Assembly (NCBI GenBank): GCA_025355995.1 | Contig: JANXYQ010000069.1 | Span: 1-64,000 of the forward strand | DNA length: 64,000 nt | From: Spirochaetaceae bacterium | GTDB taxonomy: Bacteria > Spirochaetota > Spirochaetia > Treponematales > Rectinemataceae | Direction: 5' to 3' | Shown: positions 1-64,000 of the stretch, piece after piece | Layout of the letters: each line of letters opens with the position of its first letter | Numbering within the stretch: the stretch's first letter is position 1 | The notes under the pieces: model-generated | What the model was told of the DNA's origin: nothing | The model's input: only the letters and a program-made list of their open reading frames with translations | Databases searched by the model: none | Program-made: the position numbers and the translations under genes

Positions 1-1
1 G

Positions 2-385
2 GCGCCGCGGCCTCCCCAGGCCGCCGCCGCCGCGACCGTGGTTCCCGAGACGAAGCCGGCACCTCCCGCCGCCGTCGCCACCGTCAGGGGACCCGCGCCC
101 TCCGGAGCGGCCGAGCCCCCGTCTTCGATACCTCTGCTTAAAAGCCTGACTAAGGGCTCCTTCTACGTGCAGATCGGCGTATACGGCACTAACGATTCGC
201 TGCAATCGGCTATCGGCGGTTTTAAGTCCACCTATCCCTTGGCGGTGGAGAGGCTGACGACCAAGGCCGGCGGCGCCGCCTTCCGCCTGTTCGTCGGTCC
301 CCTGACACGCGACGAGAGCGGCGTCGTACTGATCAAGATCCGATCCCTCGGCTTCAAGGACGCCTACGTCAGGCAGGGTACGTAG
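2..385 (+). CDS. SPOR-domain protein, C-terminal part (5' truncated by window start)
   Basis: The frame is open from base 2, so the true start lies upstream. The visible 127 residues begin with a Pro/Ala-rich low-complexity linker (about 55 residues) followed by a compact domain running from SFYVQIGVYGT to AYVRQGT. That domain has the SPOR pattern: an aromatic VQIG opening strand, an RLFVGPL central strand and a final GF-x-DAYV strand. SPOR domains bind denuded glycan strands of septal peptidoglycan, so the protein is probably an envelope or division protein with its anchor or signal upstream. Its end overlaps the end of the convergent pseudouridine synthase gene by 22 bases. The family call is good; the specific role is unknown. 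Confidence 0.8.
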   Translation, partial: APRPPQAAAAATVVPETKPAPPAAVATVRGPAPSGAAEPPSSIPLLKSLTKGSFYVQIGVYGTNDSLQSAIGGFKSTYPLAVERLTTKAGGAAFRLFVGPLTRDESGVVLIKIRSLGFKDAYVRQGT

Positions 386-1323
386 CCGTAGGGATAACCC
401 CAGCACGGTTCGGATCTCGCGGCGATCGCGAGTCCATCCGCGCCGGGGAACCGGAGCTCGGCGCAGTGCAGGGCCTGGTTGGGAAGCATGAGCCTCGACC
501 AGTCCTCGGCTTCGAGCTTTCCTTTGGCGAATTTCAGGAAATAGCCCTCGTCGAGTCCATACAGCTTATCGCCCACGAGGGGAAAGCCGAGGCCGAGAAG
601 CGTGGCCCTGATTTGATGGGTCCTTCCCGTCACGGGCTTCGCTCGCACGAGGCTGATCGAGCCAGCTCCCGAATCCATGGTCCTGACGAGTTCAAAACCC
701 GTCTCGCAGGACTCGCCCTCGTCGAGGCCGGACGGTCGGGCGCGATCGAAATATCTCCTCTTCTTTCGTATGGCGCTCCCCTCGTCCGTCGCCAAATAGC
801 CGCGCGCAGAGACGTGGCAAGGGAAGGACCCATGCACGAGCGCCAGGTAGGTCTTGTCCAAGAGTCCCGACGCCTGCCTGAGCTGGGCCAGCCGCGCCGA
901 TTCGGGACTCTTGCATACGAGGACGAGCCCGCTCGTCTCCCGGTCTAGGCGCGTCGCGATATGCGCCGCCCCATAGCGCTCCGTCAGGATGAACCATAGG
1001 CTGTTCTTGAAGAAACGGCCGCCCGGGTGGCAGGGCAGGGAGCCGTTCTTTTCGACGATGAGGAAGTCCTCGTCCTCGAAGACAATGCCGATGGAGGAGT
1101 CTACTTCGGGTTCCTCTATTCCGGAAGAATCGAAGCCCACGGAATCGCCTTCGACGAGGGTGCGACTCGCCTCGACGGATTCGTCGTTCACACTGATTCG
1201 GCCCTCGTCGATCTGGCGTTCCCAGCCCTCCCTCCCGAGATAGGTGAAGCGCGAAACGAGGAAATCGATCAGGGTCGATCCCGCCCTGTCCCGGGAAACC
1301 TTCGAGGCAGTCTTCCTATCCAT
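364..1323 (-). CDS. RluA-family pseudouridine synthase
   Basis: A 319-residue protein with an N-terminal S4-like RNA-binding region (about residues 15-60) and a pseudouridine synthase domain. The catalytic segment is ATRLDRETSG with the presumed nucleophile Asp127; the usual RluA signature is HRLDRxTSG, so the residue before RLD is Thr instead of His. A KPVTGRTHQIR segment near residue 230 is the conserved RluA C-terminal motif. The enzyme should isomerise uridine in rRNA or tRNA, but the target site cannot be told from sequence. ATG at 1323 is divergent from the radical SAM gene, with 26 bases between the two starts, so the promoters must overlap or reach into the genes. Confidence 0.88.
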   Translation of the reverse strand: MDRKTASKVSRDRAGSTLIDFLVSRFTYLGREGWERQIDEGRISVNDESVEASRTLVEGDSVGFDSSGIEEPEVDSSIGIVFEDEDFLIVEKNGSLPCHPGGRFFKNSLWFILTERYGAAHIATRLDRETSGLVLVCKSPESARLAQLRQASGLLDKTYLALVHGSFPCHVSARGYLATDEGSAIRKKRRYFDRARPSGLDEGESCETGFELVRTMDSGAGSISLVRAKPVTGRTHQIRATLLGLGFPLVGDKLYGLDEGYFLKFAKGKLEAEDWSRLMLPNQALHCAELRFPGADGLAIAARSEPCWGYPYGYVPCLT

Positions 1324-1349
1324 GCTAAATCGATAATAGTATCGAGGGC

Positions 1350-2864
1350 ATGCTCCTCATCTATCCCCCCGCGGCGCGAAGCTCCGAGCCTCCCCTGGGC
1401 ATCGCGAGACTCGCGGGCTTTCTGCGCGGGCAAGGCGTAGAGCTGCGCTGCCTCGACCTTTGCCTCGAGGGAATCGAGTACCTTCTGGGCTTGGATTCCC
1501 CAGCCTCGGACACGTGGACGCGAGGAGCCCTGCGACGGCGAGCGAGCGCGGCCGCGACCCTGCGCGACCCGGGCAGCTACGGCAACCCCGATCGATACTG
1601 CCGCGCCGTCGGAGACCTCAACCGCTCCCTGCTGGCCTCCTCGGCCGGAGCCCGGGCGGAAGCCTCGCTCGCCGACTACCGGGAAGAGGGGCGCTCCCCG
1701 CTCGTAAAGGCGGACCTCCTCGCGGCCGCCGGCGATTACGCGTGCAACCTGTTCTACCCCCTCTTCGAGCGGCGAATCAGCCCCGAGCTGGGCTCCGCCG
1801 ACGTGACAGTCGGCATATCGATCTGCTATTTGAGCCAGGCCTTGTGCGGCTTCGCCATCGCAGGCTTCATCAAATCGCGGAGACCCGCTGCGCGAGTCAT
1901 CCTCGGGGGAGGCCTCGTCACTTCCTGGATGGAGGGAGGCGCCATTGCCGCGGGCGAGACCTTCGGCGGGCTCTTCGAGGCCCTGCTCTCGGGGCCCGGC
2001 GAGGTGCGCCTCGCTGACATCCTAGGGCTGGAGCGGGCGGACGCTCGCTTCCACCCCGATTTCGACGATTTTCTCGGTCTGGATTATTTCGCCCCCAAGA
2101 GGATACTGCCCTTCAATTTTTCCTGGGGCTGCCCCTGGAAACGCTGCAGCTTCTGCCCTGAAAACGCCGAGGATCTGCCCTATCGCGGTCTGCCCGCGCC
2201 GGAAGCCATCGAAAGCCTTCGAGTCCTGGGGATGAAATACCAGCCCGGTCTATTCCATTTTACCGACAACGAGGTCTCACCCCTTTACCTGCGGGCCCTC
2301 GCGGCGAATCCGCCCGGAGCTCCCTGGTACGGGTTCGCGCGCTTCTCGCGCTGCCTCCTCGATCCCGGCTTCTGCCGGGCCCTCGCCGCCTCCGGCTGCG
2401 TCATGCTGCAGCTCGGGCTAGAGTCGGCCGACCAGGGAGTGCTGGACGCCCTGGGCAAGGGCACGCGGCTCGACGAGATCGCGACGATCCTCGGGAACCT
2501 CGCGGAAGCGTCGATAAGCGCCTACGTCTATGCGCTGTTCGGTACGCCCGCGGAGGACCTCGACGCCGCCCTTAGGACGAGGGATTTCATCGCCGGGCAT
2601 TCCGCCGAGATCGGGTTCCTCAATGTCGCAGTATTCAACCTGCCCGCGTCCGGAAACGAGGCTCGCGAGCTCGAGACGAAAGCCTTCTACGAAGGCGATC
2701 TCTCCCTCTATCTGGATTTCAAGCACCCGAAGGGCTGGGACAGGGCGGCGGTCCGCGACTTCCTCGCCCGGGACTTCGAATCGGTTCCAGAGATCCGCGC
2801 CATCGCGAGGAGGACCCCGCCCGTGTTCACCTCGAGCCACGCTCCCTTCTTCGTCTCGCCTTGA
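1350..2864 (+). CDS. B12-binding-type radical SAM protein
   Basis: A 504-residue protein. It opens with LLIYPPAA and PLGIARLAGFL, the typical start of the B12-binding domain in radical SAM methylase-like enzymes, and an ILGGGLVTSW strand follows later in that domain. The 4Fe-4S ligands are Cys261, Cys266 and Cys269 (GCPWKRCSFC), spaced CX4CX2C as in one branch of B12-associated radical SAM proteins rather than the usual CX3CX2C. After this come a HFTDNEVS strand, a MLQLGLES motif and a YALFGTPAEDL strand, all normal for the radical SAM barrel. The substrate is unknown, and neighbours give no hint. A GATAAT box at 1332-1337 lies 12 bases before the ATG, so the leader may be very short. Confidence 0.8.
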   Translation: MLLIYPPAARSSEPPLGIARLAGFLRGQGVELRCLDLCLEGIEYLLGLDSPASDTWTRGALRRRASAAATLRDPGSYGNPDRYCRAVGDLNRSLLASSAGARAEASLADYREEGRSPLVKADLLAAAGDYACNLFYPLFERRISPELGSADVTVGISICYLSQALCGFAIAGFIKSRRPAARVILGGGLVTSWMEGGAIAAGETFGGLFEALLSGPGEVRLADILGLERADARFHPDFDDFLGLDYFAPKRILPFNFSWGCPWKRCSFCPENAEDLPYRGLPAPEAIESLRVLGMKYQPGLFHFTDNEVSPLYLRALAANPPGAPWYGFARFSRCLLDPGFCRALAASGCVMLQLGLESADQGVLDALGKGTRLDEIATILGNLAEASISAYVYALFGTPAEDLDAALRTRDFIAGHSAEIGFLNVAVFNLPASGNEARELETKAFYEGDLSLYLDFKHPKGWDRAAVRDFLARDFESVPEIRAIARRTPPVFTSSHAPFFVSP

Positions 2865-2888
2865 CAGGCCGAACCCCGGGGCTAGAAT
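2861..2888 (+). promoter_or_regulatory. Sigma-70 promoter for the iron alcohol dehydrogenase locus
   Basis: A perfect TTGACA at 2861-2866, a 16-base spacer and TAGAAT (5 of 6) at 2883-2888. The -35 box contains the TGA stop of the preceding gene. Predicted transcription start is near 2895, fourteen bases before the ATG at 2909, with a GAGGGGGAG ribosome binding site between. Confidence 0.65.
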
Positions 2889-2908
2889 TAATCCCCGAGG
2901 GGGAGCGC

Positions 2909-4055
2909 ATGGATTTGGTGAAATTCATCGCTCCCGAGTTCGTCTTCGGCTCGGGCGCGCGGAGCCTCGCGGGACGCTATCTTAAAAAACCTGGGCGCGA
3001 GGCGTGTGCTGGTCGTGAGCGATCGCATCCTCAAGGGCATAGGCTGAGTCGACGAGATTTGCGCCAGCCTCGATGACGAGGGCATCTCCTTCGTGCCCTT
3101 CCTCGACGTGCATCCCAATCCCAGGGATCTCGATTCCGAAAGGGGCGCCGATCTCTACGAATCCCAGGCCTGCGACGCGATTCTCTCCATCGGGGGCGGC
3201 AGCCCCACGGATTGCGCGAAAGGGATAGGGATACTATCCGCGAACCCTCGCCCCCTCGGGTCCTACGAGGGGATAGACAGGATTCCCAAACCCGGACCTC
3301 CCTTGGTGTGCGTACCGAGCACCTCGGGCGCGTCGGCTGACGTATCTCAATTCGCCATAATCCGCGAGATGGAAAGCAAGCGGAAGATGGCGATCGTCTC
3401 GCGAATGCTGGTCCCGGATATCGCCCTTATCGATCCCGAGATAACCGTCACGATGGGACCGGAGCTTACCGCCGCCTCGGGCGTAGACGCCCTCGTCCAT
3501 GCCCTCGAGGCCTACGCCTCGAACGCGTCCTCTCCCATCACGGACATCCATGCGGTCGAGGCTATGAAGATCATCCCCTGCGCCTTACCCCGCACGGTTT
3601 CGTCGCCCCGCGACGCCGAGGCGCGCCGCCTCATGTCCCGCGCCAGCCTCGAGGCTGGGCTCGCCTTCTCCAACGCGATATTGGGCGCCGTCCACGCGAT
3701 GGCCCACGCGGTGGGAGGACTCCGCGATTCCCCGCACGGGGAATGCAACGCAATCCTCCTCCCCGAAGTCATCAAGATCAATTTCCCAGCGGCGGAGGGC
3801 AAATACCGAGAGGCGGCGAGGTTCATCGGCATCTCGGGACTCACGGGCGACGGGGCCGACAGGGAGCGGATCGCGGAGGGCCTGGCCGCGCTCACGTCGA
3901 GCCTGCCCCTGCCGAGGCGTCTATCCGACCTCGACGTAAGGCCGGAGGACATCCCGGGCCTCGTCGACCTGGCGCTCGCGGATCCCTGCATGCTTACCAA
4001 CCCGATGAGACTGGGACGAGCCGAGGTCGAAGGGATATATGGACGATGCCTCTAG
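2909..4055 (+). pseudogene. Iron-containing alcohol dehydrogenase, disrupted by a frameshift and an in-frame TGA
   Basis: Translation from ATG 2909 gives a normal Fe-ADH start (LVKFIAPEFVFGSGA) but the frame is lost at a run of six A at 2984-2989. Removing one A restores RRVLVVSDRILKGIG, which then meets TGA at 3045-3047 before VDEI continues; family members commonly have Trp or Leu there. From 3048 the frame is open to 4055 and looks intact: GGGSPTDCAKG nucleotide-binding loop, and the iron-ligand segments DALVHALEAY, HAMAHAVGG and PHGECNA. The repaired protein would be about 381 residues, the usual family length. Two lesions within 64 bases mean either a young pseudogene or local sequence errors. 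The end overlaps the next gene by 17 bases. Confidence 0.82.
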
Positions 4056-5139
4056 GGACGGCGATTCGATACGTGAGCTTCTGCTCGGCATGGGCGGCTC
4101 CTCGATGCGCAAGAGCTACTACCCGGAGCTGCGAGGGAAGCTGGACGACCTCGAGCTTTTCAGGGAGCTCGTGGAGAGGTCATCCGACGCGATCTTCCTA
4201 TTCGCCATTCCCGCGTATTCCATGCTCTTCGCCAACCGCGCCGCGCGGGAGGCCTTTCGCATAAGCGCCGAGGCGGGCCGAAGTCTCCGGATCCAGGACG
4301 TCTTCCCGGCTTCGTCGTCCTCGGAATTCGCCCGCGGGCTCGAGGCCGCGGAGGCTGCCGGCGACTGCGCTCCTTTTATCGAGAGGCGGAATTCCGATGG
4401 AAGCGAGCGGCGCTACGAACTCGTGATAAACAGGGTGTCGGCATCGGGCGGCCTTTTCGGGATCGCGATCGCGAGGGATTCGACGGAGCGGATCCTGTTG
4501 CAGGAAAAGATCGCGAGCGATCTCCTCGAGAAGGAGTCCATGCTCCGCGAGATTCACCATAGGGTCAAGAACAATTTCCAGTTGATGAAAAGCATGCTCG
4601 CCCTCCAGTCCTCCTCGATCGACGATGACCGGGCGAGAATCCCGCTGATCGAGGCGCAAAACAGGATCATGTCCATGGCGAGCATACACGAGCGGCTCTA
4701 CGAGAGCCCTGACCTCGCTCGCGTCGGAGCGCGCGAGTATTTCGAGGATCTCGTCTCCTCAATCCGGGCGAACTTCGACGGGGTGCTGCCCTCCTTCCGG
4801 GTGAGCGTCGCCTGCGATGAGATAGCCCTTTCCCTGGAAATGGCCCTGCCCTGCGGCCTCATAGCGAACGAGCTCGTGAGCAACTGCTTCAGGCACGCCT
4901 TTCCCCCCGGGATCTTCGCGGGCGCTCCCGCGATCGCGGTCGCGATCCGGTCGATCGGGGAGGGCTGGGCCGAGCTCGCCGTTTCCGACAACGGAATCGG
5001 GATCGGAGCGGAACAGCTCGCGGGCGAGGCTTCGACGGTGGGATTCACCCTCATCAGGGCGCTGATAGCCCAGATCCACGGCGAAGTGTCATGGCTCGGG
5101 GGTGGGGGCACCGTCGCGAGCGTCCGTTTCCCCCTGTAG
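4039..5139 (+). CDS. PAS sensor histidine kinase of the HisKA_2 type
   Basis: A 366-residue soluble kinase with no membrane segment. Residues about 35-150 form a PAS-like sensor (SDAIFLFAIPAYSMLFANRAA). The dimerisation and phosphoacceptor region reads REIHHRVKNNFQ with the likely phosphohistidine at 173 or 174. The ATPase domain has an N-box variant (ANELVSNCFRHAF) and a G1 box (VSDNGIGIG). HisKA_2 kinases usually pair with a separate response regulator, and none is adjacent, so the partner is elsewhere. ATG 4039 lies inside the end of the dehydrogenase gene, suggesting co-transcription. Its 3' end overlaps the convergent CapA-like gene by 51 bases, an unusually long overlap. Confidence 0.85.
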   Translation: MDDASRDGDSIRELLLGMGGSSMRKSYYPELRGKLDDLELFRELVERSSDAIFLFAIPAYSMLFANRAAREAFRISAEAGRSLRIQDVFPASSSSEFARGLEAAEAAGDCAPFIERRNSDGSERRYELVINRVSASGGLFGIAIARDSTERILLQEKIASDLLEKESMLREIHHRVKNNFQLMKSMLALQSSSIDDDRARIPLIEAQNRIMSMASIHERLYESPDLARVGAREYFEDLVSSIRANFDGVLPSFRVSVACDEIALSLEMALPCGLIANELVSNCFRHAFPPGIFAGAPAIAVAIRSIGEGWAELAVSDNGIGIGAEQLAGEASTVGFTLIRALIAQIHGEVSWLGGGGTVASVRFPL

Positions 5140-6636
5140 CGAGGGTTCCCGCAATTCGGCGCAAAGCCTCGAAAATCGAGCCTCGGCTCCCGCCTGGTCC
5201 GGGTCGACGGCGGTGAAATAATAGCCGACGACGATGGGATGTATCATTAGGCCGCGCACTCTCCCGCGATAGACGAGGAAATCGAGGACCGCGCCGTTCA
5301 AGGCCGCGGCAGGCTCCGCCTCGCCCGTGAAGAGGAAATTGCCCAGGCTGTACGCGATGAGCGAGCCCGACTTGGCTTCGCAGCCCTGCAGGAGGTGGGG
5401 ATGGCTGCCCGCGACGAGGGCGGCCCCCGCGGCCACGAAGCGAGCGTAGAGCCCCCGCGCCGCCGAGCTCGGCGCCTCGACGTACTCCGACCCGCCGTGC
5501 GCGAGCACGACGACAGTGGCTCCCGAGTCCGCCGCCGATCGGACAGACGCGATCGCCGAAGCCTCGTCGGTGCAGGCGCCGGCCCTGTCCGGGCCCGCCG
5601 CCGCCTCCGCCGAGGTGAAGCCGAGCCGCTCGTTCGGGTAAAAGGCGAAGCCGACGAAGGCCAGGCGCTCCCTTCGACCCGCGACGATGAAGCGAGCGGC
5701 GGCCGCGGCGGCGAGGTCCCTGCCCGCTCCGACCATGGGCAGCCGGGCTTTCTCGAGGTCCGCCAATGTGTCATCGAAGGCGTCGGCGCCGAAGTCGAAG
5801 CAGTGGTTGTTGCCGAAGAGGAGTAGGTCGAAGCCCGCCTCCTTCAAGGACTCGGCGCTGCCGGGCGGCATGCGGAACAGGTAGCGCTTGCGCGGGTTGG
5901 GGTATCCTCGCGCGGAGATCGGCGCTTCCATGTTGGCGATCGCGATATCCGGAGCGCGGAGGAAGCCCATGACCCCGTCTCGAAGGAGGGCAACCAGCCC
6001 CCGCTCTCCGTCGACGATGAGCGGCCATTGATATTCCCCGACCTGGATATCCCCGGCGGCCGCGAGCTCGACCGGATAGGGATCGCCCATCGAGGCCTCG
6101 GCGGCAGCCTCCAGCATCCACTTCGCCAAGGACCGGGGCGGGGACGAGCGGCCATCGAGCGACCGCGCCGAGAGGGCTAGCCTTCGGGCGAAGGGATAAC
6201 CGGGTTTTCCCGGCCAGACGCCATTTACCGCGAGCGCGCGGCGGGGGAGGGCGATGTCCTCGAGGGGGCTCAGGCCGAGGGCCTCGGCCTGCCCGGCGCT
6301 AACCGAATATAGGTTCTCGCCGATATCCGCGGAGGCGGCGAGATACAGGGATCCGCAGGCCTCGGCGCCGCGCGGAAGTGCGGCGCCGAGCGGCGAGGCG
6401 GTTAGGGCCAGCGCGACTGCCCGGGGAGGCGCCGCTTCGGAATTCCCGACCGCGCCCGCTAGCTCCCAGCCTTGGGGGAGGGGGCTGGCGGCAAGGATGG
6501 CCTCGAGTCTCGGCATGAGCCCGGCCTCGGCCTCGAGGGAGACGATGCCTCCGGGATCCGCGGCGCAACCGGAGAGGCAGGCAGCGAGCGCGACGAGGAG
6601 GGCGGCGACCGAGCGGCGCGATGCCTTCGGATTCAT
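5089..6636 (-). CDS. CapA/PGA_cap-type metallophosphoesterase-like lipoprotein
   Basis: A 515-residue protein starting at ATG 6636, which overlaps the stop of the MFS gene as ATGA. The N-terminus is a lipoprotein signal (Arg-rich start, hydrophobic stretch, lipobox LSGC with Cys26). The second half has the PGA_cap fold motifs: AAAGDIQVG, IANMEAPIS, LLLFGNNHCFDFG, VVLAHGGSEY, GSHPHLLQG and SLGNFLF. The first third looks like a degenerate solute-binding region and was not assigned. CapA-like proteins act in capsule or poly-gamma-glutamate handling, but no other capsule genes are nearby. Coupling to an MFS transporter suggests a shared, unknown envelope role. Confidence 0.82.
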   Translation of the reverse strand: MNPKASRRSVAALLVALAACLSGCAADPGGIVSLEAEAGLMPRLEAILAASPLPQGWELAGAVGNSEAAPPRAVALALTASPLGAALPRGAEACGSLYLAASADIGENLYSVSAGQAEALGLSPLEDIALPRRALAVNGVWPGKPGYPFARRLALSARSLDGRSSPPRSLAKWMLEAAAEASMGDPYPVELAAAGDIQVGEYQWPLIVDGERGLVALLRDGVMGFLRAPDIAIANMEAPISARGYPNPRKRYLFRMPPGSAESLKEAGFDLLLFGNNHCFDFGADAFDDTLADLEKARLPMVGAGRDLAAAAAARFIVAGRRERLAFVGFAFYPNERLGFTSAEAAAGPDRAGACTDEASAIASVRSAADSGATVVVLAHGGSEYVEAPSSAARGLYARFVAAGAALVAGSHPHLLQGCEAKSGSLIAYSLGNFLFTGEAEPAAALNGAVLDFLVYRGRVRGLMIHPIVVGYYFTAVDPDQAGAEARFSRLCAELREPSLQGETDARDGAPTPEP

Positions 6637-7823
6637 CGCTTCCTCGAAAGGGCTACCTGAGGGAGCATCAGCGCGAGCGTAAGGGCGGCGCCTAAAACGA
6701 ATACCATCGGCCAGGATATTCCTTGATAGGCCGCGCCTCCCCCTATCGAGCCCAGGATCTGTCCCGCGGTCAGGACCGCCTCGTGGACGCTCATCATCTT
6801 GTCGCGATCCAGGGCTCCCGAGGCGCCGTAGAACAGCGAGAGGGAGTAGCAGAAAGCCTGGGCTACGCCGAGGGCGACCAGGGCGGCGAGTATCGGCGCG
6901 GGCTTTCCCGCCAGGGCGAAGCAGAGGTCGAGAAGCGCGACGACGGCCAGCGAAAGGGGCAACAGAAAGGGCTTGAATTGCCAGAAGCGGAGCCGCCCGA
7001 TTATCCAGAACGCCGCGGCCATCGCGCCTGCCCTCACGAGCAGGAAGAGCCCTATCGCGGATTCGCTCATCGCGAGCTCGTCCTTCGCATAGAGCGGGAA
7101 GATGTTGTTGAGCACCGAGTACAGGACGTAGACCGCGAATAGCCCGATCCACGCGGGGTAGCGGAGGCCGGAGGACCTGTCGAGGGAGAGCGAGGCCGGA
7201 GCGGCCCCCGGGCTCGGCTCCGTCGAGGGCTTAGGCGCCGGGGCGAGGCGGCTGGAGGCGAGCATGAAGGCGCCGGTCGCGGCGAAGACGGCCGCGCCGA
7301 CGTAGCTGGGCAGGGCGCCCCCGAGGCCGCGCGCCCTGCCCAGCTCCGAGAGCGCTCCCGCGACGTAGGGTGCGAGAGTCATCCCTAGGCTCCAGGAGAG
7401 GCTGTAGCTGCCGGATGCGCGGGAGAGCGCCTGTCCCTCGAGGCCGGACGCGAGCCAGCCCATGAGCCGGGGCCAGACGAGCGCGCAGGCGAGTCCGTAG
7501 AGGGTATAGGCCGCGAAGGCCATCGGGAGGGAGGGCAGCAGGAATTGGCAGGCCACGAGGGCGGCCGAAGTCAGGCACATGACGACGGTCGAGACCGAGG
7601 CGTCGATGAGTCGCGAGAGGGGCCTGAAGGCGACGCAGCCCGCGAAATAGGCGGCGGCCCACAGCGCGGTGAACCACCCCACCGTCGCCGGCCCGGCCCC
7701 GTAGTCGACTTTGATCAGGAAGAGCATGCCGAGGTTGACGATCCCGATGGCCAACGAGACCGCGAAGGCGCAGGGGATGATACGGACGAGCCTTCTATCG
7801 GGCAGGGAAGCGGCGGTATTCAC
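6633..7823 (-). CDS. Major facilitator superfamily transporter
   Basis: A hydrophobic protein with about twelve predicted membrane segments starting at IIPCAFAVSLAIGIVN. The loop after the second segment (RPLSRLIDASV) matches the MFS signature region, and a long polar central loop (about residues 180-215 from this start) separates the two halves. No substrate-specific motif was recognised. I chose GTG 7823 because a minus-strand TTGACC-18-TAGGCT element sits just upstream, placing the predicted transcription start about two bases before it; ATG 7868 and ATG 7883 in the same frame are alternatives that would add a polar tail. The stop overlaps the CapA-like start by four bases, so the pair is translationally coupled. 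Confidence 0.8.
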   Translation of the reverse strand: MNTAASLPDRRLVRIIPCAFAVSLAIGIVNLGMLFLIKVDYGAGPATVGWFTALWAAAYFAGCVAFRPLSRLIDASVSTVVMCLTSAALVACQFLLPSLPMAFAAYTLYGLACALVWPRLMGWLASGLEGQALSRASGSYSLSWSLGMTLAPYVAGALSELGRARGLGGALPSYVGAAVFAATGAFMLASSRLAPAPKPSTEPSPGAAPASLSLDRSSGLRYPAWIGLFAVYVLYSVLNNIFPLYAKDELAMSESAIGLFLLVRAGAMAAAFWIIGRLRFWQFKPFLLPLSLAVVALLDLCFALAGKPAPILAALVALGVAQAFCYSLSLFYGASGALDRDKMMSVHEAVLTAGQILGSIGGGAAYQGISWPMVFVLGAALTLALMLPQVALSRKR

Positions 7824-7831
7824 TGGAGCCG

Positions 7832-7861
7832 AGCCTAGAGGAAAAAGGCCGGAGGGGTCAA
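7832..7861 (-). promoter_or_regulatory. Candidate promoter for the MFS-CapA operon
   Basis: On the minus strand TTGACC (7861-7856), an 18-base spacer and TAGGCT (7837-7832). The -10 match is weak (3 of 6). If real, transcription starts near 7825, inside the longer possible reading frames of the transporter. Confidence 0.35.
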
Positions 7862-7876
7862 TCGGCATCCTCCAGT

Positions 7877-7906
7877 TTGACATCGCCGAGCGCCTCGGCG
7901 TACTAT
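7877..7906 (+). promoter_or_regulatory. Promoter for ligA, predicting a leaderless transcript
   Basis: TTGACA at 7877-7882, 18-base spacer, TACTAT (4 of 6) at 7901-7906. The ligA ATG begins at 7916, so the expected start is about three bases before it. No Shine-Dalgarno sequence is present between. Confidence 0.5.
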
Positions 7907-7915
7907 ATCCGGGCC

Positions 7916-9826
7916 ATGCCGCTAAAAGGAAACCCCAGGATAGCCGAGCTCGAGGGCCTCATACGGAAGCACCAGGATCTCTATTACAATCGCCAGAGCG
8001 AGATCAGCGACGCGGAGTTCGACGCCCTGTGGGACGAGCTCGCCGAGCTGGACCCGGACAACGCGGTCTTCGATTCGGTGGGCGCGGACGCCGCGGACGG
8101 CTGGCCCAAGGCTCGGCACCTGATACCTATGGGGAGCCAGGAGAAGGCTTCGGATCCCGAATCGTTCCTCGCGTGGTGCGCGAAGGTCGCCCACCCCGAA
8201 TACCTCGTCCAGTACAAACTGGACGGCGCCAGCCTTGAGCTCCAGTACGAGGCCGGCGCTCTCGTCAGGGCGGTCACCCGCGGAGACGGAGAGGTAGGCG
8301 ATGATATAACGCCTAATGCGTCGAGGATGGCCGGCGTCGCCCTGAGACTGCCCGAAGCCTTTACCGGGGGCGTGCGGGGCGAGGTCCTGCTCCCGAGGGA
8401 GGTCCATGCCCGCAAGTACGCGGACAAGGCCAACTGCCGCAACGCCGCCAACGGCCTGATGAAGCGAAAGGACGGCGTCGGAAGCGAGGACCTCCACGTC
8501 GTCTGCTACGACGCGAGCGGGTCCATCGCGGGCCCCGGCCCGGGGGACGCTGGCGCTTCCCCCTTCGCGGACGAGGCCGAGAAAATGGACTGGCTCGCGC
8601 GCATGGGCTTCGAGGCGACCACTCAGGCCATCCTGTCCCTGCCCGAGGAGGTCGTCGAGTATCGGGCCCGCGTCATGGACAAGCGCCCGAGCCTTCCCTA
8701 CGACATCGACGGATTGGTCGTCAAGGGCCGGGAAATCGACGCCGAGGACATGGCTCGATCGCGGCCGGAGCGCCAGATAGCCTTCAAGTTCAGCCTCGAG
8801 GAGGCCATTTCCGTGCTCCGAGAGGTCGAGTGGAGCGAGTCGGGCGCCAACTACACTCCGATCGGCATCGTCGATCCCGTGCGTCTCGCCGGCACGACCG
8901 TCCAGCGCGCCAACCTCGTCAACACGAACCTGATCCGCGGGATGGGGCTCAAGCTGGGCTCGCGCGTGATCATGACGAAGCGCGGGGAGATCATTCCCAA
9001 GATCGAGGGCCTCGTGGAGAACCCGCCGGGCGCCGCCGAGATCGAGGCTCCCTCCTCCTGTTCCTGCGGGACAACGCTCGTCGACGAGGGAACGCGGCTC
9101 TACTGCCCCAATCCGGCCTGCCCCAAGAAAGTCCAACATAGGCTCGAGAAGTGGCTCTCCGTCCTCGACGTGAGGGACTTCGGCGGCGTCATCGTGGGGA
9201 AGCTACTCTCCTCCGGCCGCGTGCGCTCTGTCCCCGACCTATACGGCCTAGGCGCGGCCGAGCTCGCCCTCTACGAGCGCATGGGAGAGACGCTGGCGCG
9301 CAAGATACTCCGGAACCTCGCCGCCCGAAACGAGGTGAGCCTCGCGCGTTTCGTCGCAGGCTTCGACATCGAGGGCATCGGCGAGCTCAACGTCGAGAAG
9401 GCCGTCGCTGCCGGTTTCGACACGCTGCAGAAGCTCAGGGAGGCCTCGCCCCAAGCCCTCGCGGCCATCGACGGCTTGGGCGACATAACCGCCGCGACCA
9501 TAGCGAAGGGCCTTTCCGACCTCGGGGCGGAGATGGACGCCCTCCTCGCGACGGGCGCGATACGGATCCTTCCGCCGGCCTCCCTCGGACCCCTGTCGGG
9601 CAGGAGTTTCTGTTTCACGGGCGAGCTGTCCTCCATGAAGCGTCCGGACGCGGAGGCTCTCGTTCGAGCTGCGGGCGGCCTGATAAAGTCCTCCGTCACG
9701 AAGGGCCTGTCCTATCTCGTCACCAACGATCCCGCCTCCGGATCCGACAAGAACAAGAAGGCCGCCGCCTACGGGGTCGTGATCATCGATGAAGCGGCAT
9801 TCCTCGCCTTGGTAGGGCAAAAATGA
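7916..9826 (+). CDS. ligA: NAD-dependent DNA ligase
   Basis: A 636-residue ligase for replication and repair, using NAD+ to seal nicks. Domain Ia has the NAD-contacting segment LYYNRQSEISDAEFDALW; the adenylation lysine is Lys101 in YKLDGASLE; TRGDGEVGDD follows. The OB-fold region, a four-cysteine zinc finger (CSCG...CPNPAC), helix-hairpin-helix repeats (GIGELNVEKA, GLGDITAATI) and a C-terminal BRCT domain (GRSFCFTGELSS) are all present in the expected order. Length is slightly below the usual 660-680. ATG 7916 was chosen over an upstream ATG at 7877 because the latter lies in the -35 region. The stop overlaps the next ATG by four bases. Confidence 0.96.
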   Translation: MPLKGNPRIAELEGLIRKHQDLYYNRQSEISDAEFDALWDELAELDPDNAVFDSVGADAADGWPKARHLIPMGSQEKASDPESFLAWCAKVAHPEYLVQYKLDGASLELQYEAGALVRAVTRGDGEVGDDITPNASRMAGVALRLPEAFTGGVRGEVLLPREVHARKYADKANCRNAANGLMKRKDGVGSEDLHVVCYDASGSIAGPGPGDAGASPFADEAEKMDWLARMGFEATTQAILSLPEEVVEYRARVMDKRPSLPYDIDGLVVKGREIDAEDMARSRPERQIAFKFSLEEAISVLREVEWSESGANYTPIGIVDPVRLAGTTVQRANLVNTNLIRGMGLKLGSRVIMTKRGEIIPKIEGLVENPPGAAEIEAPSSCSCGTTLVDEGTRLYCPNPACPKKVQHRLEKWLSVLDVRDFGGVIVGKLLSSGRVRSVPDLYGLGAAELALYERMGETLARKILRNLAARNEVSLARFVAGFDIEGIGELNVEKAVAAGFDTLQKLREASPQALAAIDGLGDITAATIAKGLSDLGAEMDALLATGAIRILPPASLGPLSGRSFCFTGELSSMKRPDAEALVRAAGGLIKSSVTKGLSYLVTNDPASGSDKNKKAAAYGVVIIDEAAFLALVGQK

Positions 9827-10497
9827 GAGGGCTTTTCAGGAAAGGGCAGGGATCGCCGCTGCTCGGCGGCCTAGTCTTCCTCGTGACGATAGCGGTCGCC
9901 GGGTATTTCTGGTTCCAATACAGCGCCTCGTCGCAGAAGCAGCGGATCCTGTATCTCGAGGACCTGTCTACTCGGCTCCGCTCGGAAACCGTGCCCCTGA
10001 AGTTCATGGTCCTCTCCCGCGAGGGCGGAGATGTCAAGGCCAGGCTCAAGCTCTACGACCTGGCCGGCCGGGAGATAGCCTCTATCGAAAAATCCTGGCC
10101 GGGCGGCGAGCTCTATATCGATATGCTCCTCGTCCCCGTCCGTTCCCTCGGCGGTTCCGCCTCGGCGGATTCGTGGCTGGCCTTCCCCTACCGCGTATTC
10201 ACCGACAAGCTCAGCGCGGCGTCGGGAACCCTGCTTTTCGGCTCCTACGATAGCGGAGGCTTCCCCGAAGTCTTGAACGGCGAGAGCTGGAGCGCCAAGG
10301 AGAGGTCGGCCATCTCCGCGGCCTTCTCCTCGGCCATGAAGAGCGCGGCCGCCGGCCTCCCAGCCACCGACGCGGCGAAGGGCGCCTTCGGCTCGGCCGC
10401 CCACGAGGTCTCGAGGCTCGCTCGCTTCGACCTGGGAATCGTGTATAAACTCGTCTGCCGCGTCAAGGGCGGCGTCGAGATCATGGAGGACCAATAA
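9823..10497 (+). CDS. Membrane-anchored protein of unknown function, paralogue A
   Basis: A 224-residue protein coupled to ligA by an ATGA overlap. One N-terminal membrane segment (about residues 13-32) is followed by a short amphipathic or coiled stretch and then a globular, presumably extracytoplasmic domain. I do not recognise a named family. Residues 96-129 (GELYID ... FPYRVFTDK) match, in order and spacing, residues 174-208 of the next gene (KELFID ... IPFKVFSDE), so the two appear to be diverged paralogues. Both end with a helical segment and a final beta-rich strand. Start at 9823 is fixed by the overlap and the immediate hydrophobic segment. Confidence 0.7.
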   Translation: MRGLFRKGQGSPLLGGLVFLVTIAVAGYFWFQYSASSQKQRILYLEDLSTRLRSETVPLKFMVLSREGGDVKARLKLYDLAGREIASIEKSWPGGELYIDMLLVPVRSLGGSASADSWLAFPYRVFTDKLSAASGTLLFGSYDSGGFPEVLNGESWSAKERSAISAAFSSAMKSAAAGLPATDAAKGAFGSAAHEVSRLARFDLGIVYKLVCRVKGGVEIMEDQ

Positions 10498-10499
10498 GC

Positions 10500-11411
10500 A
10501 TGGACGACAGGCTCGGCGCATTCAAGGCTATTCTCTTCGGGCTCTCAGACGCGGCGGCTTTCCTCTTTACGAAGCCATTGGGGTTGGCCGTCCTCGTCTC
10601 GGTACTCCTCCTCGCTGCGGGCGCGAGGCTGTGGACGGCGCTCTCCGACAGGAGGCTCGCGGCCAAGGCGGCCGGGGAGGACTTCGGGCGCGGCGCCGCG
10701 GCGGGCAGGGCCCTGCGCGAGCTGGTCGGGATGGGCGTCAGGGCGGCCGGCGCCCTGCCCGCGATAGCAGGGATCGGAATCGCGCTCGTGCTCCTCGTCG
10801 GCGTCGCGGACGCCACGCGCTCGGTGGACGAGTATATCGCGGGCCGAAAGCGAGTCGCCGAGCTGACCGCAACCGTGCGCAATCTCGAGCGCCGATACAA
10901 GGCGATCGAGGCTAGGATCGACGACGTCAAGGATGGCCGCATCAAGGCGAGCCTCGCGTTCTTCGATTATAAGAGCCCTGCCGTCCCGGCCAAGACCCAG
11001 AGCATCGACATCGCGGGGAAGGAGCTATTCATCGACGCGATTGTATGCAATTTCGACTACTCGGAGATTTCTGCTGGCAAGTCCGTCAACCTCGCGATCC
11101 CCTTCAAGGTCTTCAGCGACGAGGTCAGCGAGTCGGACGGGGTCGCGCTGACCCTCATGGACGAGAAGGGGCTGCCCCTCATGTACAAACGCACGCCTGA
11201 CGAACTCCTCGGCATCGGGAGCGAGGCCTACGAAGCCCGGCTCGCGGAGCTGATGGCCGCCCTGCGCACGGACGAGGCGGCGCGCGGGGCAGGCATCGTT
11301 CGGAGCCTATACGGCGATGCCGTGCACCGAGGGGTCAAGAAGGGCGATTCCTTCGTCGTCTGGGTCGAGCAGTCGGGCGGATTGAGCGTCAAGGACTCCT
11401 CCTCCTTCTAG
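10500..11411 (+). CDS. Membrane-anchored protein of unknown function, paralogue B
   Basis: A 303-residue protein that begins two bases after paralogue A. It has two membrane segments (about 26-42 and 84-104), a coiled-coil stretch (about 112-145, RVAELTATVRNLERR) and a C-terminal globular domain. The latter shares with paralogue A the KxxLxFxDY-like strand, the ELFID strand, the PFKVFSDE strand and the closing strand near the end. No enzyme motif is visible. The geometry suggests an inner-membrane scaffold or sensor with a beta-rich outer domain. It probably works together with paralogue A, given adjacency and shared fold. Confidence 0.7.
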   Translation: MDDRLGAFKAILFGLSDAAAFLFTKPLGLAVLVSVLLLAAGARLWTALSDRRLAAKAAGEDFGRGAAAGRALRELVGMGVRAAGALPAIAGIGIALVLLVGVADATRSVDEYIAGRKRVAELTATVRNLERRYKAIEARIDDVKDGRIKASLAFFDYKSPAVPAKTQSIDIAGKELFIDAIVCNFDYSEISAGKSVNLAIPFKVFSDEVSESDGVALTLMDEKGLPLMYKRTPDELLGIGSEAYEARLAELMAALRTDEAARGAGIVRSLYGDAVHRGVKKGDSFVVWVEQSGGLSVKDSSSF

Positions 11412-11417
11412 CCCGCG

Positions 11418-11714
11418 ATGGCCGGAAACGATTGGCTTCGCCCCTCCTCGGGGCGCCTCCTCGTCGAAGTCAAGGCAGTGCCGGGCGCCTCGCGCTCGCA
11501 GGTTTCGGGACTGCGCGACGGCGCCCTCCTCGTCCGCGTGGCCGCCCCGCCCGAGAAGGGCAAGGCGAACGAGGAACTGCTCGCCTGTCTGGCCCGGTCC
11601 CTCGGCTTGCCTAAATCCGCGATCGAGCTCGTCGCGGGGGCTTCATCGCGGCGCAAGAGGCTCTCGGTCCCCGCCGAGTCCGAAGCCCTCCTGCGAAAGC
11701 TCGCCGGCGAGTAG
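11418..11714 (+). CDS. DUF167 (YggU-type) family protein
   Basis: A 98-residue protein with the family pattern: LLVEVKAVPGASRSQV opening, LLVRVAAPPEKGKANEELL core, and IELVAGASSRRKRLSV at the end. The function of the family is not established. Six bases separate it from the preceding membrane protein gene, so it is probably the last gene of the ligA operon. The ATG follows a stop by only a few bases with no clear ribosome binding site, consistent with coupling. Confidence 0.85.
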   Translation: MAGNDWLRPSSGRLLVEVKAVPGASRSQVSGLRDGALLVRVAAPPEKGKANEELLACLARSLGLPKSAIELVAGASSRRKRLSVPAESEALLRKLAGE

Positions 11715-11731
11715 GCGCCTCGCCCGACCCG

Positions 11732-11761
11732 TTGATCGGGCATCGGGATAGGCGCTACACT
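11732..11761 (+). promoter_or_regulatory. Candidate promoter for argS
   Basis: TTGATC at 11732-11737, 18-base spacer, TACACT at 11756-11761, each 4 of 6. Predicted start is near 11768, leaving a leader of about 25 bases with a GGGAG ribosome binding site before ATG 11793. Confidence 0.45.
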
Positions 11762-11792
11762 CCTACACCGCATCCTGCACCGGGAGAAGAAA

Positions 11793-13556
11793 ATGGTCGA
11801 GACGAAAGCCGCCTGGAAAAGAATCATCGCCCGAGCCCTCGAGGGATACGCAGCCGAGAAGGGCGTCGCGGCGCCCATGCCCGCGGCCGACGCGATAGTC
11901 CTGGAGCGGCCGCCCACGAGCGAGCTCGGCGACTTCGGCTTCCCGATGTTCCCTTACGCGAAGTTGTTGCGGTCCGCGCCCGCCCTGGTCGCGCAGGCCG
12001 TCGCGCGGATTGTCGAGCGCGATCCCGCGGCGGCCCGGCTCGGCGGAGCCGCAGCCGAGGGCCCCTACCTCAACGTGCGCCTGGCCCGCCCCGCAGTCGT
12101 CGCCGAGGTCCTGGCCCGGGCCGGTTCCCCCGCCTGGGGACGGGGCTCGGCCCTCCGCGGAAAGAAAGTCATGGTGGAATTCTCGAGTCCGAATACTAAT
12201 AAGCCCCTCCATCTCGGGCACCTCCGCAACAACGTCCTCGGCGAGTCGCTCTCGCGGATCATGTCGGCCGCGGGAGCGGAAGTGCGCAAGATCGACCACT
12301 TCAACGACCGCGGCGTCCATATCTGTAAGTCCATGCTCGCCTACCAGGCCTACGGGGAGGGCAGGACACCGGCCGACGAGGGACTCAAGGGCGACCATTT
12401 CGTCGGCAAGTACTACGTCCTCTTCAACAAGCTCATGGAGGAGGACCCCAAGGCCGAAGAGAAGGCGCAGGAGCTCCTCGTGCGCTGGGAGGCGGGCGAC
12501 GCGGAGGTGCGCGCGCTTTGGCAGAGGATGAAGGATTGGGTCATCGGCGGCATCAAGGAAACCTATGCGCGCACTCTCGTGAGCTTCGATCTCTACGACT
12601 ACGAGAGCGACACCTACCAGCTCGGCGTCGATAGCGTGCTCTCGGGCCTCGAGAAGGGCGTGTTCTACAGGAACGAGGACGGCTCGGTCTGGGCGGACTT
12701 CGAGGATATCAACCTCGACAAGAAAGTGTTCCTGCGCAAGGACGGGACGAGCCTGTACATCACCCAGGACATCGGGACCGCGATCGCGCGGCACGAGGAC
12801 TGGCCCTACGACCGCCTCATCTACGTCGTCGCGAACGAGCAGGCCTACCACTTCAAGATCCTCTTCGAGACCCTGAGGCGCCTGGGCTACGCCTGGGCGG
12901 CCGACCTCCACCACCTCGCCTACGGCATGGTGAACCTCCCCTCGGGGCGCATGAAGACGCGGGAGGGGACCGTCGTCGACGCGGACGACCTCATCGACGA
13001 GCTCGCCTCCATCGCGGCCAAGGAGATCGAGGCGAAGGGCAGGGAGGACGCCGTGGGCGACTCGCGCGCGGTATCCGACAGGATCGCCCTCGGCGCCCTG
13101 CATTACTACCTCCTTCAGACCGGCCCAATGAAGGACATGCTCTACGATCCCGAGCAATCCCTTTCCTTTACGGGCGATACCGGCCCCTACATCCAATACA
13201 TGGGCGCCCGTGCGTCGTCGATCATACGAAAGCACCTGGCGGGGGAGGGCAATGCGGTCAAGGGCGATCCCGATCCCGGCCTCCTCGCCTCGGACGCGGA
13301 CTGGGAGCTCGTTAAGCAGATCGCCGCCCTGCCCGAGGCCGTCGATTCCTCCGCCTCGGCCATGGAGCCCTCGATCATGGCCGCCTACCTCCATGACCTC
13401 GCGACCGCCTTCTCGGCCTGGTACAGGGACAATCCCGTGCTAAACAACCCCGACGCCGACCTCGCCGCGAGCAGGATCGAGCTGGTCAAGGCGGTCAAGG
13501 CCAGCTTCGAGGCGGCCTGCGCGCTGGTCTGCGTGCCATTCCTCGAAGCGATGTAA
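11793..13556 (+). CDS. argS: Arginyl-tRNA synthetase
   Basis: A 587-residue class I synthetase that charges tRNA-Arg. The N-terminal additional domain is followed by the HIGH-type motif in NKPLHLGHLRNNV and the conserved FNDRGVHICKSM. The KMSK-like loop is GRMKTREGTVV, as in other ArgS proteins. The C-terminal anticodon-binding helices end in ACALVCVPFLEAM, close to the family consensus. Length is typical. Start ATG 11793 has a GGGAG site nine bases upstream. It has its own candidate promoter and is followed by the rplU promoter, so it is likely monocistronic. Confidence 0.96.
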   Translation: MVETKAAWKRIIARALEGYAAEKGVAAPMPAADAIVLERPPTSELGDFGFPMFPYAKLLRSAPALVAQAVARIVERDPAAARLGGAAAEGPYLNVRLARPAVVAEVLARAGSPAWGRGSALRGKKVMVEFSSPNTNKPLHLGHLRNNVLGESLSRIMSAAGAEVRKIDHFNDRGVHICKSMLAYQAYGEGRTPADEGLKGDHFVGKYYVLFNKLMEEDPKAEEKAQELLVRWEAGDAEVRALWQRMKDWVIGGIKETYARTLVSFDLYDYESDTYQLGVDSVLSGLEKGVFYRNEDGSVWADFEDINLDKKVFLRKDGTSLYITQDIGTAIARHEDWPYDRLIYVVANEQAYHFKILFETLRRLGYAWAADLHHLAYGMVNLPSGRMKTREGTVVDADDLIDELASIAAKEIEAKGREDAVGDSRAVSDRIALGALHYYLLQTGPMKDMLYDPEQSLSFTGDTGPYIQYMGARASSIIRKHLAGEGNAVKGDPDPGLLASDADWELVKQIAALPEAVDSSASAMEPSIMAAYLHDLATAFSAWYRDNPVLNNPDADLAASRIELVKAVKASFEAACALVCVPFLEAM

Positions 13557-13583
13557 CGCGCTTCGCCTCGCTCGCCTGACGGA

Positions 13584-13613
13584 TTGACATCGCCATAAGT
13601 TGCGGTGTATAAA
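13584..13613 (+). promoter_or_regulatory. Promoter of the rplU operon
   Basis: A perfect TTGACA at 13584-13589, 18-base spacer and TATAAA (5 of 6) at 13608-13613. Predicted start near 13620 gives a leader of about 32 bases with a GAGGT site before ATG 13652. It is one of the strongest promoter matches in the window. Confidence 0.7.
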
Positions 13614-13651
13614 GGCCAGCCAAACTATAGTAATTATCGAGGTAGACTAAG

Positions 13652-13960
13652 ATGTACGCAGTAGTCGAGTGCAATGGAAAACAGTACCGCGCGGAAATAG
13701 GCGCAGTCCTTAAAGTAGACCGCTTCGACGCCGAGAAAGGCGCCACGGTGTCGCTGGACAAGGTCCTCGTCCTCTCCGGCGACAGCATCAAGGTAGGCTC
13801 CCCCTACGTCGCGGGCGCCGCGGTCAAGACGACCGTCCAGGACGAGATCAAAGGCGACAAGATCATTGTATTCAAGTACAAGCCCAAGAAGGACTACCGC
13901 CGCACGCAGGGCCATAGGCAGCGCTATACGCTCCTCAAGGTCGAGGAAATCAAGGGCTAA
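13652..13960 (+). CDS. rplU: 50S ribosomal protein L21
   Basis: A 102-residue ribosomal protein that binds 23S rRNA. It starts MYAVVECNGKQYRAEIG and ends with the family C-terminal segment KKDYRRTQGHRQRYTLLKVEEI. It is the first gene of the L21-Prp-L27 operon, the arrangement seen in many Gram-positives and spirochaetes. Confidence 0.97.
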   Translation: MYAVVECNGKQYRAEIGAVLKVDRFDAEKGATVSLDKVLVLSGDSIKVGSPYVAGAAVKTTVQDEIKGDKIIVFKYKPKKDYRRTQGHRQRYTLLKVEEIKG

Positions 13961-13970
13961 TAGCCTATTC

Positions 13971-14309
13971 ATGATACGCGCGATCGCCGTCTTGGACGCC
14001 GGAGCCCGTCTCCAGTCATTCAAGGCGACGGGTCACGCGGCCGCCGGGGACCGCGGTTACGATATCGTCTGCGCGGCCTTTTCGGCCCTGGCGCGCACGG
14101 CGTACCGGGCGCTGTCGGGCCTGCCCGGCATCGAGCTGAGCGGGGAGGCGAGCAAGCCCGGGACGCTGGGTTTCGAGGTGATCAAGCCGGCCGCGAACGC
14201 GGACAGGGCGGCGGGCATCGCGGATTTCCTGGTCGTCGGCATAGGCGACCTGGCCCGAGAGCATCCCGGAGCGGTTGAGTTCATACTAGAACATGATTGG
14301 AGGGAATGA
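13971..14309 (+). CDS. prp: Prp-type ribosomal-processing cysteine protease
   Basis: A 112-residue protein of the YsxB/Prp family between L21 and L27. The catalytic pair is His22 (GHA) and Cys34 (DIVCAAFS), the same numbering as the characterised Staphylococcus aureus enzyme, which removes an N-terminal extension from L27. Here the neighbouring L27 begins directly with MAHKG and has no such extension, so the substrate is unclear. ATG 13971 is ten bases after the rplU stop. Confidence 0.88.
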   Translation: MIRAIAVLDAGARLQSFKATGHAAAGDRGYDIVCAAFSALARTAYRALSGLPGIELSGEASKPGTLGFEVIKPAANADRAAGIADFLVVGIGDLAREHPGAVEFILEHDWRE

Positions 14310-14312
14310 GAT

Positions 14313-14558
14313 ATGGCACATAAGGGCGTAAACGGACGCGATTCCAACCCGCAGCACCTCGGCGTCAAGGCTTACGGCAACGAAGTCGTGACCGCCGGAT
14401 CCATCATCGTCAGGCAGCGCGGAACCAAGATACACCCCGGCGTCAATGTCGGCATCGGCAAGGACGACACCCTCTACGCGCTTATCGACGGTAAGGTCTT
14501 CTTCAAGGAGTACCGCAAGCGCAAGTACGCGGGCGTGGAAGCCATCGCCTCCGAGTAG
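14313..14558 (+). CDS. rpmA: 50S ribosomal protein L27, with a shortened N-terminal arm
   Basis: An 81-residue L27, recognised by [28 protein letters not shown] and the C-terminal [12 protein letters not shown]. The N-terminus is [11 protein letters not shown], about five residues shorter than usual, where other L27 proteins carry a Lys/Gly-rich arm such as MAHKKAGGSTRNGRDS that reaches toward the peptidyl transferase centre. An AGGGAATGAG site precedes ATG 14313. It follows prp by three bases. Confidence 0.95.
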
Positions 14559-14610
14559 TCGCGTCGCGGCGCCGGCCGCGAGGGATTATGGTCGCGAGGC
14601 CTTCGCCTCC

Positions 14611-14640
14611 TTGTATTACCTTCACCTGCGTCTCTAGAAT
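14611..14640 (+). promoter_or_regulatory. Weak candidate promoter between rpmA and obgE
   Basis: TTGTAT at 14611-14616, 18-base spacer, TAGAAT (5 of 6) at 14635-14640. It lies upstream of the terminator hairpin at 14665-14701, so a transcript from it would be very short unless the hairpin is read through into obgE. The -35 match is only 3 of 6. Confidence 0.3.
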
Positions 14641-14664
14641 GGCGGGTTTAAGCCGGTCATCGAG

Positions 14665-14701
14665 AGCCGTCCTTAGGCCCTAAGGCCAGAGGGCGGCTTT
14701 T
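14665..14701 (+). terminator. Intrinsic terminator after rpmA
   Basis: An 8-base stem, AGCCGTCC with GGGCGGCT (one G-U pair), closes an 18-base loop that itself holds a small TTA/TAA hairpin, followed by TTTT. It is 107 bases past the rpmA stop and should end the rplU operon or attenuate transcription into obgE. Confidence 0.65.
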
Positions 14702-14766
14702 GTCATCTATCGAGGCTTTCTCGGGGGCCGCAAGGCTCTCGCGATCGGCTCCAGGAGTTTTTCAGA

Positions 14767-15858
14767 GTGATCAAATTCGCCGATGAAGCCACTATCACCG
14801 TGACCTCCGGGAAGGGAGGGGACGGCTGCGTCGCGTTCAGGAGGGAGAAGTTCATCCCCTTCGGCGGGCCCGCCGGAGGCGACGGCGGCAGGGGCGGCGA
14901 TGTCGTCTTCGAGGTCCGGAGGAATCTCCGGACGCTATCGCAGCTACGCTACCAGCAGACCTTCAAGGCAGACAACGGGCAGCCGGGCTCTGGCAAGAAC
15001 ATGCATGGGCGCGACGGCGGCGACGTCCTCGTCCTCGTGCCCCCCGGAACCATCATATGGGACGCCGACACCGGGGAGATGCTGAAGGACTTCGGCCTGC
15101 ACGACAAGGATTCCCCTCAAGTCAAGGAAGGCGAGCGCTGGCTTTTCCTGAAGGGTGGGAAGGGCGGGTGGGGCAACACCCACTACAAGAGCTCGGTCAA
15201 CCAGGCGCCCAGGACCTTCCAACCGGGACAGCCGGCCACGACGGCCAGGCTTCGGATCGAGCTCCAGCTCATAGCCGACATCGGCTTCGTCGGCTTCCCC
15301 AACGCGGGCAAGTCCTCGCTCCTCGACTATTTCACGAACGCGCGCCCCAAGATCGCGCCTTACCCCTTCACCACAAAGATCCCGAACCTCGGGATGCTCA
15401 CGATCCACGAGCGCGATATCGTGCTCGCCGACATCCCCGGGATAATAGAGGGCGCCCACGACGGGGTCGGCCTGGGCCTGCGCTTCCTTAAGCATATATC
15501 CCGCGCGAGCGCCCTGGCCTTCCTCGTGGACCTGTCCGACGAGAATTGGGAGGAGGCATACGGCATCCTCCTCGGGGAACTCTCCTCCTTCGCGCCCTCG
15601 TTAGCCGACAAGCGGCGAGTCCTCGTCGCGACGAAGATGGACCTGCCGGAGGCCGCCGAGCGCCTCGAGGCTTTCCGGGCCGCGCACGCTGGCGAGGAGG
15701 TCTACGGCATCTCGGTCTTTTCCGGCCAGGGCTTGGATTCCCTGCGCGACGCCTTCCTTTCCCTCGTGCTGGAGGCCGAGGCCGCTGCCAAGGCTGCGCC
15801 GGGACGGGACGACCTTTTCGGGAGCCTCGGCCCGGAGGCCGCGGAGGAATCGGATTGA
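14767..15858 (+). CDS. obgE: Obg family GTPase (CgtA)
   Basis: A 363-residue ribosome-associated GTPase. The glycine-rich Obg fold fills residues 1-158 (VTSGKGGDGCVAFRREK, GGKGGWGN), then a GTPase domain with G1 GFPNAGKSS, switch region APYPFTT, G3 DIPGIIEGA and G4 ATKMDLPE. The start is GTG 14767 with an AGGAG site ten bases upstream; the protein sequence IKFADEATITV fits the family start. The C-terminal tail is short and acidic. It overlaps the nadD start by four bases. Confidence 0.96.
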   Translation: MIKFADEATITVTSGKGGDGCVAFRREKFIPFGGPAGGDGGRGGDVVFEVRRNLRTLSQLRYQQTFKADNGQPGSGKNMHGRDGGDVLVLVPPGTIIWDADTGEMLKDFGLHDKDSPQVKEGERWLFLKGGKGGWGNTHYKSSVNQAPRTFQPGQPATTARLRIELQLIADIGFVGFPNAGKSSLLDYFTNARPKIAPYPFTTKIPNLGMLTIHERDIVLADIPGIIEGAHDGVGLGLRFLKHISRASALAFLVDLSDENWEEAYGILLGELSSFAPSLADKRRVLVATKMDLPEAAERLEAFRAAHAGEEVYGISVFSGQGLDSLRDAFLSLVLEAEAAAKAAPGRDDLFGSLGPEAAEESD

Positions 15859-16433
15859 GGCTCCTCGTCCTCGGGGGCAGCTTCAACCCCGTGCACATCG
15901 GCCATCTAGCCATGGCCGAGGAGCTTCGATCGGAATTCGGCTACGACCTCGTCCTCCTCGTGCCCTCGCTCCGGCCGCCCCACAAGAACCTCACCGAGGA
16001 GGATCCGGGCGCGGAGAGCCGCCTCGAGATGCTTCGCCTGGCGGTCGACGGCGACGACTCCATGGCCATAGACGACTGCGAAATACGCCGAGGCGGCACA
16101 TCCTATACGATCGATACGCTTTCCGAATTGGGCACGCGCTATCGAATCGAGGGCAAGCCCGGCCTCGTCATCGGCGACGACCTGATACCCGGCTTCCCCT
16201 CCTGGAGGAACCCCGCGGAGCTGGCGGGGGCGGCCGATATAGTCTGTGCGCGCCGCTCCAGCGCGGGCGAGCTTCCCTTGCCCTTTCCCCATCGATATGC
16301 CCACAACAGCCTGATACAGGTCTCGAGCAGTATGATCCGCGCCCGGATAGCCGCGGGCGAACCCTTCCGGCGGCTACTCGCGCCTTCGGTCTATCGACAT
16401 ATCGTCGAGAACGGGCTCTATGGACTGCGCTGA
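15855..16433 (+). CDS. nadD: Nicotinate-nucleotide adenylyltransferase
   Basis: A 192-residue NMN/NaMN adenylyltransferase that forms deamido-NAD. Motifs: GGSFNPVHIGHL (ATP-binding HxGH), a central IGDDLI strand and the C-terminal SSSMIR motif. The only sensible start is TTG 15855, which overlaps the obgE stop (TTGA); translation from it begins RLLVLGGSFNP, the expected N-terminus. It overlaps the next gene by 14 bases. The NadD-YqeK order is common in bacteria. Confidence 0.93.
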   Translation: MRLLVLGGSFNPVHIGHLAMAEELRSEFGYDLVLLVPSLRPPHKNLTEEDPGAESRLEMLRLAVDGDDSMAIDDCEIRRGGTSYTIDTLSELGTRYRIEGKPGLVIGDDLIPGFPSWRNPAELAGAADIVCARRSSAGELPLPFPHRYAHNSLIQVSSSMIRARIAAGEPFRRLLAPSVYRHIVENGLYGLR

Positions 16434-17004
16434 GCTCTCACGCGTCCTCGACTCCATCATAGAGGGAATACTCTCTCCCGAACGCGTCGCGCATTCGAGG
16501 CGGGTCGCCGAACTCTCCGCCCTGCTCTGCGCCCGCGAGGGCCTGGATCCCGAGAGGGGGAGGGTCGCGGGCCTCGCCCACGACCTTTGCAAGGAGCTCC
16601 CCAAGAAGACACAAGCCGCCCTAGGCGTCTCCTACAAGGGAGCGGAGCCCGGATCGGTCCTCATGGCGGACAAGGTAGTCCACGGCCCCGCCGCCGCCGT
16701 GCTCATGGCGAGGGACTACGCCCTCGCGGACGAGGATGTTCTCGAGGCGATCGCGGTGCATACGGTCGGCAAGCCTGGGATGAGCGACCTGGCGACAATC
16801 CTATACTGCGCGGACAAGCTCGAGCCGGGGCGCGAGAGGCTCGACTCAGCCCATCGAGAGCGTTGTCTCTCCCTGCCCCTTCGGGAGATGTTGCTCGCCG
16901 TCGTCGAGGGGGTCGTGGAGTGGATGCGGGTCCAGGGGAAAGCCGTTGCGCCGGAGACCCTAATCCTATACAGTACGCTCGTCCGCGAGGCCGATCCCCT
17001 ATGA
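16420..17004 (+). CDS. yqeK: YqeK-type HD-domain hydrolase (predicted Ap4A hydrolase)
   Basis: A 194-residue HD phosphohydrolase. Metal ligands are visible as HSRRVA (first His), GLAHDLCKE (HD pair) and HGPAAA, with AVHTVGKPGMSDLATILYCADKLEPGR near the end, which is the YqeK signature. YqeK enzymes split diadenosine tetraphosphate symmetrically to ADP. Position between nadD and a LytR-like gene matches many genomes. ATG 16420 lies inside the nadD end and the stop overlaps the next ATG. Confidence 0.9.
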   Translation: MDCAELSRVLDSIIEGILSPERVAHSRRVAELSALLCAREGLDPERGRVAGLAHDLCKELPKKTQAALGVSYKGAEPGSVLMADKVVHGPAAAVLMARDYALADEDVLEAIAVHTVGKPGMSDLATILYCADKLEPGRERLDSAHRERCLSLPLREMLLAVVEGVVEWMRVQGKAVAPETLILYSTLVREADPL

Positions 17005-18176
17005 AGCGCATTACAATCGACAAGAGCACCATGCTCCTCTTCCTCATCGTCGGGATTCTCGCCACCATGCTCGTTTTCCTCTCCCTGTCGCTTCGCTCCG
17101 ACGCTGTGGACCAGGCGATGAAGACCGACCGCATCCTCAACCTCGCGGTCGTGATCGAGAAGGAGGGCAAGCCCGTATCGACGGAGGTATTCTTCTTTTA
17201 TCCCTCGAACGGCCGCGGGGCCCTGCTCGACCTTCCGGGCGAGACCGGGCTCATAATCAAGTCCCTGAATCGCGTCGACCGCATCGACGTGCTATACGAC
17301 CGGCGAAGGCCGAGGGTATATATCGATGAGATCTCCAGCCTTCTCGACGCGAGCGTCCCCTACTGGATCGTCATGGACGAGAAGGGCCTATCATCCGCGG
17401 TAGACCTGCTCGAGGGGCTCGAGGTCTTCGTGCCGACCAGGATTAGCCTTCCCGGACCGCCGCCCGCCTCCCTGCCCTCGGGGGCCGTAGTCCTCGACGG
17501 CGACAAGACAGGGCAATTCGCCTTTTACAAGGATCCGGACGAAACGGACTCGGACACGATGGCGCGAAGGCAGAAGCTGTTCCAATCCCTCGTCCGCAGG
17601 TTGGGCGAGAAATCCTCGTGGATCACGCGCCCCGACGTCTTCACGACATTCAAGAGGAACATGCGCACCAACCTCAGCGACGACAGCCTCAAGCGGCTTT
17701 TCTCCGAGCTCGCGAGGCTCGATGCCGACCGGCTGGTGCTCCAGAGGGTTACGGGCGTCTACAGGAGCGTCGACGATAAGCGGCTCCTCTTCCCCCATTA
17801 CGACGGCGAGCTCGTGCGGGACATCGTCAAGCAGACGCTCAACGCCTTGGCCAACTCGGACTCTTCGTCCCCCGCAGACAAGATCTTCACGATCGAGATC
17901 CTGAACGGCACGCCGACGAAGGGGCTCGCGAAGAAGGCGGCCGAGATATTCCAGAGCTTCGGCTACGACGTCGTTTCCGTCGACAACGCCGAGCGCGAGG
18001 ATTACGATAAGACTCAGGTTCTCGATCGTTTCTCCAACGCCGACGCGGCGAAGAACATCGCGAGCGTCATCCGATGTTCGTCTACGAGCCTTCAATCCCT
18101 CGCCCAGGGAGAGGCCGCGGCGGACTTCACGATCATACTAGGAAAGGACTTCAATGGCAGGTATTGCTCCAAATAG
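17001..18176 (+). CDS. LytR-CpsA-Psr family protein with LytR C-terminal domain
   Basis: A 391-residue membrane protein: one N-terminal membrane segment (about 10-30, TMLLFLIVGILATML), an extracytoplasmic LCP-like domain and a C-terminal LytR_C domain starting at IFTIEILNGTPTKGLAKKAA. The LCP domain is divergent; the DTMARRQKLFQSLV helix corresponds to the conserved Arg-rich helix, but several usual Asp/Arg residues are hard to place. LCP proteins transfer glycopolymers to peptidoglycan. In spirochaetes this role is unproven. ATG 17001 overlaps the yqeK stop as ATGA. Confidence 0.8.
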   Translation: MKRITIDKSTMLLFLIVGILATMLVFLSLSLRSDAVDQAMKTDRILNLAVVIEKEGKPVSTEVFFFYPSNGRGALLDLPGETGLIIKSLNRVDRIDVLYDRRRPRVYIDEISSLLDASVPYWIVMDEKGLSSAVDLLEGLEVFVPTRISLPGPPPASLPSGAVVLDGDKTGQFAFYKDPDETDSDTMARRQKLFQSLVRRLGEKSSWITRPDVFTTFKRNMRTNLSDDSLKRLFSELARLDADRLVLQRVTGVYRSVDDKRLLFPHYDGELVRDIVKQTLNALANSDSSSPADKIFTIEILNGTPTKGLAKKAAEIFQSFGYDVVSVDNAEREDYDKTQVLDRFSNADAAKNIASVIRCSSTSLQSLAQGEAAADFTIILGKDFNGRYCSK

Positions 18177-18537
18177 CAGGGAGGCGGCGCTCGCGCTAGC
18201 CACCTTGCTCGCAGACCACAACGGAAGCGACGTCGCGATGCTCGACGTGGCCGTACAGGCGGGCTGGGCCGATTATTTCGTGATCGCCACGGCCACGAGC
18301 TCGGCCCACCTGCGGGGCCTCGTGCGCTTCATCGACGACGAGGCGGCGCGGCTGGGCCTCGCGAGGCTCGGGAGGAGGGCCAACCTCGCGGACGACGACG
18401 AATGGCTCCTCGTCGACTTCGGGGATATCGTCGTCCACGTCATGACCGAGAGCGCCAGGGGCTTCTACGAGCTCGAGAAGCTATGGTTCCAGTCCGACGC
18501 GGTGAGAGTGGCACCTACGGGCGCGCCGAAGGCCTAG
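18154..18537 (+). CDS. rsfS: Ribosomal silencing factor RsfS
   Basis: A 127-residue RsfS/Iojap protein that binds L14 and prevents subunit joining under starvation. Recognised by DVAVQAGWADYFVIATATSSAHLRG, the central DEWLLVDFGDIVVHVM strand and ARGFYELEKLW. It overlaps the LytR-like gene by 23 bases and is the last gene before a strong terminator. Confidence 0.95.
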   Translation: MAGIAPNSREAALALATLLADHNGSDVAMLDVAVQAGWADYFVIATATSSAHLRGLVRFIDDEAARLGLARLGRRANLADDDEWLLVDFGDIVVHVMTESARGFYELEKLWFQSDAVRVAPTGAPKA

Positions 18538-18552
18538 GGGCCGGGCAATATA

Positions 18553-18577
18553 AAGGCCGCCCCTCGGCGGCCTTTTG
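18553..18577 (+). terminator. Intrinsic terminator after rsfS
   Basis: A perfect 9-base stem (AAGGCCGCC with GGCGGCCTT, 18553-18561 and 18566-18574) with a four-base loop and a short T run. It ends the obgE-to-rsfS unit and may also serve the convergent acidic-protein gene. Confidence 0.85.
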
Positions 18578-18598
18578 GATTCGAGGAGGGCGCCGCCC

Positions 18599-18934
18599 TC
18601 ACTCGTCGAAATCGTCGTAGTCGATATCGTCCTCGTAGTCGAAATCCTCTTCCTCTTCCTCGGATTCCCCATCCTCGAAATCGTCCGTGGACTCCTCGTC
18701 GTCGTCGAAGTCCTCGTCGTCGTCGAAGTCCTCGTCCGCATCGTCGAAGCCGTCTTCCTCGACATCGTCGAACTCCTCTTCCTCCTCGAAATCGTCGTCC
18801 TCGTAGTCCTCGTAACTGTCGTCGAAGAGGAGTCCGGCCGATCGGGCCGGATCGATGTAGGGAAAATCGGAAACGGCTGAGAGCGCGAGATCGGGAGCTT
18901 CGTCCATCGCGGGTTCGCCGTTGGTGGGGATCAT
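18599..18934 (-). CDS. Highly acidic low-complexity protein
   Basis: A 111-residue protein with no recognised family. Residues 1-37 are ordinary (ending FPYIDPARSAGLLF); the rest is almost only Asp, Glu, Phe and Tyr in irregular blocks such as EEEEEFDDVEEDGFDD, giving a very low predicted isoelectric point. The codons vary (GAC, GAT, GAG, GAA), so the tract is not a simple DNA repeat expansion. A strong GGGAGGAATGAGTC site before ATG 18934 and a candidate promoter further upstream support a real gene. The spaced aromatic-acidic pattern recalls nucleic-acid-mimic or chaperone-like tails, but that is only a guess. Confidence 0.7.
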   Translation of the reverse strand: MIPTNGEPAMDEAPDLALSAVSDFPYIDPARSAGLLFDDSYEDYEDDDFEEEEEFDDVEEDGFDDADEDFDDDEDFDDDEESTDDFEDGESEEEEEDFDYEDDIDYDDFDE

Positions 18935-19031
18935 GACTCATTCCTCCCTGCGATATGCTGGCGCCTCGAATCGAAAAAGGCCGCCATTGGATAGACGCGA
19001 CCTCATCGCAACGCGTCCCATGCCAAACGAA

Positions 19032-19061
19032 AATCTAAAAGAGTATCCGCCGGTCTGTCAA
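19032..19061 (-). promoter_or_regulatory. Promoter for the acidic-protein gene
   Basis: On the minus strand a perfect TTGACA (19061-19056), 18-base spacer and TAGATT (4 of 6, 19037-19032). Predicted leader of about 90 bases to ATG 18934. The 226-base gap between 18934 and 19161 holds this and the divergent ispE promoter; I see nothing else in it. Confidence 0.5.
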
Positions 19062-19121
19062 CTACGATCGTACAAATAATAAAGCCTCGGGTACCTTTGT
19101 TTGGCCCGATTCACCCAGGGT

Positions 19122-19149
19122 TTGACAAGCCTGAGCAGATATGTATAAT
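19122..19149 (+). promoter_or_regulatory. Consensus promoter for ispE, nearly leaderless
   Basis: Perfect TTGACA (19122-19127) and perfect TATAAT (19144-19149) separated by 16 bases. ATG 19161 is only eleven bases beyond the -10 box, so the mRNA should start about five bases before the codon with no room for a ribosome binding site. Confidence 0.8.
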
Positions 19150-19160
19150 ATCAGCCTCAA

Positions 19161-20039
19161 ATGGCGGCGAGTGTCCGCATACAGGCAGCGGCTAAGATAA
19201 ACCTGCATCTCAGGGTCTACGATCGTCGCGAGGACGGTTTTCACGACATCCTGAGCCTCTTCCAAGCCGTTTCTCTCGCGGATTCCATCGTCATACGTTC
19301 TTTGAAAGAGTCAGATACCATAGAGATCGACGGCGAATTCGACTGTCCTGCCCGAGAAACTACGGTGTACAAGGCCGTGCAGGCCTACCGGAATGCCACG
19401 GGGATCAGGACTGGCTTGGCGCTATCGGTCGCCAAGCGCATTCCCGCCGGCGCCGGCCTAGGCGGTGGCTCCAGCGACGCGGCGGCCGTCCTACTCGGGC
19501 TCGAGGGCCTCCTGCGGGGCGGCGTAAGCGAGGCGGAGACGCTCAGGCTCGGAGCCTCCATAGGGAGCGATGTGCCCTTTTTCCTTTCCGCGGCTGCCGC
19601 GATCGTGTCGGGCCGGGGCGAAAAGGTAGAAGCCATCGAGGCCCGAGGCGATTTTCGGCTGATCATAGCCTTCCCCGGCTTTTCCGTGTCGACGGCTGCC
19701 GCCTACTCGATCTTGGATCGACAACGGCGCGATCGAGGCGAAATCGCCGATCCGAGTCCGAGCGAGCTGGCGAAAGCATACGACCGCGATATAGGACTGT
19801 GGCCCTTCGCCAATTCCTTCGAGGGCGTGATCGGGGCCAAGCATCCGGCGATACCGGAGGCGAAGGGTATTTTACTAGGAGCCGGCGCCTCCTTCGCCGC
19901 GATGAGCGGCTCCGGAAGTTCGGTATTCGGCGTGTTCGAGGGAGGGACAGGGCAGGACGAAGCTAAAGGCCGCCTCGAGGCCTTGGGCTGCAGGGTCTAC
20001 GCCGCGGCACCGCTTGCGCGTTGCATGGCACTGGATTAG
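19161..20039 (+). CDS. ispE: 4-diphosphocytidyl-2-C-methyl-D-erythritol kinase
   Basis: A 292-residue GHMP kinase of the MEP isoprenoid pathway, phosphorylating CDP-ME. It has the opening AAAKINLHLRVYDRREDGFHDI, the ATP loop IPAGAGLGGGSSDAAAV and a C-terminal GHMP motif AMSGSGSSVFGVF. Length is normal. ATG 19161 fits the family N-terminus and lies directly after a consensus promoter. It is followed by spoVG, which has its own candidate promoter inside the ispE end. Confidence 0.96.
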   Translation: MAASVRIQAAAKINLHLRVYDRREDGFHDILSLFQAVSLADSIVIRSLKESDTIEIDGEFDCPARETTVYKAVQAYRNATGIRTGLALSVAKRIPAGAGLGGGSSDAAAVLLGLEGLLRGGVSEAETLRLGASIGSDVPFFLSAAAAIVSGRGEKVEAIEARGDFRLIIAFPGFSVSTAAAYSILDRQRRDRGEIADPSPSELAKAYDRDIGLWPFANSFEGVIGAKHPAIPEAKGILLGAGASFAAMSGSGSSVFGVFEGGTGQDEAKGRLEALGCRVYAAAPLARCMALD

Positions 20040-20042
20040 AAT
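20014..20042 (+). promoter_or_regulatory. Candidate promoter for spoVG
   Basis: TTGCGC at 20014-20019, 17-base spacer, TAGAAT (5 of 6) at 20037-20042, overlapping the ispE stop. Predicted leader of about 35 bases with an AAGGAG site. Confidence 0.45.
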
Positions 20043-20084
20043 CACGTAAACATCTTCCGCGCGCGTGCAAGGAGAGTCGGAGCC

Positions 20085-20369
20085 ATGGAGATCACGGATA
20101 TCCGCATCCGAAGGGTCACTACCGAAGGCAAGCTCAAGGCGTACGTGACGGTGACCTTCGACGACTGCTTCGTCGTTCATAACGTCAAGATCATCGAAGG
20201 CAAGAGCGGCGTCTTTATCGCCATGCCGAGCCGGAAGACGAGAAACGGGGAGTACAAAGACATAGCGCATCCAATTCATCCCGATTTCCGAAGCCGTCTC
20301 CAGGATCGCATACTCGAGGCTTACGAGACCGCACCGCTGGCGGACGCGACCGCAGCCGACTTCGACTGA
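20085..20369 (+). CDS. spoVG: SpoVG-family regulatory protein
   Basis: A 94-residue SpoVG, starting [20 protein letters not shown] and containing [11 protein letters not shown] and [11 protein letters not shown], the family core. SpoVG proteins bind nucleic acid and act as global regulators; in Borrelia the homologue is a characterised DNA- and RNA-binding regulator. Association with ispE is conserved in spirochaetes and in Gram-positives (ispE-purR-spoVG neighbourhood). An AAGGAG site lies thirteen bases before ATG 20085. Confidence 0.96.
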
Positions 20370-20400
20370 TATCGGTAATTCCAGTACTGATCGATCGTAC

Positions 20401-20472
20401 TGGGACGTCGGCAAGCGGTAAGCCATCGGACTTTGGCTCCGACATTCGCAGGTTCGAATCCTGCCGTCCCAA
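20401..20472 (+). tRNA. tRNA-Gln (anticodon TTG)
   Basis: A full cloverleaf can be drawn: acceptor TGGGACG with CGTCCCA, D stem GGC/GCC, anticodon stem TCGGA/TCCGA with loop CTTTGGC (anticodon TTG at loop positions 34-36), T stem GCAGG/CCTGC with loop TTCGAAT. The U1-A72 pair is typical of tRNA-Gln. The 3' CCA is not encoded. It sits between spoVG and rplY, 38 bases before the rplY ATG, so all may be processed from one transcript. Confidence 0.95.
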
Positions 20473-20510
20473 TACTCGCGCATAAACGAGATTTTCAAGG
20501 AGACTTTAGC

Positions 20511-21221
20511 ATGAACCAGTCCGTAATCAAGGCAACCCCGCGCGCCCAGACAACCAAGGGCGAGCTGAACCAGCTCCGTGCCAAGGGCCAAATCCCCGCG
20601 GTCATCTACGGCGGAGGCGATGCCGCTACCCACGTATTCCTCGATGAGAAGGAATTCCTCAAGGTGGCTGCCGGGATCTCCGAATCGACCATCCTCGGGA
20701 TCGAGATAGGCGGCGTGAAGAAGCGAGCCTTCGTGAAGGCTCGCCAGAGGAACAGCATCACCACTAAGATCATCCACGTCGACTTCCTGGAAGTCGTATC
20801 CGGCCGCTTGCTCCACGCCCGCGTGCCCCTGCGCCTCGTCGGCATTCCGGTCGGCGTCCGGGAGGGCGGCGTCCTCGAGAACCCTGCGCACGAGATCGAG
20901 GTCGAGTGCGATCCCGACAACCTGCCCGAAGGCATCGACGTGGACGTCTCCGAGCTCCACGCCAACCACTCTATCCACGTCCGCGAGCTCAAGATCGGCG
21001 GGAAGATCAAGGTGCTCTCCAGCCCCGAGCTGGTCGTCGCGCTCGTCAAGTTCATAAAGGAAGAGGTCGTCGAGGCTCCTGTCGTCGCGGCCGCTCCCGT
21101 GGAGGGCGCTGCTCCCGTCGCCGGAGCTCCCGGAGCTCCTGGTGCTCCCGGCGCCGCCGCTCCCGCCGCCGGCGCTACCGCGGCAACCGCCGCTCCCGCC
21201 AAGAAGGAAGACAAGAAGTGA
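20511..21221 (+). CDS. rplY: 50S ribosomal protein L25, long Ctc form
   Basis: A 236-residue L25/Ctc protein binding 5S rRNA. The N-terminal L25 domain reads GELNQLRAKGQIPAVIYGGG to about residue 95 (IIHVDFLEVV), followed by the TL5-type beta domain (VPLRLVGIPVGVREGGVLE). The last 45 residues are an Ala/Pro/Gly-rich tail with GAPGAPGAPG repeats and a Lys-rich end (KKEDKK), probably disordered. AAGGAG lies twelve bases upstream of ATG 20511. Confidence 0.95.
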   Translation: MNQSVIKATPRAQTTKGELNQLRAKGQIPAVIYGGGDAATHVFLDEKEFLKVAAGISESTILGIEIGGVKKRAFVKARQRNSITTKIIHVDFLEVVSGRLLHARVPLRLVGIPVGVREGGVLENPAHEIEVECDPDNLPEGIDVDVSELHANHSIHVRELKIGGKIKVLSSPELVVALVKFIKEEVVEAPVVAAAPVEGAAPVAGAPGAPGAPGAAAPAAGATAATAAPAKKEDKK

Positions 21222-21259
21222 TGATCCGCCGGGGGGCAGTCTTCTCCCGGTACCGAACG

Positions 21260-21286
21260 AAGGGGGCCGCGAGGCCCTCTTTTTTA
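21260..21286 (+). terminator. Intrinsic terminator after rplY
   Basis: A 9-base stem (AAGGGGGCC with GGCCCTCTT, one G-U pair) capped by a GCGA tetraloop and followed by six T. It ends only five bases before the tilS ATG. Confidence 0.88.
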
Positions 21287-21291
21287 TTGGT

Positions 21292-22683
21292 ATGGGCAGA
21301 GCGCGCTGCGGCGTAGAAGCCGCCCTGCTCGAGTTCCTCTCGGGCAGGGGCCTTCGTTTCGGCGACGCCGTCGGTGTCGCATATTCCGGAGGCCCTGATT
21401 CCGCCGCCCTGCTGGCCGCTCTCTCGTCGATCGGCTGGCGAAGTCCCATAGCCGTCCATGTCGATCACGGCATCCGTGGCCGCGAGGAGCTGGACGGGGA
21501 GCTCGCGATAATCAAGAAGGTCTGCCTATCGCTGGGCGCGCGGCTCCTGGTCGCGCGAGTGAGGCCGGGCGCCGTGCTCGAGCGGGCGAGGGCGAGCGGC
21601 GAAGGCCTGGAGTCGGCGGCCAGGCGCTATCGTTACGCGGCGTTCCGCGAGGCCATGAGGAGGAGCGGGACGACCGCCCTTCTCCTCGCCCACACAATGG
21701 ACGACCAAATAGAGACCCTCCTGATGCGAATGTTCGCGGGCTCCGGCGCCGGAGGCATGAAGGGCATCCCCGAGGCTAGGGGGCCCTTCATGCGCCCCTT
21801 CCTCGGAATCGAGAAGGCGGCCCTGCTTTCCTACCTGGACGTCCGCGGGATTGCCTACTCGTCGGATTCGACCAACGTGTCGGGCGATTTCCTCAGGAAC
21901 AAGGTTCGCCGAACCCTCGTGCCGGCCCTGGACTTGAGCTTCCCCGGTTGGAGGAAGGGCCTGGCCTCTACCGCCGCCAAGGCCGCCCTCGACGAGGCCG
22001 CGCTCTCGGCGGCAGCCGACGCTCTGCCCTTTTCTCCGTCCCCGCTCGCCCCGAACGAATATTCGCTTTCCGCCGAAGAGCTCCTCAAAGCGCCCGAATC
22101 GGTCGCCCTGAGATCCCTCGTGCGGGCCTCGGGGAAGCTCCTGGGCAGTGAGCGCTTCCCCTTCCGGGCGGCCCTGGCGGCTCTTTCGGCGCTTCGCGGG
22201 GGAGAGGGCTCGCGCTATCGAGGGGCCGGCCTGGAACTCTCGATCGAGGGAGGCAGCGTCGCGCTGCGTCGATCGTCCGCCTTTCCCGAGCGCGGCGGCC
22301 TTGATTTTCCTAAGGTAGGCGGCTATTTTGTACTTATTGACCGACCCCGCCGGGTTCGCGTGGGCTCCCTCGTAGTGAGGGCCGCGTGGGCCGCGGGCGG
22401 AAACAGCGGGATCCGCTCCGACGCTTTCCGATTCCCCCTCGTCGTCAGATCGCGACGGCCAGGCGATTCTATCGCCCTGGAGCAAGGGAACAAGAGGCTA
22501 GACGCTCTCTTCTCTGAGTGGGCCTTGCCGGAGAGAGCGCGAAGGGCGGTTCCAGTCGTCGAGGATCGCGACGGCATCGTCGCGGTGCTGGGCGCGGGGT
22601 CCGGAGGCAAGGATAGGTATCGCGCGAGAGCTCCTTCGGGAGAATGCGGGCGCAACCTCTCGATTATCGTGAAAGGAGCCTGA
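21292..22683 (+). CDS. tilS: tRNA(Ile)-lysidine synthase
   Basis: A 463-residue enzyme that converts C34 of tRNA-Ile(CAU) to lysidine. The PP-loop motif SGGPDSAALL, HVDHGIRG, LLLAHTMDDQIETLLMRMFAG and the SDSTN segment are the standard TilS landmarks; the C-terminal domain holds RRPGDSIALEQGNKRLDALF. ATG 21292 lies immediately after the rplY terminator and has no ribosome binding site, so expression needs either read-through or an unseen promoter. No other start in frame gives the expected N-terminus. It precedes ftsH, as in Bacillus, but without hpt between. Confidence 0.93.
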   Translation: MGRARCGVEAALLEFLSGRGLRFGDAVGVAYSGGPDSAALLAALSSIGWRSPIAVHVDHGIRGREELDGELAIIKKVCLSLGARLLVARVRPGAVLERARASGEGLESAARRYRYAAFREAMRRSGTTALLLAHTMDDQIETLLMRMFAGSGAGGMKGIPEARGPFMRPFLGIEKAALLSYLDVRGIAYSSDSTNVSGDFLRNKVRRTLVPALDLSFPGWRKGLASTAAKAALDEAALSAAADALPFSPSPLAPNEYSLSAEELLKAPESVALRSLVRASGKLLGSERFPFRAALAALSALRGGEGSRYRGAGLELSIEGGSVALRRSSAFPERGGLDFPKVGGYFVLIDRPRRVRVGSLVVRAAWAAGGNSGIRSDAFRFPLVVRSRRPGDSIALEQGNKRLDALFSEWALPERARRAVPVVEDRDGIVAVLGAGSGGKDRYRARAPSGECGRNLSIIVKGA

Positions 22684-22689
22684 GGCCCG

Positions 22690-24561
22690 ATGGATTTCGA
22701 CGACCAGAACCCGCCCCCGCAGCGCAAGAACGGACAGGGTCCCGATGGACCGGCGCGAGGAAGCAAGGCGGCGCTCGCCTTGTTCCTTTCGCTGGGAGTG
22801 CTGTTTTCCGCCCTGTTCCTGTTCAACGACCGTGGGGTCGCGAACGAAATAACCTATTCGTCCTTCCTCAACAGCCTGGAGCAGGGCGAGGTAGACTCGG
22901 TCAAGATACTCGACCAAGCCGAAATCCAAGGGACGCTCAAGGGCAAGACGGGCGCTCAGGCTATCTTCAAGACCATGATCCCCTACGCCGATCCCGGTCT
23001 CCTCGACAAGCTCCGAGCCAAGGAAGTGAAGGTCTCGGGCGGGATCAAGGGCGCGAGCCCCTGGCAGATCATCATCGAATTCGCGCCATGGCTCTTCGGC
23101 TTCTTCATCGTCTGGCTCATGCTCAGGCAGGTCCAGGGCAATAACAAGGCCTTCAGCTTCGGCAAGAGCAGGGCCAAGCGCTACATCGAGCCGGCGAAGA
23201 AGACCACCTTCGCGGACGTCGCCGGGCAGAAGGAAGCCAAGTACGAGCTCCTGGAGGTCGTCGACTACCTGAAGAACCCCCAAAAATTCGTCAAGATGGG
23301 CGCCCGGATCCCGAAAGGCGCCCTCTTGGTCGGAATGCCCGGGACGGGAAAGACCCTGCTCGCGAAGGCCGTGGCGGGAGAGGCCAACGTGCCCTTCTTC
23401 CACATGTCGGGGTCCGACTTCGTTGAGATGTTCGTGGGCGTCGGCGCGAGCCGGGTGCGCGACCTCTTCGAGCAGGGCAGGCGCAGCGCGCCCTGCATCA
23501 TCTTCATCGACGAGCTCGACGCCGTCGGGCGAACGAGGGGCGCCGGCTACGGCGGAGGGCATGACGAACGGGAGCAGACCCTCAACCAGATGCTCGTCGA
23601 GATGGACGGCTTCGACACCAAGGACGGGGTCATAATACTGGCCGCCACCAACCGGCCTGACGTGCTCGACCCGGCCCTGCTCAGGCCCGGTCGATTCGAC
23701 CGGCAGGTCGTCGTCGCGATGCCCGACGTCCAGGAGCGCCAGGACATCCTCGCCATCCATATGAAGAGGATTCCGGTCGATGCCGACGTGGACGTCTCGC
23801 GCCTAGCCCGGGCGACTCCGGGAACCTCAGGCGCGGACCTGGCCAACCTGGTCAACGAGGCGGCGCTATTCGCCATTCGCAAGGAGAAGGCCACGGTTTT
23901 CATGGACGACTTCGAGGATGCCCGGGACAAGCTCCTCATGGGAGTGGCGCGTCATAGCCTGGTCATCACCGACGACGAGAAGCGGGCGACGGCGGTGCAC
24001 GAGGCCGGCCACGCCCTCCTGCATTACCATCTCGCCCATTCGGACCCGCTGCACAAAGTCACCGTCGTGCCCCGCGGTAGGGCACTCGGATTGTCGATCT
24101 CCCTCCCGGAAAAAGACGTCTATTCGCGCGCTCGGTCCTGGCTCGACGACAGGATCGCGATCATGTACGGCGGGTTCGCCGCCGAGAGGCTAGTATACGG
24201 CGAGACCACGACCGGCACCGCGCAGGACATCCGGCAAGCCACCGACTTCGCGAGGAAGATGGTCTGCGAGTGGGGCATGGCCGACCAAATGGGGCCCGTC
24301 GCCTACGGCCAGGAGGATGAGCCCATCTTCATCGGCAAGGAGATAGCCCAGCACAAGGACTACTCCGAGAACACAGCCATGCGCATCGACGAGGCCATCA
24401 AGAAAATACTCGAGTCGGCCCTAGCCCGCGTGACGGCGATCCTGACGGAGCATCGCGACCAGCTCGAGAAGCTCGCCGACGCCCTAGTGATGCGCGAAAC
24501 CCTCGAGGATTCCGAGGTTCGCCTACTCCTCGGCTTCCCGCCCAGAGAGCGGAGGGCGTAG
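22690..24561 (+). CDS. ftsH: ATP-dependent zinc metalloprotease FtsH
   Basis: A 623-residue membrane AAA protease. Membrane segments lie near residues 26-46 and 122-140, flanking a periplasmic domain. The AAA module has Walker A GMPGTGKT (Met in place of the common Pro), Walker [12 protein letters not shown] and second-region-of-homology RPGRFDR. The zinc site is HEAGH near residue 437, with the third ligand Asp in the following helical region. FtsH degrades misassembled membrane proteins and selected regulators. AAAGGAG lies upstream of ATG 22690. It is coupled to two exported proteins downstream. Confidence 0.97.
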
Positions 24562-24563
24562 AA

Positions 24564-26489
24564 GTGGCGGCCGGGCGCCTGGCAGCCCTCGCGGCGGCGA
24601 TCGTCTTGGGCCTGGCCCCGGGATTGAGCCCGGCTTCCGCGCAGGCCGGGCGCGCTGGCGACGGCGTCGGCCCGGCTGTCGCCAGGGCGCTGCTCGCCGA
24701 GGCGCGCCAGGCCGCAGGCCTCGGCGATTGGGCGCGCGCCTCCGCCTTCCTGGCCGAGGCCTCCGATCGGGACCCGGGAGATGCGGACGTGCTGTACTTG
24801 GCTTCCCTCGCCTCCGTTAAGGGAGGCCGCCCTCTCGGGGAGGCTCTCGGAAACCTGAACGCTGCCCTCGCCGCCGATAGGTTCTCCTATTACTCGAGGC
24901 GAGACGCGCTCATCCTAAAGGCCGAGCTCCTCGTCCGCGAGAGGCGTTGGAAGGAAGCGCTGGGAGCCCTTGATCCTATCGGGGCGGACGCCTCGGCCGA
25001 TCCGTCCTATCGCCTCATGCGCGCGCGCGCCTTCGCCGGGCTCGGGGACTCGAGGTCCTTCGACGCCGAGATGACCATCGCCCTGCGACGCTTTCCGGAG
25101 GATCCCGCTTTTCCCCGCCTCTTCCTCGCGCGGGCGGGGAGGCTGCCCTCCTCCTCAGAGGCGCGCGGGCTGGCCGATGTCATCCTCGGCCGGCTAGCGA
25201 GATACGCGCAGGCCGACCCCGAGCTGACGGTCCTTGCCGCGCCCTTTATGCGCGAAGTCGAGGCTAGACGGGACGCGGTGCTGGCGTTCAGGGCCTCGGG
25301 AGGCACGAGCGCCGCCGCCACGCTGCGGGCGCTCGAATACGGGATAATCGACGAGGCGAAGGCCTCGTCCGAGCTCCTGGCCGGCTCGAAGCCCCTCCTG
25401 CTTTCGGATCTCGCCTCTCTGCTCGCGCTGGCGGGCAGCCCGGCGGGGCGGGCTGCGGTGCATTCCGCCCTCGCCTCCTGGTCGGGAAGGGTGGATTTCG
25501 ATTCCGATGGTGACGGCATCCCCGAAGGATCCTTCACGATCGAGAAAACGCTCGTGACCGGCTGGGAATTCAATCCGGCGCAGGACGGCGCCATGGGATC
25601 GAGCGCCGCTTTCTCGGATGGCATCCCGACCACCGAGACCCTGGAGCTCGGCGGGCTCGAGACGGTGGTGTCCTTCTCGGCCTATCCCGCGGTATCCAGC
25701 GTTGCCTTCGCGGAGAAGGGCGAGCGCCGTATCTACTCGTTCAATCCCGAGGCGCTTTCCTTCTCGCCGCTGTCGATGCGCGTCTTTTCGGGCTCCGGCG
25801 CGACGAGCATACTCTTCCCCAGTCCCGACCCTAGCCCCGTTCCGAGCGAGCGCGCCTGCGCCGCGGCGGCGCTGAGCGTTACCGTCGAGTCCGGAGGATC
25901 CAGGTCGGTGACCCTCCTCGACGCGGGCCTGCCCGTCTCGGGAGCCTCGTACGAGGGCGACAGGCTCGTCTCTACGACGGCCTATTCGAGGGGCAGCCCC
26001 GCGCTCGAAAGGATCGACGCGGACGGCGACGGCCGTTTCGAGACCGAGCGCGGCTATTCCGCCGGTCCGGACGGTCTCGCGAGGCCCTCCTGGCTGCGCG
26101 TCGACGCTGACGGCGACGGCGTTTTCGAGTACCGCGAGCAGCTCGCGTACCCGTTCCGAAAGGAATGGGACTACGACGGCAACGGGAGCGTCGACGCCGT
26201 CCAGCTGCAGCTCGCGGATGGCTCCATCGAGCAGCAATTCTCGTCCCGCCTGGACGGCAGGCTCGACGAGACGGTGATAGTGAAGTCGGGCAAGCTCGCG
26301 TCGCTCTCCAGGGACGGCGTCTCGCTCGCCCTTATCCCGGATTCCAATCCCGCCTTGACCTGGATCGGCAAGAAGATTTTCGACGTGGGCGGTAACCTTC
26401 CGGCGGGCGAGGGCATTTTCTGGTCGATGGGCAAACGTTATCGGCTCACGCGAATAGGCGAGCTCGCCTTCGCGGAGCTCGTGCCATGA
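24564..26489 (+). CDS. Exported repeat protein with DxDxDG calcium-loop motifs
   Basis: A 641-residue protein starting at GTG 24564, two bases after ftsH. The first 27 residues are a signal peptide (hydrophobic Ala/Leu core, ASAQA cleavage site). Residues about 35-200 look like TPR-type helical repeats (ALLAEARQAAGLGDWARASAFLAEA). The C-terminal half is beta-rich and contains four loops of the DxDGDG kind, near residues 310, 484, 513 and 535 (FDSDGDGIPEG, IDADGDGRFE, VDADGDGVFE, WDYDGNGSVD), resembling calcium-binding loops of dockerins or thrombospondin type 3 repeats. No enzyme motif is visible. The stop overlaps the HtrA-like gene as ATGA. I do not recognise a named family. Confidence 0.75.
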   Translation: MAAGRLAALAAAIVLGLAPGLSPASAQAGRAGDGVGPAVARALLAEARQAAGLGDWARASAFLAEASDRDPGDADVLYLASLASVKGGRPLGEALGNLNAALAADRFSYYSRRDALILKAELLVRERRWKEALGALDPIGADASADPSYRLMRARAFAGLGDSRSFDAEMTIALRRFPEDPAFPRLFLARAGRLPSSSEARGLADVILGRLARYAQADPELTVLAAPFMREVEARRDAVLAFRASGGTSAAATLRALEYGIIDEAKASSELLAGSKPLLLSDLASLLALAGSPAGRAAVHSALASWSGRVDFDSDGDGIPEGSFTIEKTLVTGWEFNPAQDGAMGSSAAFSDGIPTTETLELGGLETVVSFSAYPAVSSVAFAEKGERRIYSFNPEALSFSPLSMRVFSGSGATSILFPSPDPSPVPSERACAAAALSVTVESGGSRSVTLLDAGLPVSGASYEGDRLVSTTAYSRGSPALERIDADGDGRFETERGYSAGPDGLARPSWLRVDADGDGVFEYREQLAYPFRKEWDYDGNGSVDAVQLQLADGSIEQQFSSRLDGRLDETVIVKSGKLASLSRDGVSLALIPDSNPALTWIGKKIFDVGGNLPAGEGIFWSMGKRYRLTRIGELAFAELVP

Positions 26490-28339
26490 GGGCTAGGGCG
26501 CTTCTCATCGCCGCTGCGGCTATCGTTTTACTATCCGCCTGCGCGACAGCTCCGCCCAAGGACTCGGTCGAATCCGCCCCCCCTTATTCCAAGCTGAAGC
26601 TCGAGGAACTGCAAAAGCTCTCCCGGAGCGACGCCTCGCGGGCCCTCGAGGCAATAGCCTCGATACTCGGCGAGGATGACTCGCTTCGTCCCGCCGGCGG
26701 CCCTACCGGCGCCGAGCTCCGGTCCCTCGCAGCGGAGGCGGAGTCGACGGTCGAGTCGGAGTACCGATCAGCCCTGGATGCCAAGGACTATCCCGTCGCC
26801 CTCGCTCGCCTGGACAGTCTCAAGGCCCTCGGCGAGGAGGAGGGGCTTGCGGCCCTCCTCGGCCCGGGCGCCCGCGCGGAAGCCAATGCCTGGGTGGAGA
26901 TGAGGGCTTTCATCCTGATCGAGGAGGCCGAGGCTTTCTTCGCCAAGGGCCTGGCGACCCCTGCCTTACTCGTCTACCTGTCGGCCCTCGGCCCCTCGTC
27001 GCCGCCAGCCGAGCTCTCGCTCTGGGCGGGCAGGGCTCTCGCCGCGCGCGACCGAAGATCCTTGGGCATACTCTGCCGCGAGCTGTCCTCCCGCGGGCTG
27101 TCCCAGCCCGCGGGAGCCGAGAGCTTCCTCGCCTCGCGAGATTCGATGGCCACCATGCGATCGGGCGTGGTTACGATCCGGGTCGACCGCGGGATCAAGA
27201 TCGAGCAGGGCCTGGGAACGCCGGACCGCGTGCTCGGCACGGGCTTCTATATCGATCGGGCGGGGTACGTACTGACAAATTACCACGTGATCGCCAGCGA
27301 GGTCGATCCCGAGTACGAGGGCTATTCCCACCTGTCCATCAAGCCCGAGGGCGCGCCCGAGGAGAGGATTGGGGCGAAGGTCATCGGATACGATCGCCTC
27401 CTCGATCTCGCCCTCATCAAAGCGGACACCGTGCCCGATTACGTCTTCTCCCTGTCCGACGGAACCGACCTCCTGCCCGGCCAGAAGATATTCGCGATAG
27501 GCTCGCCGGCGGGGCTCGAGGATACGGTTACCTCCGGCATCGTGAGCGCGGTCGGGCGAAGGATCCTCCAGACGGGGAACGCGATGCAGGTGGACGCCGC
27601 CCTGAACCCCGGCAATTCCGGTGGCCCTCTGCTGGACGAGGCGGGGGCCGCCGTCGGGGTGGTGTTCGCGGGGATGCCGCAATTCCAGAGCCTGAACTTC
27701 GCGATTCCCTGTTTTTGGGTCATCAAGGTGCTGCCCGAGCTTTTCGATGGCGGGGAGATCCGCAGGGCCTGGCTGGGCTTATCCCTTGCCGCGAAGGAGG
27801 CCGGCCCTCCGCTGGACGGCATCGAGATAACCTATCGCCATCCCGCCGCGGCGGCTGGGGTAGAGGAGGGCGATCGCCTGCTGGAAATCGACGGCCAAAA
27901 GCCGAAGGATGCGGCCTCGGCCCAGGCGATGCTGCTTTTGCGCCGCCCCGGCAGCCTGGTCCGGCTGCGATTGGGGAACGGCGGCAAGGAACGCATGGAG
28001 CTGCGATACCTTGCGGAACGGCCCTTTTCGCCCCTGGATTCCGCGATCAGGCTCGACAGGCAGGACAGGCTTTTCCCCGCCCTGTTCGGGATGTCCCTTA
28101 CCCCCCTTCCTGGGAATCTGTTCGAAACCTCCAACTTCAGCGTAGCCAAGGTATGGCCGGGCACGATCGCGGACGAGTCGGGCCTCTCCGAGAACGACCC
28201 GATTTCCATAAAGCGTTTTTACGTGGACCATGAGCAGCGGGCCGCGCTCATCCAAATCTACGTAAAGAAGCGCAAGGCCGGCTTCCTGGAGAGCATAATC
28301 CAGATCCCGGCGAGCCTCGAAACCCCCGATTTCATCTAG
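26486..28339 (+). CDS. HtrA/DegP-type serine protease lipoprotein
   Basis: A 617-residue protein. The N-terminus has a lipobox (LLSAC, Cys19), then a 200-residue helical region of unknown type, then a trypsin-like domain: LTNYHVIA (His), LLDLALIKAD (Asp), NPGNSGGPLL (Ser). A PDZ domain follows (WLGLSLAAK ... AAAAGVEEGDRLLEIDGQ) and a further beta-rich region to the end. HtrA proteins degrade misfolded envelope proteins. Translational coupling to the exported protein before it, and through that to ftsH, suggests an envelope quality-control unit. The long N-terminal region is not usual for HtrA. Confidence 0.9.
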   Translation: MRARALLIAAAAIVLLSACATAPPKDSVESAPPYSKLKLEELQKLSRSDASRALEAIASILGEDDSLRPAGGPTGAELRSLAAEAESTVESEYRSALDAKDYPVALARLDSLKALGEEEGLAALLGPGARAEANAWVEMRAFILIEEAEAFFAKGLATPALLVYLSALGPSSPPAELSLWAGRALAARDRRSLGILCRELSSRGLSQPAGAESFLASRDSMATMRSGVVTIRVDRGIKIEQGLGTPDRVLGTGFYIDRAGYVLTNYHVIASEVDPEYEGYSHLSIKPEGAPEERIGAKVIGYDRLLDLALIKADTVPDYVFSLSDGTDLLPGQKIFAIGSPAGLEDTVTSGIVSAVGRRILQTGNAMQVDAALNPGNSGGPLLDEAGAAVGVVFAGMPQFQSLNFAIPCFWVIKVLPELFDGGEIRRAWLGLSLAAKEAGPPLDGIEITYRHPAAAAGVEEGDRLLEIDGQKPKDAASAQAMLLLRRPGSLVRLRLGNGGKERMELRYLAERPFSPLDSAIRLDRQDRLFPALFGMSLTPLPGNLFETSNFSVAKVWPGTIADESGLSENDPISIKRFYVDHEQRAALIQIYVKKRKAGFLESIIQIPASLETPDFI

Positions 28340-28388
28340 CTCCCCGATTCTCCCGGCACAGCCTCGCGCCTATACGGATCGAGGCGCC

Positions 28389-28416
28389 TTGCATTTTTAT
28401 TTCCGCGATCTATAGT
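28389..28416 (+). promoter_or_regulatory. Candidate promoter for the chemotaxis cluster
   Basis: TTGCAT at 28389-28394, 16-base spacer, TATAGT (5 of 6) at 28411-28416, then an AGGAG site before ATG 28438. A flagellar sigma-28 consensus was looked for and not seen. A weak hairpin (GCCTCG/CGAGGC) just upstream may end the preceding operon. Confidence 0.4.
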
Positions 28417-28437
28417 AAAGAAACCAGGAGCCAACAG

Positions 28438-28761
28438 ATGCAAGCCGGCCAATCGCCTAAGATAGTGAACCTCCATGGATCGCTGACCGTGGACCGAGCG
28501 GCTGCCCTCATGGGCGAGATATCCGAGGCCCTCAAGGGAGGCGAGAACGTCCTTCTCAGCATTTCCCTCGTCGAGGACCTCGATTTAGCCTGCCTCCAGG
28601 TGTTCTACGCAGCCAAAGCCGAGGCGCGGGCGGCGGGGAAGGAGCTGCACTTCCTCGGCTCCGTGCCGATGAGGATCTCCAAGCGGCTCGTCGCCTGCGG
28701 CTTCCTGCATGGCGTATCCGAGCATGCCGAGGATTTCGAATCGGCGCTCGTCGGGTTCTAG
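28438..28761 (+). CDS. STAS-domain protein
   Basis: A 107-residue single STAS domain (VNLHGSLTVDRAAALM ... LLSISLVEDLDLACLQVFYAA). In anti-sigma antagonists the loop holds a phosphorylatable Ser in a DSxG context; here it reads EDLDLACLQ, so the usual Ser is not present. Placement directly before cheA, eleven bases apart, indicates a chemotaxis-linked role, perhaps as a scaffold or CheA partner. Confidence 0.85.
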   Translation: MQAGQSPKIVNLHGSLTVDRAAALMGEISEALKGGENVLLSISLVEDLDLACLQVFYAAKAEARAAGKELHFLGSVPMRISKRLVACGFLHGVSEHAEDFESALVGF

Positions 28762-28772
28762 GGGGGGGATCG

Positions 28773-30893
28773 ATGGCGTTATCGATAGATAAATTCAAAT
28801 CGACGTTTCGCGAGGAAGCCTTCGAGCTTCTCGGCCATCTCGAGGACGACTTGCTGGAGCTGGAATCTCAGCCCAAGAACGGCGAGCTCATCAACTCCGC
28901 CTTCCGGGCCATCCACACGGTCAAGGGATCGGCCGCGATGTTCGGTTACGACGCGGTATCCAAATTTGCCCACGAGATGGAGACCGCCCTCGACCTTTGC
29001 CGCAACGGGACCCTGTCGATCACCAAGGATTTCATCGGCCTCGCTCTCAAGGGCCGGGACCAGCTTCGCCAGCTCATGGAATTCGAGGAAGGCGTCCCGA
29101 CGGAGATAGCCAAGGAAAGCGAGTTGCTGCTGCGCCGTTTCGTGGAATTCTCCAAGAGGGGCCAATCTCCCGGCGCGCCCTCCCATGCGGATATCCAAGG
29201 CGCCGGGCCCGTCGATCCCGGGAATTCCTCGCCCAGGAACGCGGAAGCCAAGACCTACCGCATCACCTTCAAGCCGTCGAAGGGGATATTCAAGAATGGC
29301 ACGAGGGTCCTCAACCTAGTCGAGGAGCTGGCGGCGCTCGGAAGGGCGGACGTCTTCCCCCACATGGAGGACGTGCCCCCTCTCGGCGCCCTGGATCCCG
29401 AATCCTGCTACGCCTGGTGGGAGGTATTGCTCTCGGGACCGATCGACGAAAACTCGATACGGGATATCTTCATTTTCGTCGAGGACCAGGCGGACCTTCG
29501 CGTAGAGCAGGTCAAGGAAGAGGCGGACGGATCCTCGAAGAGACTTGGCGATATTCTGGTCGACCGCGGAGCCGTCTCGCCGGGCGCGCTGCGCGAGGCC
29601 CTCGGCTCGCAAAAGAAGCTCGGCGAGGTCCTCATCGAGAAGAATCTCGTATCCACGCCGCAGGTGGAGTCAGCCCTCGTCGAGCAGGAGCACTTGAAGA
29701 AGGGCCAGGAGCGCGTCGAGGCCGCCGCAGGCTCCATACGCGTCGCGAGCGACAAGCTGGACGCGCTCGTCGACCTGGTGGGCGAGCTCGTCACGCTGCA
29801 GGCCAGGCTCGCCCAAACCTCGCTCGACCTTCGCGACGTCTCCCTCTCCTCGGTATCCGAGCAATTCGAGCGCCTCATCTCCCAGCTTCGCGATAATACT
29901 ATGAGCATCCGGATGCTGCCGATCGGGAGCACCTTCAATAAGTTCAGGCGCGTGGTACGCGACCTCTCCCTCGAACTCGGCAAGGAGGCGGAGCTCGCGA
30001 CGGAAGGGGCGGATACGGAGCTCGACAAGACCGTCATCGAGAGGCTCGGCGACCCGCTCGTCCATATCATCCGCAACTCGGTCGACCACGGCATCGAGAT
30101 GCCCGAGGTGCGCGATCTCGCCGGCAAGCCGAAGGCGGGTGTAATCAAGCTCTCGGCTCGCCATTCCGGCGCGTACGTGCTCATACAGGTTTCCGACGAC
30201 GGCAAGGGCCTGGACCGAGAGGCTATCCGCTCCAAGGCCATCGAGCGGGGGCTCATACTCCCGAGCATGGAAATCGCCGACCAGGAGCTCTACCAGCTAA
30301 TCTTCGAACCCGGTTTCTCCACGGCCAAGAAAGTCACCACGGTATCCGGCCGCGGCGTAGGCATGGATGTCGTGAAGAGGGAGATAGACGCCCTCGGCGG
30401 AAGCGCACAGCTGTCGACCGTTCCGGGAGCTGGCATGACGGTTACGCTCAAGATTCCACTCACCCTCGCCATCATCGACGGTTTGCTCATCCGCATCGGC
30501 GGCGAATTCTTCGTCGTGCCGCTCTCCGCCGTGGACGGCTGCATAGAGATACGCCGCGACGATCTCGCGGCCTTGGGCGAGAAGCGCATCATCAGCTACC
30601 GGGACGAGCTGGTTCCCTTCGTGAGCCTCAGGGGCTTCTACGAATTCGCGGCGGAGGGCGAGGGGGAGCCGGAGATAGAGCAGATGGTGATCGTCTCGGC
30701 CCAGGATTACCGGATCGGCCTCGTCGTCGATCAGGTGATCGGCGATTACCAGACCGTCATCAAGCCGCTCGGGCGCATGTACCGCGATGTAGACGGGGTT
30801 TCGGGCGCGACGATCCTGGGGGACGGCACGGTCGCCCTCGTCCTCGACGTCAATCGCCTCGCCCTCGTCGTCCAGCGGGAGAGCGTGAGGTAG
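28773..30893 (+). CDS. cheA: Chemotaxis histidine kinase CheA with MshEN-like insert
   Basis: A 706-residue class II kinase. Domains: P1 Hpt with phosphohistidine His48 (AIHTVKGSAAMFGY), a P2-like domain (about 160-245), an insert at 257-305, dimerisation P3 (about 310-385), ATPase P4 (HIIRNSVDHGIE N-box, VSDDGKGLD, GRGVGMDVV) and P5 CheW-like (about 565-700). The insert holds two tandem 24-residue motifs, 257-280 (RLGDILVDRGAVS then L, L and Q) and 282-305 (KLGEVLIEKNLVS then V, L and Q), matching the published MshEN cyclic-di-GMP-binding consensus RLGxxLLxxGxLSxxxLxxxLxxQ. It phosphorylates CheY and CheB in response to chemoreceptors. Confidence 0.95.
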   Translation: MALSIDKFKSTFREEAFELLGHLEDDLLELESQPKNGELINSAFRAIHTVKGSAAMFGYDAVSKFAHEMETALDLCRNGTLSITKDFIGLALKGRDQLRQLMEFEEGVPTEIAKESELLLRRFVEFSKRGQSPGAPSHADIQGAGPVDPGNSSPRNAEAKTYRITFKPSKGIFKNGTRVLNLVEELAALGRADVFPHMEDVPPLGALDPESCYAWWEVLLSGPIDENSIRDIFIFVEDQADLRVEQVKEEADGSSKRLGDILVDRGAVSPGALREALGSQKKLGEVLIEKNLVSTPQVESALVEQEHLKKGQERVEAAAGSIRVASDKLDALVDLVGELVTLQARLAQTSLDLRDVSLSSVSEQFERLISQLRDNTMSIRMLPIGSTFNKFRRVVRDLSLELGKEAELATEGADTELDKTVIERLGDPLVHIIRNSVDHGIEMPEVRDLAGKPKAGVIKLSARHSGAYVLIQVSDDGKGLDREAIRSKAIERGLILPSMEIADQELYQLIFEPGFSTAKKVTTVSGRGVGMDVVKREIDALGGSAQLSTVPGAGMTVTLKIPLTLAIIDGLLIRIGGEFFVVPLSAVDGCIEIRRDDLAALGEKRIISYRDELVPFVSLRGFYEFAAEGEGEPEIEQMVIVSAQDYRIGLVVDQVIGDYQTVIKPLGRMYRDVDGVSGATILGDGTVALVLDVNRLALVVQRESVR

Positions 30894-30896
30894 GGC

Positions 30897-31772
30897 ATGG
30901 AAAGCCGAAACGAGGCGGGTGCGCCCGCCACCTCGGGACCAGTCGTCCTCTCGGACCCCGATTTCCACCGGCTGGCCGGATTCATCGAGGGCGAGCTGGG
31001 GATCAGGATGCCCTATACGAAGCGGATCATGCTGGAGTCCCGGCTCCAGAAGAGGCTGCGGCGCTTCGGCTTCGATTCCTATACGAAATACGTCGATTTC
31101 GTCTTCTCGAAGGAGGGTCGCGAGTCGGAGCTCATCAACATGATCGACGCCGTGACCACGAACAAGACGGATTTCTTCCGCGAGGCCGACCACTTCGATT
31201 TCCTCGTCGGGAGGATACTTCCCGCCGCGGAGGCGAAGGACGGGGCGGGAATAGCCCGGCCTTTTTCGGTATGGTCCGCGGGATGCTCTACCGGGGAGGA
31301 GCCGTATACCATCGCGATGGTCCTCGAGGAGAGGAAGGCCGTCGACCCGCGCTTCTCGTACCACATCTTCGCGAGCGACCTCTCGACGCAGGTGCTCGAC
31401 AAGGCGAGGGAAGCCGTGTACGAGGAGGAGAAGGCCGCGGTCGTCCCCCTGAGCTTCAAGAAGAAGTACATGCTCCGGAGCAAGGACAAGGACAAGAGCC
31501 TCGTCCGGATGAAAGGCGAGATCCGCGCCAAGGTCAGATTCGACCGCATCAACTTCATGGACGAGCGATACCCGGTAAGCGAGGCCTTCGACGTCGTGTT
31601 CTGCAGGAACGTCATCATCTATTTCGATCGGCAGGTCCAGGAGTCGATCCTGCGCAAGCTCTGCGCGCACATCCGCCCCGGAGGCTGGCTCATCCTGGGG
31701 CATTCGGAGACCTTGACGGGCATGGAGATGCCGCTCAAGGGTATCGCTCCCACTATCTATGAAAGGCTATGA
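30897..31772 (+). CDS. cheR: Chemotaxis protein methyltransferase CheR
   Basis: A 291-residue SAM-dependent enzyme methylating receptor glutamates. The N-terminal helical domain contains [17 protein letters not shown]; the methyltransferase domain has [17 protein letters not shown] (SAM site), [14 protein letters not shown] and [14 protein letters not shown]. The C-terminus, LGHSETLTG, is typical. It begins three bases after cheA. Twelve extra N-terminal residues rich in Ala and Gly precede the domain. Confidence 0.96.
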
Positions 31773-31785
31773 GGGAGGAGGCTCG

Positions 31786-32862
31786 ATGGGAAGCGTCATC
31801 AGGGTGATGATCGTCGACGACTCCGCCGTCGTCAGGCAGACCCTCAAGGAAGTGCTCGAGTCCGAGCCCGATATCGAGGTGATGGCGGTCGCGGCGGACC
31901 CGATCTTCGCCCTCAAGCGAATGGAGACGGAGATGCCCGACGTCATCATCACCGACGTCGAGATGCCGAGGATGGACGGCCTGACCTTCCTTAAGGCCAT
32001 CATGGAGAAGAATCCCCTCCCGGTAGTCGTCTGCTCGAGCAAGACGGAGGACGGGTCCGGCAACGCCATCCGCGCGCTGGAGTACGGGGCCGTCGAGATC
32101 ATCCAGAAGCCCAAGCTGGGCACCAAGCAATTCCTTGAGGAATCCAAGATGCGGATCTGCGACGCCGTGAGGGCGGCCGACATGAGCCGTGGCAAGCTGA
32201 GCAAGCTCAAGGCCCGCCCGGCGGCTTCCGAGGTGGCGCCCAAGCTCACGGCCGATGTCATGCTCCCCAAGCCCGACAGGAGCATCGTCGAGACGACCGA
32301 AAAAGTCGTGATCGTCGGCGCTTCCACGGGAGGAACCGAAGCCCTCAGGGAATTCCTGGAGGCCTTCCCGGAGGACGCTCCGGGCATCGTCATCGTCCAG
32401 CACATGCCGGAGCACTTCACCGCCGCCTTCGCCAAGCGGCTGGACGGGCTTTGCAGGATCAACGTCAAGGAAGCCGAGGACAACGACACCGTCATACGCG
32501 GCCGCGCCCTCATCGCGCCGGGGAACAAGCACACCCTACTCAAGCGCTCGGGCGCGAGGTACTATGTAGATGTGAAGGAAGGCCCCCTCGTATGCCGTCA
32601 CCGGCCGAGCGTGGACGTGCTCTTCAGGTCGGCGGCGCGGTACGCCGGGAAGAACGCGATCGGCGTCATCATGACGGGTATGGGAGACGACGGTTCCCGG
32701 GGGATGCGAGAGATGCACGACGGGGGCGCTTATACGATCGCCCAAGACGAGGCGTCCTGCGTCGTCTTCGGGATGCCCAACGAAGCGATCAAGCTGGGCG
32801 GCGTCGACCTGGTCCTAAGCCTCGGGTCGATCGCCCAGGAAGTCCAGCGCAGGACGAGATGA
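31786..32862 (+). CDS. cheB: Chemotaxis response regulator protein-glutamate methylesterase CheB
   Basis: A 358-residue protein with an N-terminal receiver (phosphoacceptor Asp57, [12 protein letters not shown]) and a C-terminal methylesterase with the Ser-His-Asp triad in [19 protein letters not shown] and [10 protein letters not shown]. It removes methyl groups from receptors, balancing CheR. I chose ATG 31786 over in-frame ATG 31759 because GGGAGGAGG lies eight bases before it and the longer form overlaps cheR. Confidence 0.96.
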
Positions 32863-32919
32863 CGAGCGGGATGACTGGCGACGCGGGATGCGCGACGCCT
32901 ATGCCATAAGGAGAGAGAC

Positions 32920-33288
32920 ATGCCAAAGAAGATACTTATCGTAGACGATTCCGCCGCGATTCGGCAGAGCATCTCCTTCATCCTGACCCAGGAGGGCTAC
33001 GAGACCATCGAGGCGACCGACGGACTCGAGGCGCTCACGATGCTCGGCTCGATCGAAGCCTTGGATCTTATAATCACGGACGTCAACATGCCGAACCTCG
33101 ACGGCATCGGCTTCATCCGCAAGGCGAGGGAACTGGCGAAGTTCAAGTTCACGCCGATCCTCGTCCTCACCACCGAGTCCCAGGGTTCCAAGATGAACGA
33201 GGGCAAGGAGGCCGGCGCCACCGGATGGATCGTTAAGCCCTTCAACTCGGATAAGCTGCTCGGGATCGTCAAGAAAGTAGCCGAGTGA
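32920..33288 (+). CDS. cheY: Chemotaxis response regulator CheY
   Basis: A 122-residue single receiver domain. Acidic pocket VDD near residue 9, phosphoacceptor Asp54 (IITDVNMPNLDG), Thr in VLTTES and Lys in WIVKPFN are all present. Phospho-CheY binds the flagellar switch. A GGAGAGAGAC site precedes ATG 32920, and a 57-base gap separates it from cheB. Confidence 0.95.
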   Translation: MPKKILIVDDSAAIRQSISFILTQEGYETIEATDGLEALTMLGSIEALDLIITDVNMPNLDGIGFIRKARELAKFKFTPILVLTTESQGSKMNEGKEAGATGWIVKPFNSDKLLGIVKKVAE

Positions 33289-33298
33289 GAGGGGCGGT

Positions 33299-33778
33299 AT
33301 GAACGGCGAATCGACGGGAAGGTACCTCGCCTTCGATCTCGGGGGACAATGCTTCGCCGTAGACGTATCCAGGGTCGAAGTGGTGCTTGAAACCGTGCCT
33401 ATCACGCGCGTGCCCAAGGCGCCTGCGCACCTCCGAGGCGTCATCAACTATCGCGGGGCCGTCATCCCCGTGGCCGACCTGCTGGTCCGCTTCGGGGAGG
33501 AGCGGACCGCGCTGGGCGCGCTCACCAGGATAATCGTCCTCCAGGTCCGGTACGGCCAGGAAGACATAACGATCGGCATGCTCGCCGACACTGTGCGCGA
33601 AGTGATTGACCTGGATCCGGCGCGAGTCGAGCGGCCGCCGCAGGTGGGGGCGCGAATCTCCGATACCCTGATAAAGGGCATCGGAGAGAGCGGAGGCGAG
33701 TTCATAATCGTGCTCGACATCGACGAAGCGTTCAAGGCCGAGGCCTCGGCGGTAGAGCGGGGGACGGAACAGCGGTGA
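33299..33778 (+). CDS. cheW: Chemotaxis coupling protein CheW
   Basis: A 159-residue CheW that links receptors with CheA. The fold is shown by YLAFDLGGQCFAVDVSRVEVVLE, the diagnostic LRGVINYRGAVIPVADLLVRFG and the closing DIDEAF. The last 15 residues are a polar tail. Its end overlaps the next gene (GTGA). Confidence 0.95.
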   Translation: MNGESTGRYLAFDLGGQCFAVDVSRVEVVLETVPITRVPKAPAHLRGVINYRGAVIPVADLLVRFGEERTALGALTRIIVLQVRYGQEDITIGMLADTVREVIDLDPARVERPPQVGARISDTLIKGIGESGGEFIIVLDIDEAFKAEASAVERGTEQR

Positions 33779-35622
33779 CGGGCCGCGACATACTCATCGT
33801 CGAGGACGAGAATATCGTCGCCCTGGACATGCGCATGCGGCTGGAGTCCATGGGCTACCGCGTCGTGGACGTCGTGGACTCGGGGAGCATGGCCGTCGAG
33901 CGCGCGGCTTCGCTCGCGCCCGACCTGGTCTTGATGGACATCAAGCTCAAGGGCGACCAGGACGGGATAGACGCGGCGGGGCTGCTGCGGGAGCGCACCG
34001 AGGTCCCGGTCATCTTCGTCACCGCTTTCACCGACGAGCGCACGCTCGAGCGGGCGAAGCGGGCGAGCCCCTACGGCTACATCATCAAGCCCTTCCATGA
34101 GCGCGAGCTCAGGATCGCGATCGAGCTGGCCCTCTATAAGCACCAATACGAGCTGTCCATCCGCCGGGCCAGGGACGCGGCGGAGGAATCGAACCGGATC
34201 AAGGGCGAATTCCTGGCTAATATGAGCCACGAGCTCAAGACGCCGCTCAATAGCGTGATCGGCTTCACCGAGCTGGCCCTATCCGCGGCGAAGGAAACCG
34301 AGCAGAGGGATCATCTCGCCATGGCCCTCTCGTCGGCCAAGTCCCTGCTCACGCTCATCAACTCGATCCTGGATTTCGCGCGCATGGAAGCCGGCAAGCT
34401 CTCTGCGATGGCCGTGCCCTTCTCGCTCGACGAGGTGCTCGGGGAATGCACGGACGTGCTCGCGATGAGCGCCTTCGCGAAGGGGCTCGACGTCTCCCTC
34501 CGACGCGACCCAGCTATTCCCGATTCCATCGTGGGCGACAGCTCGCTCCTGAAGCATATCCTGCTCAACCTCCTGGACAACGCGGTGAAATTCACCGATC
34601 GCGGGCGCGTCCGGCTTTCGGCGACGCTCCACGAGCGCCCGCCCTACGAGGGTTGCGGGCCGACGATCGCGTTCGAGGTCGCCGATACCGGCATCGGCAT
34701 GCCTCCGGACAGGATCGGCCAGGCCTTCACCCGTTTCACCCAGCTCGACCCTTCCAAGACTCGCAGGGCCGGCGGGACCGGGCTCGGCCTCGCGATCGTA
34801 TCCAAGTCCGTGGAGCTGATGAACGGGAGCCTCGCCGTCGACAGCGACGAGGGCAAGGGCACGACCGTTTCCCTTCGCCTCTCCTTCGATCTCGGCTCGG
34901 ACGATCGCCCGGAGAGGAACGCCGCGGATGGCTGGGCCGGGACTCGAGCCGCCTTGGCCGGTTTCGACGACGAAGCCTACGCCAATGCCGCCCTCGTCCT
35001 GGAGCGACTGGGTATGACGGGGGAGCGCCTCTCGGGAATCGACGAGGCCGCGGCCTTGGACGCCGAGCTCGTGATCGCCGACGAGCGCGCCATCGCAGGC
35101 CTGAACGCGCGCTCTCTCTCGGATTTCGAGTCGCGCTTGATCGTAGGGACGAGATTCGGCGGCGGGGTCCGCTCGAGGCTCGAGGACGAAGGCAATATCG
35201 CCTTCACCTACCTTCCGCTGCGCGCCGAAGGCCTGCGCGCGGCGTTGGCCGCCTTGCCGCCGAAGCGCCAACCGAGGAGCAAGAAGGCGAGGAAGGCCGC
35301 GGAATCCTCGAGCGCGGCCATCGCGGAGGCCCGCCAGCCCGCGACAGAGGCATCGGATGCGTCATCCGCCTCCTTCCTGCTGAGGGCGGCGGACAACCTG
35401 GAGGCCGCGGCCGCGGGATCCTTCGCGGCGGCCGAGCGCGAGGCCAAGGACGCTCAGGTCGAGCTCGCCGCGTCCGGCGATATGGCCGGATCGAGGATCG
35501 CCTTCTCCGCCCTCCTCCACGCGAGGAAGGGAGATGCGGCAGGCCTAAGGGAAGCGATCGCGAGAATGCGCGCCAACGCGAGCGGCATAGCCGCCTCGAG
35601 CGGAGAAAGAGGGGTCCCATGA
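33775..35622 (+). CDS. Hybrid histidine kinase (receiver-HisKA-ATPase with degenerate C-terminal receiver and Hpt-like region)
   Basis: A 615-residue soluble protein starting at GTG 33775. Residues 1-120 are a receiver with Asp55 (LVLMDIKLKG) and the GYIIKPFHERELRIAIE ending. HisKA follows with His152 (NMSHELKTPLNS), then an ATPase (LLDNAVKF, DTGIGM, GGTGLGLAI). After residue 385 comes a receiver-shaped region (AALAGFDDEAYANAALVLERLG ...) without the usual phosphoacceptor context, and then an Ala-rich helical region (about 530-605) sized like an Hpt domain but with no histidine in a matching place. The latter two may be inactive relics or protein-binding domains. Confidence 0.85.
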   Translation: MTGRDILIVEDENIVALDMRMRLESMGYRVVDVVDSGSMAVERAASLAPDLVLMDIKLKGDQDGIDAAGLLRERTEVPVIFVTAFTDERTLERAKRASPYGYIIKPFHERELRIAIELALYKHQYELSIRRARDAAEESNRIKGEFLANMSHELKTPLNSVIGFTELALSAAKETEQRDHLAMALSSAKSLLTLINSILDFARMEAGKLSAMAVPFSLDEVLGECTDVLAMSAFAKGLDVSLRRDPAIPDSIVGDSSLLKHILLNLLDNAVKFTDRGRVRLSATLHERPPYEGCGPTIAFEVADTGIGMPPDRIGQAFTRFTQLDPSKTRRAGGTGLGLAIVSKSVELMNGSLAVDSDEGKGTTVSLRLSFDLGSDDRPERNAADGWAGTRAALAGFDDEAYANAALVLERLGMTGERLSGIDEAAALDAELVIADERAIAGLNARSLSDFESRLIVGTRFGGGVRSRLEDEGNIAFTYLPLRAEGLRAALAALPPKRQPRSKKARKAAESSSAAIAEARQPATEASDASSASFLLRAADNLEAAAAGSFAAAEREAKDAQVELAASGDMAGSRIAFSALLHARKGDAAGLREAIARMRANASGIAASSGERGVP

Positions 35623-36023
35623 AAATGCTCGTGGTCGAGGATGACTTCGGCAGCCGCCGGATGATGCAGAAGCTGCTCGAGCCCTACGGGGACGTCGACG
35701 TGGTCGTGGACGGCGAGGAGGCGGTCGAGGCCTTTAAAATGGCCTGGGAGGAATCCGCGCCCTACGAGATAGTGTTCATGGACATCATGATGCCCAAGAT
35801 GGACGGGCACGAGGCGCTGAAGCGGCTGCGCGAGCTCGAGCGCGAGATGGGGGTCAAGCCGGCGAACGAGGCGAAGGTGATAATGACCTCGGTGCTCGAG
35901 GATCCCAAGAACGTAATCGAGGCGTATTACGGCGGCTCCGCAACGAGCTACCTCATCAAGCCGATAGATCGCGAGAAGCTCGAGGACGAGTTGGAGCGCC
36001 TGGGCGCGCATACGCGGAAATGA
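35619..36023 (+). CDS. Single-domain response regulator
   Basis: A 134-residue receiver starting at ATG 35619, overlapping the hybrid kinase stop as ATGA. Asp55 (IVFMDIMMPKMDG) is the phosphoacceptor, with VVEDD acidic residues and YLIKPID lysine. Compared with CheY it is longer by about ten residues, mainly in the loops around AWEESAPYE and EREMGVKPANE, as in some spirochaete and deltaproteobacterial regulators. Coupling suggests it receives phosphate from the flanking hybrid kinases. Confidence 0.92.
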   Translation: MKMLVVEDDFGSRRMMQKLLEPYGDVDVVVDGEEAVEAFKMAWEESAPYEIVFMDIMMPKMDGHEALKRLRELEREMGVKPANEAKVIMTSVLEDPKNVIEAYYGGSATSYLIKPIDREKLEDELERLGAHTRK

Positions 36024-36026
36024 TCG

Positions 36027-37910
36027 ATGCCTAGGATCGCGATCGTAGAGGACGAGAACATCGTCGCTCTGGATATAAAAAGCTTCTTGGAGCGCTCGGG
36101 GTACTCGGTCGCGGGCATGTTCTCGTCCGGAGAGGAGCTGATCAAGCGCTTCGAGGAGCTCAAGCCCGACCTCGTGCTGATGGACATCAAGATCCGCGGC
36201 GCCCTGGACGGGGTCGAGACCGCGCGGCTCGTCCATGAGCGCTATCGCGCCCCCGTCGTCCTCCTCACCGCCTTCGCGGACGACGATACGATAGCGCGGG
36301 CGAAGATAACACAGCCCTTCGGCTATATCATCAAGCCCTTCGAGGAACGCGAACTTAAGACGGCCATCGAGATAGCGCTCTATCGCGCCGGGATGGAGCG
36401 TCTGCTCATGGCGAGCGAGGAGCGCTACCGCAACCTCTTCCAGGAAGGGATATCGGGGAATTTCCTCGCGGACGGCCGGGGCCTCGTAGTCGAGGCGAAC
36501 CCCGCCTTCCGCTCGTTGGTAGGCATCGGCCCCGACGACGACCTCCCCCTCCTCGAGGCGATAATCCCCGATCGCTCGGCCCTGGCCGCGTTCATGGAAA
36601 CAGTCGCGTCGGGGCGCAGGCTCGAGCTCGAGGAGCTGCCCCTGCGGTCCGTCGACGGCCGCGACCTCGTGGTGCTCGCGAACGCGGCGTCCACCTTCGA
36701 CGCGGAAGGGCGCGTAGCCGGACTGCGGGGCGAGCTCATCGATACTACCGAGAGGCGCAGGCTCGAGGAAAGGCTTTCGCAGGCGCAGAGGATGGAGGAC
36801 GCCGGGAAGCTCGCGGGCGGAATCGCACACGACTTCAATAACATCCTTACGGCCATACTGGGCTATTCGAACCTTCTCGCGGACGAGCTTCCCGCCGAGG
36901 GATCGGCGCGCGACGACGTTGAGGGAATTCGCAAGGCGGCCGGAAGGGCGTCGAACCTGACCCGCCAGCTCCTGGCCTTCTCCAGGCGACAGCCCTTCTC
37001 GCCGAGGAGCCTCGACCTCAACGTAGCGGTGCAGGATCTTGAGAGGCTGCTGCGGCGCATCCTTCCCGAGGACGTGCTCCTGTCCTTGACCCTGAGTCGG
37101 CGCCCAGCCTTCGTCATCGCCGACCCGGCCCAGGTCGAGCAAATCCTCCTCAACCTCGCCTTGAACGCGCGGGACGCCATGCCCGCGGGAGGCGAATTGC
37201 GCATCTCCATCTCGGTCGAGGCCATAGAGACGCCGCGCGCCATCGGACTCGAAACGCTCGCGAGCGGAGCCTACGTCCTCCTCGGCGTCGAGGATACCGG
37301 TACGGGAATCGCCAAGGAGATACTCGACAAGATATTCGAGCCCTTTTTCACGACGAAGCCCAAGGATAGGGGGACGGGCCTCGGCCTCTCCACCGTGTAC
37401 GGGATAGCTCGGCAGCTCGGCGGCGCGGTAGGCGTGGATTCCAGGCCGGGAAGGGGCGCCTCGTTCACCGTATGGATACCCAACGCGACAGTCGCGGAGC
37501 CCGGCGAAGTCCAAAGCCCAGCCGAGTCGCCCTGGCCGGATATGCCCGGCGCGACGATCCTCTTCGTGGACGACGACGACGCGGTGCGCGCGCTCGCGTC
37601 CCGTCTCCTTGCCAAGGGCGGCCATCGGGTCCTGGTCGCCGCCAACGCCGGCGAGGCCCTCCTCATCGCGGAGAGCAGCGGCCCCTCGATAGATCTCGTC
37701 GTGACGGACACCGTCATGCCTTTCATGGACGGCCCCAGCCTCGCTCGGCGCCTGAGGTCGATGCTCCCGTCGGTCGGCCTTCTCTTCATCTCGGGCCATC
37801 CGGGAAAGGGCGGCGACGGGGAAACCCCCTTCTTGGCCAAGCCCTTCACCGAGCAGGAGCTCGCCCGGGCGATTTCCTCCGTCCTGGCTCGTGTCCGGGC
37901 GAGGGGCTAG
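36027..37910 (+). CDS. Hybrid histidine kinase (receiver-PAS-HisKA-ATPase-receiver)
   Basis: A 627-residue soluble protein. The N-terminal receiver (Asp53, LMDIKIRG) is closely similar to that of the hybrid kinase two genes earlier (shared IVEDENIVALD, GYIIKPFEERELKTAIE). A PAS domain spans about 135-250. The kinase core has GGIAHDFNNILTA (phosphohistidine), LNLALNARDAM, DTGTGI and GTGLGLSTVYG. The C-terminal receiver begins TILFVDDDDAVRAL, with VVTDTVMPFMDG as phosphoacceptor region. Two receivers flanking a kinase imply a multi-step relay. The end overlaps the convergent ABC gene by four bases. Confidence 0.92.
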   Translation: MPRIAIVEDENIVALDIKSFLERSGYSVAGMFSSGEELIKRFEELKPDLVLMDIKIRGALDGVETARLVHERYRAPVVLLTAFADDDTIARAKITQPFGYIIKPFEERELKTAIEIALYRAGMERLLMASEERYRNLFQEGISGNFLADGRGLVVEANPAFRSLVGIGPDDDLPLLEAIIPDRSALAAFMETVASGRRLELEELPLRSVDGRDLVVLANAASTFDAEGRVAGLRGELIDTTERRRLEERLSQAQRMEDAGKLAGGIAHDFNNILTAILGYSNLLADELPAEGSARDDVEGIRKAAGRASNLTRQLLAFSRRQPFSPRSLDLNVAVQDLERLLRRILPEDVLLSLTLSRRPAFVIADPAQVEQILLNLALNARDAMPAGGELRISISVEAIETPRAIGLETLASGAYVLLGVEDTGTGIAKEILDKIFEPFFTTKPKDRGTGLGLSTVYGIARQLGGAVGVDSRPGRGASFTVWIPNATVAEPGEVQSPAESPWPDMPGATILFVDDDDAVRALASRLLAKGGHRVLVAANAGEALLIAESSGPSIDLVVTDTVMPFMDGPSLARRLRSMLPSVGLLFISGHPGKGGDGETPFLAKPFTEQELARAISSVLARVRARG

Positions 37911-38635
37911 TCGGAGGCGAGCGCGAGCTTATAGAGGCGGGACTCCGCCTCCCGCATCGCGTCCGCGCCGAGGGCCCTCTCGCCGCGCGGCACACGCACC
38001 GAGAAGGAGTCGACGATCCGAGCGGGCCTGGGAGACAGTACCACCGCGCGATCGGCGAGGTAGGCCGCCTCTTCGACGTCGTGGGTCACGCAGACTACGG
38101 TGCGGCTCTCCGCGCGCCACAGGCTCAGGAACACGTTCATCAGCTCGAGCTTCATGCGGAGGTCGACGGCCCGGAAAGCCTCGTCGAGCAAGAGGATATC
38201 CGAGGGGTAGGCGAAAGCGCGGGCGAGGGAGAGCCGCTGCCTCATCCCGCCCGAGAGCTCGCTCGGCTTCCTGGTAGAAGCCTCGGAGAGGCCCGCGGCT
38301 TCCAGGAAGCGGTCGACGCGCGCTAGGGCCTCGTCGCGCCCGAAATCCTTCCCGAAGGCGCCGGAAAGCGCGAAGGCCGCGTTCTCCCTGCAGTCGAGCC
38401 AAGGCAGGAGCCTGGCTTCCTGGAAGGCGTAAGAGAAGCGGCATCGGTCGAATCCGACGCGCTCGCCGGAGTCGGGCGCCTTGAGGCCGGCTATCAGATT
38501 GAGGAGCGTAGTCTTGCCGCAGCCGGAGGGCCCGAGTATCACCGTTATCGACTCCGGTACCAGGCTGAGGGAGACGCCATCCACGACGGGAAGCCCGTCG
38601 TAGGAAGCGCTCAGGGAACGCAGCTCATAGTCCAT
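37907..38635 (-). CDS. ABC transporter ATP-binding protein (nitrate/sulfonate/thiamine-precursor type)
   Basis: A 242-residue ATPase: Walker A GPSGCGKTTLLN, signature LSGGMRQRLSLARAF, Walker B ILLLDEAFRAVD and the His-loop VVCVTHDVEEAA. The sequence is of the NitT/TauT/SsuB group. It overlaps the permease gene by 11 bases, and is the third gene of a three-gene importer. Substrate cannot be named from sequence. Confidence 0.9.
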   Translation of the reverse strand: MDYELRSLSASYDGLPVVDGVSLSLVPESITVILGPSGCGKTTLLNLIAGLKAPDSGERVGFDRCRFSYAFQEARLLPWLDCRENAAFALSGAFGKDFGRDEALARVDRFLEAAGLSEASTRKPSELSGGMRQRLSLARAFAYPSDILLLDEAFRAVDLRMKLELMNVFLSLWRAESRTVVCVTHDVEEAAYLADRAVVLSPRPARIVDSFSVRVPRGERALGADAMREAESRLYKLALASD

Positions 38636-39392
38636 GACGCGCCGCCCTCCTCGCCGCGAGGGAGAAGGTCCATTCGCTAAGGCCGCAGAGCGCGATGGCC
38701 GCCAGGGCCCACGCGAAGACGTCCGCCGATTCCAGCAGCAGGCGCGACGACTGCATGCCCGAGCCTAGGGCCCTCTCCGGCTGGCTGAGGATCTCCCCGG
38801 CGACGACGACCTTCCACGAGATGCCGATGGCGCTCCTCGCGCCAGCTATCAAGTGGGACGCCGCGGAGGGGAGGCGCAGCCGCAGGAAGACCTCCCGGCG
38901 AGGGACGCGGAAGAGGCTCGCCATCTCGAGGAGCCGCTGGTCGGTCGCCCGCGAGCCCTCGGCGGCGCTCGTCGCCATTATGGGGAAGGCCATGAGGAAG
39001 GCCGTGAATATAGGGACGAAGCCGGCTGGGAACCAGAGCAGGGCTATCAGCACGAGGGCGAGCACGGGCGTGGCCCTGATGGCCGTCAGGATGGGCGCCA
39101 GCGCGGCGCCGAAGAGGGGCCGGAGTCCCGAGGCGAGCCCCGCGGCAATTCCCAGCAATGAGGAGAGGCCGAAGGCCGCGAGACCGCGGAGGAAGGTCGC
39201 CGACAGATCGGCCAGGAAACGCGGAGTGGAATAGAGGGCTAACGCGGAGCCGAGGACCCGGGCAGGCGAGGGCAGGATGATCTCCTTGCCCATGGCCAGG
39301 GCGGCCACCTCCCAGCAGAGGAGGAGGAAGGCGAGGCCCGCCGCGCCCGCCGCGAGAGCGCGACGCCTAGTCGAACGAGGCGTAGAATCCAT
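38625..39392 (-). CDS. ABC transporter permease (nitrate/sulfonate/thiamine-precursor type)
   Basis: A 255-residue membrane protein with about six membrane segments. The EAA loop, which contacts the ATPase, is LLEMASLFRVPRREVFLRLRLPSA; the downstream GISWKVVVAGEIL is typical of TauC/SsuC permeases. It overlaps the binding-protein gene by 26 bases and the ATPase gene by 11. Confidence 0.9.
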   Translation of the reverse strand: MDSTPRSTRRRALAAGAAGLAFLLLCWEVAALAMGKEIILPSPARVLGSALALYSTPRFLADLSATFLRGLAAFGLSSLLGIAAGLASGLRPLFGAALAPILTAIRATPVLALVLIALLWFPAGFVPIFTAFLMAFPIMATSAAEGSRATDQRLLEMASLFRVPRREVFLRLRLPSAASHLIAGARSAIGISWKVVVAGEILSQPERALGSGMQSSRLLLESADVFAWALAAIALCGLSEWTFSLAARRAARHGL

Positions 39393-40332
39393 CGTCGGGG
39401 AGCTTGCCGCCGACCGAGGCGGGGGCTAGGTCGAGGAATGCCCCGAGGAGGGCTTCGACCGAGGGACGAGCGGAGGACGCTAGCTTGAAGACGTAGGCTG
39501 ACAGGGGGATTGCCTTCTCGGCTATCGCCGCCTTTAGGCCGAGGTCCTGCTTCTCGACGAGGGCTCCCGCCTCGGCTGGCCTAGCCACGACCCAGGCGAT
39601 GGACGCGGCGTACGCGTCCAGGATGGCCTTGACCGCCTGCGGCCTTTCCGACGCGAGCTTGGAGGAGACGACGAAGGCGGTCATGGGGTAGCTCGACTGG
39701 CCGGTTTGCTGGGTCCATAGGACACCGAGGTCGAGGACGGGGCGAAGGGCCGGATTCGCGCTCCTGGCCATGGTGGAAAAAGGCTCGGGCAATATGGCGA
39801 AGGAAATCTTGCCCGCCGCGAGGGCCGTCGCGGCTTCCGGATATGGGAGGGCGTAATCGAGGCGAAGGTCCTTCTCGGGATCGAGGCCGGCGCCTTTGAG
39901 CAATCGGCGGAAGAGGAAATCGGGCGTCGCGCCCTGACCAGCAACGTTGATCCGCTTTCCCCTGAGGTCCGCCAAGGAGGAGACCGAAGGATCGGCGCTC
40001 AAGAACGAGACCATGCCGTCGCCGACGATCGCGGCGAGCTTGAGGGGTATGCCGGAGCCGTAGAGCTTCGCCGCGACGTTGACGGGGAGGACGCCGGCGT
40101 CGTATTCGCCGGAGACGAGCTTGGCGGTCATCAGGTCGGCGCTCGGCACGGCTACCATTTGGACCGCCGAGCCGTCGGCGGGGGAGGGCGGCGCCTCGAA
40201 GAGCCTGACCATGCCAATTCCCGAGGGTCCCTTCAGCGCGCCGACGACGATGGGCTTGGGCGAGGCCGCGGCCTCGAAGGTCACTGTTATCAAGGCCGCG
40301 GCGAGCGCGAGCCAGTGAAAGATCCTGTTCAT
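39367..40332 (-). CDS. ABC transporter substrate-binding protein (NMT1/TauA-like)
   Basis: A 321-residue exported protein: signal peptide (IFHWLALAAALITVTFEAAA) and a type II periplasmic-binding fold (IVVGALKGPSGIGMVRL, PSADLMTAKLVSGEYDAGVLPVN, LRGKRINVAGQGATPDFLFRRLL). The pattern is that of the NMT1/THI5-like and nitrate/sulfonate families. The ATG 40332 has an excellent AAGGAGGAGGAACCCTAC leader, which excludes the longer upstream reading frame. No pathway genes are adjacent to reveal the ligand. Confidence 0.88.
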   Translation of the reverse strand: MNRIFHWLALAAALITVTFEAAASPKPIVVGALKGPSGIGMVRLFEAPPSPADGSAVQMVAVPSADLMTAKLVSGEYDAGVLPVNVAAKLYGSGIPLKLAAIVGDGMVSFLSADPSVSSLADLRGKRINVAGQGATPDFLFRRLLKGAGLDPEKDLRLDYALPYPEAATALAAGKISFAILPEPFSTMARSANPALRPVLDLGVLWTQQTGQSSYPMTAFVVSSKLASERPQAVKAILDAYAASIAWVVARPAEAGALVEKQDLGLKAAIAEKAIPLSAYVFKLASSARPSVEALLGAFLDLAPASVGGKLPDDGFYASFD

Positions 40333-40380
40333 GTAGGGTTCCTCCTCCTTTATGATACCGCCGAACTCTGGCCTTTTTCT

Positions 40381-41976
40381 ATGGCTTCGGCTATATTCCA
40401 AATTGTGACATGCGCGCAATGCGGCGAACGCGAGGCTATCGTCTTCATAAGGCGGAGCGGCGGCAGCTCAGAGGGCTGCGATATAGTACTTTGCGATTCC
40501 TGCGCCAAGCGGCGCGGCATTATCGCCGGTAAAGGCGGCCTCGAGCTCAATATAGACGACCTGATCGGCGTTGGGCTCGGCAACGAGCGCGTACGCGAGA
40601 GGCCCCCCGCCTGTCCGGGCTGCGGCCTCGAGCTAGGCGAGTTGCGCCGCGAGGGAAGGCTCGGTTGCGCTCGCTGCGCGGACGCTTTCTCGGAGGAGCT
40701 TGCCACCGCCGTGGGCCGCCTGGCTTGCCACGACCCCAAGGCCGACTCGCTCGCCTTCGCCCCGGCGCGGGTGGGCCTTCCGCCCGGGACCGCGAGGCTC
40801 CGGCGCGAACTCGAATCCGCGCTCGATTCCGAGGACTACGAGACCGCTGCCGAGCTTCGCGACGAACTCTCGCATATGAGGGGCGAGGGAGAGGACGCGC
40901 CTCGGGCCGCCGATTTCCCGGATTTCCCCTACTCTCCTTTCTCGCTTTCAGGTTCGAGCGGTCAGGACGACGACGTCGCGCTGCTCACCTCGGGCAGGGT
41001 GTACCGCGATATCGCGGGCGAGCCCTTCCCGGGCTCGCCGCGGGGCCCGGCCGCGCCGTCTCGAGCCATCCTCCTCGATCGTTTCCTGTCGCTCGGAGCA
41101 TGGCGGAGTAGGACCATGGCCGATCTCGGCCCCGTCGGGAGGAGATCCCTCTCGGAGCGAGGCATAGTCCCCCGGGGCTACGCGGCCGACGACGAGGCGG
41201 TAGTGCTTTCGGAGTCTGGATTCAGCACCTATGCCCTGCTCGACGAGGGAGACCACCTCCGCGTGAGGACGATGGCTCCGGGCCTCGATGCGGCGGCCGC
41301 GTTGGGTCCCGGCCTCGCCCTCGCCGACCGCCTCGGACGGGATATGGATTTCGCCAGCCGGCCCGGGATAGGCTGGGTTTGCGCGCGCATCGCCGATTGC
41401 GGCCTCGGTTGCTCGCTTTCAGCGACGGTCCACATCCCGGCGCTGACCGCAGCGGGATTGAGGGACCGCCTTTTCCGCGCCCTGATGTCGGACGGCCTGG
41501 CGGTGCGCGGCTTCTATTCCTCGAGCGAGGAATCGGCCGGATCCCTCTACGAAATCGGGTTCGAGGCCAGCATGGCCGGATCCGTCCTCGATCTCGCCGG
41601 CTCCTTTACCGCGGCAGTCGCGAAGATAGTGGCCGCGGAGCGCAGGGCGAGGACCGAGATCGCAGAACGGGGGCGCGAGGCCCTCGTCGACGCGGAGGGC
41701 AGGGCTTTCGGCATAACGCGATACTTCGGCTCCGTGGGCATGGAGGAGGCGGCCTCCCTGGTTTCCGTGCTCCGTCTCGCCGCTCTCAGGGGTTCGCTCC
41801 CGGGAGCCGACCATAGGATCCTCGGCGGACTGCTCGCGGCCCTCGGCCCGGGCTCGATAACCCTCCTCTCCGGCCTTCCGGAGATACCTCCAGCGACGGC
41901 TCTGGACGCTTATAGGGCCGCCGCTGTAAAGCGCGCGCTCTTCGGCGCCGATTATGAAGCAGAGGGGGGCGCCTGA
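40381..41976 (+). CDS. Fused McsA-like / McsB-like protein (zinc-UVR adaptor joined to a degenerate arginine-kinase domain)
   Basis: A 531-residue protein. Residues 1-166 look like McsA: zinc pairs C11/C14 with C38/C41, and C78/C81 with C96/C99, then a UVR motif at about 139-166. Residues about 195-528 follow McsB order: VLSESGFSTYALLDEGDHLRVRTMAPG, RPGIGWVCA, SATVHIPAL, LAVRGFYS, FGITRYFGS. Catalytic motifs are eroded: the SSRxRLARN region reads TSGRVYRD, CPTNxGTG reads CARIADCGLG (Cys334 kept), and the RGxYGEGSEAxGNxFQ loop reads RGFYSSSEESAGSLYE. In Bacillus, McsA and McsB are separate and mark proteins for ClpC-ClpP. ATG 40381 lacks a ribosome site; TATGAT lies at 40351-40356. The stop overlaps clpC (TGATG). 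Confidence 0.85.
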   Translation: MASAIFQIVTCAQCGEREAIVFIRRSGGSSEGCDIVLCDSCAKRRGIIAGKGGLELNIDDLIGVGLGNERVRERPPACPGCGLELGELRREGRLGCARCADAFSEELATAVGRLACHDPKADSLAFAPARVGLPPGTARLRRELESALDSEDYETAAELRDELSHMRGEGEDAPRAADFPDFPYSPFSLSGSSGQDDDVALLTSGRVYRDIAGEPFPGSPRGPAAPSRAILLDRFLSLGAWRSRTMADLGPVGRRSLSERGIVPRGYAADDEAVVLSESGFSTYALLDEGDHLRVRTMAPGLDAAAALGPGLALADRLGRDMDFASRPGIGWVCARIADCGLGCSLSATVHIPALTAAGLRDRLFRALMSDGLAVRGFYSSSEESAGSLYEIGFEASMAGSVLDLAGSFTAAVAKIVAAERRARTEIAERGREALVDAEGRAFGITRYFGSVGMEEAASLVSVLRLAALRGSLPGADHRILGGLLAALGPGSITLLSGLPEIPPATALDAYRAAAVKRALFGADYEAEGGA

Positions 41977-44504
41977 TGTTCAAGGGACTTACCCATCGCG
42001 CCCAGCGCGTGCTGACCGTCCTCGCCCAGGAAGAGGCGAAGCGGACGAGGTCGGACCAGGTCCTTCCCGAGCACGTGCTTCTCGCGATAATAAAAGAGGG
42101 CGAGGGCATAGGCTTCAAGGCCCTCCGAAGCCTGAAAATCGATACCCTGGAGCTTCGCGACGAGCTCGAACGATCCGTCGAGAAGCGCCGCTCCGGCACG
42201 GTCATCGGCGACCTTCCCCTCTCGAGGCGCGCCAGGTCGCTACTCGAGGGCGCCGCGGAGGAAGCCAATATGTCCGGCTCGGACTACATCGGCACCGAGC
42301 ATTTCGTCGTGGCGGCCGCGCGCGAGCAGGGCTCCGCCCTCGAGGTCCACCTCGCCCGCATCGGCGTCTACTACGAACAGCTAAGGGCCGCAGTACGCCT
42401 CCTTCGCGAGCCCCCCGCCGAGGAGCGCAAGGACCGTTCCCTTCCCCGCGCGGACGCGCGGGCGGATGCCCGCACCGACCCGAAGTCTGAGGGCAAGGCC
42501 GCTCCCGGGGGGCGGACCCCGCTGCTCGACGAGTTCGCCCGCGACCTTACGGCTATGGCCCGCGAGGGCAAGCTCGATCCCGTGGTGGGCAGGGAACGCG
42601 AGATCGGCCGCGTGATCCGCATCCTCTCGCGCCGGACCAAGAACAATCCCGTCCTCGTCGGGGAGCCGGGCGTCGGCAAGACCGCCGTCGTCGAGGCCCT
42701 AGCGCAGCGCATCGCCCGCGGCGCGGCTCCCGAGGCCCTGGCCCGGAAGCGCATCCTGGCGCTCGACCTCGCCGCCGTCGTCGCGGGCACAAAGTACCGC
42801 GGCGAGTTCGAGGAGCGGCTGAAGCGAATCATGAAGGAGATAGCCCTCTCCGGCGGCATCATACTGTTCATCGACGAGATCCATACCGTCGTCGGCGCGG
42901 GAAGCGCCGAGGGCACCATCGACGCCTCCAACATGCTCAAGCCGGCCCTCTCCCGCGGGGAAGTTCAGTGCATCGGGGCGACTACCTTGGACGAGTACCG
43001 CAAGCGCTTCGAGAAGGACGCCGCCCTCGAGCGACGCTTCCAGTCCGTCCTCATCGAGGAGCCGGGTCCCTTGGAGGCGATAGAGATCCTTGAGGGCGTA
43101 AAAGCCCGCTACGAGGAATTCCACGGCGTCATCTACACGCGCCGCGCGGTCGAGGCCGCCGTCGAGCTCGCCCGCCGCTACGTCTCCGACAGGTTCATGC
43201 CGGACAAGGCCATAGACCTGCTCGACGAGGCCGGGGCCCTCAAGAAGGTCGGGAATCCCGCGCGGCCGCCGGAGCTCGCCGAGGTTGAGAGCGAGCTCCG
43301 GCGCTTGAACGAGGACAAGCTGGCCCTCGTCTCGACACAGAATTACGAGCGCGCCGCCGAGGTGCGCGATCGCGTCCGCAAGCTGAAGGTCCGGCTCGAG
43401 GCCCTGAAATCCGAGTGGGAGGAATCCAGCCGCGACGATCGTGCGAGCGTCACCGAGGAAGAGGTTCGCGAAGTGCTTTCCGAGGCCACGGGAATTCCGC
43501 TCGCGCGGCTCGCCGAAGGCGACTCGGAGCGCCTCCTCCACCTGGAGAGGGAACTCCACAAGCGCGTCATCGGACAGGACGAGGCCATTGGGACCATCGC
43601 CTCCGCCATCCGCCGCTCGCGTTCCGGGGTCTCCGACGGGCGGCGCCCGATGGGCTCCTTCATATTCCTGGGTCCCACGGGCGTGGGCAAGACCCTCGTC
43701 GCCAAGAGCCTCGCGGAATACCTGTTCGGGTCGGACGAGGCCCTCCTGCGGATCGACATGTCCGATTTCATGGAGAGGCACAACGCCTCGCGACTCGTAG
43801 GGTCGCCTCCCGGCTACGTCGGCTACGACGAGGGAGGCATGCTCACCGAACGCGTAAGGCGGCATCCATATAGCGTCATTCTCTTCGACGAGATCGAGAA
43901 GGCCCACCCGGAGGTTTTCAACCTCCTCCTCCAGCTCCTCGAGGAAGGAGAGATACGGGACAACCTGGGCCATACGGTCAGTTTCCGCACGAGCGTAGTG
44001 ATCATGACGAGCAACGCCGGAGCCCGCGAGATATCGACGAAGGGCCTCGGTTTCAGGCCCGATGAGCGCATGCTTTCCTACTCCGAGATCAAGAACTCGG
44101 CCCTCGCGGAGCTTAAGCGCCGCTTCAATCCCGAATTCGTCAACAGGGTGGACGATATCGTCGTATTCAAGCCCCTCGACAAGGGTGAGGCGCGGCAGGT
44201 CCTGGAGCTCCTCCTGGCGGAGCTCTCGAGACGCCTGGGCGAGAGGGGCATCGCCCTCGAGGTGAAGGAGGCGGCGAAGGCCTACCTAGCCGAGAAGGGC
44301 TACGATCCCGCCTATGGCGCGAGGCCGATGCGCCGGATCATCCAGTCCGAGGTCGAGGACCCGCTTTCGGCGCGGATACTCGAGGGGGAGTTGCCGCCCG
44401 GCAGCTCGGCGGTCGTGGACAAGAAGGGCGATGCCCTGGCGGTCAGGGCCAAGCGCGCCGTCGCGCCCTCCCCGAAGCAGCAGATCGCGTCGCCCAAGTC
44501 CTGA
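41976..44504 (+). CDS. clpC: ATP-dependent Clp protease ATP-binding subunit ClpC
   Basis: An 842-residue Hsp100 unfoldase. An N-terminal double Clp domain (1-145), AAA1 with Walker A GEPGVGKT and [10 protein letters not shown], a middle UVR-containing coiled coil ([23 protein letters not shown]), AAA2 with GPTGVGKT and [13 protein letters not shown], and a C-terminal D2-small domain. The STKGLGFRP loop fits the ClpP-binding tripeptide position. ClpP is not in the window. The UVR region is the site where McsA/McsB-type partners act in Bacillus, consistent with the gene fused in front of it. The order has no CtsR. Confidence 0.95.
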
Positions 44505-44513
44505 TTCGGCGCT

Positions 44514-46021
44514 TCAGCCCTCGTCATCGCCGATCAGCGATCGCAGCTCCCTCATCCTGGCCTCGTCGATCCTGACGGACAGGTTCTTCTCGTGGCTCGG
44601 CAGTACGAGCCCCTTGGGGCCGTCCTTGGCCCTCCTGAGGTACTTGGCGAAGGTGTAATAGAGCTCGCCGCTCCCGTTGGTGCGCCCTTTCGAGTAGTAG
44701 ATGGCGAGCATGCCGGCGTCGAGGAGCACCTCCAAGGGTACGCTCTTGTCCCTGCGCGCCTTGATGAACACGTAGGAGCCGGGCCAGTCGCGGGCGTGGA
44801 GCCAGAGGTCTGACCCGCGGACGTGCCGGCGCAGGAGCTCGTCGTTTTCCTTGGCCGACCTGCCTATAAGGATCGTCCAGCCCGACCGCTCGAGAGAGAG
44901 GCCGGGGTAGCTGCGCCTCTGCGGCGCCCCGCCCTCCGAGGGGCGAGCGGTCCCACCCTTGGACAGGGCGCGAGCGATCAGGAGGGGCTCACTCTCGCTC
45001 TCCAGCCTCTCGAGCTCGAGATTCAGGCTCTGGAGCGATTCCTTCGCGGCCTCCAGCTCGGCCTCTACGCTCGCGAGGCCCGACTTGGCCTTCCTGTGGC
45101 GCTCGTAGAGCTCCCGCGCGTTGTCGACGGCCGATTTCCTCGGATCCACCTGGATCCGCACACGCCCACCGCGGTAGAAGTCCTCGCACTCGAGGTACGA
45201 GCCCTCGAAGGAGAGGCCCTGGTTGGCCATCAGGATATCGCCTAGCTCGCGAAGCCGCTCGCTCTCGCGGAAAGCCGAGGCTCGGGCGGCGAGATCGGCG
45301 ATCCGGGCCTCCAAGGCACGCTCTTTCTTGCCGAATCGCTCGCGCGCGACCTCGAGGAGCCTCTCCCTAGAAAGCTCGCCGCCGCGCTCGGCGTAGGCCG
45401 CCTCGATCCTCTCGTTGAAGCTGCCCTCTCCCGGCAGCTCGCGAGCCTCGAATAGCCTCTTGCCGGCGCCCTGGACCGGCTCTCCCCGCGCGGCTCGCGC
45501 CTCGCGCAGGTCCTCCTCGAGCGTGCAGGGCTCCCCGGAGATCTCGCCTTTCTTGGGCCTGCGAGCCATCGCGTCCACGACGACGCCGGCCTCATCGACG
45601 AGGATGAGGTTGCCGGCCCCGCTCCAGAACCTGGCGTAGAGGGTGAAATGCTGTATCTCGAGCCCCACGGGCGCGACGGGATCCCTGTCCCTGAAGTCGA
45701 TGGAGCGCGGTACGGAGATCTCGATCTTGACAACGCGCTCGTCGCCTATCTGCGCCATGGAATCGATGCGTCCGCCGCGCAGCTTCGATTTCAGGCACTC
45801 CATGAAGCGTAGGGGCCTGTCCGGCTTCGGAGGGGTCGAGGAGATCGCGTGCAGCCTGCAGGCGCCTTGCGCTATTGATAGATAGAGCTCGGTCGTCGTG
45901 CCGGCTTTATAGAGCCGTAGCGACAGCGAGTCGAAGGAAGGCTGGATTACCCGGTCGATCTTCGCTCCCACGAGGTCGAGCTCGGAAAGGACGAGGTCTA
46001 TCTCCTTCCAATTAAGGGACA

Positions 46022-46022
<1 letters not shown>
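44514..46022 (-). CDS. rqcH: NFACT-family protein, RqcH-like ribosome quality control factor
   Basis: A 502-residue protein with NFACT-N (IDRVIQPSFDSLSLRLY), helix-hairpin-helix and coiled-coil region (about 205-345) and a C-terminal NFACT-R domain (GWTILIGRSAKENDELL, GSDLWLHARDWPGSYVFIK). RqcH binds split 60S-type subunits with peptidyl-tRNA and adds C-terminal alanines. In the segment corresponding to the conserved Asp-Arg pair (Bacillus GLDRIMIF) this protein has GDERVVKI, so Asp appears replaced by Glu. It starts one base overlapping the secA stop. Gene symbol is given by family; function as alanine-tailing factor is inference. Confidence 0.85.
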
Positions 46023-48787
<2,765 letters not shown>

Positions 48788-48794
48788 GCCCATT

Positions 48795-48824
48795 ACCATA
48801 CCTATTTCGAAGAAGGGGGGTCAA
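48795..48824 (-). promoter_or_regulatory. Promoter for secA, predicting a leaderless mRNA
   Basis: On the minus strand TTGACC (48824-48819), 18-base spacer, TATGGT (48800-48795). ATG 48787 follows seven bases later, at or next to the predicted transcription start. No Shine-Dalgarno sequence is present. Confidence 0.5.
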
Positions 48825-48853
48825 GCTCCGAGGCGAAGAGCTCGGGGAAAAGG

Positions 48854-49882
48854 CTAGTCCGCGAAGCCGCCGCCGGTGATGATGGGAAAGGAGCGGGAGC
48901 CGGACCAGAGGTATTCGGTGGGATCGAGATAACTGCGCCCCATCATGACCTCGTAGTGGGTGTGAGGGGCGGTCGAAACGCCGGTATTACCGAGGATGCC
49001 GACGCCCTGGCCCTGTTTAACGGTCTGGCCGCTGTGCACCAGTATCCTGTCCATGTGTCCCATGCGCGTGATGTAGCCGTAGGCGTGCGCAATGATGACG
49101 CAGCGGCCGTAGCCGCCCTCGACGCCGGCGAAAATCACCTTGCCGTCGGCGGTAGCCACCAATAGGTCCCCCGAGCGATAGGTCGAGCAGTCTATGCCCG
49201 TGTGGAAATAGCTCTGCCCCGTAAAAGGGTTCGGGTTCGTGCCGAAGGTCGTGGAAATATGCCCTATCCCTCCGGAGATCGGCCACACGGCCGGGACGGT
49301 CTTCTTCACCGAGTCCATTTGCCCGAGCATGGAGCCGTATTCGGCGATGATCGGGGCCGATTGATCCAGGTCCTCCCTGATCTCGGCCATGGACTGCGCC
49401 TCGGCCTTGCGCCTGGCGAACAGGAGGGGCGAGGCTGCCTTTTTCACCGGCTGGCGAGCGTCGTGCGTGCCTCCCGAGGCCATGATCGGGCCGAGGGCGG
49501 CTTGGAAATCCTTATAGGCGTCCTCGAGCCGCTGGGTCTGGGTTTTTACCGCCTCCAGCTCGTCCTGTGCCTGGAGGAGCTCTGCGCTCGATGCGGAAAC
49601 CCGCGCCCTCGCGCCGCCGAGCCCTCCGGAAAACGCGAAAATGAGGACCACGACCGCCAGCGCGAGCATCGCGGCGCCGGCCAGGCCGAAAAAGGATATC
49701 CTGAAGCCACGGGGCGGCTCCTCGGAATGCGCTACTACGAGGATCGAGACGCTTTGGCTTCCCCCGCGGATGAATCGGGCCCAGGTCGCGGCGACGCCGC
49801 GCGCGCGGCGCGCGAAGCCGGAAGAGACCTTCTTGTAGACTTCGCGCTCTGCGCTCTTGTACCGCTTCAATAGGGATGGCAT
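48854..49882 (-). CDS. M23-family peptidoglycan metalloendopeptidase, membrane-anchored
   Basis: A 342-residue protein: cytoplasmic basic start (MPSLLKRYKSAE), one membrane segment (about residues 67-85, FGLAGAAMLALAVVVLIFA), a coiled-coil stretch (about 98-130) and a C-terminal LytM domain with HTGIDC (first zinc ligands) and HTHYEV (last ligand). GYGRCVIIAHAYGYITRMGHM is the expected middle strand. Such enzymes cut peptide cross-links or act as activators. Start ATG 49882 was preferred to a longer frame starting at 49942, because the longer one would cover the minus-strand promoter. Confidence 0.9.
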   Translation of the reverse strand: MPSLLKRYKSAEREVYKKVSSGFARRARGVAATWARFIRGGSQSVSILVVAHSEEPPRGFRISFFGLAGAAMLALAVVVLIFAFSGGLGGARARVSASSAELLQAQDELEAVKTQTQRLEDAYKDFQAALGPIMASGGTHDARQPVKKAASPLLFARRKAEAQSMAEIREDLDQSAPIIAEYGSMLGQMDSVKKTVPAVWPISGGIGHISTTFGTNPNPFTGQSYFHTGIDCSTYRSGDLLVATADGKVIFAGVEGGYGRCVIIAHAYGYITRMGHMDRILVHSGQTVKQGQGVGILGNTGVSTAPHTHYEVMMGRSYLDPTEYLWSGSRSFPIITGGGFAD

Positions 49883-49887
49883 CTTAC

Positions 49888-49914
49888 TTGACAATATCTG
49901 GTATACCCTATGTT
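49888..49914 (+). promoter_or_regulatory. Candidate divergent promoter for the lipoprotein-nnr operon
   Basis: Perfect TTGACA at 49888-49893, but the best -10 box, TATGTT at 49909-49914, is 15 bases away and 4 of 6. It overlaps the minus-strand promoter, so the two could not be used at once. Confidence 0.3.
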
Positions 49915-49920
49915 TGTAAA
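49893..49920 (-). promoter_or_regulatory. Promoter for the M23 peptidase gene, nearly leaderless
   Basis: On the minus strand TTTACA (49920-49915), 16-base spacer, GATATT (49898-49893). The ATG at 49882 is ten bases beyond the -10 box, so a leader of about four bases is predicted. Confidence 0.45.
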
Positions 49921-49966
49921 GACTGCGACGTTGACAGGCCACTCCGCTGGGCGTTAAAACCTATCT

Positions 49967-51262
49967 ATGACCCCGCTCCAGTCCCGGCGCATCCCGCGAA
50001 CCGTCGTCGTCCTCCTGTTGGCCTCCTGGGCAGTCTCAGGCGCCTTGCTGGCTTCCTGCGCCGCGAGGGACAAGCCAAGTGTCGCCGTAAAGCGCGAGCC
50101 GCTCTTCGCCCTCGGCTACGGTCCGGCGGAGGACCAGCTCGACCTTTTCCAGATCGACGGAAGCCAGGCCCCCTTGAAGACCTGCTTGACGATGAGGGAG
50201 GGAATCTTCTACATCGCCAACGGCGCGGGAGCGAAGGTGGTCAGGCTGACCTCCTTCGGGGTACCCCTCTCCATGATCTACAATTCCGAGAAGAACCCAG
50301 AGCCCATAGTCCTCAAGCCCGTCCCGGCGAAGCCGGCGTCGGGCGAAGCCGTCTCCTCCAAGGATTCGGGGGGCCTCGGCCGCAACGCCGTTCCCTATCC
50401 CTTCAGGTCAGTCGGGGAGATCGCCGTCGATTCGAGCCAGAATGCGTACGTCGAAGACCGCCTCCCCACGGAGCGGAGGGTCCAGGACAAGGACTCGGGC
50501 GCCATCCTCGACCACGTCGTGCTGCGCTTCGACAAGGACGGCCAATTCATCGATTATCTCGGACAGGAAGGCATCGGAGGAACGCCCTTCCCGTATATCG
50601 TGGGTGTTTATATCGTAGCCTCCGACGACTGCGTAGTCGTCTCGATGACACAGACAGGATGGCTCGTGCATTGGTTCGATAAAAGCGGAGTCCTCGTCAG
50701 CGCCCTCAAGCTCCGGCGCGAGGACCTGCCCATGCCGGACAAGGGACAGGGCCTGATCGGTTCGCTCGACAAGATCGTGCCGGATGTAGGGGGAAGGTAT
50801 ATCCTGATCAAGATCGATTACTATAAGGAAGCGCTGGATCCGGCCACCAAGGCCTCGGCGGGCGTGGAGTTCGCGAGCTCCTGGACCTACCGAATGGACG
50901 TGAAAGACGGCAAGTACGCCGACCGCTGGCAGATTCGCGCGATCGAGAAGACCACCAAGAGCCCGGACGGGCAAGCCGTTAAGTACTCGCGGATTCCCCA
51001 GCTGCTCGGGGCGGCGGGCAAGGCTTTTTTCCTGATGTACGCCGACGACGACGGAAGGACCTATGTCGCCACCTACGACCGCATTACGCGGGAAATGACC
51101 AAGTACAGCATCGACATCTCCACGGACGAGCTTTTCTACAACGCCTATTATCTTTCCCGGGACGGCGTGCTCTGCGCCCTCCTCGGAACGAAGTACGAGG
51201 CCAGGGTCGTCTGGTGGCGATTCGACAAGCTCATCGGGCCGAGTTCGGGCATCGTAAAATGA
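49967..51262 (+). CDS. Lipoprotein of probable beta-propeller fold
   Basis: A 431-residue protein with a lipoprotein signal (hydrophobic LLLASWAVSGALLASC, lipobox LASC, Cys31). The body is beta-rich, with repeated motifs where a short strand precedes a hydrophilic turn and a hydrophobic strand (KVVRLTSFGVPL, HVVLRFDKDGQFIDYLG, WLVHWFDKSGVLVSALKL), the pattern of NHL or similar propeller repeats. No catalytic residues are apparent. Similar lipoproteins are known in treponemes, but I cannot name an orthologue with confidence. It overlaps the next gene by four bases (ATGA). Confidence 0.75.
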   Translation: MTPLQSRRIPRTVVVLLLASWAVSGALLASCAARDKPSVAVKREPLFALGYGPAEDQLDLFQIDGSQAPLKTCLTMREGIFYIANGAGAKVVRLTSFGVPLSMIYNSEKNPEPIVLKPVPAKPASGEAVSSKDSGGLGRNAVPYPFRSVGEIAVDSSQNAYVEDRLPTERRVQDKDSGAILDHVVLRFDKDGQFIDYLGQEGIGGTPFPYIVGVYIVASDDCVVVSMTQTGWLVHWFDKSGVLVSALKLRREDLPMPDKGQGLIGSLDKIVPDVGGRYILIKIDYYKEALDPATKASAGVEFASSWTYRMDVKDGKYADRWQIRAIEKTTKSPDGQAVKYSRIPQLLGAAGKAFFLMYADDDGRTYVATYDRITREMTKYSIDISTDELFYNAYYLSRDGVLCALLGTKYEARVVWWRFDKLIGPSSGIVK

Positions 51263-52821
51263 AGGCCCTCGTCGCCTGTTCCGAGGCCGCGCGCCTCGAT
51301 GCGGCGACTGCCGCGAGAGCCGAAATCGATCCTCTACTCTTGATGGAGGACGCCTCGGTGGAGATTTGGCGGCGCCTCGAGCCGATCGCCCGAGAGCGTG
51401 GCGCGGGCGATTCCGGCCTCCTCCTCGCTCTCTGCGGCACGGGCAACAACGGCGGAGATGCCCTCGCGGTAGTGCGCCACGCGCGCTTTTCCGGCCTCGC
51501 GCGCGTCGCCGTCATCCTGACCAAGGGCAGCCTCGGCGAGCTCGGATCGATGTACGCCGCATCCCTCAGGGCCCTGGGCGTCCCCCTCCTCGCATGGGGC
51601 GAGGCCCGGCCGGCGTGCGAGGCCTTGATTTCGGAGGCTGCCCTTATACTCGACGGCCTTACGGGCAGCGGACTCGCGGGGGCGGCGAGGGAAGGCCTGG
51701 CCGCGCTCATCGCCGCAGCCGGGGCTTCGGGCAAGCCCATAGCATCCATCGACCTTCCCTCCGGCCTCTCGGATTCCTTCGAAGAAGGCCATCCCCTGAT
51801 CCCCGCGACCTGGACCCTATCCATCGAACCTCGAAAAGCCTGTCTATATTTCCCGCTCGCTCGGGAATCCTGCGGCGAGATTCTCCCTATTTCGGGGATT
51901 TTCCCCGTCGACGAGCCTATCGCTTCGAGGACGACCCTGCTCGAGGCCGCGGACCTGCCGGCCCTGGCCCCTCTCCCTCCCGATTCCGCCTACAAGGGCG
52001 AGCGGGGTAGGGTGGCCATCTTCGCCGGATCGGTGGGAGCGAGCGGAGCCGCCGTCCTCGCTTCGCGGTCCTGCCTCGCGGCAGGCGCCGGGCTTGCGGC
52101 CTTGTTCGCCTCGAGCGAGCTCTTCCCCATCGTCGCCCCGATGCTTGACGCGGTTATGGTCAAGCACGAGCCGGGGGAAGGAGCCTTCGACCCCGGGCGC
52201 TGGGACTCGCTGCTTATAGGACCGGGCTGGGGGAGGACGGGCTCTCGGCTCGAGTGCCTCGCCTCCCTGCTCGGCTCGGGCCTGCCGGCCGTCCTCGATG
52301 CCGACGCGATCGGCCTCTACCGCGCTCTCGTCGAAAGGGGCTTTTCGGCTCCCTCGCCGCTCATACTAACGCCGCATCCGGGCGAGTTCGCCGCGCTTGC
52401 GGGTAGGGATTCCGGCCTCGCGCTCGCGAATCCCACGGCCCTGCTCCCCGAGCTCGCGGGGGCGCTGAAGGCCGTGATCGTCCTGAAATCCCACGTGACC
52501 TGGATCGCGGCGCCGGGGGGAGAGCTCTCGGTCTGGGAAGGAAGGGAGAGCGGCCTCGGCACCGCTGGATCGGGCGACGTGCTCGCGGGCCTCGCGGGGG
52601 GACTGCTCGCCCGCGCGGTATCGAAAGCGAAGGTCTCGGGCGCGCGGACGACGGATTCGGAGGCGTGCGATGCCGCGAAGGCCGCCGTCATCGCCCACGG
52701 CCTCGCCGGGCGTCGTGCCCGATCGGAACGAGGCTGGTTCGAGGCCGGAGAGATCATCGTCGAGGCCGGCAGGATACTGGGGCGAGAGACGCACCCGCGT
52801 TCCGCGACGGACTCGGGCTAG
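51259..52821 (+). CDS. nnr: Bifunctional NAD(P)H-hydrate repair enzyme Nnr
   Basis: A 520-residue fused protein. The N-terminal YjeF_N epimerase (1-210) has CGTGNNGGDALAVVRH and LDGLTGSGLAG; the C-terminal ribokinase-like dehydratase has AYKGERGRVAIFAGS, VLDADAIGLY, LTPHPGEFAAL and GTAGSGDVLAGLAGGLLAR. It epimerises and dehydrates damaged NADHX and NADPHX using ADP. Start ATG 51259 overlaps the lipoprotein stop; nothing in the lipoprotein explains the coupling. A stop TAG at 52819 ends it just before the Nudix promoter. Confidence 0.94.
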   Translation: MKALVACSEAARLDAATAARAEIDPLLLMEDASVEIWRRLEPIARERGAGDSGLLLALCGTGNNGGDALAVVRHARFSGLARVAVILTKGSLGELGSMYAASLRALGVPLLAWGEARPACEALISEAALILDGLTGSGLAGAAREGLAALIAAAGASGKPIASIDLPSGLSDSFEEGHPLIPATWTLSIEPRKACLYFPLARESCGEILPISGIFPVDEPIASRTTLLEAADLPALAPLPPDSAYKGERGRVAIFAGSVGASGAAVLASRSCLAAGAGLAALFASSELFPIVAPMLDAVMVKHEPGEGAFDPGRWDSLLIGPGWGRTGSRLECLASLLGSGLPAVLDADAIGLYRALVERGFSAPSPLILTPHPGEFAALAGRDSGLALANPTALLPELAGALKAVIVLKSHVTWIAAPGGELSVWEGRESGLGTAGSGDVLAGLAGGLLARAVSKAKVSGARTTDSEACDAAKAAVIAHGLAGRRARSERGWFEAGEIIVEAGRILGRETHPRSATDSG

Positions 52822-52828
52822 TTTTTTC

Positions 52829-52857
52829 TTGACCACCTCGGATCCGTAAATTAGAGT
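52829..52857 (+). promoter_or_regulatory. Promoter for the Nudix gene, nearly leaderless
   Basis: TTGACC at 52829-52834, 17-base spacer, TAGAGT at 52852-52857. The ATG at 52870 is twelve bases past the -10 box, predicting a leader of about six bases. No ribosome site is visible. Confidence 0.5.
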
Positions 52858-52869
52858 GACCGCACCAAG

Positions 52870-53262
52870 ATGGAACGATCAGTAGCGGGGATACTCATAC
52901 GGGACGGCAGGGCCTTCGTCGCCAAGAGGGGATCGGAAGGCAGCTTCAGCGGGCGCTGGGAATTCCCGGGGGGCAAAGTCGAGCGGGGCGAGAGCGACGC
53001 AGAAGCCCTCGTGCGCGAGTTTGACGAGGAATTCGGCATGGTCGTGCGGCCCATCAAGCTCCTCGCCGAAACCGTCTTTCCGCATCGCGGCTCGGATAGG
53101 ACGCTCGCCGCCTGGCTCATCGAAGCGTCTCCCGAGAGCAGGCCGCGTCTCATCGAGCACGAGGAGCTGCGCTGGGCCGACGCTGGCGAGCTCCGATCCT
53201 TGGAGCTCGTGGACTCCGACGGGAAGATCCTGCCCAACGTCCTGGCCTTGATCGCGACCTAG
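52870..53262 (+). CDS. Nudix hydrolase of the MutT (8-oxo-dGTP) type
   Basis: A 130-residue protein. The Nudix box GGKVERGESDAEALV is followed by REFDEEFGM, matching GX5EX7REUXEEXGU exactly. Upstream SFSGRWEFPGG is the typical MutT approach. The likely role is to hydrolyse oxidised nucleotides. Substrate specificity is inferred only from family resemblance, since many Nudix proteins share this box. Confidence 0.9.
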   Translation: MERSVAGILIRDGRAFVAKRGSEGSFSGRWEFPGGKVERGESDAEALVREFDEEFGMVVRPIKLLAETVFPHRGSDRTLAAWLIEASPESRPRLIEHEELRWADAGELRSLELVDSDGKILPNVLALIAT

Positions 53263-53276
53263 GGCGCCGGCCAGCG

Positions 53277-53519
53277 CTACTCGTCCTCGCCGTCGTCGAA
53301 TAAGTCGAGTTCCGGCTTTTCCTCGCCCTCGTCCGTCATCGTCGTCCCTAGGAGTATCTCGACCTTCCCCTGGATCCTGTCCAAGTCGCGCTCGAGTCCC
53401 TTCGAGAGCTTGATGCCTTCCTCGAATACCGCCACAGCCTCCTCGAGGGGCAGATCTGGTTCCTTTATGCGATCGGCCAGCTCTTCCAGGCGATCCAGCC
53501 TCTCCTCGAATTTCTTCAT
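53277..53519 (-). CDS. xseB: Exodeoxyribonuclease VII small subunit
   Basis: An 80-residue protein of the XseB family: FEERLDRLEELADRIKEPDLPLEEAVAVFEEGIKLSK is the core helical pair, followed by an acidic tail (ELDLFDDGEDE). It pairs with XseA to make single-strand exonuclease VII. Start ATG 53519 overlaps the xseA stop as ATGA, which fixes the start. Confidence 0.95.
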   Translation of the reverse strand: MKKFEERLDRLEELADRIKEPDLPLEEAVAVFEEGIKLSKGLERDLDRIQGKVEILLGTTMTDEGEEKPELDLFDDGEDE

Positions 53520-54721
53520 TCCCGAACCTCCAGGGTCGTCGCGAGGGCGCCGCCCCGCGCGAACGTGATTTCCAGGTCGTCTCCCGCCGCGATCGAAGCC
53601 GCATCGCGTATCGCCGGGCCGCCGGCACCGCATCGGACTACGGAGAAACCGCGAGCGAGCACCGCGGCCGGGCTCATGGCCGCGAGTTCCCGCGTCGCCA
53701 GCTCGAGGCGCCTCGCGCGCAGCTCCATAGCTGATTTCATGCCGCGCCCGAGCGCCTCGCCGGCCTCGTCGAGGCGCCTCGCCGAGGGCATGAACACTCG
53801 CATGAGCCTCGCCTCGACCGCTGATGGCTCGAAGCGGCCCACGAGCAGGCGCGCCCGATCGATCCTCGATCGGATCGCCGTCTCGAGCTCCGCCTCGAAC
53901 TGGCCCACTTCGCGCTTGAGGGCGGCGCGACTCTCGGATACGAGCTCCGCCGCGGCGCTCGGGGTGGGGGCCCGGAGGTCGGCCGCGAAATCCGAGAGCG
54001 CCCAGTCTATCTCGTGGCCAACGGCGCTGATGACGGGGATGCGCGACCGGGCGATGGCCCTGACGACGAGCTCGTCGGAGAAGGGCAGGAGGTCCTCGAG
54101 CGAACCGCCTCCCCTCCCCACGATGATGACATCGCCGAGCGACAGCCGGTTGGCGGCCTCGACCTGTCGGGCGATCTGGGCGGCGGCCTCCTCCCCCTGC
54201 ACCGCGGCCGGGAGGATCACCACGCCCATGCCCGCGTTGCGTCGCCTGAGGACGTTGATGATGTCCCGTATCGCGGCGCCGCTGGGGGAGGTGACGACCG
54301 CGACGCGCGCGGGGAAGCGCGGCAGGGCGCGCTTGCGAGACTCGTCGAAGAGGCCCTCGGCCGCGAGGGCACGCTTCCTTTCCTCGAGCATCGCCAGTAT
54401 GTCGCCCTCGCCGGCCCGATCGAGCTTCTCGACGATCATCTGGTACTGTCCCCGCGCCGCATAGACCGTGATGTTGCCGCGGGCCCGGACGAGGGCGCCG
54501 TCGGCCGGCTCGAACCCGAGGGCCCGGGTCTTGTAGCGGAACATCACGGCCTGGAGCATCGCCCCCCTGTCCTTGAGGGTGAAATAGAGATGTCCGGAAC
54601 TGGCGGGACGGCAGTTGCTTATCTCGCCCTCGACGAGCACGGAGGGCAGCGAGCCCTCGAGGAGCTCCTTCACTATCGCCGTCAGCGCCGTGACGCTCAG
54701 CGGCCGTTCGATGTCGTCCAT
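53516..54721 (-). CDS. xseA: Exodeoxyribonuclease VII large subunit
   Basis: A 401-residue protein. The N-terminal OB fold (LPSVLVEGEISNCRPASSGHLYFTLKD), catalytic domain (VTSPSGAAIRDIINVL, IIVGRGGGSLEDLLPFSDE, ISAVGHEIDWALSDFAAD, RAPTPSAAAEL) and C-terminal coiled coil are intact. The enzyme degrades single-stranded DNA in both directions. I chose ATG 54721 (MDDIERPLSV) because a promoter -10 box lies just upstream; a longer frame from 54790 would run through the promoter. Confidence 0.95.
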   Translation of the reverse strand: MDDIERPLSVTALTAIVKELLEGSLPSVLVEGEISNCRPASSGHLYFTLKDRGAMLQAVMFRYKTRALGFEPADGALVRARGNITVYAARGQYQMIVEKLDRAGEGDILAMLEERKRALAAEGLFDESRKRALPRFPARVAVVTSPSGAAIRDIINVLRRRNAGMGVVILPAAVQGEEAAAQIARQVEAANRLSLGDVIIVGRGGGSLEDLLPFSDELVVRAIARSRIPVISAVGHEIDWALSDFAADLRAPTPSAAAELVSESRAALKREVGQFEAELETAIRSRIDRARLLVGRFEPSAVEARLMRVFMPSARRLDEAGEALGRGMKSAMELRARRLELATRELAAMSPAAVLARGFSVVRCGAGGPAIRDAASIAAGDDLEITFARGGALATTLEVRE

Positions 54722-54730
54722 CACGCCGAT

Positions 54731-54759
54731 ACCATACGGCAAGAGCGGAGGGAAGGCAA
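54731..54759 (-). promoter_or_regulatory. Promoter for xseA-xseB, nearly leaderless
   Basis: On the minus strand TTGCCT (54759-54754), 17-base spacer, TATGGT (54736-54731). The ATG at 54721 is nine bases further, predicting a leader of about three bases. Confidence 0.45.
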
Positions 54760-54783
54760 CAGGCCGCCGCGACCGGCCTGGCT

Positions 54784-54812
54784 GGCACAAGGGGCCCCTC
54801 GCGGACTAGAAT
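54784..54812 (+). promoter_or_regulatory. Candidate promoter for the DEAH helicase gene, leaderless
   Basis: TAGAAT (5 of 6) at 54807-54812; the expected -35 position at 54784-54789 reads GGCACA (3 of 6). ATG 54819 is six bases beyond the -10 box, at the predicted transcription start. Confidence 0.4.
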
Positions 54813-54818
54813 GGAGTC

Positions 54819-57425
54819 ATGGATCCACGCGAGCTCCCCGTCTATCAGCAGAAGGAGCGTATTCTAGAGGCATTGAAGGGCCATCAGGTCATCGTCGTAG
54901 AGAGCCCGACCGGATCGGGCAAGACTACCCAGCTTCCGATCATCCTCCACGAGGCGGGCTACTCCAAGAACGGCCTGATCGGAGTGACCCAGCCGAGGCG
55001 CATCGCCGCGCTCTCGGTATCCGATTTCATAGCCAGGCAGCTAGGCGTCAAGGTATCGGGGCTCGTCGGCTACAAGATGCGCTTCGAGGACAGGACGAGC
55101 GACGCGACGGCGATCAAGATAATGACCGACGGCATCCTCCTCCAGGAGATGAAGCTCGACCCCTCCCTTTCCCGGTACGGCGTGATAATGGTCGACGAGG
55201 CGCACGAGCGAAGCCTCAATATAGACTTCATCCTCGGACTCCTGAAACGCGTGCTGGAGGCGAGGCCGGAATTCAAGGTCATAGTCTCCTCGGCGACGAT
55301 CAACGCGGAGGTCTTCTCCGAGTACTTCGGCGAGTGCCCGGTCGTAAAGATAGAGACCTCCATGTATCCCGTGACCCTCGTCTACGACCCGCCGCTCGCG
55401 GAGGGCTCCGAGCTCGATTTCCGCGCGGCCAACGACGCCATGCAGGCCAAGATCGAGCAGATAGTGTCGCGCATCGTCTCGGAGAAAAGGGAGGGCGACA
55501 TCCTGATCTTCCTCCCGGGCGAGAGGGCGATCAAGGATTGCATGCAACGCCTCGCCTTCGGCTCGGTAGGCGGGAAGCTGCACCTGATCCCGCTCTATTC
55601 GCGGCTCGGAAAGGACGAGCAGGAGCGCGTGTTCGAGAAGGCGCCGCTTTTCAAGACTAAGGTGGTCATCTCGACGAACATCGCCGAGACGAGCGTGACG
55701 ATCGACGGCGTGACTAGCGTGATCGACTCCGGCCTCGCGAAGCTCAATTACTACAACCCGAAGACCTTCACGTCGAGCCTCATCGAGACGCCGACCTCCA
55801 AGGCCTCGTCGAACCAAAGGAAGGGGAGGGCCGGGCGTACCCGTCCCGGGAATTGCTATCGGCTCTACTCGAGGGCCGATTTCGAGAATCGGCCGATCTT
55901 CACGACGGAGGAGATCTACCGCACCGACCTGACCGAGGTCGTGCTCCGCATGGCCGAGCTCGGAATCAGCGAGTTCGAGCGCTTCGAATTCATCTCGGCT
56001 CCGTCCAAGTCGGGCATAGCCGGGGCGATCGACGCGCTCAGCCTGCTCGGCGCCCTCAATCCCGATCGGTCCCTCACGAAAGTGGGCGAGATGATGTGCG
56101 CCTTCCCACTCCTGCCCAGGCATTCGCGCATAATCGTCGAGGCGATACTGGCCTACCCCGACGTCGTCGACGAGGTGCTCATCGCAGCGAGCTTCCTCTC
56201 GACGATGAGCCCGTACATCCTGCCCCCGGGCGAGGAAATGGAGGCCAGGCGCGCCCACCACGCCTTCCGCGATCCCGCGGGCGACTTCATCTCCTACCTC
56301 AAGATGTTCGCCGCCTTCAAGGCCGCGCGCGACGCCGGGCGATGGTGCGAGCGTAATTACCTCGACGAGCGCACGATGCTGGAGATCGTAAGGATCAAGG
56401 AGCAACTCGAGCTGATCGTCTCGGCCATTGGCGTCCCCATCGCAGGGGGCGGCAGCGTCGACGACTATCTTTGCTGCGTGGGAAGGGGACTCATCCAGTT
56501 CGTGTGCGTGCGCCAGGACAGGGGCCTCTTCCGATCGCTCACGGCCGAGAAGATTCAGATTCATCCAGGCTCGGTCATGTACAAGGAAAACCCCCAATAC
56601 ATCGTCGCCGGCGAGATCGTACGCACCACACGCATGTACGCGATGTCCGTCTCGCCGCTGCGCAAGGATATGCTCGCCCGCATCTCGCCTAGGCTCGAGG
56701 GTTTGATCGGCCGCGTTCCCGCGGGGATGCCGGCTCGGGCGGCGAGCCCCGGCGCCTTCGGGGCCCGCGGCGCCGAAGGCGCGGAGCGCGAGCGCGGAGC
56801 CCGCAGGGCGGCGCCTTCGCCGGAGCAGATCGCGGAGTCCTCGGCCGGGGGCCGGCGCCGGGACCGGGACTTCACCAACAAGATAAAGATCGCGTCGGAG
56901 GTCTTCGACCTCGCTGTCGACAAGAAGAAGAAAAAACTGGTGGAGCTTGAATGGGCCAGGCTGCGCAAGGTGCGCGAGGAACTGGACCGCGACTCCCTAG
57001 CCCTCTACAAGGGGATAAAGGGCGTCGTCCTCCTGGGCCGGCAGCGGCTGCTGGACGGCGAGAAGCTGGACTTGATCCTCAAGATAGCCCCCTGGCTCGA
57101 CCTCGAGGCCGACCTGGCCCGCGAATGGCCGCGGCGGCGCAATTTCAAGGCGGAGGAGGAGCTGACCGAGCTCATAGCCGCCCTGGGACACGTGATGCAG
57201 GTGTCCCGCGCGAAGGACAAGACGCAGGAACTCGGCTTCGTCGCCTTATTCACAGATTCGGAGGGCACCTACTGGTTCCGCTGCTCGCGGGGCTTCCACA
57301 CGGCTCTGAACGAGAGCGTCGCCAGCCTGGAATGCCTGGTCGACGAGCTCGGCGAGGACACGAGCGCCGCGGACCGCGAGGCAGTCGGCTCGCTCTATCG
57401 AAAGCTTTCCTCTTTCTTCGAGTAA
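54819..57425 (+). CDS. DEAH-box ATP-dependent RNA helicase (HrpA-like)
   Basis: An 868-residue helicase. Motif I SPTGSGKTTQLP, motif Ia TQPRRIAAL, motif II VDEAHERS, motif III SSATI, motif V STNIAETSVTIDG and motif VI QRKGRAGRTRPG are all present; winged-helix, ratchet and OB-fold regions follow. Residues about 635-690 are an Ala/Gly/Arg-rich low-complexity insert after the OB region (PARAASPGAFGARGAEGAER), and a lysine cluster KKKKK occurs near residue 708. HrpA-like enzymes act in mRNA or rRNA metabolism. It is shorter than Escherichia coli HrpA (1300 residues). Confidence 0.92.
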   Translation: MDPRELPVYQQKERILEALKGHQVIVVESPTGSGKTTQLPIILHEAGYSKNGLIGVTQPRRIAALSVSDFIARQLGVKVSGLVGYKMRFEDRTSDATAIKIMTDGILLQEMKLDPSLSRYGVIMVDEAHERSLNIDFILGLLKRVLEARPEFKVIVSSATINAEVFSEYFGECPVVKIETSMYPVTLVYDPPLAEGSELDFRAANDAMQAKIEQIVSRIVSEKREGDILIFLPGERAIKDCMQRLAFGSVGGKLHLIPLYSRLGKDEQERVFEKAPLFKTKVVISTNIAETSVTIDGVTSVIDSGLAKLNYYNPKTFTSSLIETPTSKASSNQRKGRAGRTRPGNCYRLYSRADFENRPIFTTEEIYRTDLTEVVLRMAELGISEFERFEFISAPSKSGIAGAIDALSLLGALNPDRSLTKVGEMMCAFPLLPRHSRIIVEAILAYPDVVDEVLIAASFLSTMSPYILPPGEEMEARRAHHAFRDPAGDFISYLKMFAAFKAARDAGRWCERNYLDERTMLEIVRIKEQLELIVSAIGVPIAGGGSVDDYLCCVGRGLIQFVCVRQDRGLFRSLTAEKIQIHPGSVMYKENPQYIVAGEIVRTTRMYAMSVSPLRKDMLARISPRLEGLIGRVPAGMPARAASPGAFGARGAEGAERERGARRAAPSPEQIAESSAGGRRRDRDFTNKIKIASEVFDLAVDKKKKKLVELEWARLRKVREELDRDSLALYKGIKGVVLLGRQRLLDGEKLDLILKIAPWLDLEADLAREWPRRRNFKAEEELTELIAALGHVMQVSRAKDKTQELGFVALFTDSEGTYWFRCSRGFHTALNESVASLECLVDELGEDTSAADREAVGSLYRKLSSFFE

Positions 57426-57459
57426 CGCTTCGCTAGGCCTTCGGCTAACGCTTCGCTAG
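57423..57459 (+). repeat. Short direct repeat between the helicase and trmB stops
   Basis: The 14-base unit TAACGCTTCGCTAG occurs at 57423-57436 and 57446-57459, separated by nine bases. The first copy overlaps the helicase stop, the second the trmB stop. It is not a good terminator hairpin. Function unknown. Confidence 0.6.
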
Positions 57460-58136
57460 ATACGATCGAACATGAGCTCCCAGCAGGCCCTGCCGTCCCG
57501 GGAGGCATGGGCCTCGAACTTGGTCTCCGGCCGCCACTCCTGGCGAGGGGCGAAGCCCCCGAAGCGGTTGCGCAATCCGGCCGTGCGCGACAGGACGTCG
57601 AGGGACCAAAGGGCGTAGTCCTCGATGTCGGTCACGAAATACAGATAGCCCCCGCGAGCGAGCCTCGACGCGAGTATCTCCGCCAGCCCCTCGCGGATAA
57701 GCCGGCGCTTATGGTGCCTTTTCTTCGGCCAGGGGTCGGGATAGAAGACGTGCAGGCCCGAGAACGCGCCCGGCTCGATCATGCTCTCGAAGACCTCGAC
57801 GGCGTCGTGGCGGACGATCCGCACGTTGGCTATGCCCCGCGATTTCAGGTCCGAGAGGAGCCTACCGACGCCGGGCGTGTGGACCTCGAGGCCGAGATAG
57901 TTGATCCCCGGGTTCGCCTCGGCGATTTGCCAGGTAGCCCTGCCCATGCCGAATCCGATCTCGGCCACCACGGGATTCGCGTTCCCGAAGGCCGCGCCCA
58001 GGTCCAGTTTCGCCTTCGAGTCGAATTCCAGGCCATATCGCGACCATAGCTCGTCCAGCGCGCGTTTCTGCGCATCCGTCATCCTCCCCGCCCTGAGGAC
58101 GTAGGTGCGGATCCCGCGGTCGCTCTCTTCGCTCAT
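57456..58136 (-). CDS. trmB: tRNA (guanine-N7)-methyltransferase
   Basis: A 226-residue SAM-dependent enzyme making m7G46 in tRNA. SAM-binding EIGFGMGRATWQIAEANP, catalytic PDPWPKKRHHKRRL and the YFVTDIEDYALW segment are the standard TrmB motifs. ATG 58136 overlaps the stop of the lipoprotein gene upstream (ATGA), which fixes the start and excludes a longer frame. Confidence 0.94.
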   Translation of the reverse strand: MSEESDRGIRTYVLRAGRMTDAQKRALDELWSRYGLEFDSKAKLDLGAAFGNANPVVAEIGFGMGRATWQIAEANPGINYLGLEVHTPGVGRLLSDLKSRGIANVRIVRHDAVEVFESMIEPGAFSGLHVFYPDPWPKKRHHKRRLIREGLAEILASRLARGGYLYFVTDIEDYALWSLDVLSRTAGLRNRFGGFAPRQEWRPETKFEAHASRDGRACWELMFDRI

Positions 58137-58807
58137 TTCGCCTTTACCCTTTTCGAGAACGCGCCCATCCTGAGAGCGGGGTCGTAGCCATACGCGCCTA
58201 ACTCTGCGGTCCTCAGGGAGATTTCCTGGCCGAAAACCGCGGAGAGGGGAGAGGGCGAGCCGGGCGCTGCGGGAGAACCTATCAGCGCGCCGGCGCCATC
58301 GAAGGCCAGAGCGAGGGTCTCTGGCCATGACGAGCTGATGGCGAGCCTGCCTCCCGAAAAGGACAGGGTTGGCGCCTTATTCCCAGGGAAGCTTCCCGAT
58401 ATACGAAATTCCTTTTCCGTTCGCTGCCCTGCCGCGTCGATCGCGATCATTCGATACGAGCCCCTGGCCAGGCCGGCGAGCTCGGGAGAGGCAAGGGCGG
58501 AAGCCCCGATCCAGGTGTCGGCGCCCTCGATCGCCTTGATCCAATCGGCGTCGGTCAGCTTCCATGCGAGGGCGGAGTCGTCGTTGACTACCCAGATTTC
58601 GCTGATATTGTCGAGCCCGTCCTCGTCCTTTAGGGAGGCGAACACCGAGAGGCTTTCGTAATCGGTTCCGCCTCCGGCGCCGAGGGCGGGCCGCGTCTCC
58701 AGCCGCCATTCGAGGGCGGCGATCTCGGGAAGCTTATTGCCGCAGCCCGTCCCGATAAGGCAGGCGAGAGCCGCGGCCGCGGCCAAACCCGCGTTCGCAC
58801 TTATCAT
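58133..58807 (-). CDS. Lipoprotein of unknown function
   Basis: A 224-residue protein with lipoprotein signal (LAAAAALACLIGTGC, Cys22). The mature part is beta-rich with an Ig-like or fibronectin-like feel (SLSVFASLKDEDGLDNISEIWVVND, ARGSYRMIAIDAAGQRTEKEFRI) and no catalytic motif. It overlaps hisS by four bases and trmB by four bases, so all three are coupled although their functions differ. I do not recognise a family. Confidence 0.75.
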   Translation of the reverse strand: MISANAGLAAAAALACLIGTGCGNKLPEIAALEWRLETRPALGAGGGTDYESLSVFASLKDEDGLDNISEIWVVNDDSALAWKLTDADWIKAIEGADTWIGASALASPELAGLARGSYRMIAIDAAGQRTEKEFRISGSFPGNKAPTLSFSGGRLAISSSWPETLALAFDGAGALIGSPAAPGSPSPLSAVFGQEISLRTAELGAYGYDPALRMGAFSKRVKAK

Positions 58808-60135
58808 GGCAGAGGCGGCGCGAGCAGCTCTCCCGCGCGGGCCACCAGCAGCGAGGCGTCCCCCGACGGGAGGTTTACGATGACGCTCTGGCGCGTCGCC
58901 AGGTTCCTCAGCTGGGCCGTGCCGCTCGAGGCCTCGTCGGCGCCGAGTATGACCGCCAGCGATATGCCCTTCTTCTCTGCATAGGCGAATTGCTGGGCGA
59001 GCTTGCGCTTTTCGGGGAAGACCTCCGCTGCGATGCCGCCGGCCCGTAGAGCGCGAGCGATGCGGTGATAGGAGGGAGAAAGCCCATCCTCTATCGCGAG
59101 TACGAGCACCTGCGTATATCCGGAGCGTCTTTTAATCTTGTCGAGCGCGTCCAGGGCGGCGAGGAGGCGGTCCAGCCCGATGGAGGAGCCGACGCCGGGC
59201 AAGCGCTTGGTGGTATACAGGCTGGCGAGCTCGTCGTAGCGGCCGCCGGAGCACACGGACCCGATTTCCGGCATAGCGTCGAGGCTGGTCTCGAATACGA
59301 CGCCTGTATAATAATCGAGGCCCCTGGTTATCGACGGGTCGAGTTCCAGCTTCCCGGGGAAGCCGGCCTCGCTCGCGTTGCGCCAAATCTCGCGAAGCCT
59401 CAGCGTGTCGTCCGCGGGACCCCCGGCGTAGGCTTCGATCTTCGCGAGGGTCGACTCGAAATCCGCCTCTTTGGTCACGAACTCCAGCACTTTCGAGGCG
59501 ACTCCTTCGCCGATCTCGGCCGAAAGGAGCCGCTTGACCTCGCCCGGGCCGATCTTCTCGAGCTTGTCGACGAGCCGAAGGACAGCGGCGGATTTCTCGC
59601 GGAGCCCCGAGCCCTCGAGGAAACGGTTGAAGATGCCGCGGTGATTGACGCGGACGGTGAAGCCCCCGATATCGAGGGCGGCCATCGCGTCGGCTATGAG
59701 GAGGATGATATCGGTATCCGCAGAGGCCGAGTCCGTACCGACGATATCGAAGTCGCACTGCATGAATTCGCGGTAGCGGCCTCGCTGGGTGTTCTCGCCG
59801 CGCCATACCTTGGCCATGTGATAGCGCCTGAACGGGAGGTATAGCTCGTCGACATGCTCGGCCATGAAACGAGCGAAGGGCACCGTGAGGTCGAAGCGGA
59901 GCGCCACGTCCCGCCCGCCTTTATCCTGGAAGCGGTAGACCTGCTTATCCGTCTCCCCGCCGCCCTTGCCCAGGAGGACCTCAGCGTACTCGAGGGCCGG
60001 AGTGTCGATAGGCACGAACCCGAAGGAACGGAACACCTTTTCGAGGACTTCCATCAGGGCTCGCCTCGCGGTCTCGTCCTGCGGCAGGTAGTCGCGAAAG
60101 CCCTTAAGGACCCTGGGTTCGATGATTTCGGACAT
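58804..60135 (-). CDS. hisS: Histidyl-tRNA synthetase
   Basis: A 443-residue class II synthetase. Motif 2 is seen in FRRYHMAKVWRGENTQRGRYREFMQCDFDI (in parts), the histidine-binding motif in GLDYYTGVVFE and the C-terminal anticodon domain at about 345-443. The ATG at 60135 has a GGAGGG site six bases upstream; an in-frame ATG 60150 is less likely. It heads a coupled hisS-lipoprotein-trmB unit. Confidence 0.96.
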   Translation of the reverse strand: MSEIIEPRVLKGFRDYLPQDETARRALMEVLEKVFRSFGFVPIDTPALEYAEVLLGKGGGETDKQVYRFQDKGGRDVALRFDLTVPFARFMAEHVDELYLPFRRYHMAKVWRGENTQRGRYREFMQCDFDIVGTDSASADTDIILLIADAMAALDIGGFTVRVNHRGIFNRFLEGSGLREKSAAVLRLVDKLEKIGPGEVKRLLSAEIGEGVASKVLEFVTKEADFESTLAKIEAYAGGPADDTLRLREIWRNASEAGFPGKLELDPSITRGLDYYTGVVFETSLDAMPEIGSVCSGGRYDELASLYTTKRLPGVGSSIGLDRLLAALDALDKIKRRSGYTQVLVLAIEDGLSPSYHRIARALRAGGIAAEVFPEKRKLAQQFAYAEKKGISLAVILGADEASSGTAQLRNLATRQSVIVNLPSGDASLLVARAGELLAPPLP

Positions 60136-60150
60136 GTTCCCTCCGCGCAC

Positions 60151-60179
60151 ATTATGCCCGCCGGCGCCGCCAACTTCAA
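60151..60179 (-). promoter_or_regulatory. Promoter for hisS
   Basis: On the minus strand TTGAAG (60179-60174), 17-base spacer, CATAAT (5 of 6, 60156-60151). A leader of about ten bases with GGAGGG reaches ATG 60135. Confidence 0.5.
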
Positions 60180-60216
60180 GGCCGGCGAGCTTCTCTCGCC
60201 AACGCGAGCCAGATCC

Positions 60217-60245
60217 TTGACGCTCGCTAGTAGTCTGTACATTAT
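60217..60245 (+). promoter_or_regulatory. Promoter for coaX, leaderless
   Basis: TTGACG at 60217-60222, 17-base spacer, CATTAT (4 of 6) at 60240-60245. ATG 60252 is six bases past the -10 box, at the predicted start. No ribosome site. Confidence 0.5.
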
Positions 60246-60251
60246 CTCTAC

Positions 60252-61028
60252 ATGCTGCTTGTCATCGACGTGGGGAACACGAATATCTGCGGGGGCATCT
60301 ACGACGACTCGAAGGGCGCCAAGCTCGCCCATACTCTCCGCATCCATACCGTTCCCAAGAAGACCGAGGATGAATACTCCACGATCTTCAAGGCCATTCT
60401 CCTCGACCGGGGCATAGCTCCCTCATATATAAGCGAGGTAGTGCTAAGCTCTGTTGTCCCGTCGCTCACCGAGGCGATGTGCACCATGTGCGAGCGCCTT
60501 TTCGGCGTGTTCCCCATCGTGCTCGGCCCCGAAGTCTACGCCCGCTTGCCCCTTTCGATACCGAGTCCCCACGAGATAGGAGCCGACCTCGTCGCGGACG
60601 CCCTCGCCGCCTGGCGAAAGACTGGAGGCGCGTCGATCGTCGTCGACTTCGGGACCGCTCTGACCTTTACCTGCGTCGGCCACGAGTCCAATATCCTCGG
60701 AGTCGCCATCGCCCCGGGCCTCGGCACGGCCGTAAACGCGCTATCGCGGGACACAGCGCAATTGCCTTTCGTGCAGCTCGTAGCGCCGCCGAAGGCGATC
60801 GGGACCAATACGATCATGGCGATCCAAGCCGGGGTGATCCACGGCTACATAGGCCTCGTCGAGCATATGGTGACGAAGATCAAGTCCGAGGTGGGCGGGG
60901 AAATCCGGGTTATCGCGACGGGGGGCTTAAGCAAGACCATAGCGAGCCTCACGGAGGCCTTCGATTCGATCGACCCGGACCTAACCCTCGACGGCCTCGC
61001 CTTCGTCGCGGAATACGTCTCGGCTTAA
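60252..61028 (+). CDS. coaX: Type III pantothenate kinase
   Basis: A 258-residue ASKHA-fold kinase catalysing the first step of coenzyme A synthesis without the feedback inhibition of type I. Phosphate loop VIDVGNTNICGGIYD, the GADLVADALAAW motif, DFGTALTFTCV and the GLGTAVNALSRDTAQLP segment are characteristic. Length is normal. It lies between divergent hisS and a convergent small gene. Confidence 0.96.
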   Translation: MLLVIDVGNTNICGGIYDDSKGAKLAHTLRIHTVPKKTEDEYSTIFKAILLDRGIAPSYISEVVLSSVVPSLTEAMCTMCERLFGVFPIVLGPEVYARLPLSIPSPHEIGADLVADALAAWRKTGGASIVVDFGTALTFTCVGHESNILGVAIAPGLGTAVNALSRDTAQLPFVQLVAPPKAIGTNTIMAIQAGVIHGYIGLVEHMVTKIKSEVGGEIRVIATGGLSKTIASLTEAFDSIDPDLTLDGLAFVAEYVSA

Positions 61029-61037
61029 CGGATAATC

Positions 61038-61478
61038 CTATTCCTTCAGCAGCTCGGAGAGCTCGTCCTGCGAGACGAGGTCCGTCTCCGCCTCTCCCGC
61101 CAGCGATGACCTGAGCAGTCCGCCTAGGCGGCCCAGAAGCGCGCGCTGCTCCGCCGCGGCCGCTCCGAGGCGCTGGCCGTCGCCGGCGAAGGCTTGGGCC
61201 CGCGGATAGCCCGCTCCCGAGATGCGGTCCAGCACCCCCGAAAAGGCCTTGACGGTCCGTTCCAGCAGCTTCAGGTATTCGGCCCGCTCGATAAGCAGGG
61301 TGTTCTGCTCGAGCAGGGAGCCGAAAAGCCTGAGGCTCCTATCGAGGAAGTCTACGTCGGCCGCGACGCGCTCGGCGAAGTATTCGGGATCCGTCTCCGT
61401 CGAAAGGATGAGGTCCAGGGACTTGACCAGGACGCTCAAGGAGAACAGGTCGTCCTGGTAGTGTATCATTTGGGGCAT
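61038..61478 (-). CDS. Conserved helical protein of unknown function
   Basis: A 146-residue, mostly helical protein (SLDLILSTETDPEYFAERVAADVDFLDRSLRLFGSLLEQN) with two likely coiled-coil stretches and no recognised catalytic motif. It has no ribosome site before ATG 61478; ATG 61469 three codons later is an alternative. The gene faces away from rpsF, sharing a region of 186 bases. I regard it as real because the codon usage and amino-acid pattern are protein-like and the region is otherwise empty. Confidence 0.65.
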   Translation of the reverse strand: MPQMIHYQDDLFSLSVLVKSLDLILSTETDPEYFAERVAADVDFLDRSLRLFGSLLEQNTLLIERAEYLKLLERTVKAFSGVLDRISGAGYPRAQAFAGDGQRLGAAAAEQRALLGRLGGLLRSSLAGEAETDLVSQDELSELLKE

Positions 61479-61523
61479 GGCTATTGACTTAATGATCGGC
61501 TATCGCCGCCTTCTCGTAAAGTA

Positions 61524-61553
61524 TTGATGAAGCATATCTCTTCATGGTATAAA
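61524..61553 (+). promoter_or_regulatory. Promoter of the rpsF-ssb-rpsR operon
   Basis: TTGATG at 61524-61529, 18-base spacer, TATAAA (5 of 6) at 61548-61553. Predicted start near 61560 gives a leader of about 105 bases. Confidence 0.55.
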
Positions 61554-61565
61554 ACTGGGGCCTAT

Positions 61566-61590
61566 GCGCCCTTCCTCCCCGGGAGGGCGC
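61566..61590 (+). promoter_or_regulatory. Hairpin in the rpsF leader
   Basis: A perfect 7-base stem GCGCCCT with AGGGCGC closes an 11-base loop rich in C and G. It is the first element in the leader. It could belong to the S6:S18-binding autoregulatory structure known upstream of rpsF in many bacteria, but I could not verify the exact fold. Confidence 0.45.
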
Positions 61591-61600
61591 AGGAAAGCGA

Positions 61601-61642
61601 ACCCATCCGCCTATAAGGCGGACCCATCCGCCTATAAGGCGG
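61601..61642 (+). repeat. Tandem 21-base repeat, each with a small hairpin, in the rpsF leader
   Basis: ACCCATCCGCCTATAAGGCGG occurs twice without a gap or mismatch (61601-61621 and 61622-61642). Each copy can fold into a 5-base stem (CCGCC/GGCGG) with a TATAA loop. A third partial trace, ATAAAGTCCATTGG, follows before the ribosome site. Probably regulatory. Confidence 0.85.
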
Positions 61643-61664
61643 ATAAAGTCCATTGGGAGGAACC

Positions 61665-61946
61665 ATGAGACAGTATGAGCTAGTCGCCGTCTTTCCCCCG
61701 GAAGAAGAACTCTTCCGTCAGGGAAAAGAGGCGGTGGTCGCGGAGCTCGCCAAGCAGGGAGCCGCGGACGTCAAGGAAACGGACATGGGCGACCGTCCGC
61801 TCGCGTACACGATCAAGAAGAAGGAGCGCGGCCACTACATCCTCTTCGTGATGAACCTCGACCCGCAGCACGTGACCCCCGCGGAGAAGATGTTCAAGCT
61901 GAACCCCAATCTCCTCAAGTACCTGTTCGTCAGGGCTGAGGACTGA
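61665..61946 (+). CDS. rpsF: 30S ribosomal protein S6
   Basis: A 93-residue S6: MRQYELVAVFPPEEELF opening, central DRPLAYTIKKKERGHYILF and the closing helix. It pairs with S18 on the 30S platform. ATG 61665 has a GGGAGG site; an in-frame ATG 61653 lies before it and is rejected. Confidence 0.96.
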   Translation: MRQYELVAVFPPEEELFRQGKEAVVAELAKQGAADVKETDMGDRPLAYTIKKKERGHYILFVMNLDPQHVTPAEKMFKLNPNLLKYLFVRAED

Positions 61947-61963
61947 GGTAGGGGGGACAGGAT

Positions 61964-62440
61964 ATGAGCGATCTCGCCGTCGCCGTCATCGTAGGCAGGC
62001 TCACGCGCGACGCGGAGCTTAAATACACGAATTCGGGGCAGGCCGTCTGCCATTTTTCCGTCGCGACGGGTTCGCGGCGAAAAAAGGCCGATCAGTGGGT
62101 CGAGGAGTCCAGTTTCTGGGACGTGGACCTGTGGGGCAAGCAAGGCGAGTCGATCAACCAGTACCTCACGAAAGGCAAGCTCGTCGCGGTGGAGGGCTCC
62201 ATGCGCCAGGATAAATGGGAGCAGGACGGCCAGACGAGGTCAAAGATCCTCATCACAGCCAATAACGTCCAGCTCCTCGGGTCCTCGGGCGGGCAAGGCG
62301 GCCCTTCCGGCCAAGGCTCGGCGTACGAGAGACCGCAGCCAGCCGCCCAAGCGCCGAGGACGGGCGGCGCCCCCTCGAGCCCTCCCGGACCCGGGCCCGG
62401 ATCCGGAAGCGACGATTTCACCGACGATATCCCGTTCTGA
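61964..62440 (+). CDS. ssb: Single-stranded DNA-binding protein
   Basis: A 158-residue SSB. The OB fold (VAVIVGRLTRDAELKYTNSG to VQLLGSSG) is followed by a Gly/Pro/Ser-rich linker and the conserved acidic C-terminal tip DDFTDDIPF that binds partner proteins. It binds single-stranded DNA in replication and repair. AGGGGGGACAG precedes ATG 61964. Confidence 0.96.
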   Translation: MSDLAVAVIVGRLTRDAELKYTNSGQAVCHFSVATGSRRKKADQWVEESSFWDVDLWGKQGESINQYLTKGKLVAVEGSMRQDKWEQDGQTRSKILITANNVQLLGSSGGQGGPSGQGSAYERPQPAAQAPRTGGAPSSPPGPGPGSGSDDFTDDIPF

Positions 62441-62465
62441 TCGGCGAAAATAAGGAGAAGATGAT

Positions 62466-62807
62466 ATGTCCGATTCGAGAGACCAGATGGATTCGAGGCC
62501 GTCGCGCCAGGATGGCGCGCGCCAGGATAGCGACGGCTCCTCAGAGCCCAGGAAAGACGGAGAGGATCGCGGAGCGGGCGGTCCCCGCCGCGGCAAGGGA
62601 TTCTTCAAGAAGAAGGTCTGCAAATTCTGCACCCAGAAGATAAAGGTCGAGTATAAGGACGTCGACGCCATGCGTCGCTTCGTGACGGAGCGCGGCAAGA
62701 TCCTCCCCAGGAGGATCACCGGCACCTGCGCCAAGCATCAGCGAGTGCTCGCCATCGGCATCAAGAGGGCTAGGGCCTTGGCCTTCCTGCCCTACGTCGC
62801 GAAGTAA
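62466..62807 (+). CDS. rpsR: 30S ribosomal protein S18, zinc type with charged N-terminal extension
   Basis: A 113-residue S18. The core begins near residue 48 (KKKVCKFC) and contains the zinc ligands C52, C55, C88 and H91 (TCAKHQ), then [19 protein letters not shown]. The first 45 residues are a polar, Asp/Arg/Ser-rich extension not normal in S18, though extended S18 proteins occur in some phyla. AAGGAGAAG precedes ATG 62466, so the extension is translated. Confidence 0.95.
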
Positions 62808-62830
62808 GGGAAAGCGCTACTAGCGAAGCT

Positions 62831-63838
62831 ATGTCCGATTCCGCAACCGCCTTCAGTCGCAAGCCCTACGCCGCGTTCATCGCGGCGGGACTCGCGTCGA
62901 GCCTACTCTTCCTCTCGATAGTCCTCTCGTTCGCCTTCCTCGTGCCGGTCCAGATCGCCTTCGGGCGCTCGGGCAGGCGCGCCGGGCTGGCGGCAGCGGG
63001 GATCGCGGCGATCGGCATAGCCGTCGTCCAGGGATGGAGGCTCGCGGCGGCCGGCGCCTTCGGCCAAGGCGGAGCCGCCGGCGCGCTCGCGGCCGGCATG
63101 CTGCCGCCCCTAGTTCTCCTCGGCGCGCTCGCTTTATTGAACGCGCCCTTCTGGACGGGGGCGATCGGGCCTTACAAGGTCCTGTGCGTCGCCGCCGCGT
63201 GCTCGCTAGCCGCGCTGCCGGCGCTGCTCGCCATCGGGAGCGACGCGTCCATCGCGGCGTACCTGGAGGAGCGCATCGGCGCTTTCTTGGCCCCGCTCCA
63301 GTCGGTCTCGGGAGGTGGCTACGAGGCGTCCGCCCTCGCGGCTGCCCTCGATCCCAAGGAACTCGTGGCCACGTCGATCGCGACGCTGCGAGATTCCTAC
63401 GCCGCCATCATCCTGTTCATTGTCGGCGGAAGCTGGCGCCTAGGGAACCGCCTGTCGGGTCCCGGCAGCGCAGGGCGGGAACTTACCGCTGCGATCGACG
63501 AGCTTCGCCTACCCTATCCCCTGCTATGGGCCTTCCTGGGCTCGTGGTCGCTCGTGCTCGCGGCGGTTCTGCTACGAGCGCCCGTTGCCGCGGCCGCCTT
63601 CGCCTGGAATTGCGCGCTCGCGCTCTCCCTGGCCTATGCGGCCCAAGGCCTGGGGATAGTCACGCATCTATTTAAGAGCTGGAACATGCCGAGGTCCCTG
63701 CGCATACTGATCGCCGCCATGGCCGTATTGGCCCTGGCGACGCCGACGGCCGGAACGGCCGTCGCGGTCGCGCTTCCCCTCTTCGGCGTAACGGAAATCT
63801 GGATACCCTACCGAAAACCTAAAGGAGTCGGAGCATGA
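62831..63838 (+). CDS. DUF2232 (YybS-like) multi-pass membrane protein
   Basis: A 335-residue membrane protein with about eight to nine hydrophobic segments. Position between rpsR and rplI and general layout fit the YybS/DUF2232 family, found in the same neighbourhood in Gram-positives. The best conserved region is the C-terminal half ([37 protein letters not shown]). Function not established. Its stop overlaps the rplI start (ATGA). Confidence 0.82.
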
Positions 63839-64000
63839 GAGTCATCCTAAACCAGGACGTTCCGAATCTCGGCGAGCTCGGCGACGTCAAAGAAGTCGCC
63901 CCTGGCTACGCCCGTAACTTCCTATTCCCCCGCAGCCTCGCCTTCGCGCACAACGTGAAGAGCGTCGCCCTGTTCGAGAAGCGCAAGGCCGAGATCGAGG
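63835..64000 (+). CDS. rplI: 50S ribosomal protein L9, 3' truncated by window end
   Basis: Only the first 55 residues are visible: [17 protein letters not shown], then [15 protein letters not shown], exactly the L9 N-terminal domain that binds 23S rRNA. AAAGGAGTCGGAGC precedes ATG 63835, which overlaps the DUF2232 stop. The rest lies beyond the window. Confidence 0.97.

Follow-up and report, generated by a model that had tools for sequence, protein, structure and literature searches.

Can a CheA kinase read cyclic-di-GMP (c-di-GMP) within its own polypeptide? To our knowledge, the known links between c-di-GMP and chemotaxis act through side proteins, and a c-di-GMP-binding adaptor reportedly acts on a chemotaxis methyltransferase. 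The available text of PMC10782961 describes CheA as lacking a sensor (input) domain. The question is raised by a cheA gene at 28773..30893 in the window analysed here (the whole stretch of 64,000 nucleotides; all features below lie on its + strand). An initial annotation had claimed that the CheA protein carries two 24-residue motifs of the c-di-GMP-binding MshEN type, at residues 257-280 and 282-305, and that c-di-GMP and motility control might meet there. We find that interpretation, taken as a whole, partly supported.

The gene encodes 706 aa, which Pfam, NCBIfam and the predicted fold together resolve as P1-P2-MshEN-P3-P4-P5, P2 being putative. A Pfam scan identified the P1 (Hpt) domain (residues 10-100, 28800..29072; PF01627, E 1.5e-15), the P3 dimerization domain (H-kinase_dim, residues 321-379, 29733..29909; PF02895, E 5.4e-12), the P4 ATP-binding domain (HATPase_c, residues 427-564, 30051..30464; PF02518, E 1.7e-17) and the P5 CheW-like domain (residues 570-696, 30480..30860; PF01584, E 4e-24). 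This order, Hpt, dimerization, HATPase_c and CheW, is that of CheA histidine kinases. The alignment to NCBIfam PRK10547 spans residues 4-700, with a score under the cut-off of that model. PDB structures of CheA match the full-length model, and H48 lies in an invariant column of 18 aligned CheAs.

The initial annotation had placed the motifs between P2 and P3. P2 had no Pfam match in this CheA, Pfam CheY-binding gave weak matches in three of 16 relatives (best E 0.061), and homology of the region to known P2 sequences is not demonstrable by sequence comparison. The full-length model predicts a beta-alpha-beta-beta-alpha-beta fold for residues 160-247 (29250..29513), and among the PDB matches of the same model is 2lp4, an E. 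coli structure of P1 with CheY/P2, which corresponds to P1 and this region (E 8.1e-8). By its predicted fold, then, the insert appears to sit between a P2-like domain and P3.

Positions 29541-29687 lie in the cheA frame, contain no stop and read RLGDILVDRGAVSPGALREALGSQ-K-KLGEVLIEKNLVSTPQVESALVEQ. Motif I (residues 257-280, 29541..29612) has R257, L258, G259, G266, L273, L277 and Q280; a single spacer residue, K281 (29613..29615), separates it from motif II (residues 282-305, 29616..29687), with K282, L283, G284, N291, V298, L302 and Q305. The translation agrees with the two motifs as annotated, and so does NF053729, the NCBIfam curated c-di-GMP motif model (53 positions, cut-off 38 bits). NF053729 matched residues 257-305 of the whole CheA above its cut-off (E 1.2e-11, 44.2 bits), a 64-residue linker piece (E 5.5e-14, 51.7 bits) and all 18 members of the compact-linker alignment described below. 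Every key position is kept in motif I, where the changes are conservative. For motif II, the Lys in place of Arg and the Asn in place of Gly had been listed correctly, and Val at position 17 has to be added to that list.

The Pfam MshEN family, PF05157, gave no match to this CheA up to E 10 and none in a search across the whole genome, and it is absent from the Pfam families listed for 18 relatives. Searching PDB sequences by phmmer with a 67-residue query recovered PilF (E 7.7e-10) and MshE 5htl (E 4.7e-5). Shuffling the linker 200,000 times never preserved the two ligand sets together, and the 24-mer pattern, sought in all six frames of the window, matched at these two places only. On this sequence evidence, the tandem motif in CheA is not due to chance.

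An AlphaFold2 model of the linker, built on 18 aligned linkers, consists of four helices (model residues 9-15, 21-28, 34-40 and 46-63; mean pLDDT 83.5). Foldseek returned 27 PDB matches up to E 10, and the nine best chains are all c-di-GMP-bound MshE 5htl or PilF domains. The best of them, 5htl_B, superposed with an rmsd of 1.1 A, a TMq of 0.72 and a probability of 1.00, but the model is short and the E value no better than 0.039. In VIA-align, 5htl_A reached Z 9.4 and 2d28 (XpsE, a non-binder) Z 7.5, scores that are to be read knowing that helical bundles may score high by chance and that the best unrelated row here had Z 3.4. The full-length model (pLDDT 72.7, pTM 0.45) places the helices at 258-264, 270-277, 283-289 and 295-319 and begins P3 at 326. 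Its fourth helix includes a C-terminal extension toward P3 (residues 306-319, 29688..29729), and confidence drops below 50 at the MshEN/P3 junction (residues 315-324). The sequence itself may have biased AlphaFold toward MshEN. A comparison of structures had been proposed with the initial annotation; it came out in favour of the MshEN four-helix bundle, and we are close to certain that residues 257-305 form an MshEN_N-like domain of this predicted kind.

A fold match is no proof of function, since the non-binder XpsE also reaches Z 7.5. The linker may instead be a degenerate MshEN fold that no longer binds c-di-GMP and acts as a rigid spacer or a protein-docking face, as the Xanthomonas PilB N-domain does in docking PilZ. 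The fold recurs in the N-domains of XpsE and of Xanthomonas PilB (the latter solved together with PilZ), and XpsE has lost c-di-GMP binding (PMC5013675, available text). We consider such degeneration less likely than binding but likelier than the other alternatives, and the spacer and the ligand positions both bear on it.

The main departure from known MshEN domains had gone unmentioned in the initial annotation: the motifs are one residue apart instead of the canonical five, in a canonical domain of 53 residues. Five residues join the two motifs of MshE (PMC5013675, available text), and phmmer opened a four-residue gap between the motifs when it aligned CheA with MshE. Its alignment with PilF 302-359 contains a longer spacer than in this CheA, so spacer length varies within the MshEN family. 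Vibrio cholerae MshEN_N (PDB 5HTL) and the CheA module are alike in their two 24-residue motifs, in the ligand-contact pattern and, at the rmsd of 1.1 A given above, in the predicted four-helix bundle. They differ in the spacer (1 in CheA, 5 in MshE), in the Asn for Gly of motif II and in the MshEN_C half, which CheA lacks; MshE, moreover, is a pilus ATPase. Thermus thermophilus PilF GSPII-B (8pdk, 8pfa) has the fold predicted for the CheA module and carries at position 1 of its motif I the Lys that CheA has in motif II. Unlike CheA, it begins motif II with Leu and has a longer spacer and a C-terminal subdomain. In the MshE and PilF literature, as far as its available text goes, we found no c-di-GMP binder with a spacer as short as one residue.

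The short spacer is common among CheAs. By hand count, the motif starts are exactly 25 residues apart in 39 of 101 aligned CheAs, and a one-residue spacer occurs in 44 of 121 CheA rows once paralogs are added. Filtering at 80% identity left 33 non-redundant compact linkers, of which 25 have Lys as the spacer residue and eight have Arg. Because it recurs across CheAs and is always Lys or Arg, we regard the short spacer as an old and stable feature and not a local accident. Because the spacer is 1 and not 5, we filed the module as a compact variant and not as canonical MshEN. Of the two turn glycines (G18 and G47 in MshE), the first is kept as G266 in motif I, and Asn291 stands in place of the second; only 12 of the 33 compact linkers have the motif II turn Gly. 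Both turn glycines are present in the compact Geobacter form and in L196, a CheA linker with a spacer of 5. In MshE, Leu or Ile at the turn glycines weakened binding (PMC5013675, available text). The short spacer and a motif II without its Gly both fit a degenerate linker. Compact linkers also carry Arg or Lys at motif I position 9 (30/33) and Glu at motif II position 23 (31/33). L013, L014 and L164 have Tyr and Gly at these two positions, so a salt bridge between Arg/Lys and Glu, peculiar to the compact form, is possible.

Work on binding and non-binding MshEN domains, in the text available to us, provides a yardstick for the ligand positions. PilF GSPII-B binds c-di-GMP with a KD of 6 nM while carrying Lys and Leu at position 1 of its motifs, and the consensus at this position has been widened to R/K/L (PMC11731258). 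In PilF GSPII-A, the position 3 Gly is needed for high affinity, both Gln residues matter, Ile is tolerated at positions 17 and 21, and a change of the first Gln of the His, Lys or Arg type accompanies loss of binding (PMC12002112). The isolated MshEN_N half of MshE suffices for binding, with a KD of 0.35 uM (PMC5013675). We therefore took R/K/L-h-G-h-h-Q in both motifs as the ligand test, and scored Val at motif II position 17 as hydrophobic by analogy with the Ile tolerated in PilF GSPII-A.

By sequence comparison, this CheA has acceptable residues at all twelve ligand-contact positions and passes the test. Of the non-redundant compact linkers, 18 of 32 pass as well, and 33 of 47 do when redundant ones are included; both counts leave out L043, whose second motif is one residue short. 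The Lys for Arg substitution, which the initial annotation had listed, is harmless in known binders, as PilF GSPII-B binds with Lys at position 1. The PilF data (R/K/L at position 1; Ile tolerated at 17) led us to reject Lys282 and Val298 as defects of the site.

The 14 linkers that failed deviate mainly in motif I. Its first Gln is replaced by His, Lys or Arg in eight of them, as in eight of the 33 compact linkers overall, and a charged or His residue occupies motif I position 21 in five of the failing ones, overlapping with the first-Gln changes. Motif II is thus better kept than motif I, and some members of the compact family may be weak binders or non-binders. Both models end helix 2 at residue 277, so Q280 falls in a turn and its contact may weaken. 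Nor does a perfect consensus guarantee binding, since the full PilF GSPII-A domain with restored motifs remained a non-binder (PMC12002112, available text).

How do these patterns bear on a degenerate linker? The replaced first Gln in 8/33 fits it, and the non-contact positions A20 and E23 of motif II are conserved like ligand positions. Against it, the guanine-contacting Gly at position 3, changed in XpsE, is invariant in both motifs of all 33 compact linkers. Of the 33, 32 keep the final Gln of motif II, all but L043 with its one-residue slip, and this CheA retains the full ligand set. In favour of binding, polar contact columns vary less than the remaining columns outside the core (p 0.003 by Mann-Whitney, with kinship ignored).

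The same glycines bear on the identity of the ligand. In MshE, specificity depends on two Gly-Asp amide pairs, and cGAMP was bound more weakly (PMC5013675, available text); specificity of this kind leaves some room for a module that binds another nucleotide or small ligand and not c-di-GMP. Those Gly residues are unchanged in CheA, however, and we identified 36 GGDEF places in the genome, which make c-di-GMP the obvious ligand, so we give a different ligand very little credence. The genome also holds seven PilZ places and seven FliG-type places, and its GGDEF and PilZ places together indicate that the messenger system is present.

We consider that this CheA probably binds c-di-GMP, in cis or across the dimer. 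In favour are the NF053729 score, the homology to PDB sequences, the predicted fold, the twelve ligand positions, the conserved Gly and Gln residues and the GGDEF and PilZ places; against are the one-residue spacer, Asn291, the end of helix 2 at 277 and the changed first Gln in 8/33 relatives. In the arrangement that we propose, two helical hairpins in residues 257-305 would form a four-helix bundle that sandwiches one c-di-GMP, as in MshE and PilF. One guanine would be surrounded by R257, L273, L277 and L283, and the other by K282, L258, V298 and L302. The amides after L258 and L283 would read the guanines, while Q280 and Q305 would hold ribose and phosphate.

The bound ligand might also be shared between chains, in a swapped bundle with motif I from one chain and motif II from the other, tightening the dimer near P3. 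The module does lie directly before the dimerization helices, and distant taxa share its register of 25, as would suit such a swap. The monomer model nevertheless closes in cis, at 1.1 A to 5htl, and binding in trans seems improbable to us.

We lean slightly toward a full mechanism in which a compact MshEN receptor feeds c-di-GMP directly into CheA. The module would lie between the P1-P2 half, for phosphotransfer and CheY docking, and the catalytic P3-P4-P5 half. By pinning the two hairpins together, c-di-GMP would make the link from P2 to P3 more rigid immediately ahead of the dimerization helices; this would alter the access of P1 to P4, and kinase output would be set by c-di-GMP independently of the chemoreceptors. 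We infer this conformational effect from the sequence, position, predicted fold and conservation that we observed, and any sign given to it, or any behaviour it might serve, would be conditional in the same way. The confidence that we attach to the fold, to binding and to the mechanism is a matter of judgement and was not computed. If the mechanism holds, c-di-GMP would be wired directly to the CheA kinase in many environmental bacteria.

The initial annotation had also suggested that the motif may be widespread among CheAs, and loci of the source organism's order, of its phylum and of other phyla indeed carry the tandem. Spirochaete MAGs among the relatives suggest that the source organism is itself a spirochaete, from the order that includes Treponema. 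NF053729 matched in 43 of 146 genomes of the order, mostly in CheA-sized open frames; the other matches were stand-alone proteins whose motifs are 5 or 7 residues apart. Across the phylum, 234 of 247 genomes matched a profile that joins MshEN to P3, for which P3 alone is enough. By hand count, the match starts at profile position 11 or earlier, before or just inside MshEN, in at least 76 of the 247. Among 20 hand-chosen stretches of these, 16 contain the tandem, with spacers, judged by eye, of 1 (four), 2 (three), 5 (four), 6 (one) and at least 10 (four); L189, L191, L197 and L198 contain none. From other genomes we took the best 80 of 566 loci, named ones and an uneven sample. Among these best 80, Geobacter and other Desulfuromonadales have compact linkers, as do one MAG each of Desulfobacteraceae, Deferribacteraceae and a gammaproteobacterium and two spirochaete MAGs; Methylomicrobium and a few proteobacterial MAGs have long-spacer forms. 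These sequences support a widespread MshEN module in CheA.

We then placed the spacer classes on a quick P3-P5 tree of 121 rows, from which the linker was left out and which was midpoint-rooted and drew a long-branch warning. All 44 compact rows fall inside one group of 62 (SH-aLRT 98), and they span spirochaetes, Geobacter relatives, a Deferribacter relative and a gammaproteobacterium. The group also holds rows with long spacers, spacer 0 and spacer 3, nine labelled 'none' and two labelled 'half'. Spacer labels were set by hand for L052, L053, L071 (first motif only), L086, L092, L101, L113, L153 and L166 and confirmed by hand for L045; L089 is labelled 'half?' in the tree though it has a tandem with a long spacer. 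CheAs with spacers of 5 and 2 lie outside the group of 62 on their own branches. Because of the long branches and the midpoint root, the number of gains is unsure. The paralogs with spacers of 5 or 2 in the order resemble this CheA in having an MshEN tandem before P3, and differ from it in their canonical or near-canonical spacing and tree branches. These second CheA types comprise L154, L155, L157, L166 and L169 (spacer 5) and L026, L170 and L171 (spacer 2; L171 is not in the tree).

From this distribution we put forward, tentatively and at somewhat less than even confidence, that a whole class of CheA in spirochaetes, Desulfuromonadales and relatives, Deferribacteraceae and at least one gammaproteobacterium carries a compact, one-residue-spacer c-di-GMP receptor before its dimerization helices. 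It would act without chemoreceptors or adaptors and form a subtype of its own, with sites possibly shared across the dimer. If so, this class would be an exception to the description of CheA as a kinase without an input domain.

The pairing of MshEN with CheA is not new in kind. CheA is named among the domains combined with MshEN by Wang et al. 2016, who also found that several intact MshEN proteins bound c-di-GMP (PMC5013675, available text), and our module has the same domain and host pairing as their MshEN-containing CheA; NCBIfam flags it as well. In the open-licence literature, as far as the available texts go, theirs is the sole statement of MshEN in CheA that we found, and we found no report there of an MshEN-bearing CheA binding c-di-GMP. 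The main text of a 2023 survey of CheA architectures mentions neither MshEN, T2SSE nor c-di-GMP. In the available portions, GspE is the one MshEN protein in an inventory of Leptospira c-di-GMP proteins, and a review of c-di-GMP receptors covers MshEN but does not place it in CheA. The suggestion that the motif had been overlooked thus holds for the 2023 survey, but not for Wang et al. or NCBIfam.

The gene lies in a cluster ordered STAS-cheA-cheR-cheB-cheY-cheW, followed by a hybrid kinase. A small STAS-domain protein is encoded directly upstream of cheA (28438..28761; STAS_2, E 1.3e-11), and downstream lie cheR (30897..31772; CheR, E 4.3e-57), cheB (31759..32862; CheB_methylest, E 5.8e-66), a cheY-like single-domain receiver (32920..33288; Response_reg, E 2.5e-25) and cheW (33299..33778; CheW, E 9e-30). 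A link to flagellar motility had been drawn in the initial annotation and gains nothing from this neighbourhood, where no flagellar protein was found among the seven neighbouring proteins scanned by Pfam. Of 38 compact-MshEN CheA loci, 23 have a similar STAS gene nearby, against none of 61 loci without the module, in loci that differ in length, which hints that the STAS protein is a fixed partner of the compact-MshEN CheA.

MshEN-like tandems also occur outside CheA. L001 (in the same genome, contig C124), L173, L175 and L179 are tiny stand-alone proteins in frames of about 70-175 aa, with little beyond an MshEN-like tandem with a 7-residue spacer, the second motif of which lacks the final Gln. 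L151 and L152, stand-alone frames from the order, carry a C-terminal MshEN tandem with a spacer of 5. Of the 18 compact linkers, 12 also match TIGR03029, the model of the EpsG tyrosine kinase, which suggests that the EpsG family has an MshEN-like stretch inside.

Follow-up and report, generated by a model that had tools for sequence, protein, structure and literature searches.

A fused McsA–McsB protein with a putative pseudokinase half, encoded directly ahead of clpC in a spirochaete

The window analyzed here, a 64,000-nucleotide stretch of contig JANXYQ010000069.1 from the Spirochaetaceae bacterium assembly GCA_025355995.1, encodes directly ahead of clpC a single protein in which McsA and McsB are joined. 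The reading that we favor, and consider reasonably probable, is that the McsB half is a guanidino kinase without catalytic activity and that the fused protein serves as a dedicated adaptor or activator of the co-translated ClpC. The parts of this reading carry their own weights: classical arginine kinase activity has very probably been lost in the fusion, to judge from the aligned sequences, and binding to ClpC with an adaptor or activator role is somewhat probable. We found no dedicated paper on spirochaete McsB or on a McsA–McsB fusion in the open-access literature; an earlier description elsewhere is possible.

A single open frame joins McsA and McsB upstream of clpC

One open frame (40381-41976, +) carries an McsA-like part, followed after a short linker by the full McsB fold (Table 1), and both parts have Pfam and PDB matches (given below), in agreement with the preliminary description of McsA and McsB in one protein. 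Because the same in-frame fusion is found in eight genomes, a sequencing or assembly artefact, or chance, is ruled out as its source. The overlap of one base with clpC also stands, the final A of the stop codon TGA (41974-41976) being the first base of the clpC ATG at 41976. The length of 531 residues that was first given to the protein, counted from ATG 40381, holds for the frame and not for the start. GTG 40405, which yields 523 residues, is probably the true start, because the region around 40381 aligns to a conserved non-coding block in the relatives, where one (G015) has a TAG and another (G003) has no in-frame ATG. The likely starts of the relatives' genes (ATG or GTG, two codons ahead of the first cysteine) align with GTG 40405. 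The conserved block is probably a promoter lying very near the start of mcsAB, with a very short leader; in several relatives a TATA-like stretch within the block, about 10 bases ahead of the probable start, points to an mcsAB mRNA that is nearly leaderless.

Table 1. Features of the mcsAB–clpC locus (positions in the window; residues in 531-residue numbering)
Feature	Position	Strand	Basis or remark
Conserved block upstream of mcsAB	40369..40404	+	Alignment of seven family members
mcsAB fusion gene	40405..41976	+	Probable start GTG 40405, 523 aa; stop TGA 41974-41976
First zinc finger (C11, C14, C38, C41)	40411..40503	+	Invariant in eight fused homologues; McsA match 8wtb_B
Second zinc finger (C78, C81, C96, C99)	40612..40677	+	Equivalent to the McsA finger contacting McsB in 8gqd
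UVR motif, residues 139-166	40795..40878	+	Pfam PF02151, 3.7e-6
McsB-type guanidino-kinase fold with C-terminal helical domain, residues 177-524	40909..41952	+	AlphaFold2 model; structure match
G290, aligned with catalytic Glu E121 (second E of NEEDH)	41248..41250	+	Alignments
R336, aligned with catalytic Cys C167 (CPTN loop)	41386..41388	+	Alignments
S381, aligned with catalytic Glu E212 (YGEGSE lid loop)	41521..41523	+	Alignments
clpC	41976..44504	+	Clp_N, two AAA modules, UVR-type M-domain; 1-base overlap with mcsAB

The McsA half keeps both zinc fingers

The eight zinc cysteines noted at the outset are invariant in an alignment of the eight full-length fused proteins and are the best conserved feature of the fusion within the family; zinc binding is predicted. 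The UVR motif was likewise correctly recognized in the window (26.9 bits for PF02151 against a cut-off of 21.5), and is unrecognizable in four of the eight aligned fusions (G002, G004, G009 and G018). Among PDB sequences the McsA part matches 8wtb_B (E 8e-12), and it scores 50 bits with the NCBIfam McsA model, far under the equivalog cut-off of 210.

In the known system, the second McsA zinc finger touches McsB and orients the McsB catalytic cysteine (PMC12467219). With the kinase dead, this activating role would have no target, and the fingers are still invariant; hence it is probably the intramolecular McsA–McsB contact itself that is selected. The conservation of the cysteines could also be read as the mark of a zinc or redox sensor that governs ClpC activity or clpC translation and delivers no substrate, with the translational overlap setting the stoichiometry of the two proteins. 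We regard this as unlikely, since it leaves the retention of a whole McsB fold across the class unexplained, and since the overlap is not universal: in one member of the family (G009, locus L036) mcsAB does not directly overlap clpC.

The McsB half is a maintained guanidino-kinase fold

That the C-terminal half is related to guanidino kinases is clear from the Pfam match to ATP-gua_Ptrans (PF00217, residues 245-422, 1.4e-18) and from the match of the McsB part to 6fh1 among PDB sequences (6e-26); scores with the NCBIfam McsB models (93-97 bits) lie far under their equivalog cut-offs of 385-500. The McsB fold proposed in the preliminary description is found again in an AlphaFold2 model of the fusion (mean pLDDT 85, pTM 0.79; input alignment of 49 rows, fused and separate rows mixed), whose predicted McsB part matches the crystal structures 6tv6_B and 6fh1_A with Z 37.4 and rmsd 2.4 over 340-342 residues, the C-terminal domain included. 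Foldseek agrees with this match. No second PF00217 protein occurs in the window's 4.5-Mb genome, and thus no separate mcsB exists elsewhere in it.

Ratios of dN to dS (NG86) for the fusion between genomes come to about 0.32-0.36, values that are rough because dS is high (>1), compared with 0.14-0.16 when Treponema-type mcsB genes are paired and about 0.2-0.28 for the remaining unfused pairs. As estimated from these ratios, mcsAB and the unfused pseudokinase mcsB genes are under purifying selection. With the McsB fold intact and dN/dS well below 1, the fusion therefore appears as a maintained fold minus its catalytic set.

Catalytic positions are lost and unconstrained

We aligned the window's McsB with 59 other spirochaete McsBs and with the G. 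stearothermophilus McsB of the PDB match, anchoring residue numbers on the published positions of C167, E212 and R337; the roles of the catalytic residues are those established in work on arginine kinases and McsB. The changes to the kinase motifs that were first noticed by eye prove real in this alignment. Both catalytic glutamates and the catalytic cysteine are replaced (Table 1), as are two phosphate-binding arginines (R28 by S204, R176 by S345), so that the window retains R30, R125 and R207, three of the eight catalytic residues. Between one and four of the eight are retained in the nine family members, in which position 121 reads I/T/E/G/D/D/A/D/G and position 212 reads T/D/S/E/G/S/A/S/S; given this variation, both positions are unconstrained. 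Position 167 is arginine in six of the nine.

These data bear on the possibility that the protein is still an active kinase, either with rearranged catalytic residues or with another guanidino or protein substrate. The intact predicted fold and the three retained arginines are in keeping with it, and the recurrent arginine at position 167 makes some replacement chemistry conceivable. We nevertheless consider an active enzyme very improbable: both carboxylates that position the guanidinium group are missing, along with the cysteine and arginines 28 and 176; no motif of a YwlE-type phosphatase was found in the window's genome; and the catalytic positions differ even among close homologues, with no other pocket residue turning invariant. 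Indeed, no alternative invariant set of pocket residues exists among the aligned fused homologues, and this, together with the variation at the catalytic positions, argues against a re-specialized kinase. Of the two roles proposed in the preliminary description, then, a pseudokinase serving ClpC is the one retained, and a kinase of altered specificity is set aside. Since the protein is a McsB homologue in fold and fails in the catalytic features, the label "protein arginine kinase" is unwarranted for the fusion.

Catalytic loss extends across the class

The erosion of the catalytic residues had been presented as a trait of this fusion. The erosion is borne out, and its restriction to the fusion is not. 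C167 is present in none of 40 McsBs of the window's class, and none of the 40 sampled has both E121 and E212, even when Asp is allowed at 212; this class set includes a genome (G074) that we take to be the Treponema denticola ATCC 35405 chromosome. Among 20 McsBs from beyond the class, 6 have both glutamates and only two have all eight residues, those of genomes G405 (family f33) and G427 (family f42). A DNA-level search for a strict YwlE active-site pattern (CTGNTCRSP) hits 2 of 393 genomes of the phylum, again G405 and G427 (loci L114 and L137); the strict-YwlE genomes are thus exactly those whose McsB is catalytically complete. As the ClpC tree places these two as sisters, they count as one McsB–YwlE association, not two. 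The window's genome has no strict CTGNTCRSP loop, and its sole low-molecular-weight protein tyrosine phosphatase (LMW-PTP) has a loop, CVHNSARSQ, of the kind typical for arsenate reductases. The mere presence of an LMW-PTP was dropped as a proxy for YwlE, most matches having arsenate-reductase-like loops.

Two further markers proved of little use. The pArg-receptor residue R337 is missing in every sampled spirochaete McsB, and because this includes the kinase-complete ones we dropped it. CtsR is absent from the window's genome, as stated in the preliminary description, and equally from all 393 Spirochaetota genomes, so that its absence from the window is uninformative. Around E212, the McsB lid loop is shorter or missing altogether in several families beyond the class (L085 in f30; L086-L087 in f35; L082-L084 in f52 and f45), which looks like an independent way of arriving at a dead kinase.

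By these comparisons, catalytic erosion is class-wide and not particular to the fusion, a predicted pseudokinase McsB being the rule across the class. With the same loss in most spirochaetes, ClpC is probably steered there without an arginine-phosphate tag. A still broader history strikes us as an even proposition: that in most Spirochaetota retaining McsA/McsB the pair regulates ClpC without kinase activity, the arginine kinase being ancestral, its catalytic residues having been lost more than once together with YwlE, and one family then having fused the subunits into a single obligate pseudokinase adaptor.

The fusion is confined to one family and followed the catalytic loss

All eight complete McsAB loci of the window's family, whose members are uncultured spirochaetes, are fused in frame (G000, G001, G002, G003, G004, G009, G015 and G018). 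In the panel loci of other families, mcsA and mcsB are separate and stand in the same order ahead of clpC. Bearers of the fusion found in a scan of named genomes are "Spirochaetaceae bacterium UBA1306" and isolate GL140_3_metabat_44, both within the eight (G001 and G004). In the ClpC tree, which took in only family sequences long enough to place (one of them, G017, with a contig-truncated McsAB), the six family sequences group together as a single clade (100/100), with family f4, whose genes are separate, as its sister (100/100). Because catalytic loss is class-wide and the fusion is limited to one ClpC clade, the loss came first and the fusion later; on the loci compared, only the fusion is peculiar to the window's family, the catalytic loss appearing older and wider.

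Linkage to ClpC and a possible mode of action

Every one of the nine family genomes in which McsAB was detected also encodes an orthologue of ClpC (66-88% identity for the eight besides the window's own), and the 20 family genomes without such a ClpC are also without any PF00217 protein. Linkage and order with clpC are the same in most panel genomes, and the window's genome encodes two ClpP-family proteins. In G010, clpC is present with no recognizable mcsAB adjoining it (L122, G010:C155:1-14000; clpC at 8001-10589, -), from which it follows that ClpC can do without McsAB. A genus-mate of G010, G018, has the fusion.

The case of G010, the disappearance of the UVR motif from several members, and a faster evolution of the fusion than of ClpC (dN/dS 0.36 vs 0.13 for the same genome pair) could indicate a remnant in decay that is heading for loss, in which the McsB half is merely the structural tail of a zinc-finger protein. 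This, too, we hold to be unlikely: the fold is complete to its C-terminal domain, with zero frameshifts in eight genomes, and dN/dS is well below 1. Moreover, a dead McsB is retained throughout the class, which marks it as ancient rather than transient.

If the fusion is instead a dedicated ClpC adaptor or activator, as we prefer, its two zinc fingers would hold, or respond to, the McsB fold of the same chain, and the protein would dock on the N-terminal region of ClpC with no arginine phosphorylation involved. Once docked, it could bring substrates in or end the resting state of ClpC without pArg. The window's ClpC retains equivalents of the pArg-pocket residues T7, E32 and E106, and in Treponemataceae the pocket has Ser for Thr; a loss of the pArg pockets was thus not seen. 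The reference for this comparison was a sequence taken as the B. subtilis ClpC N-domain. Its E32 and E106 motifs match primers printed in PMC12583610. McsA/McsB binds the N-terminal domain of ClpC, where pArg substrates dock in two pockets, and pArg releases the resting state that the same pockets also hold (PMC12583610). Because of this second service of the pockets, their retention, which a working pArg system would equally account for, does not discriminate between the readings.

As to the surroundings, a gene of NFACT/RqcH type (PF05833, PF05670; 44514-46022, -) lies convergent to clpC and is followed by secA, an order kept in families f1 and f4, and in both families an NMT1-type ABC transporter lies upstream of mcsAB-clpC. 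Since RqcH acts in ribosome rescue, the neighborhood may be one of proteostasis. Farther on, a frame at 49967-51262 (+), divergent from an M23 peptidase gene, encodes a predicted lipoprotein-like protein of 431 residues with no Pfam match.

Significance and comparison with known systems

In Bacillus, kinase and adaptor are one enzyme, and whatever help McsA/McsB gives to ClpC apart from pArg marking is hard to separate there. Spirochaetes appear to have made this separation by themselves; if the system is indeed a kinase-free regulator, the adaptor role of McsAB is separable from arginine phosphorylation. A naturally occurring pseudokinase joined to its zinc-finger partner would offer a single purifiable protein for probing kinase-free control of ClpC, and annotations of "protein arginine kinase" in Treponema and other spirochaetes are probably functionally wrong.

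The McsA part resembles the McsA activator (8wtb, 8gqd), which likewise has two CxxC...CxxC zinc fingers and a UVR motif; unlike separate McsA, it is joined to McsB, and UVR is gone in some fused homologues. The McsB part shares with the McsBs of B. subtilis, G. stearothermophilus and S. aureus (6tv6, 6fh1, 8gqd) the same two-domain fold of about 340 residues (Z 37, for the predicted model), 23-25% identity to the first two, and the gene order upstream of clpC. It differs from them in being without both catalytic glutamates, the cysteine and two arginines, in its union with McsA, and in a genome without CtsR or a YwlE motif. Closer at hand, the unfused McsA/McsB of other Spirochaetia, Treponema included, likewise form an operon with clpC and have a McsB without the catalytic set, but their mcsA and mcsB are separate, often overlapping genes, the fusion being found only in the window's family. 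Finally, Chlamydia likewise keeps McsA/McsB outside the Firmicutes, together with a pArg-reading ClpC (PMC10128030, PMC11708050); its McsB, unlike that of the window, is regarded as a putative active kinase.
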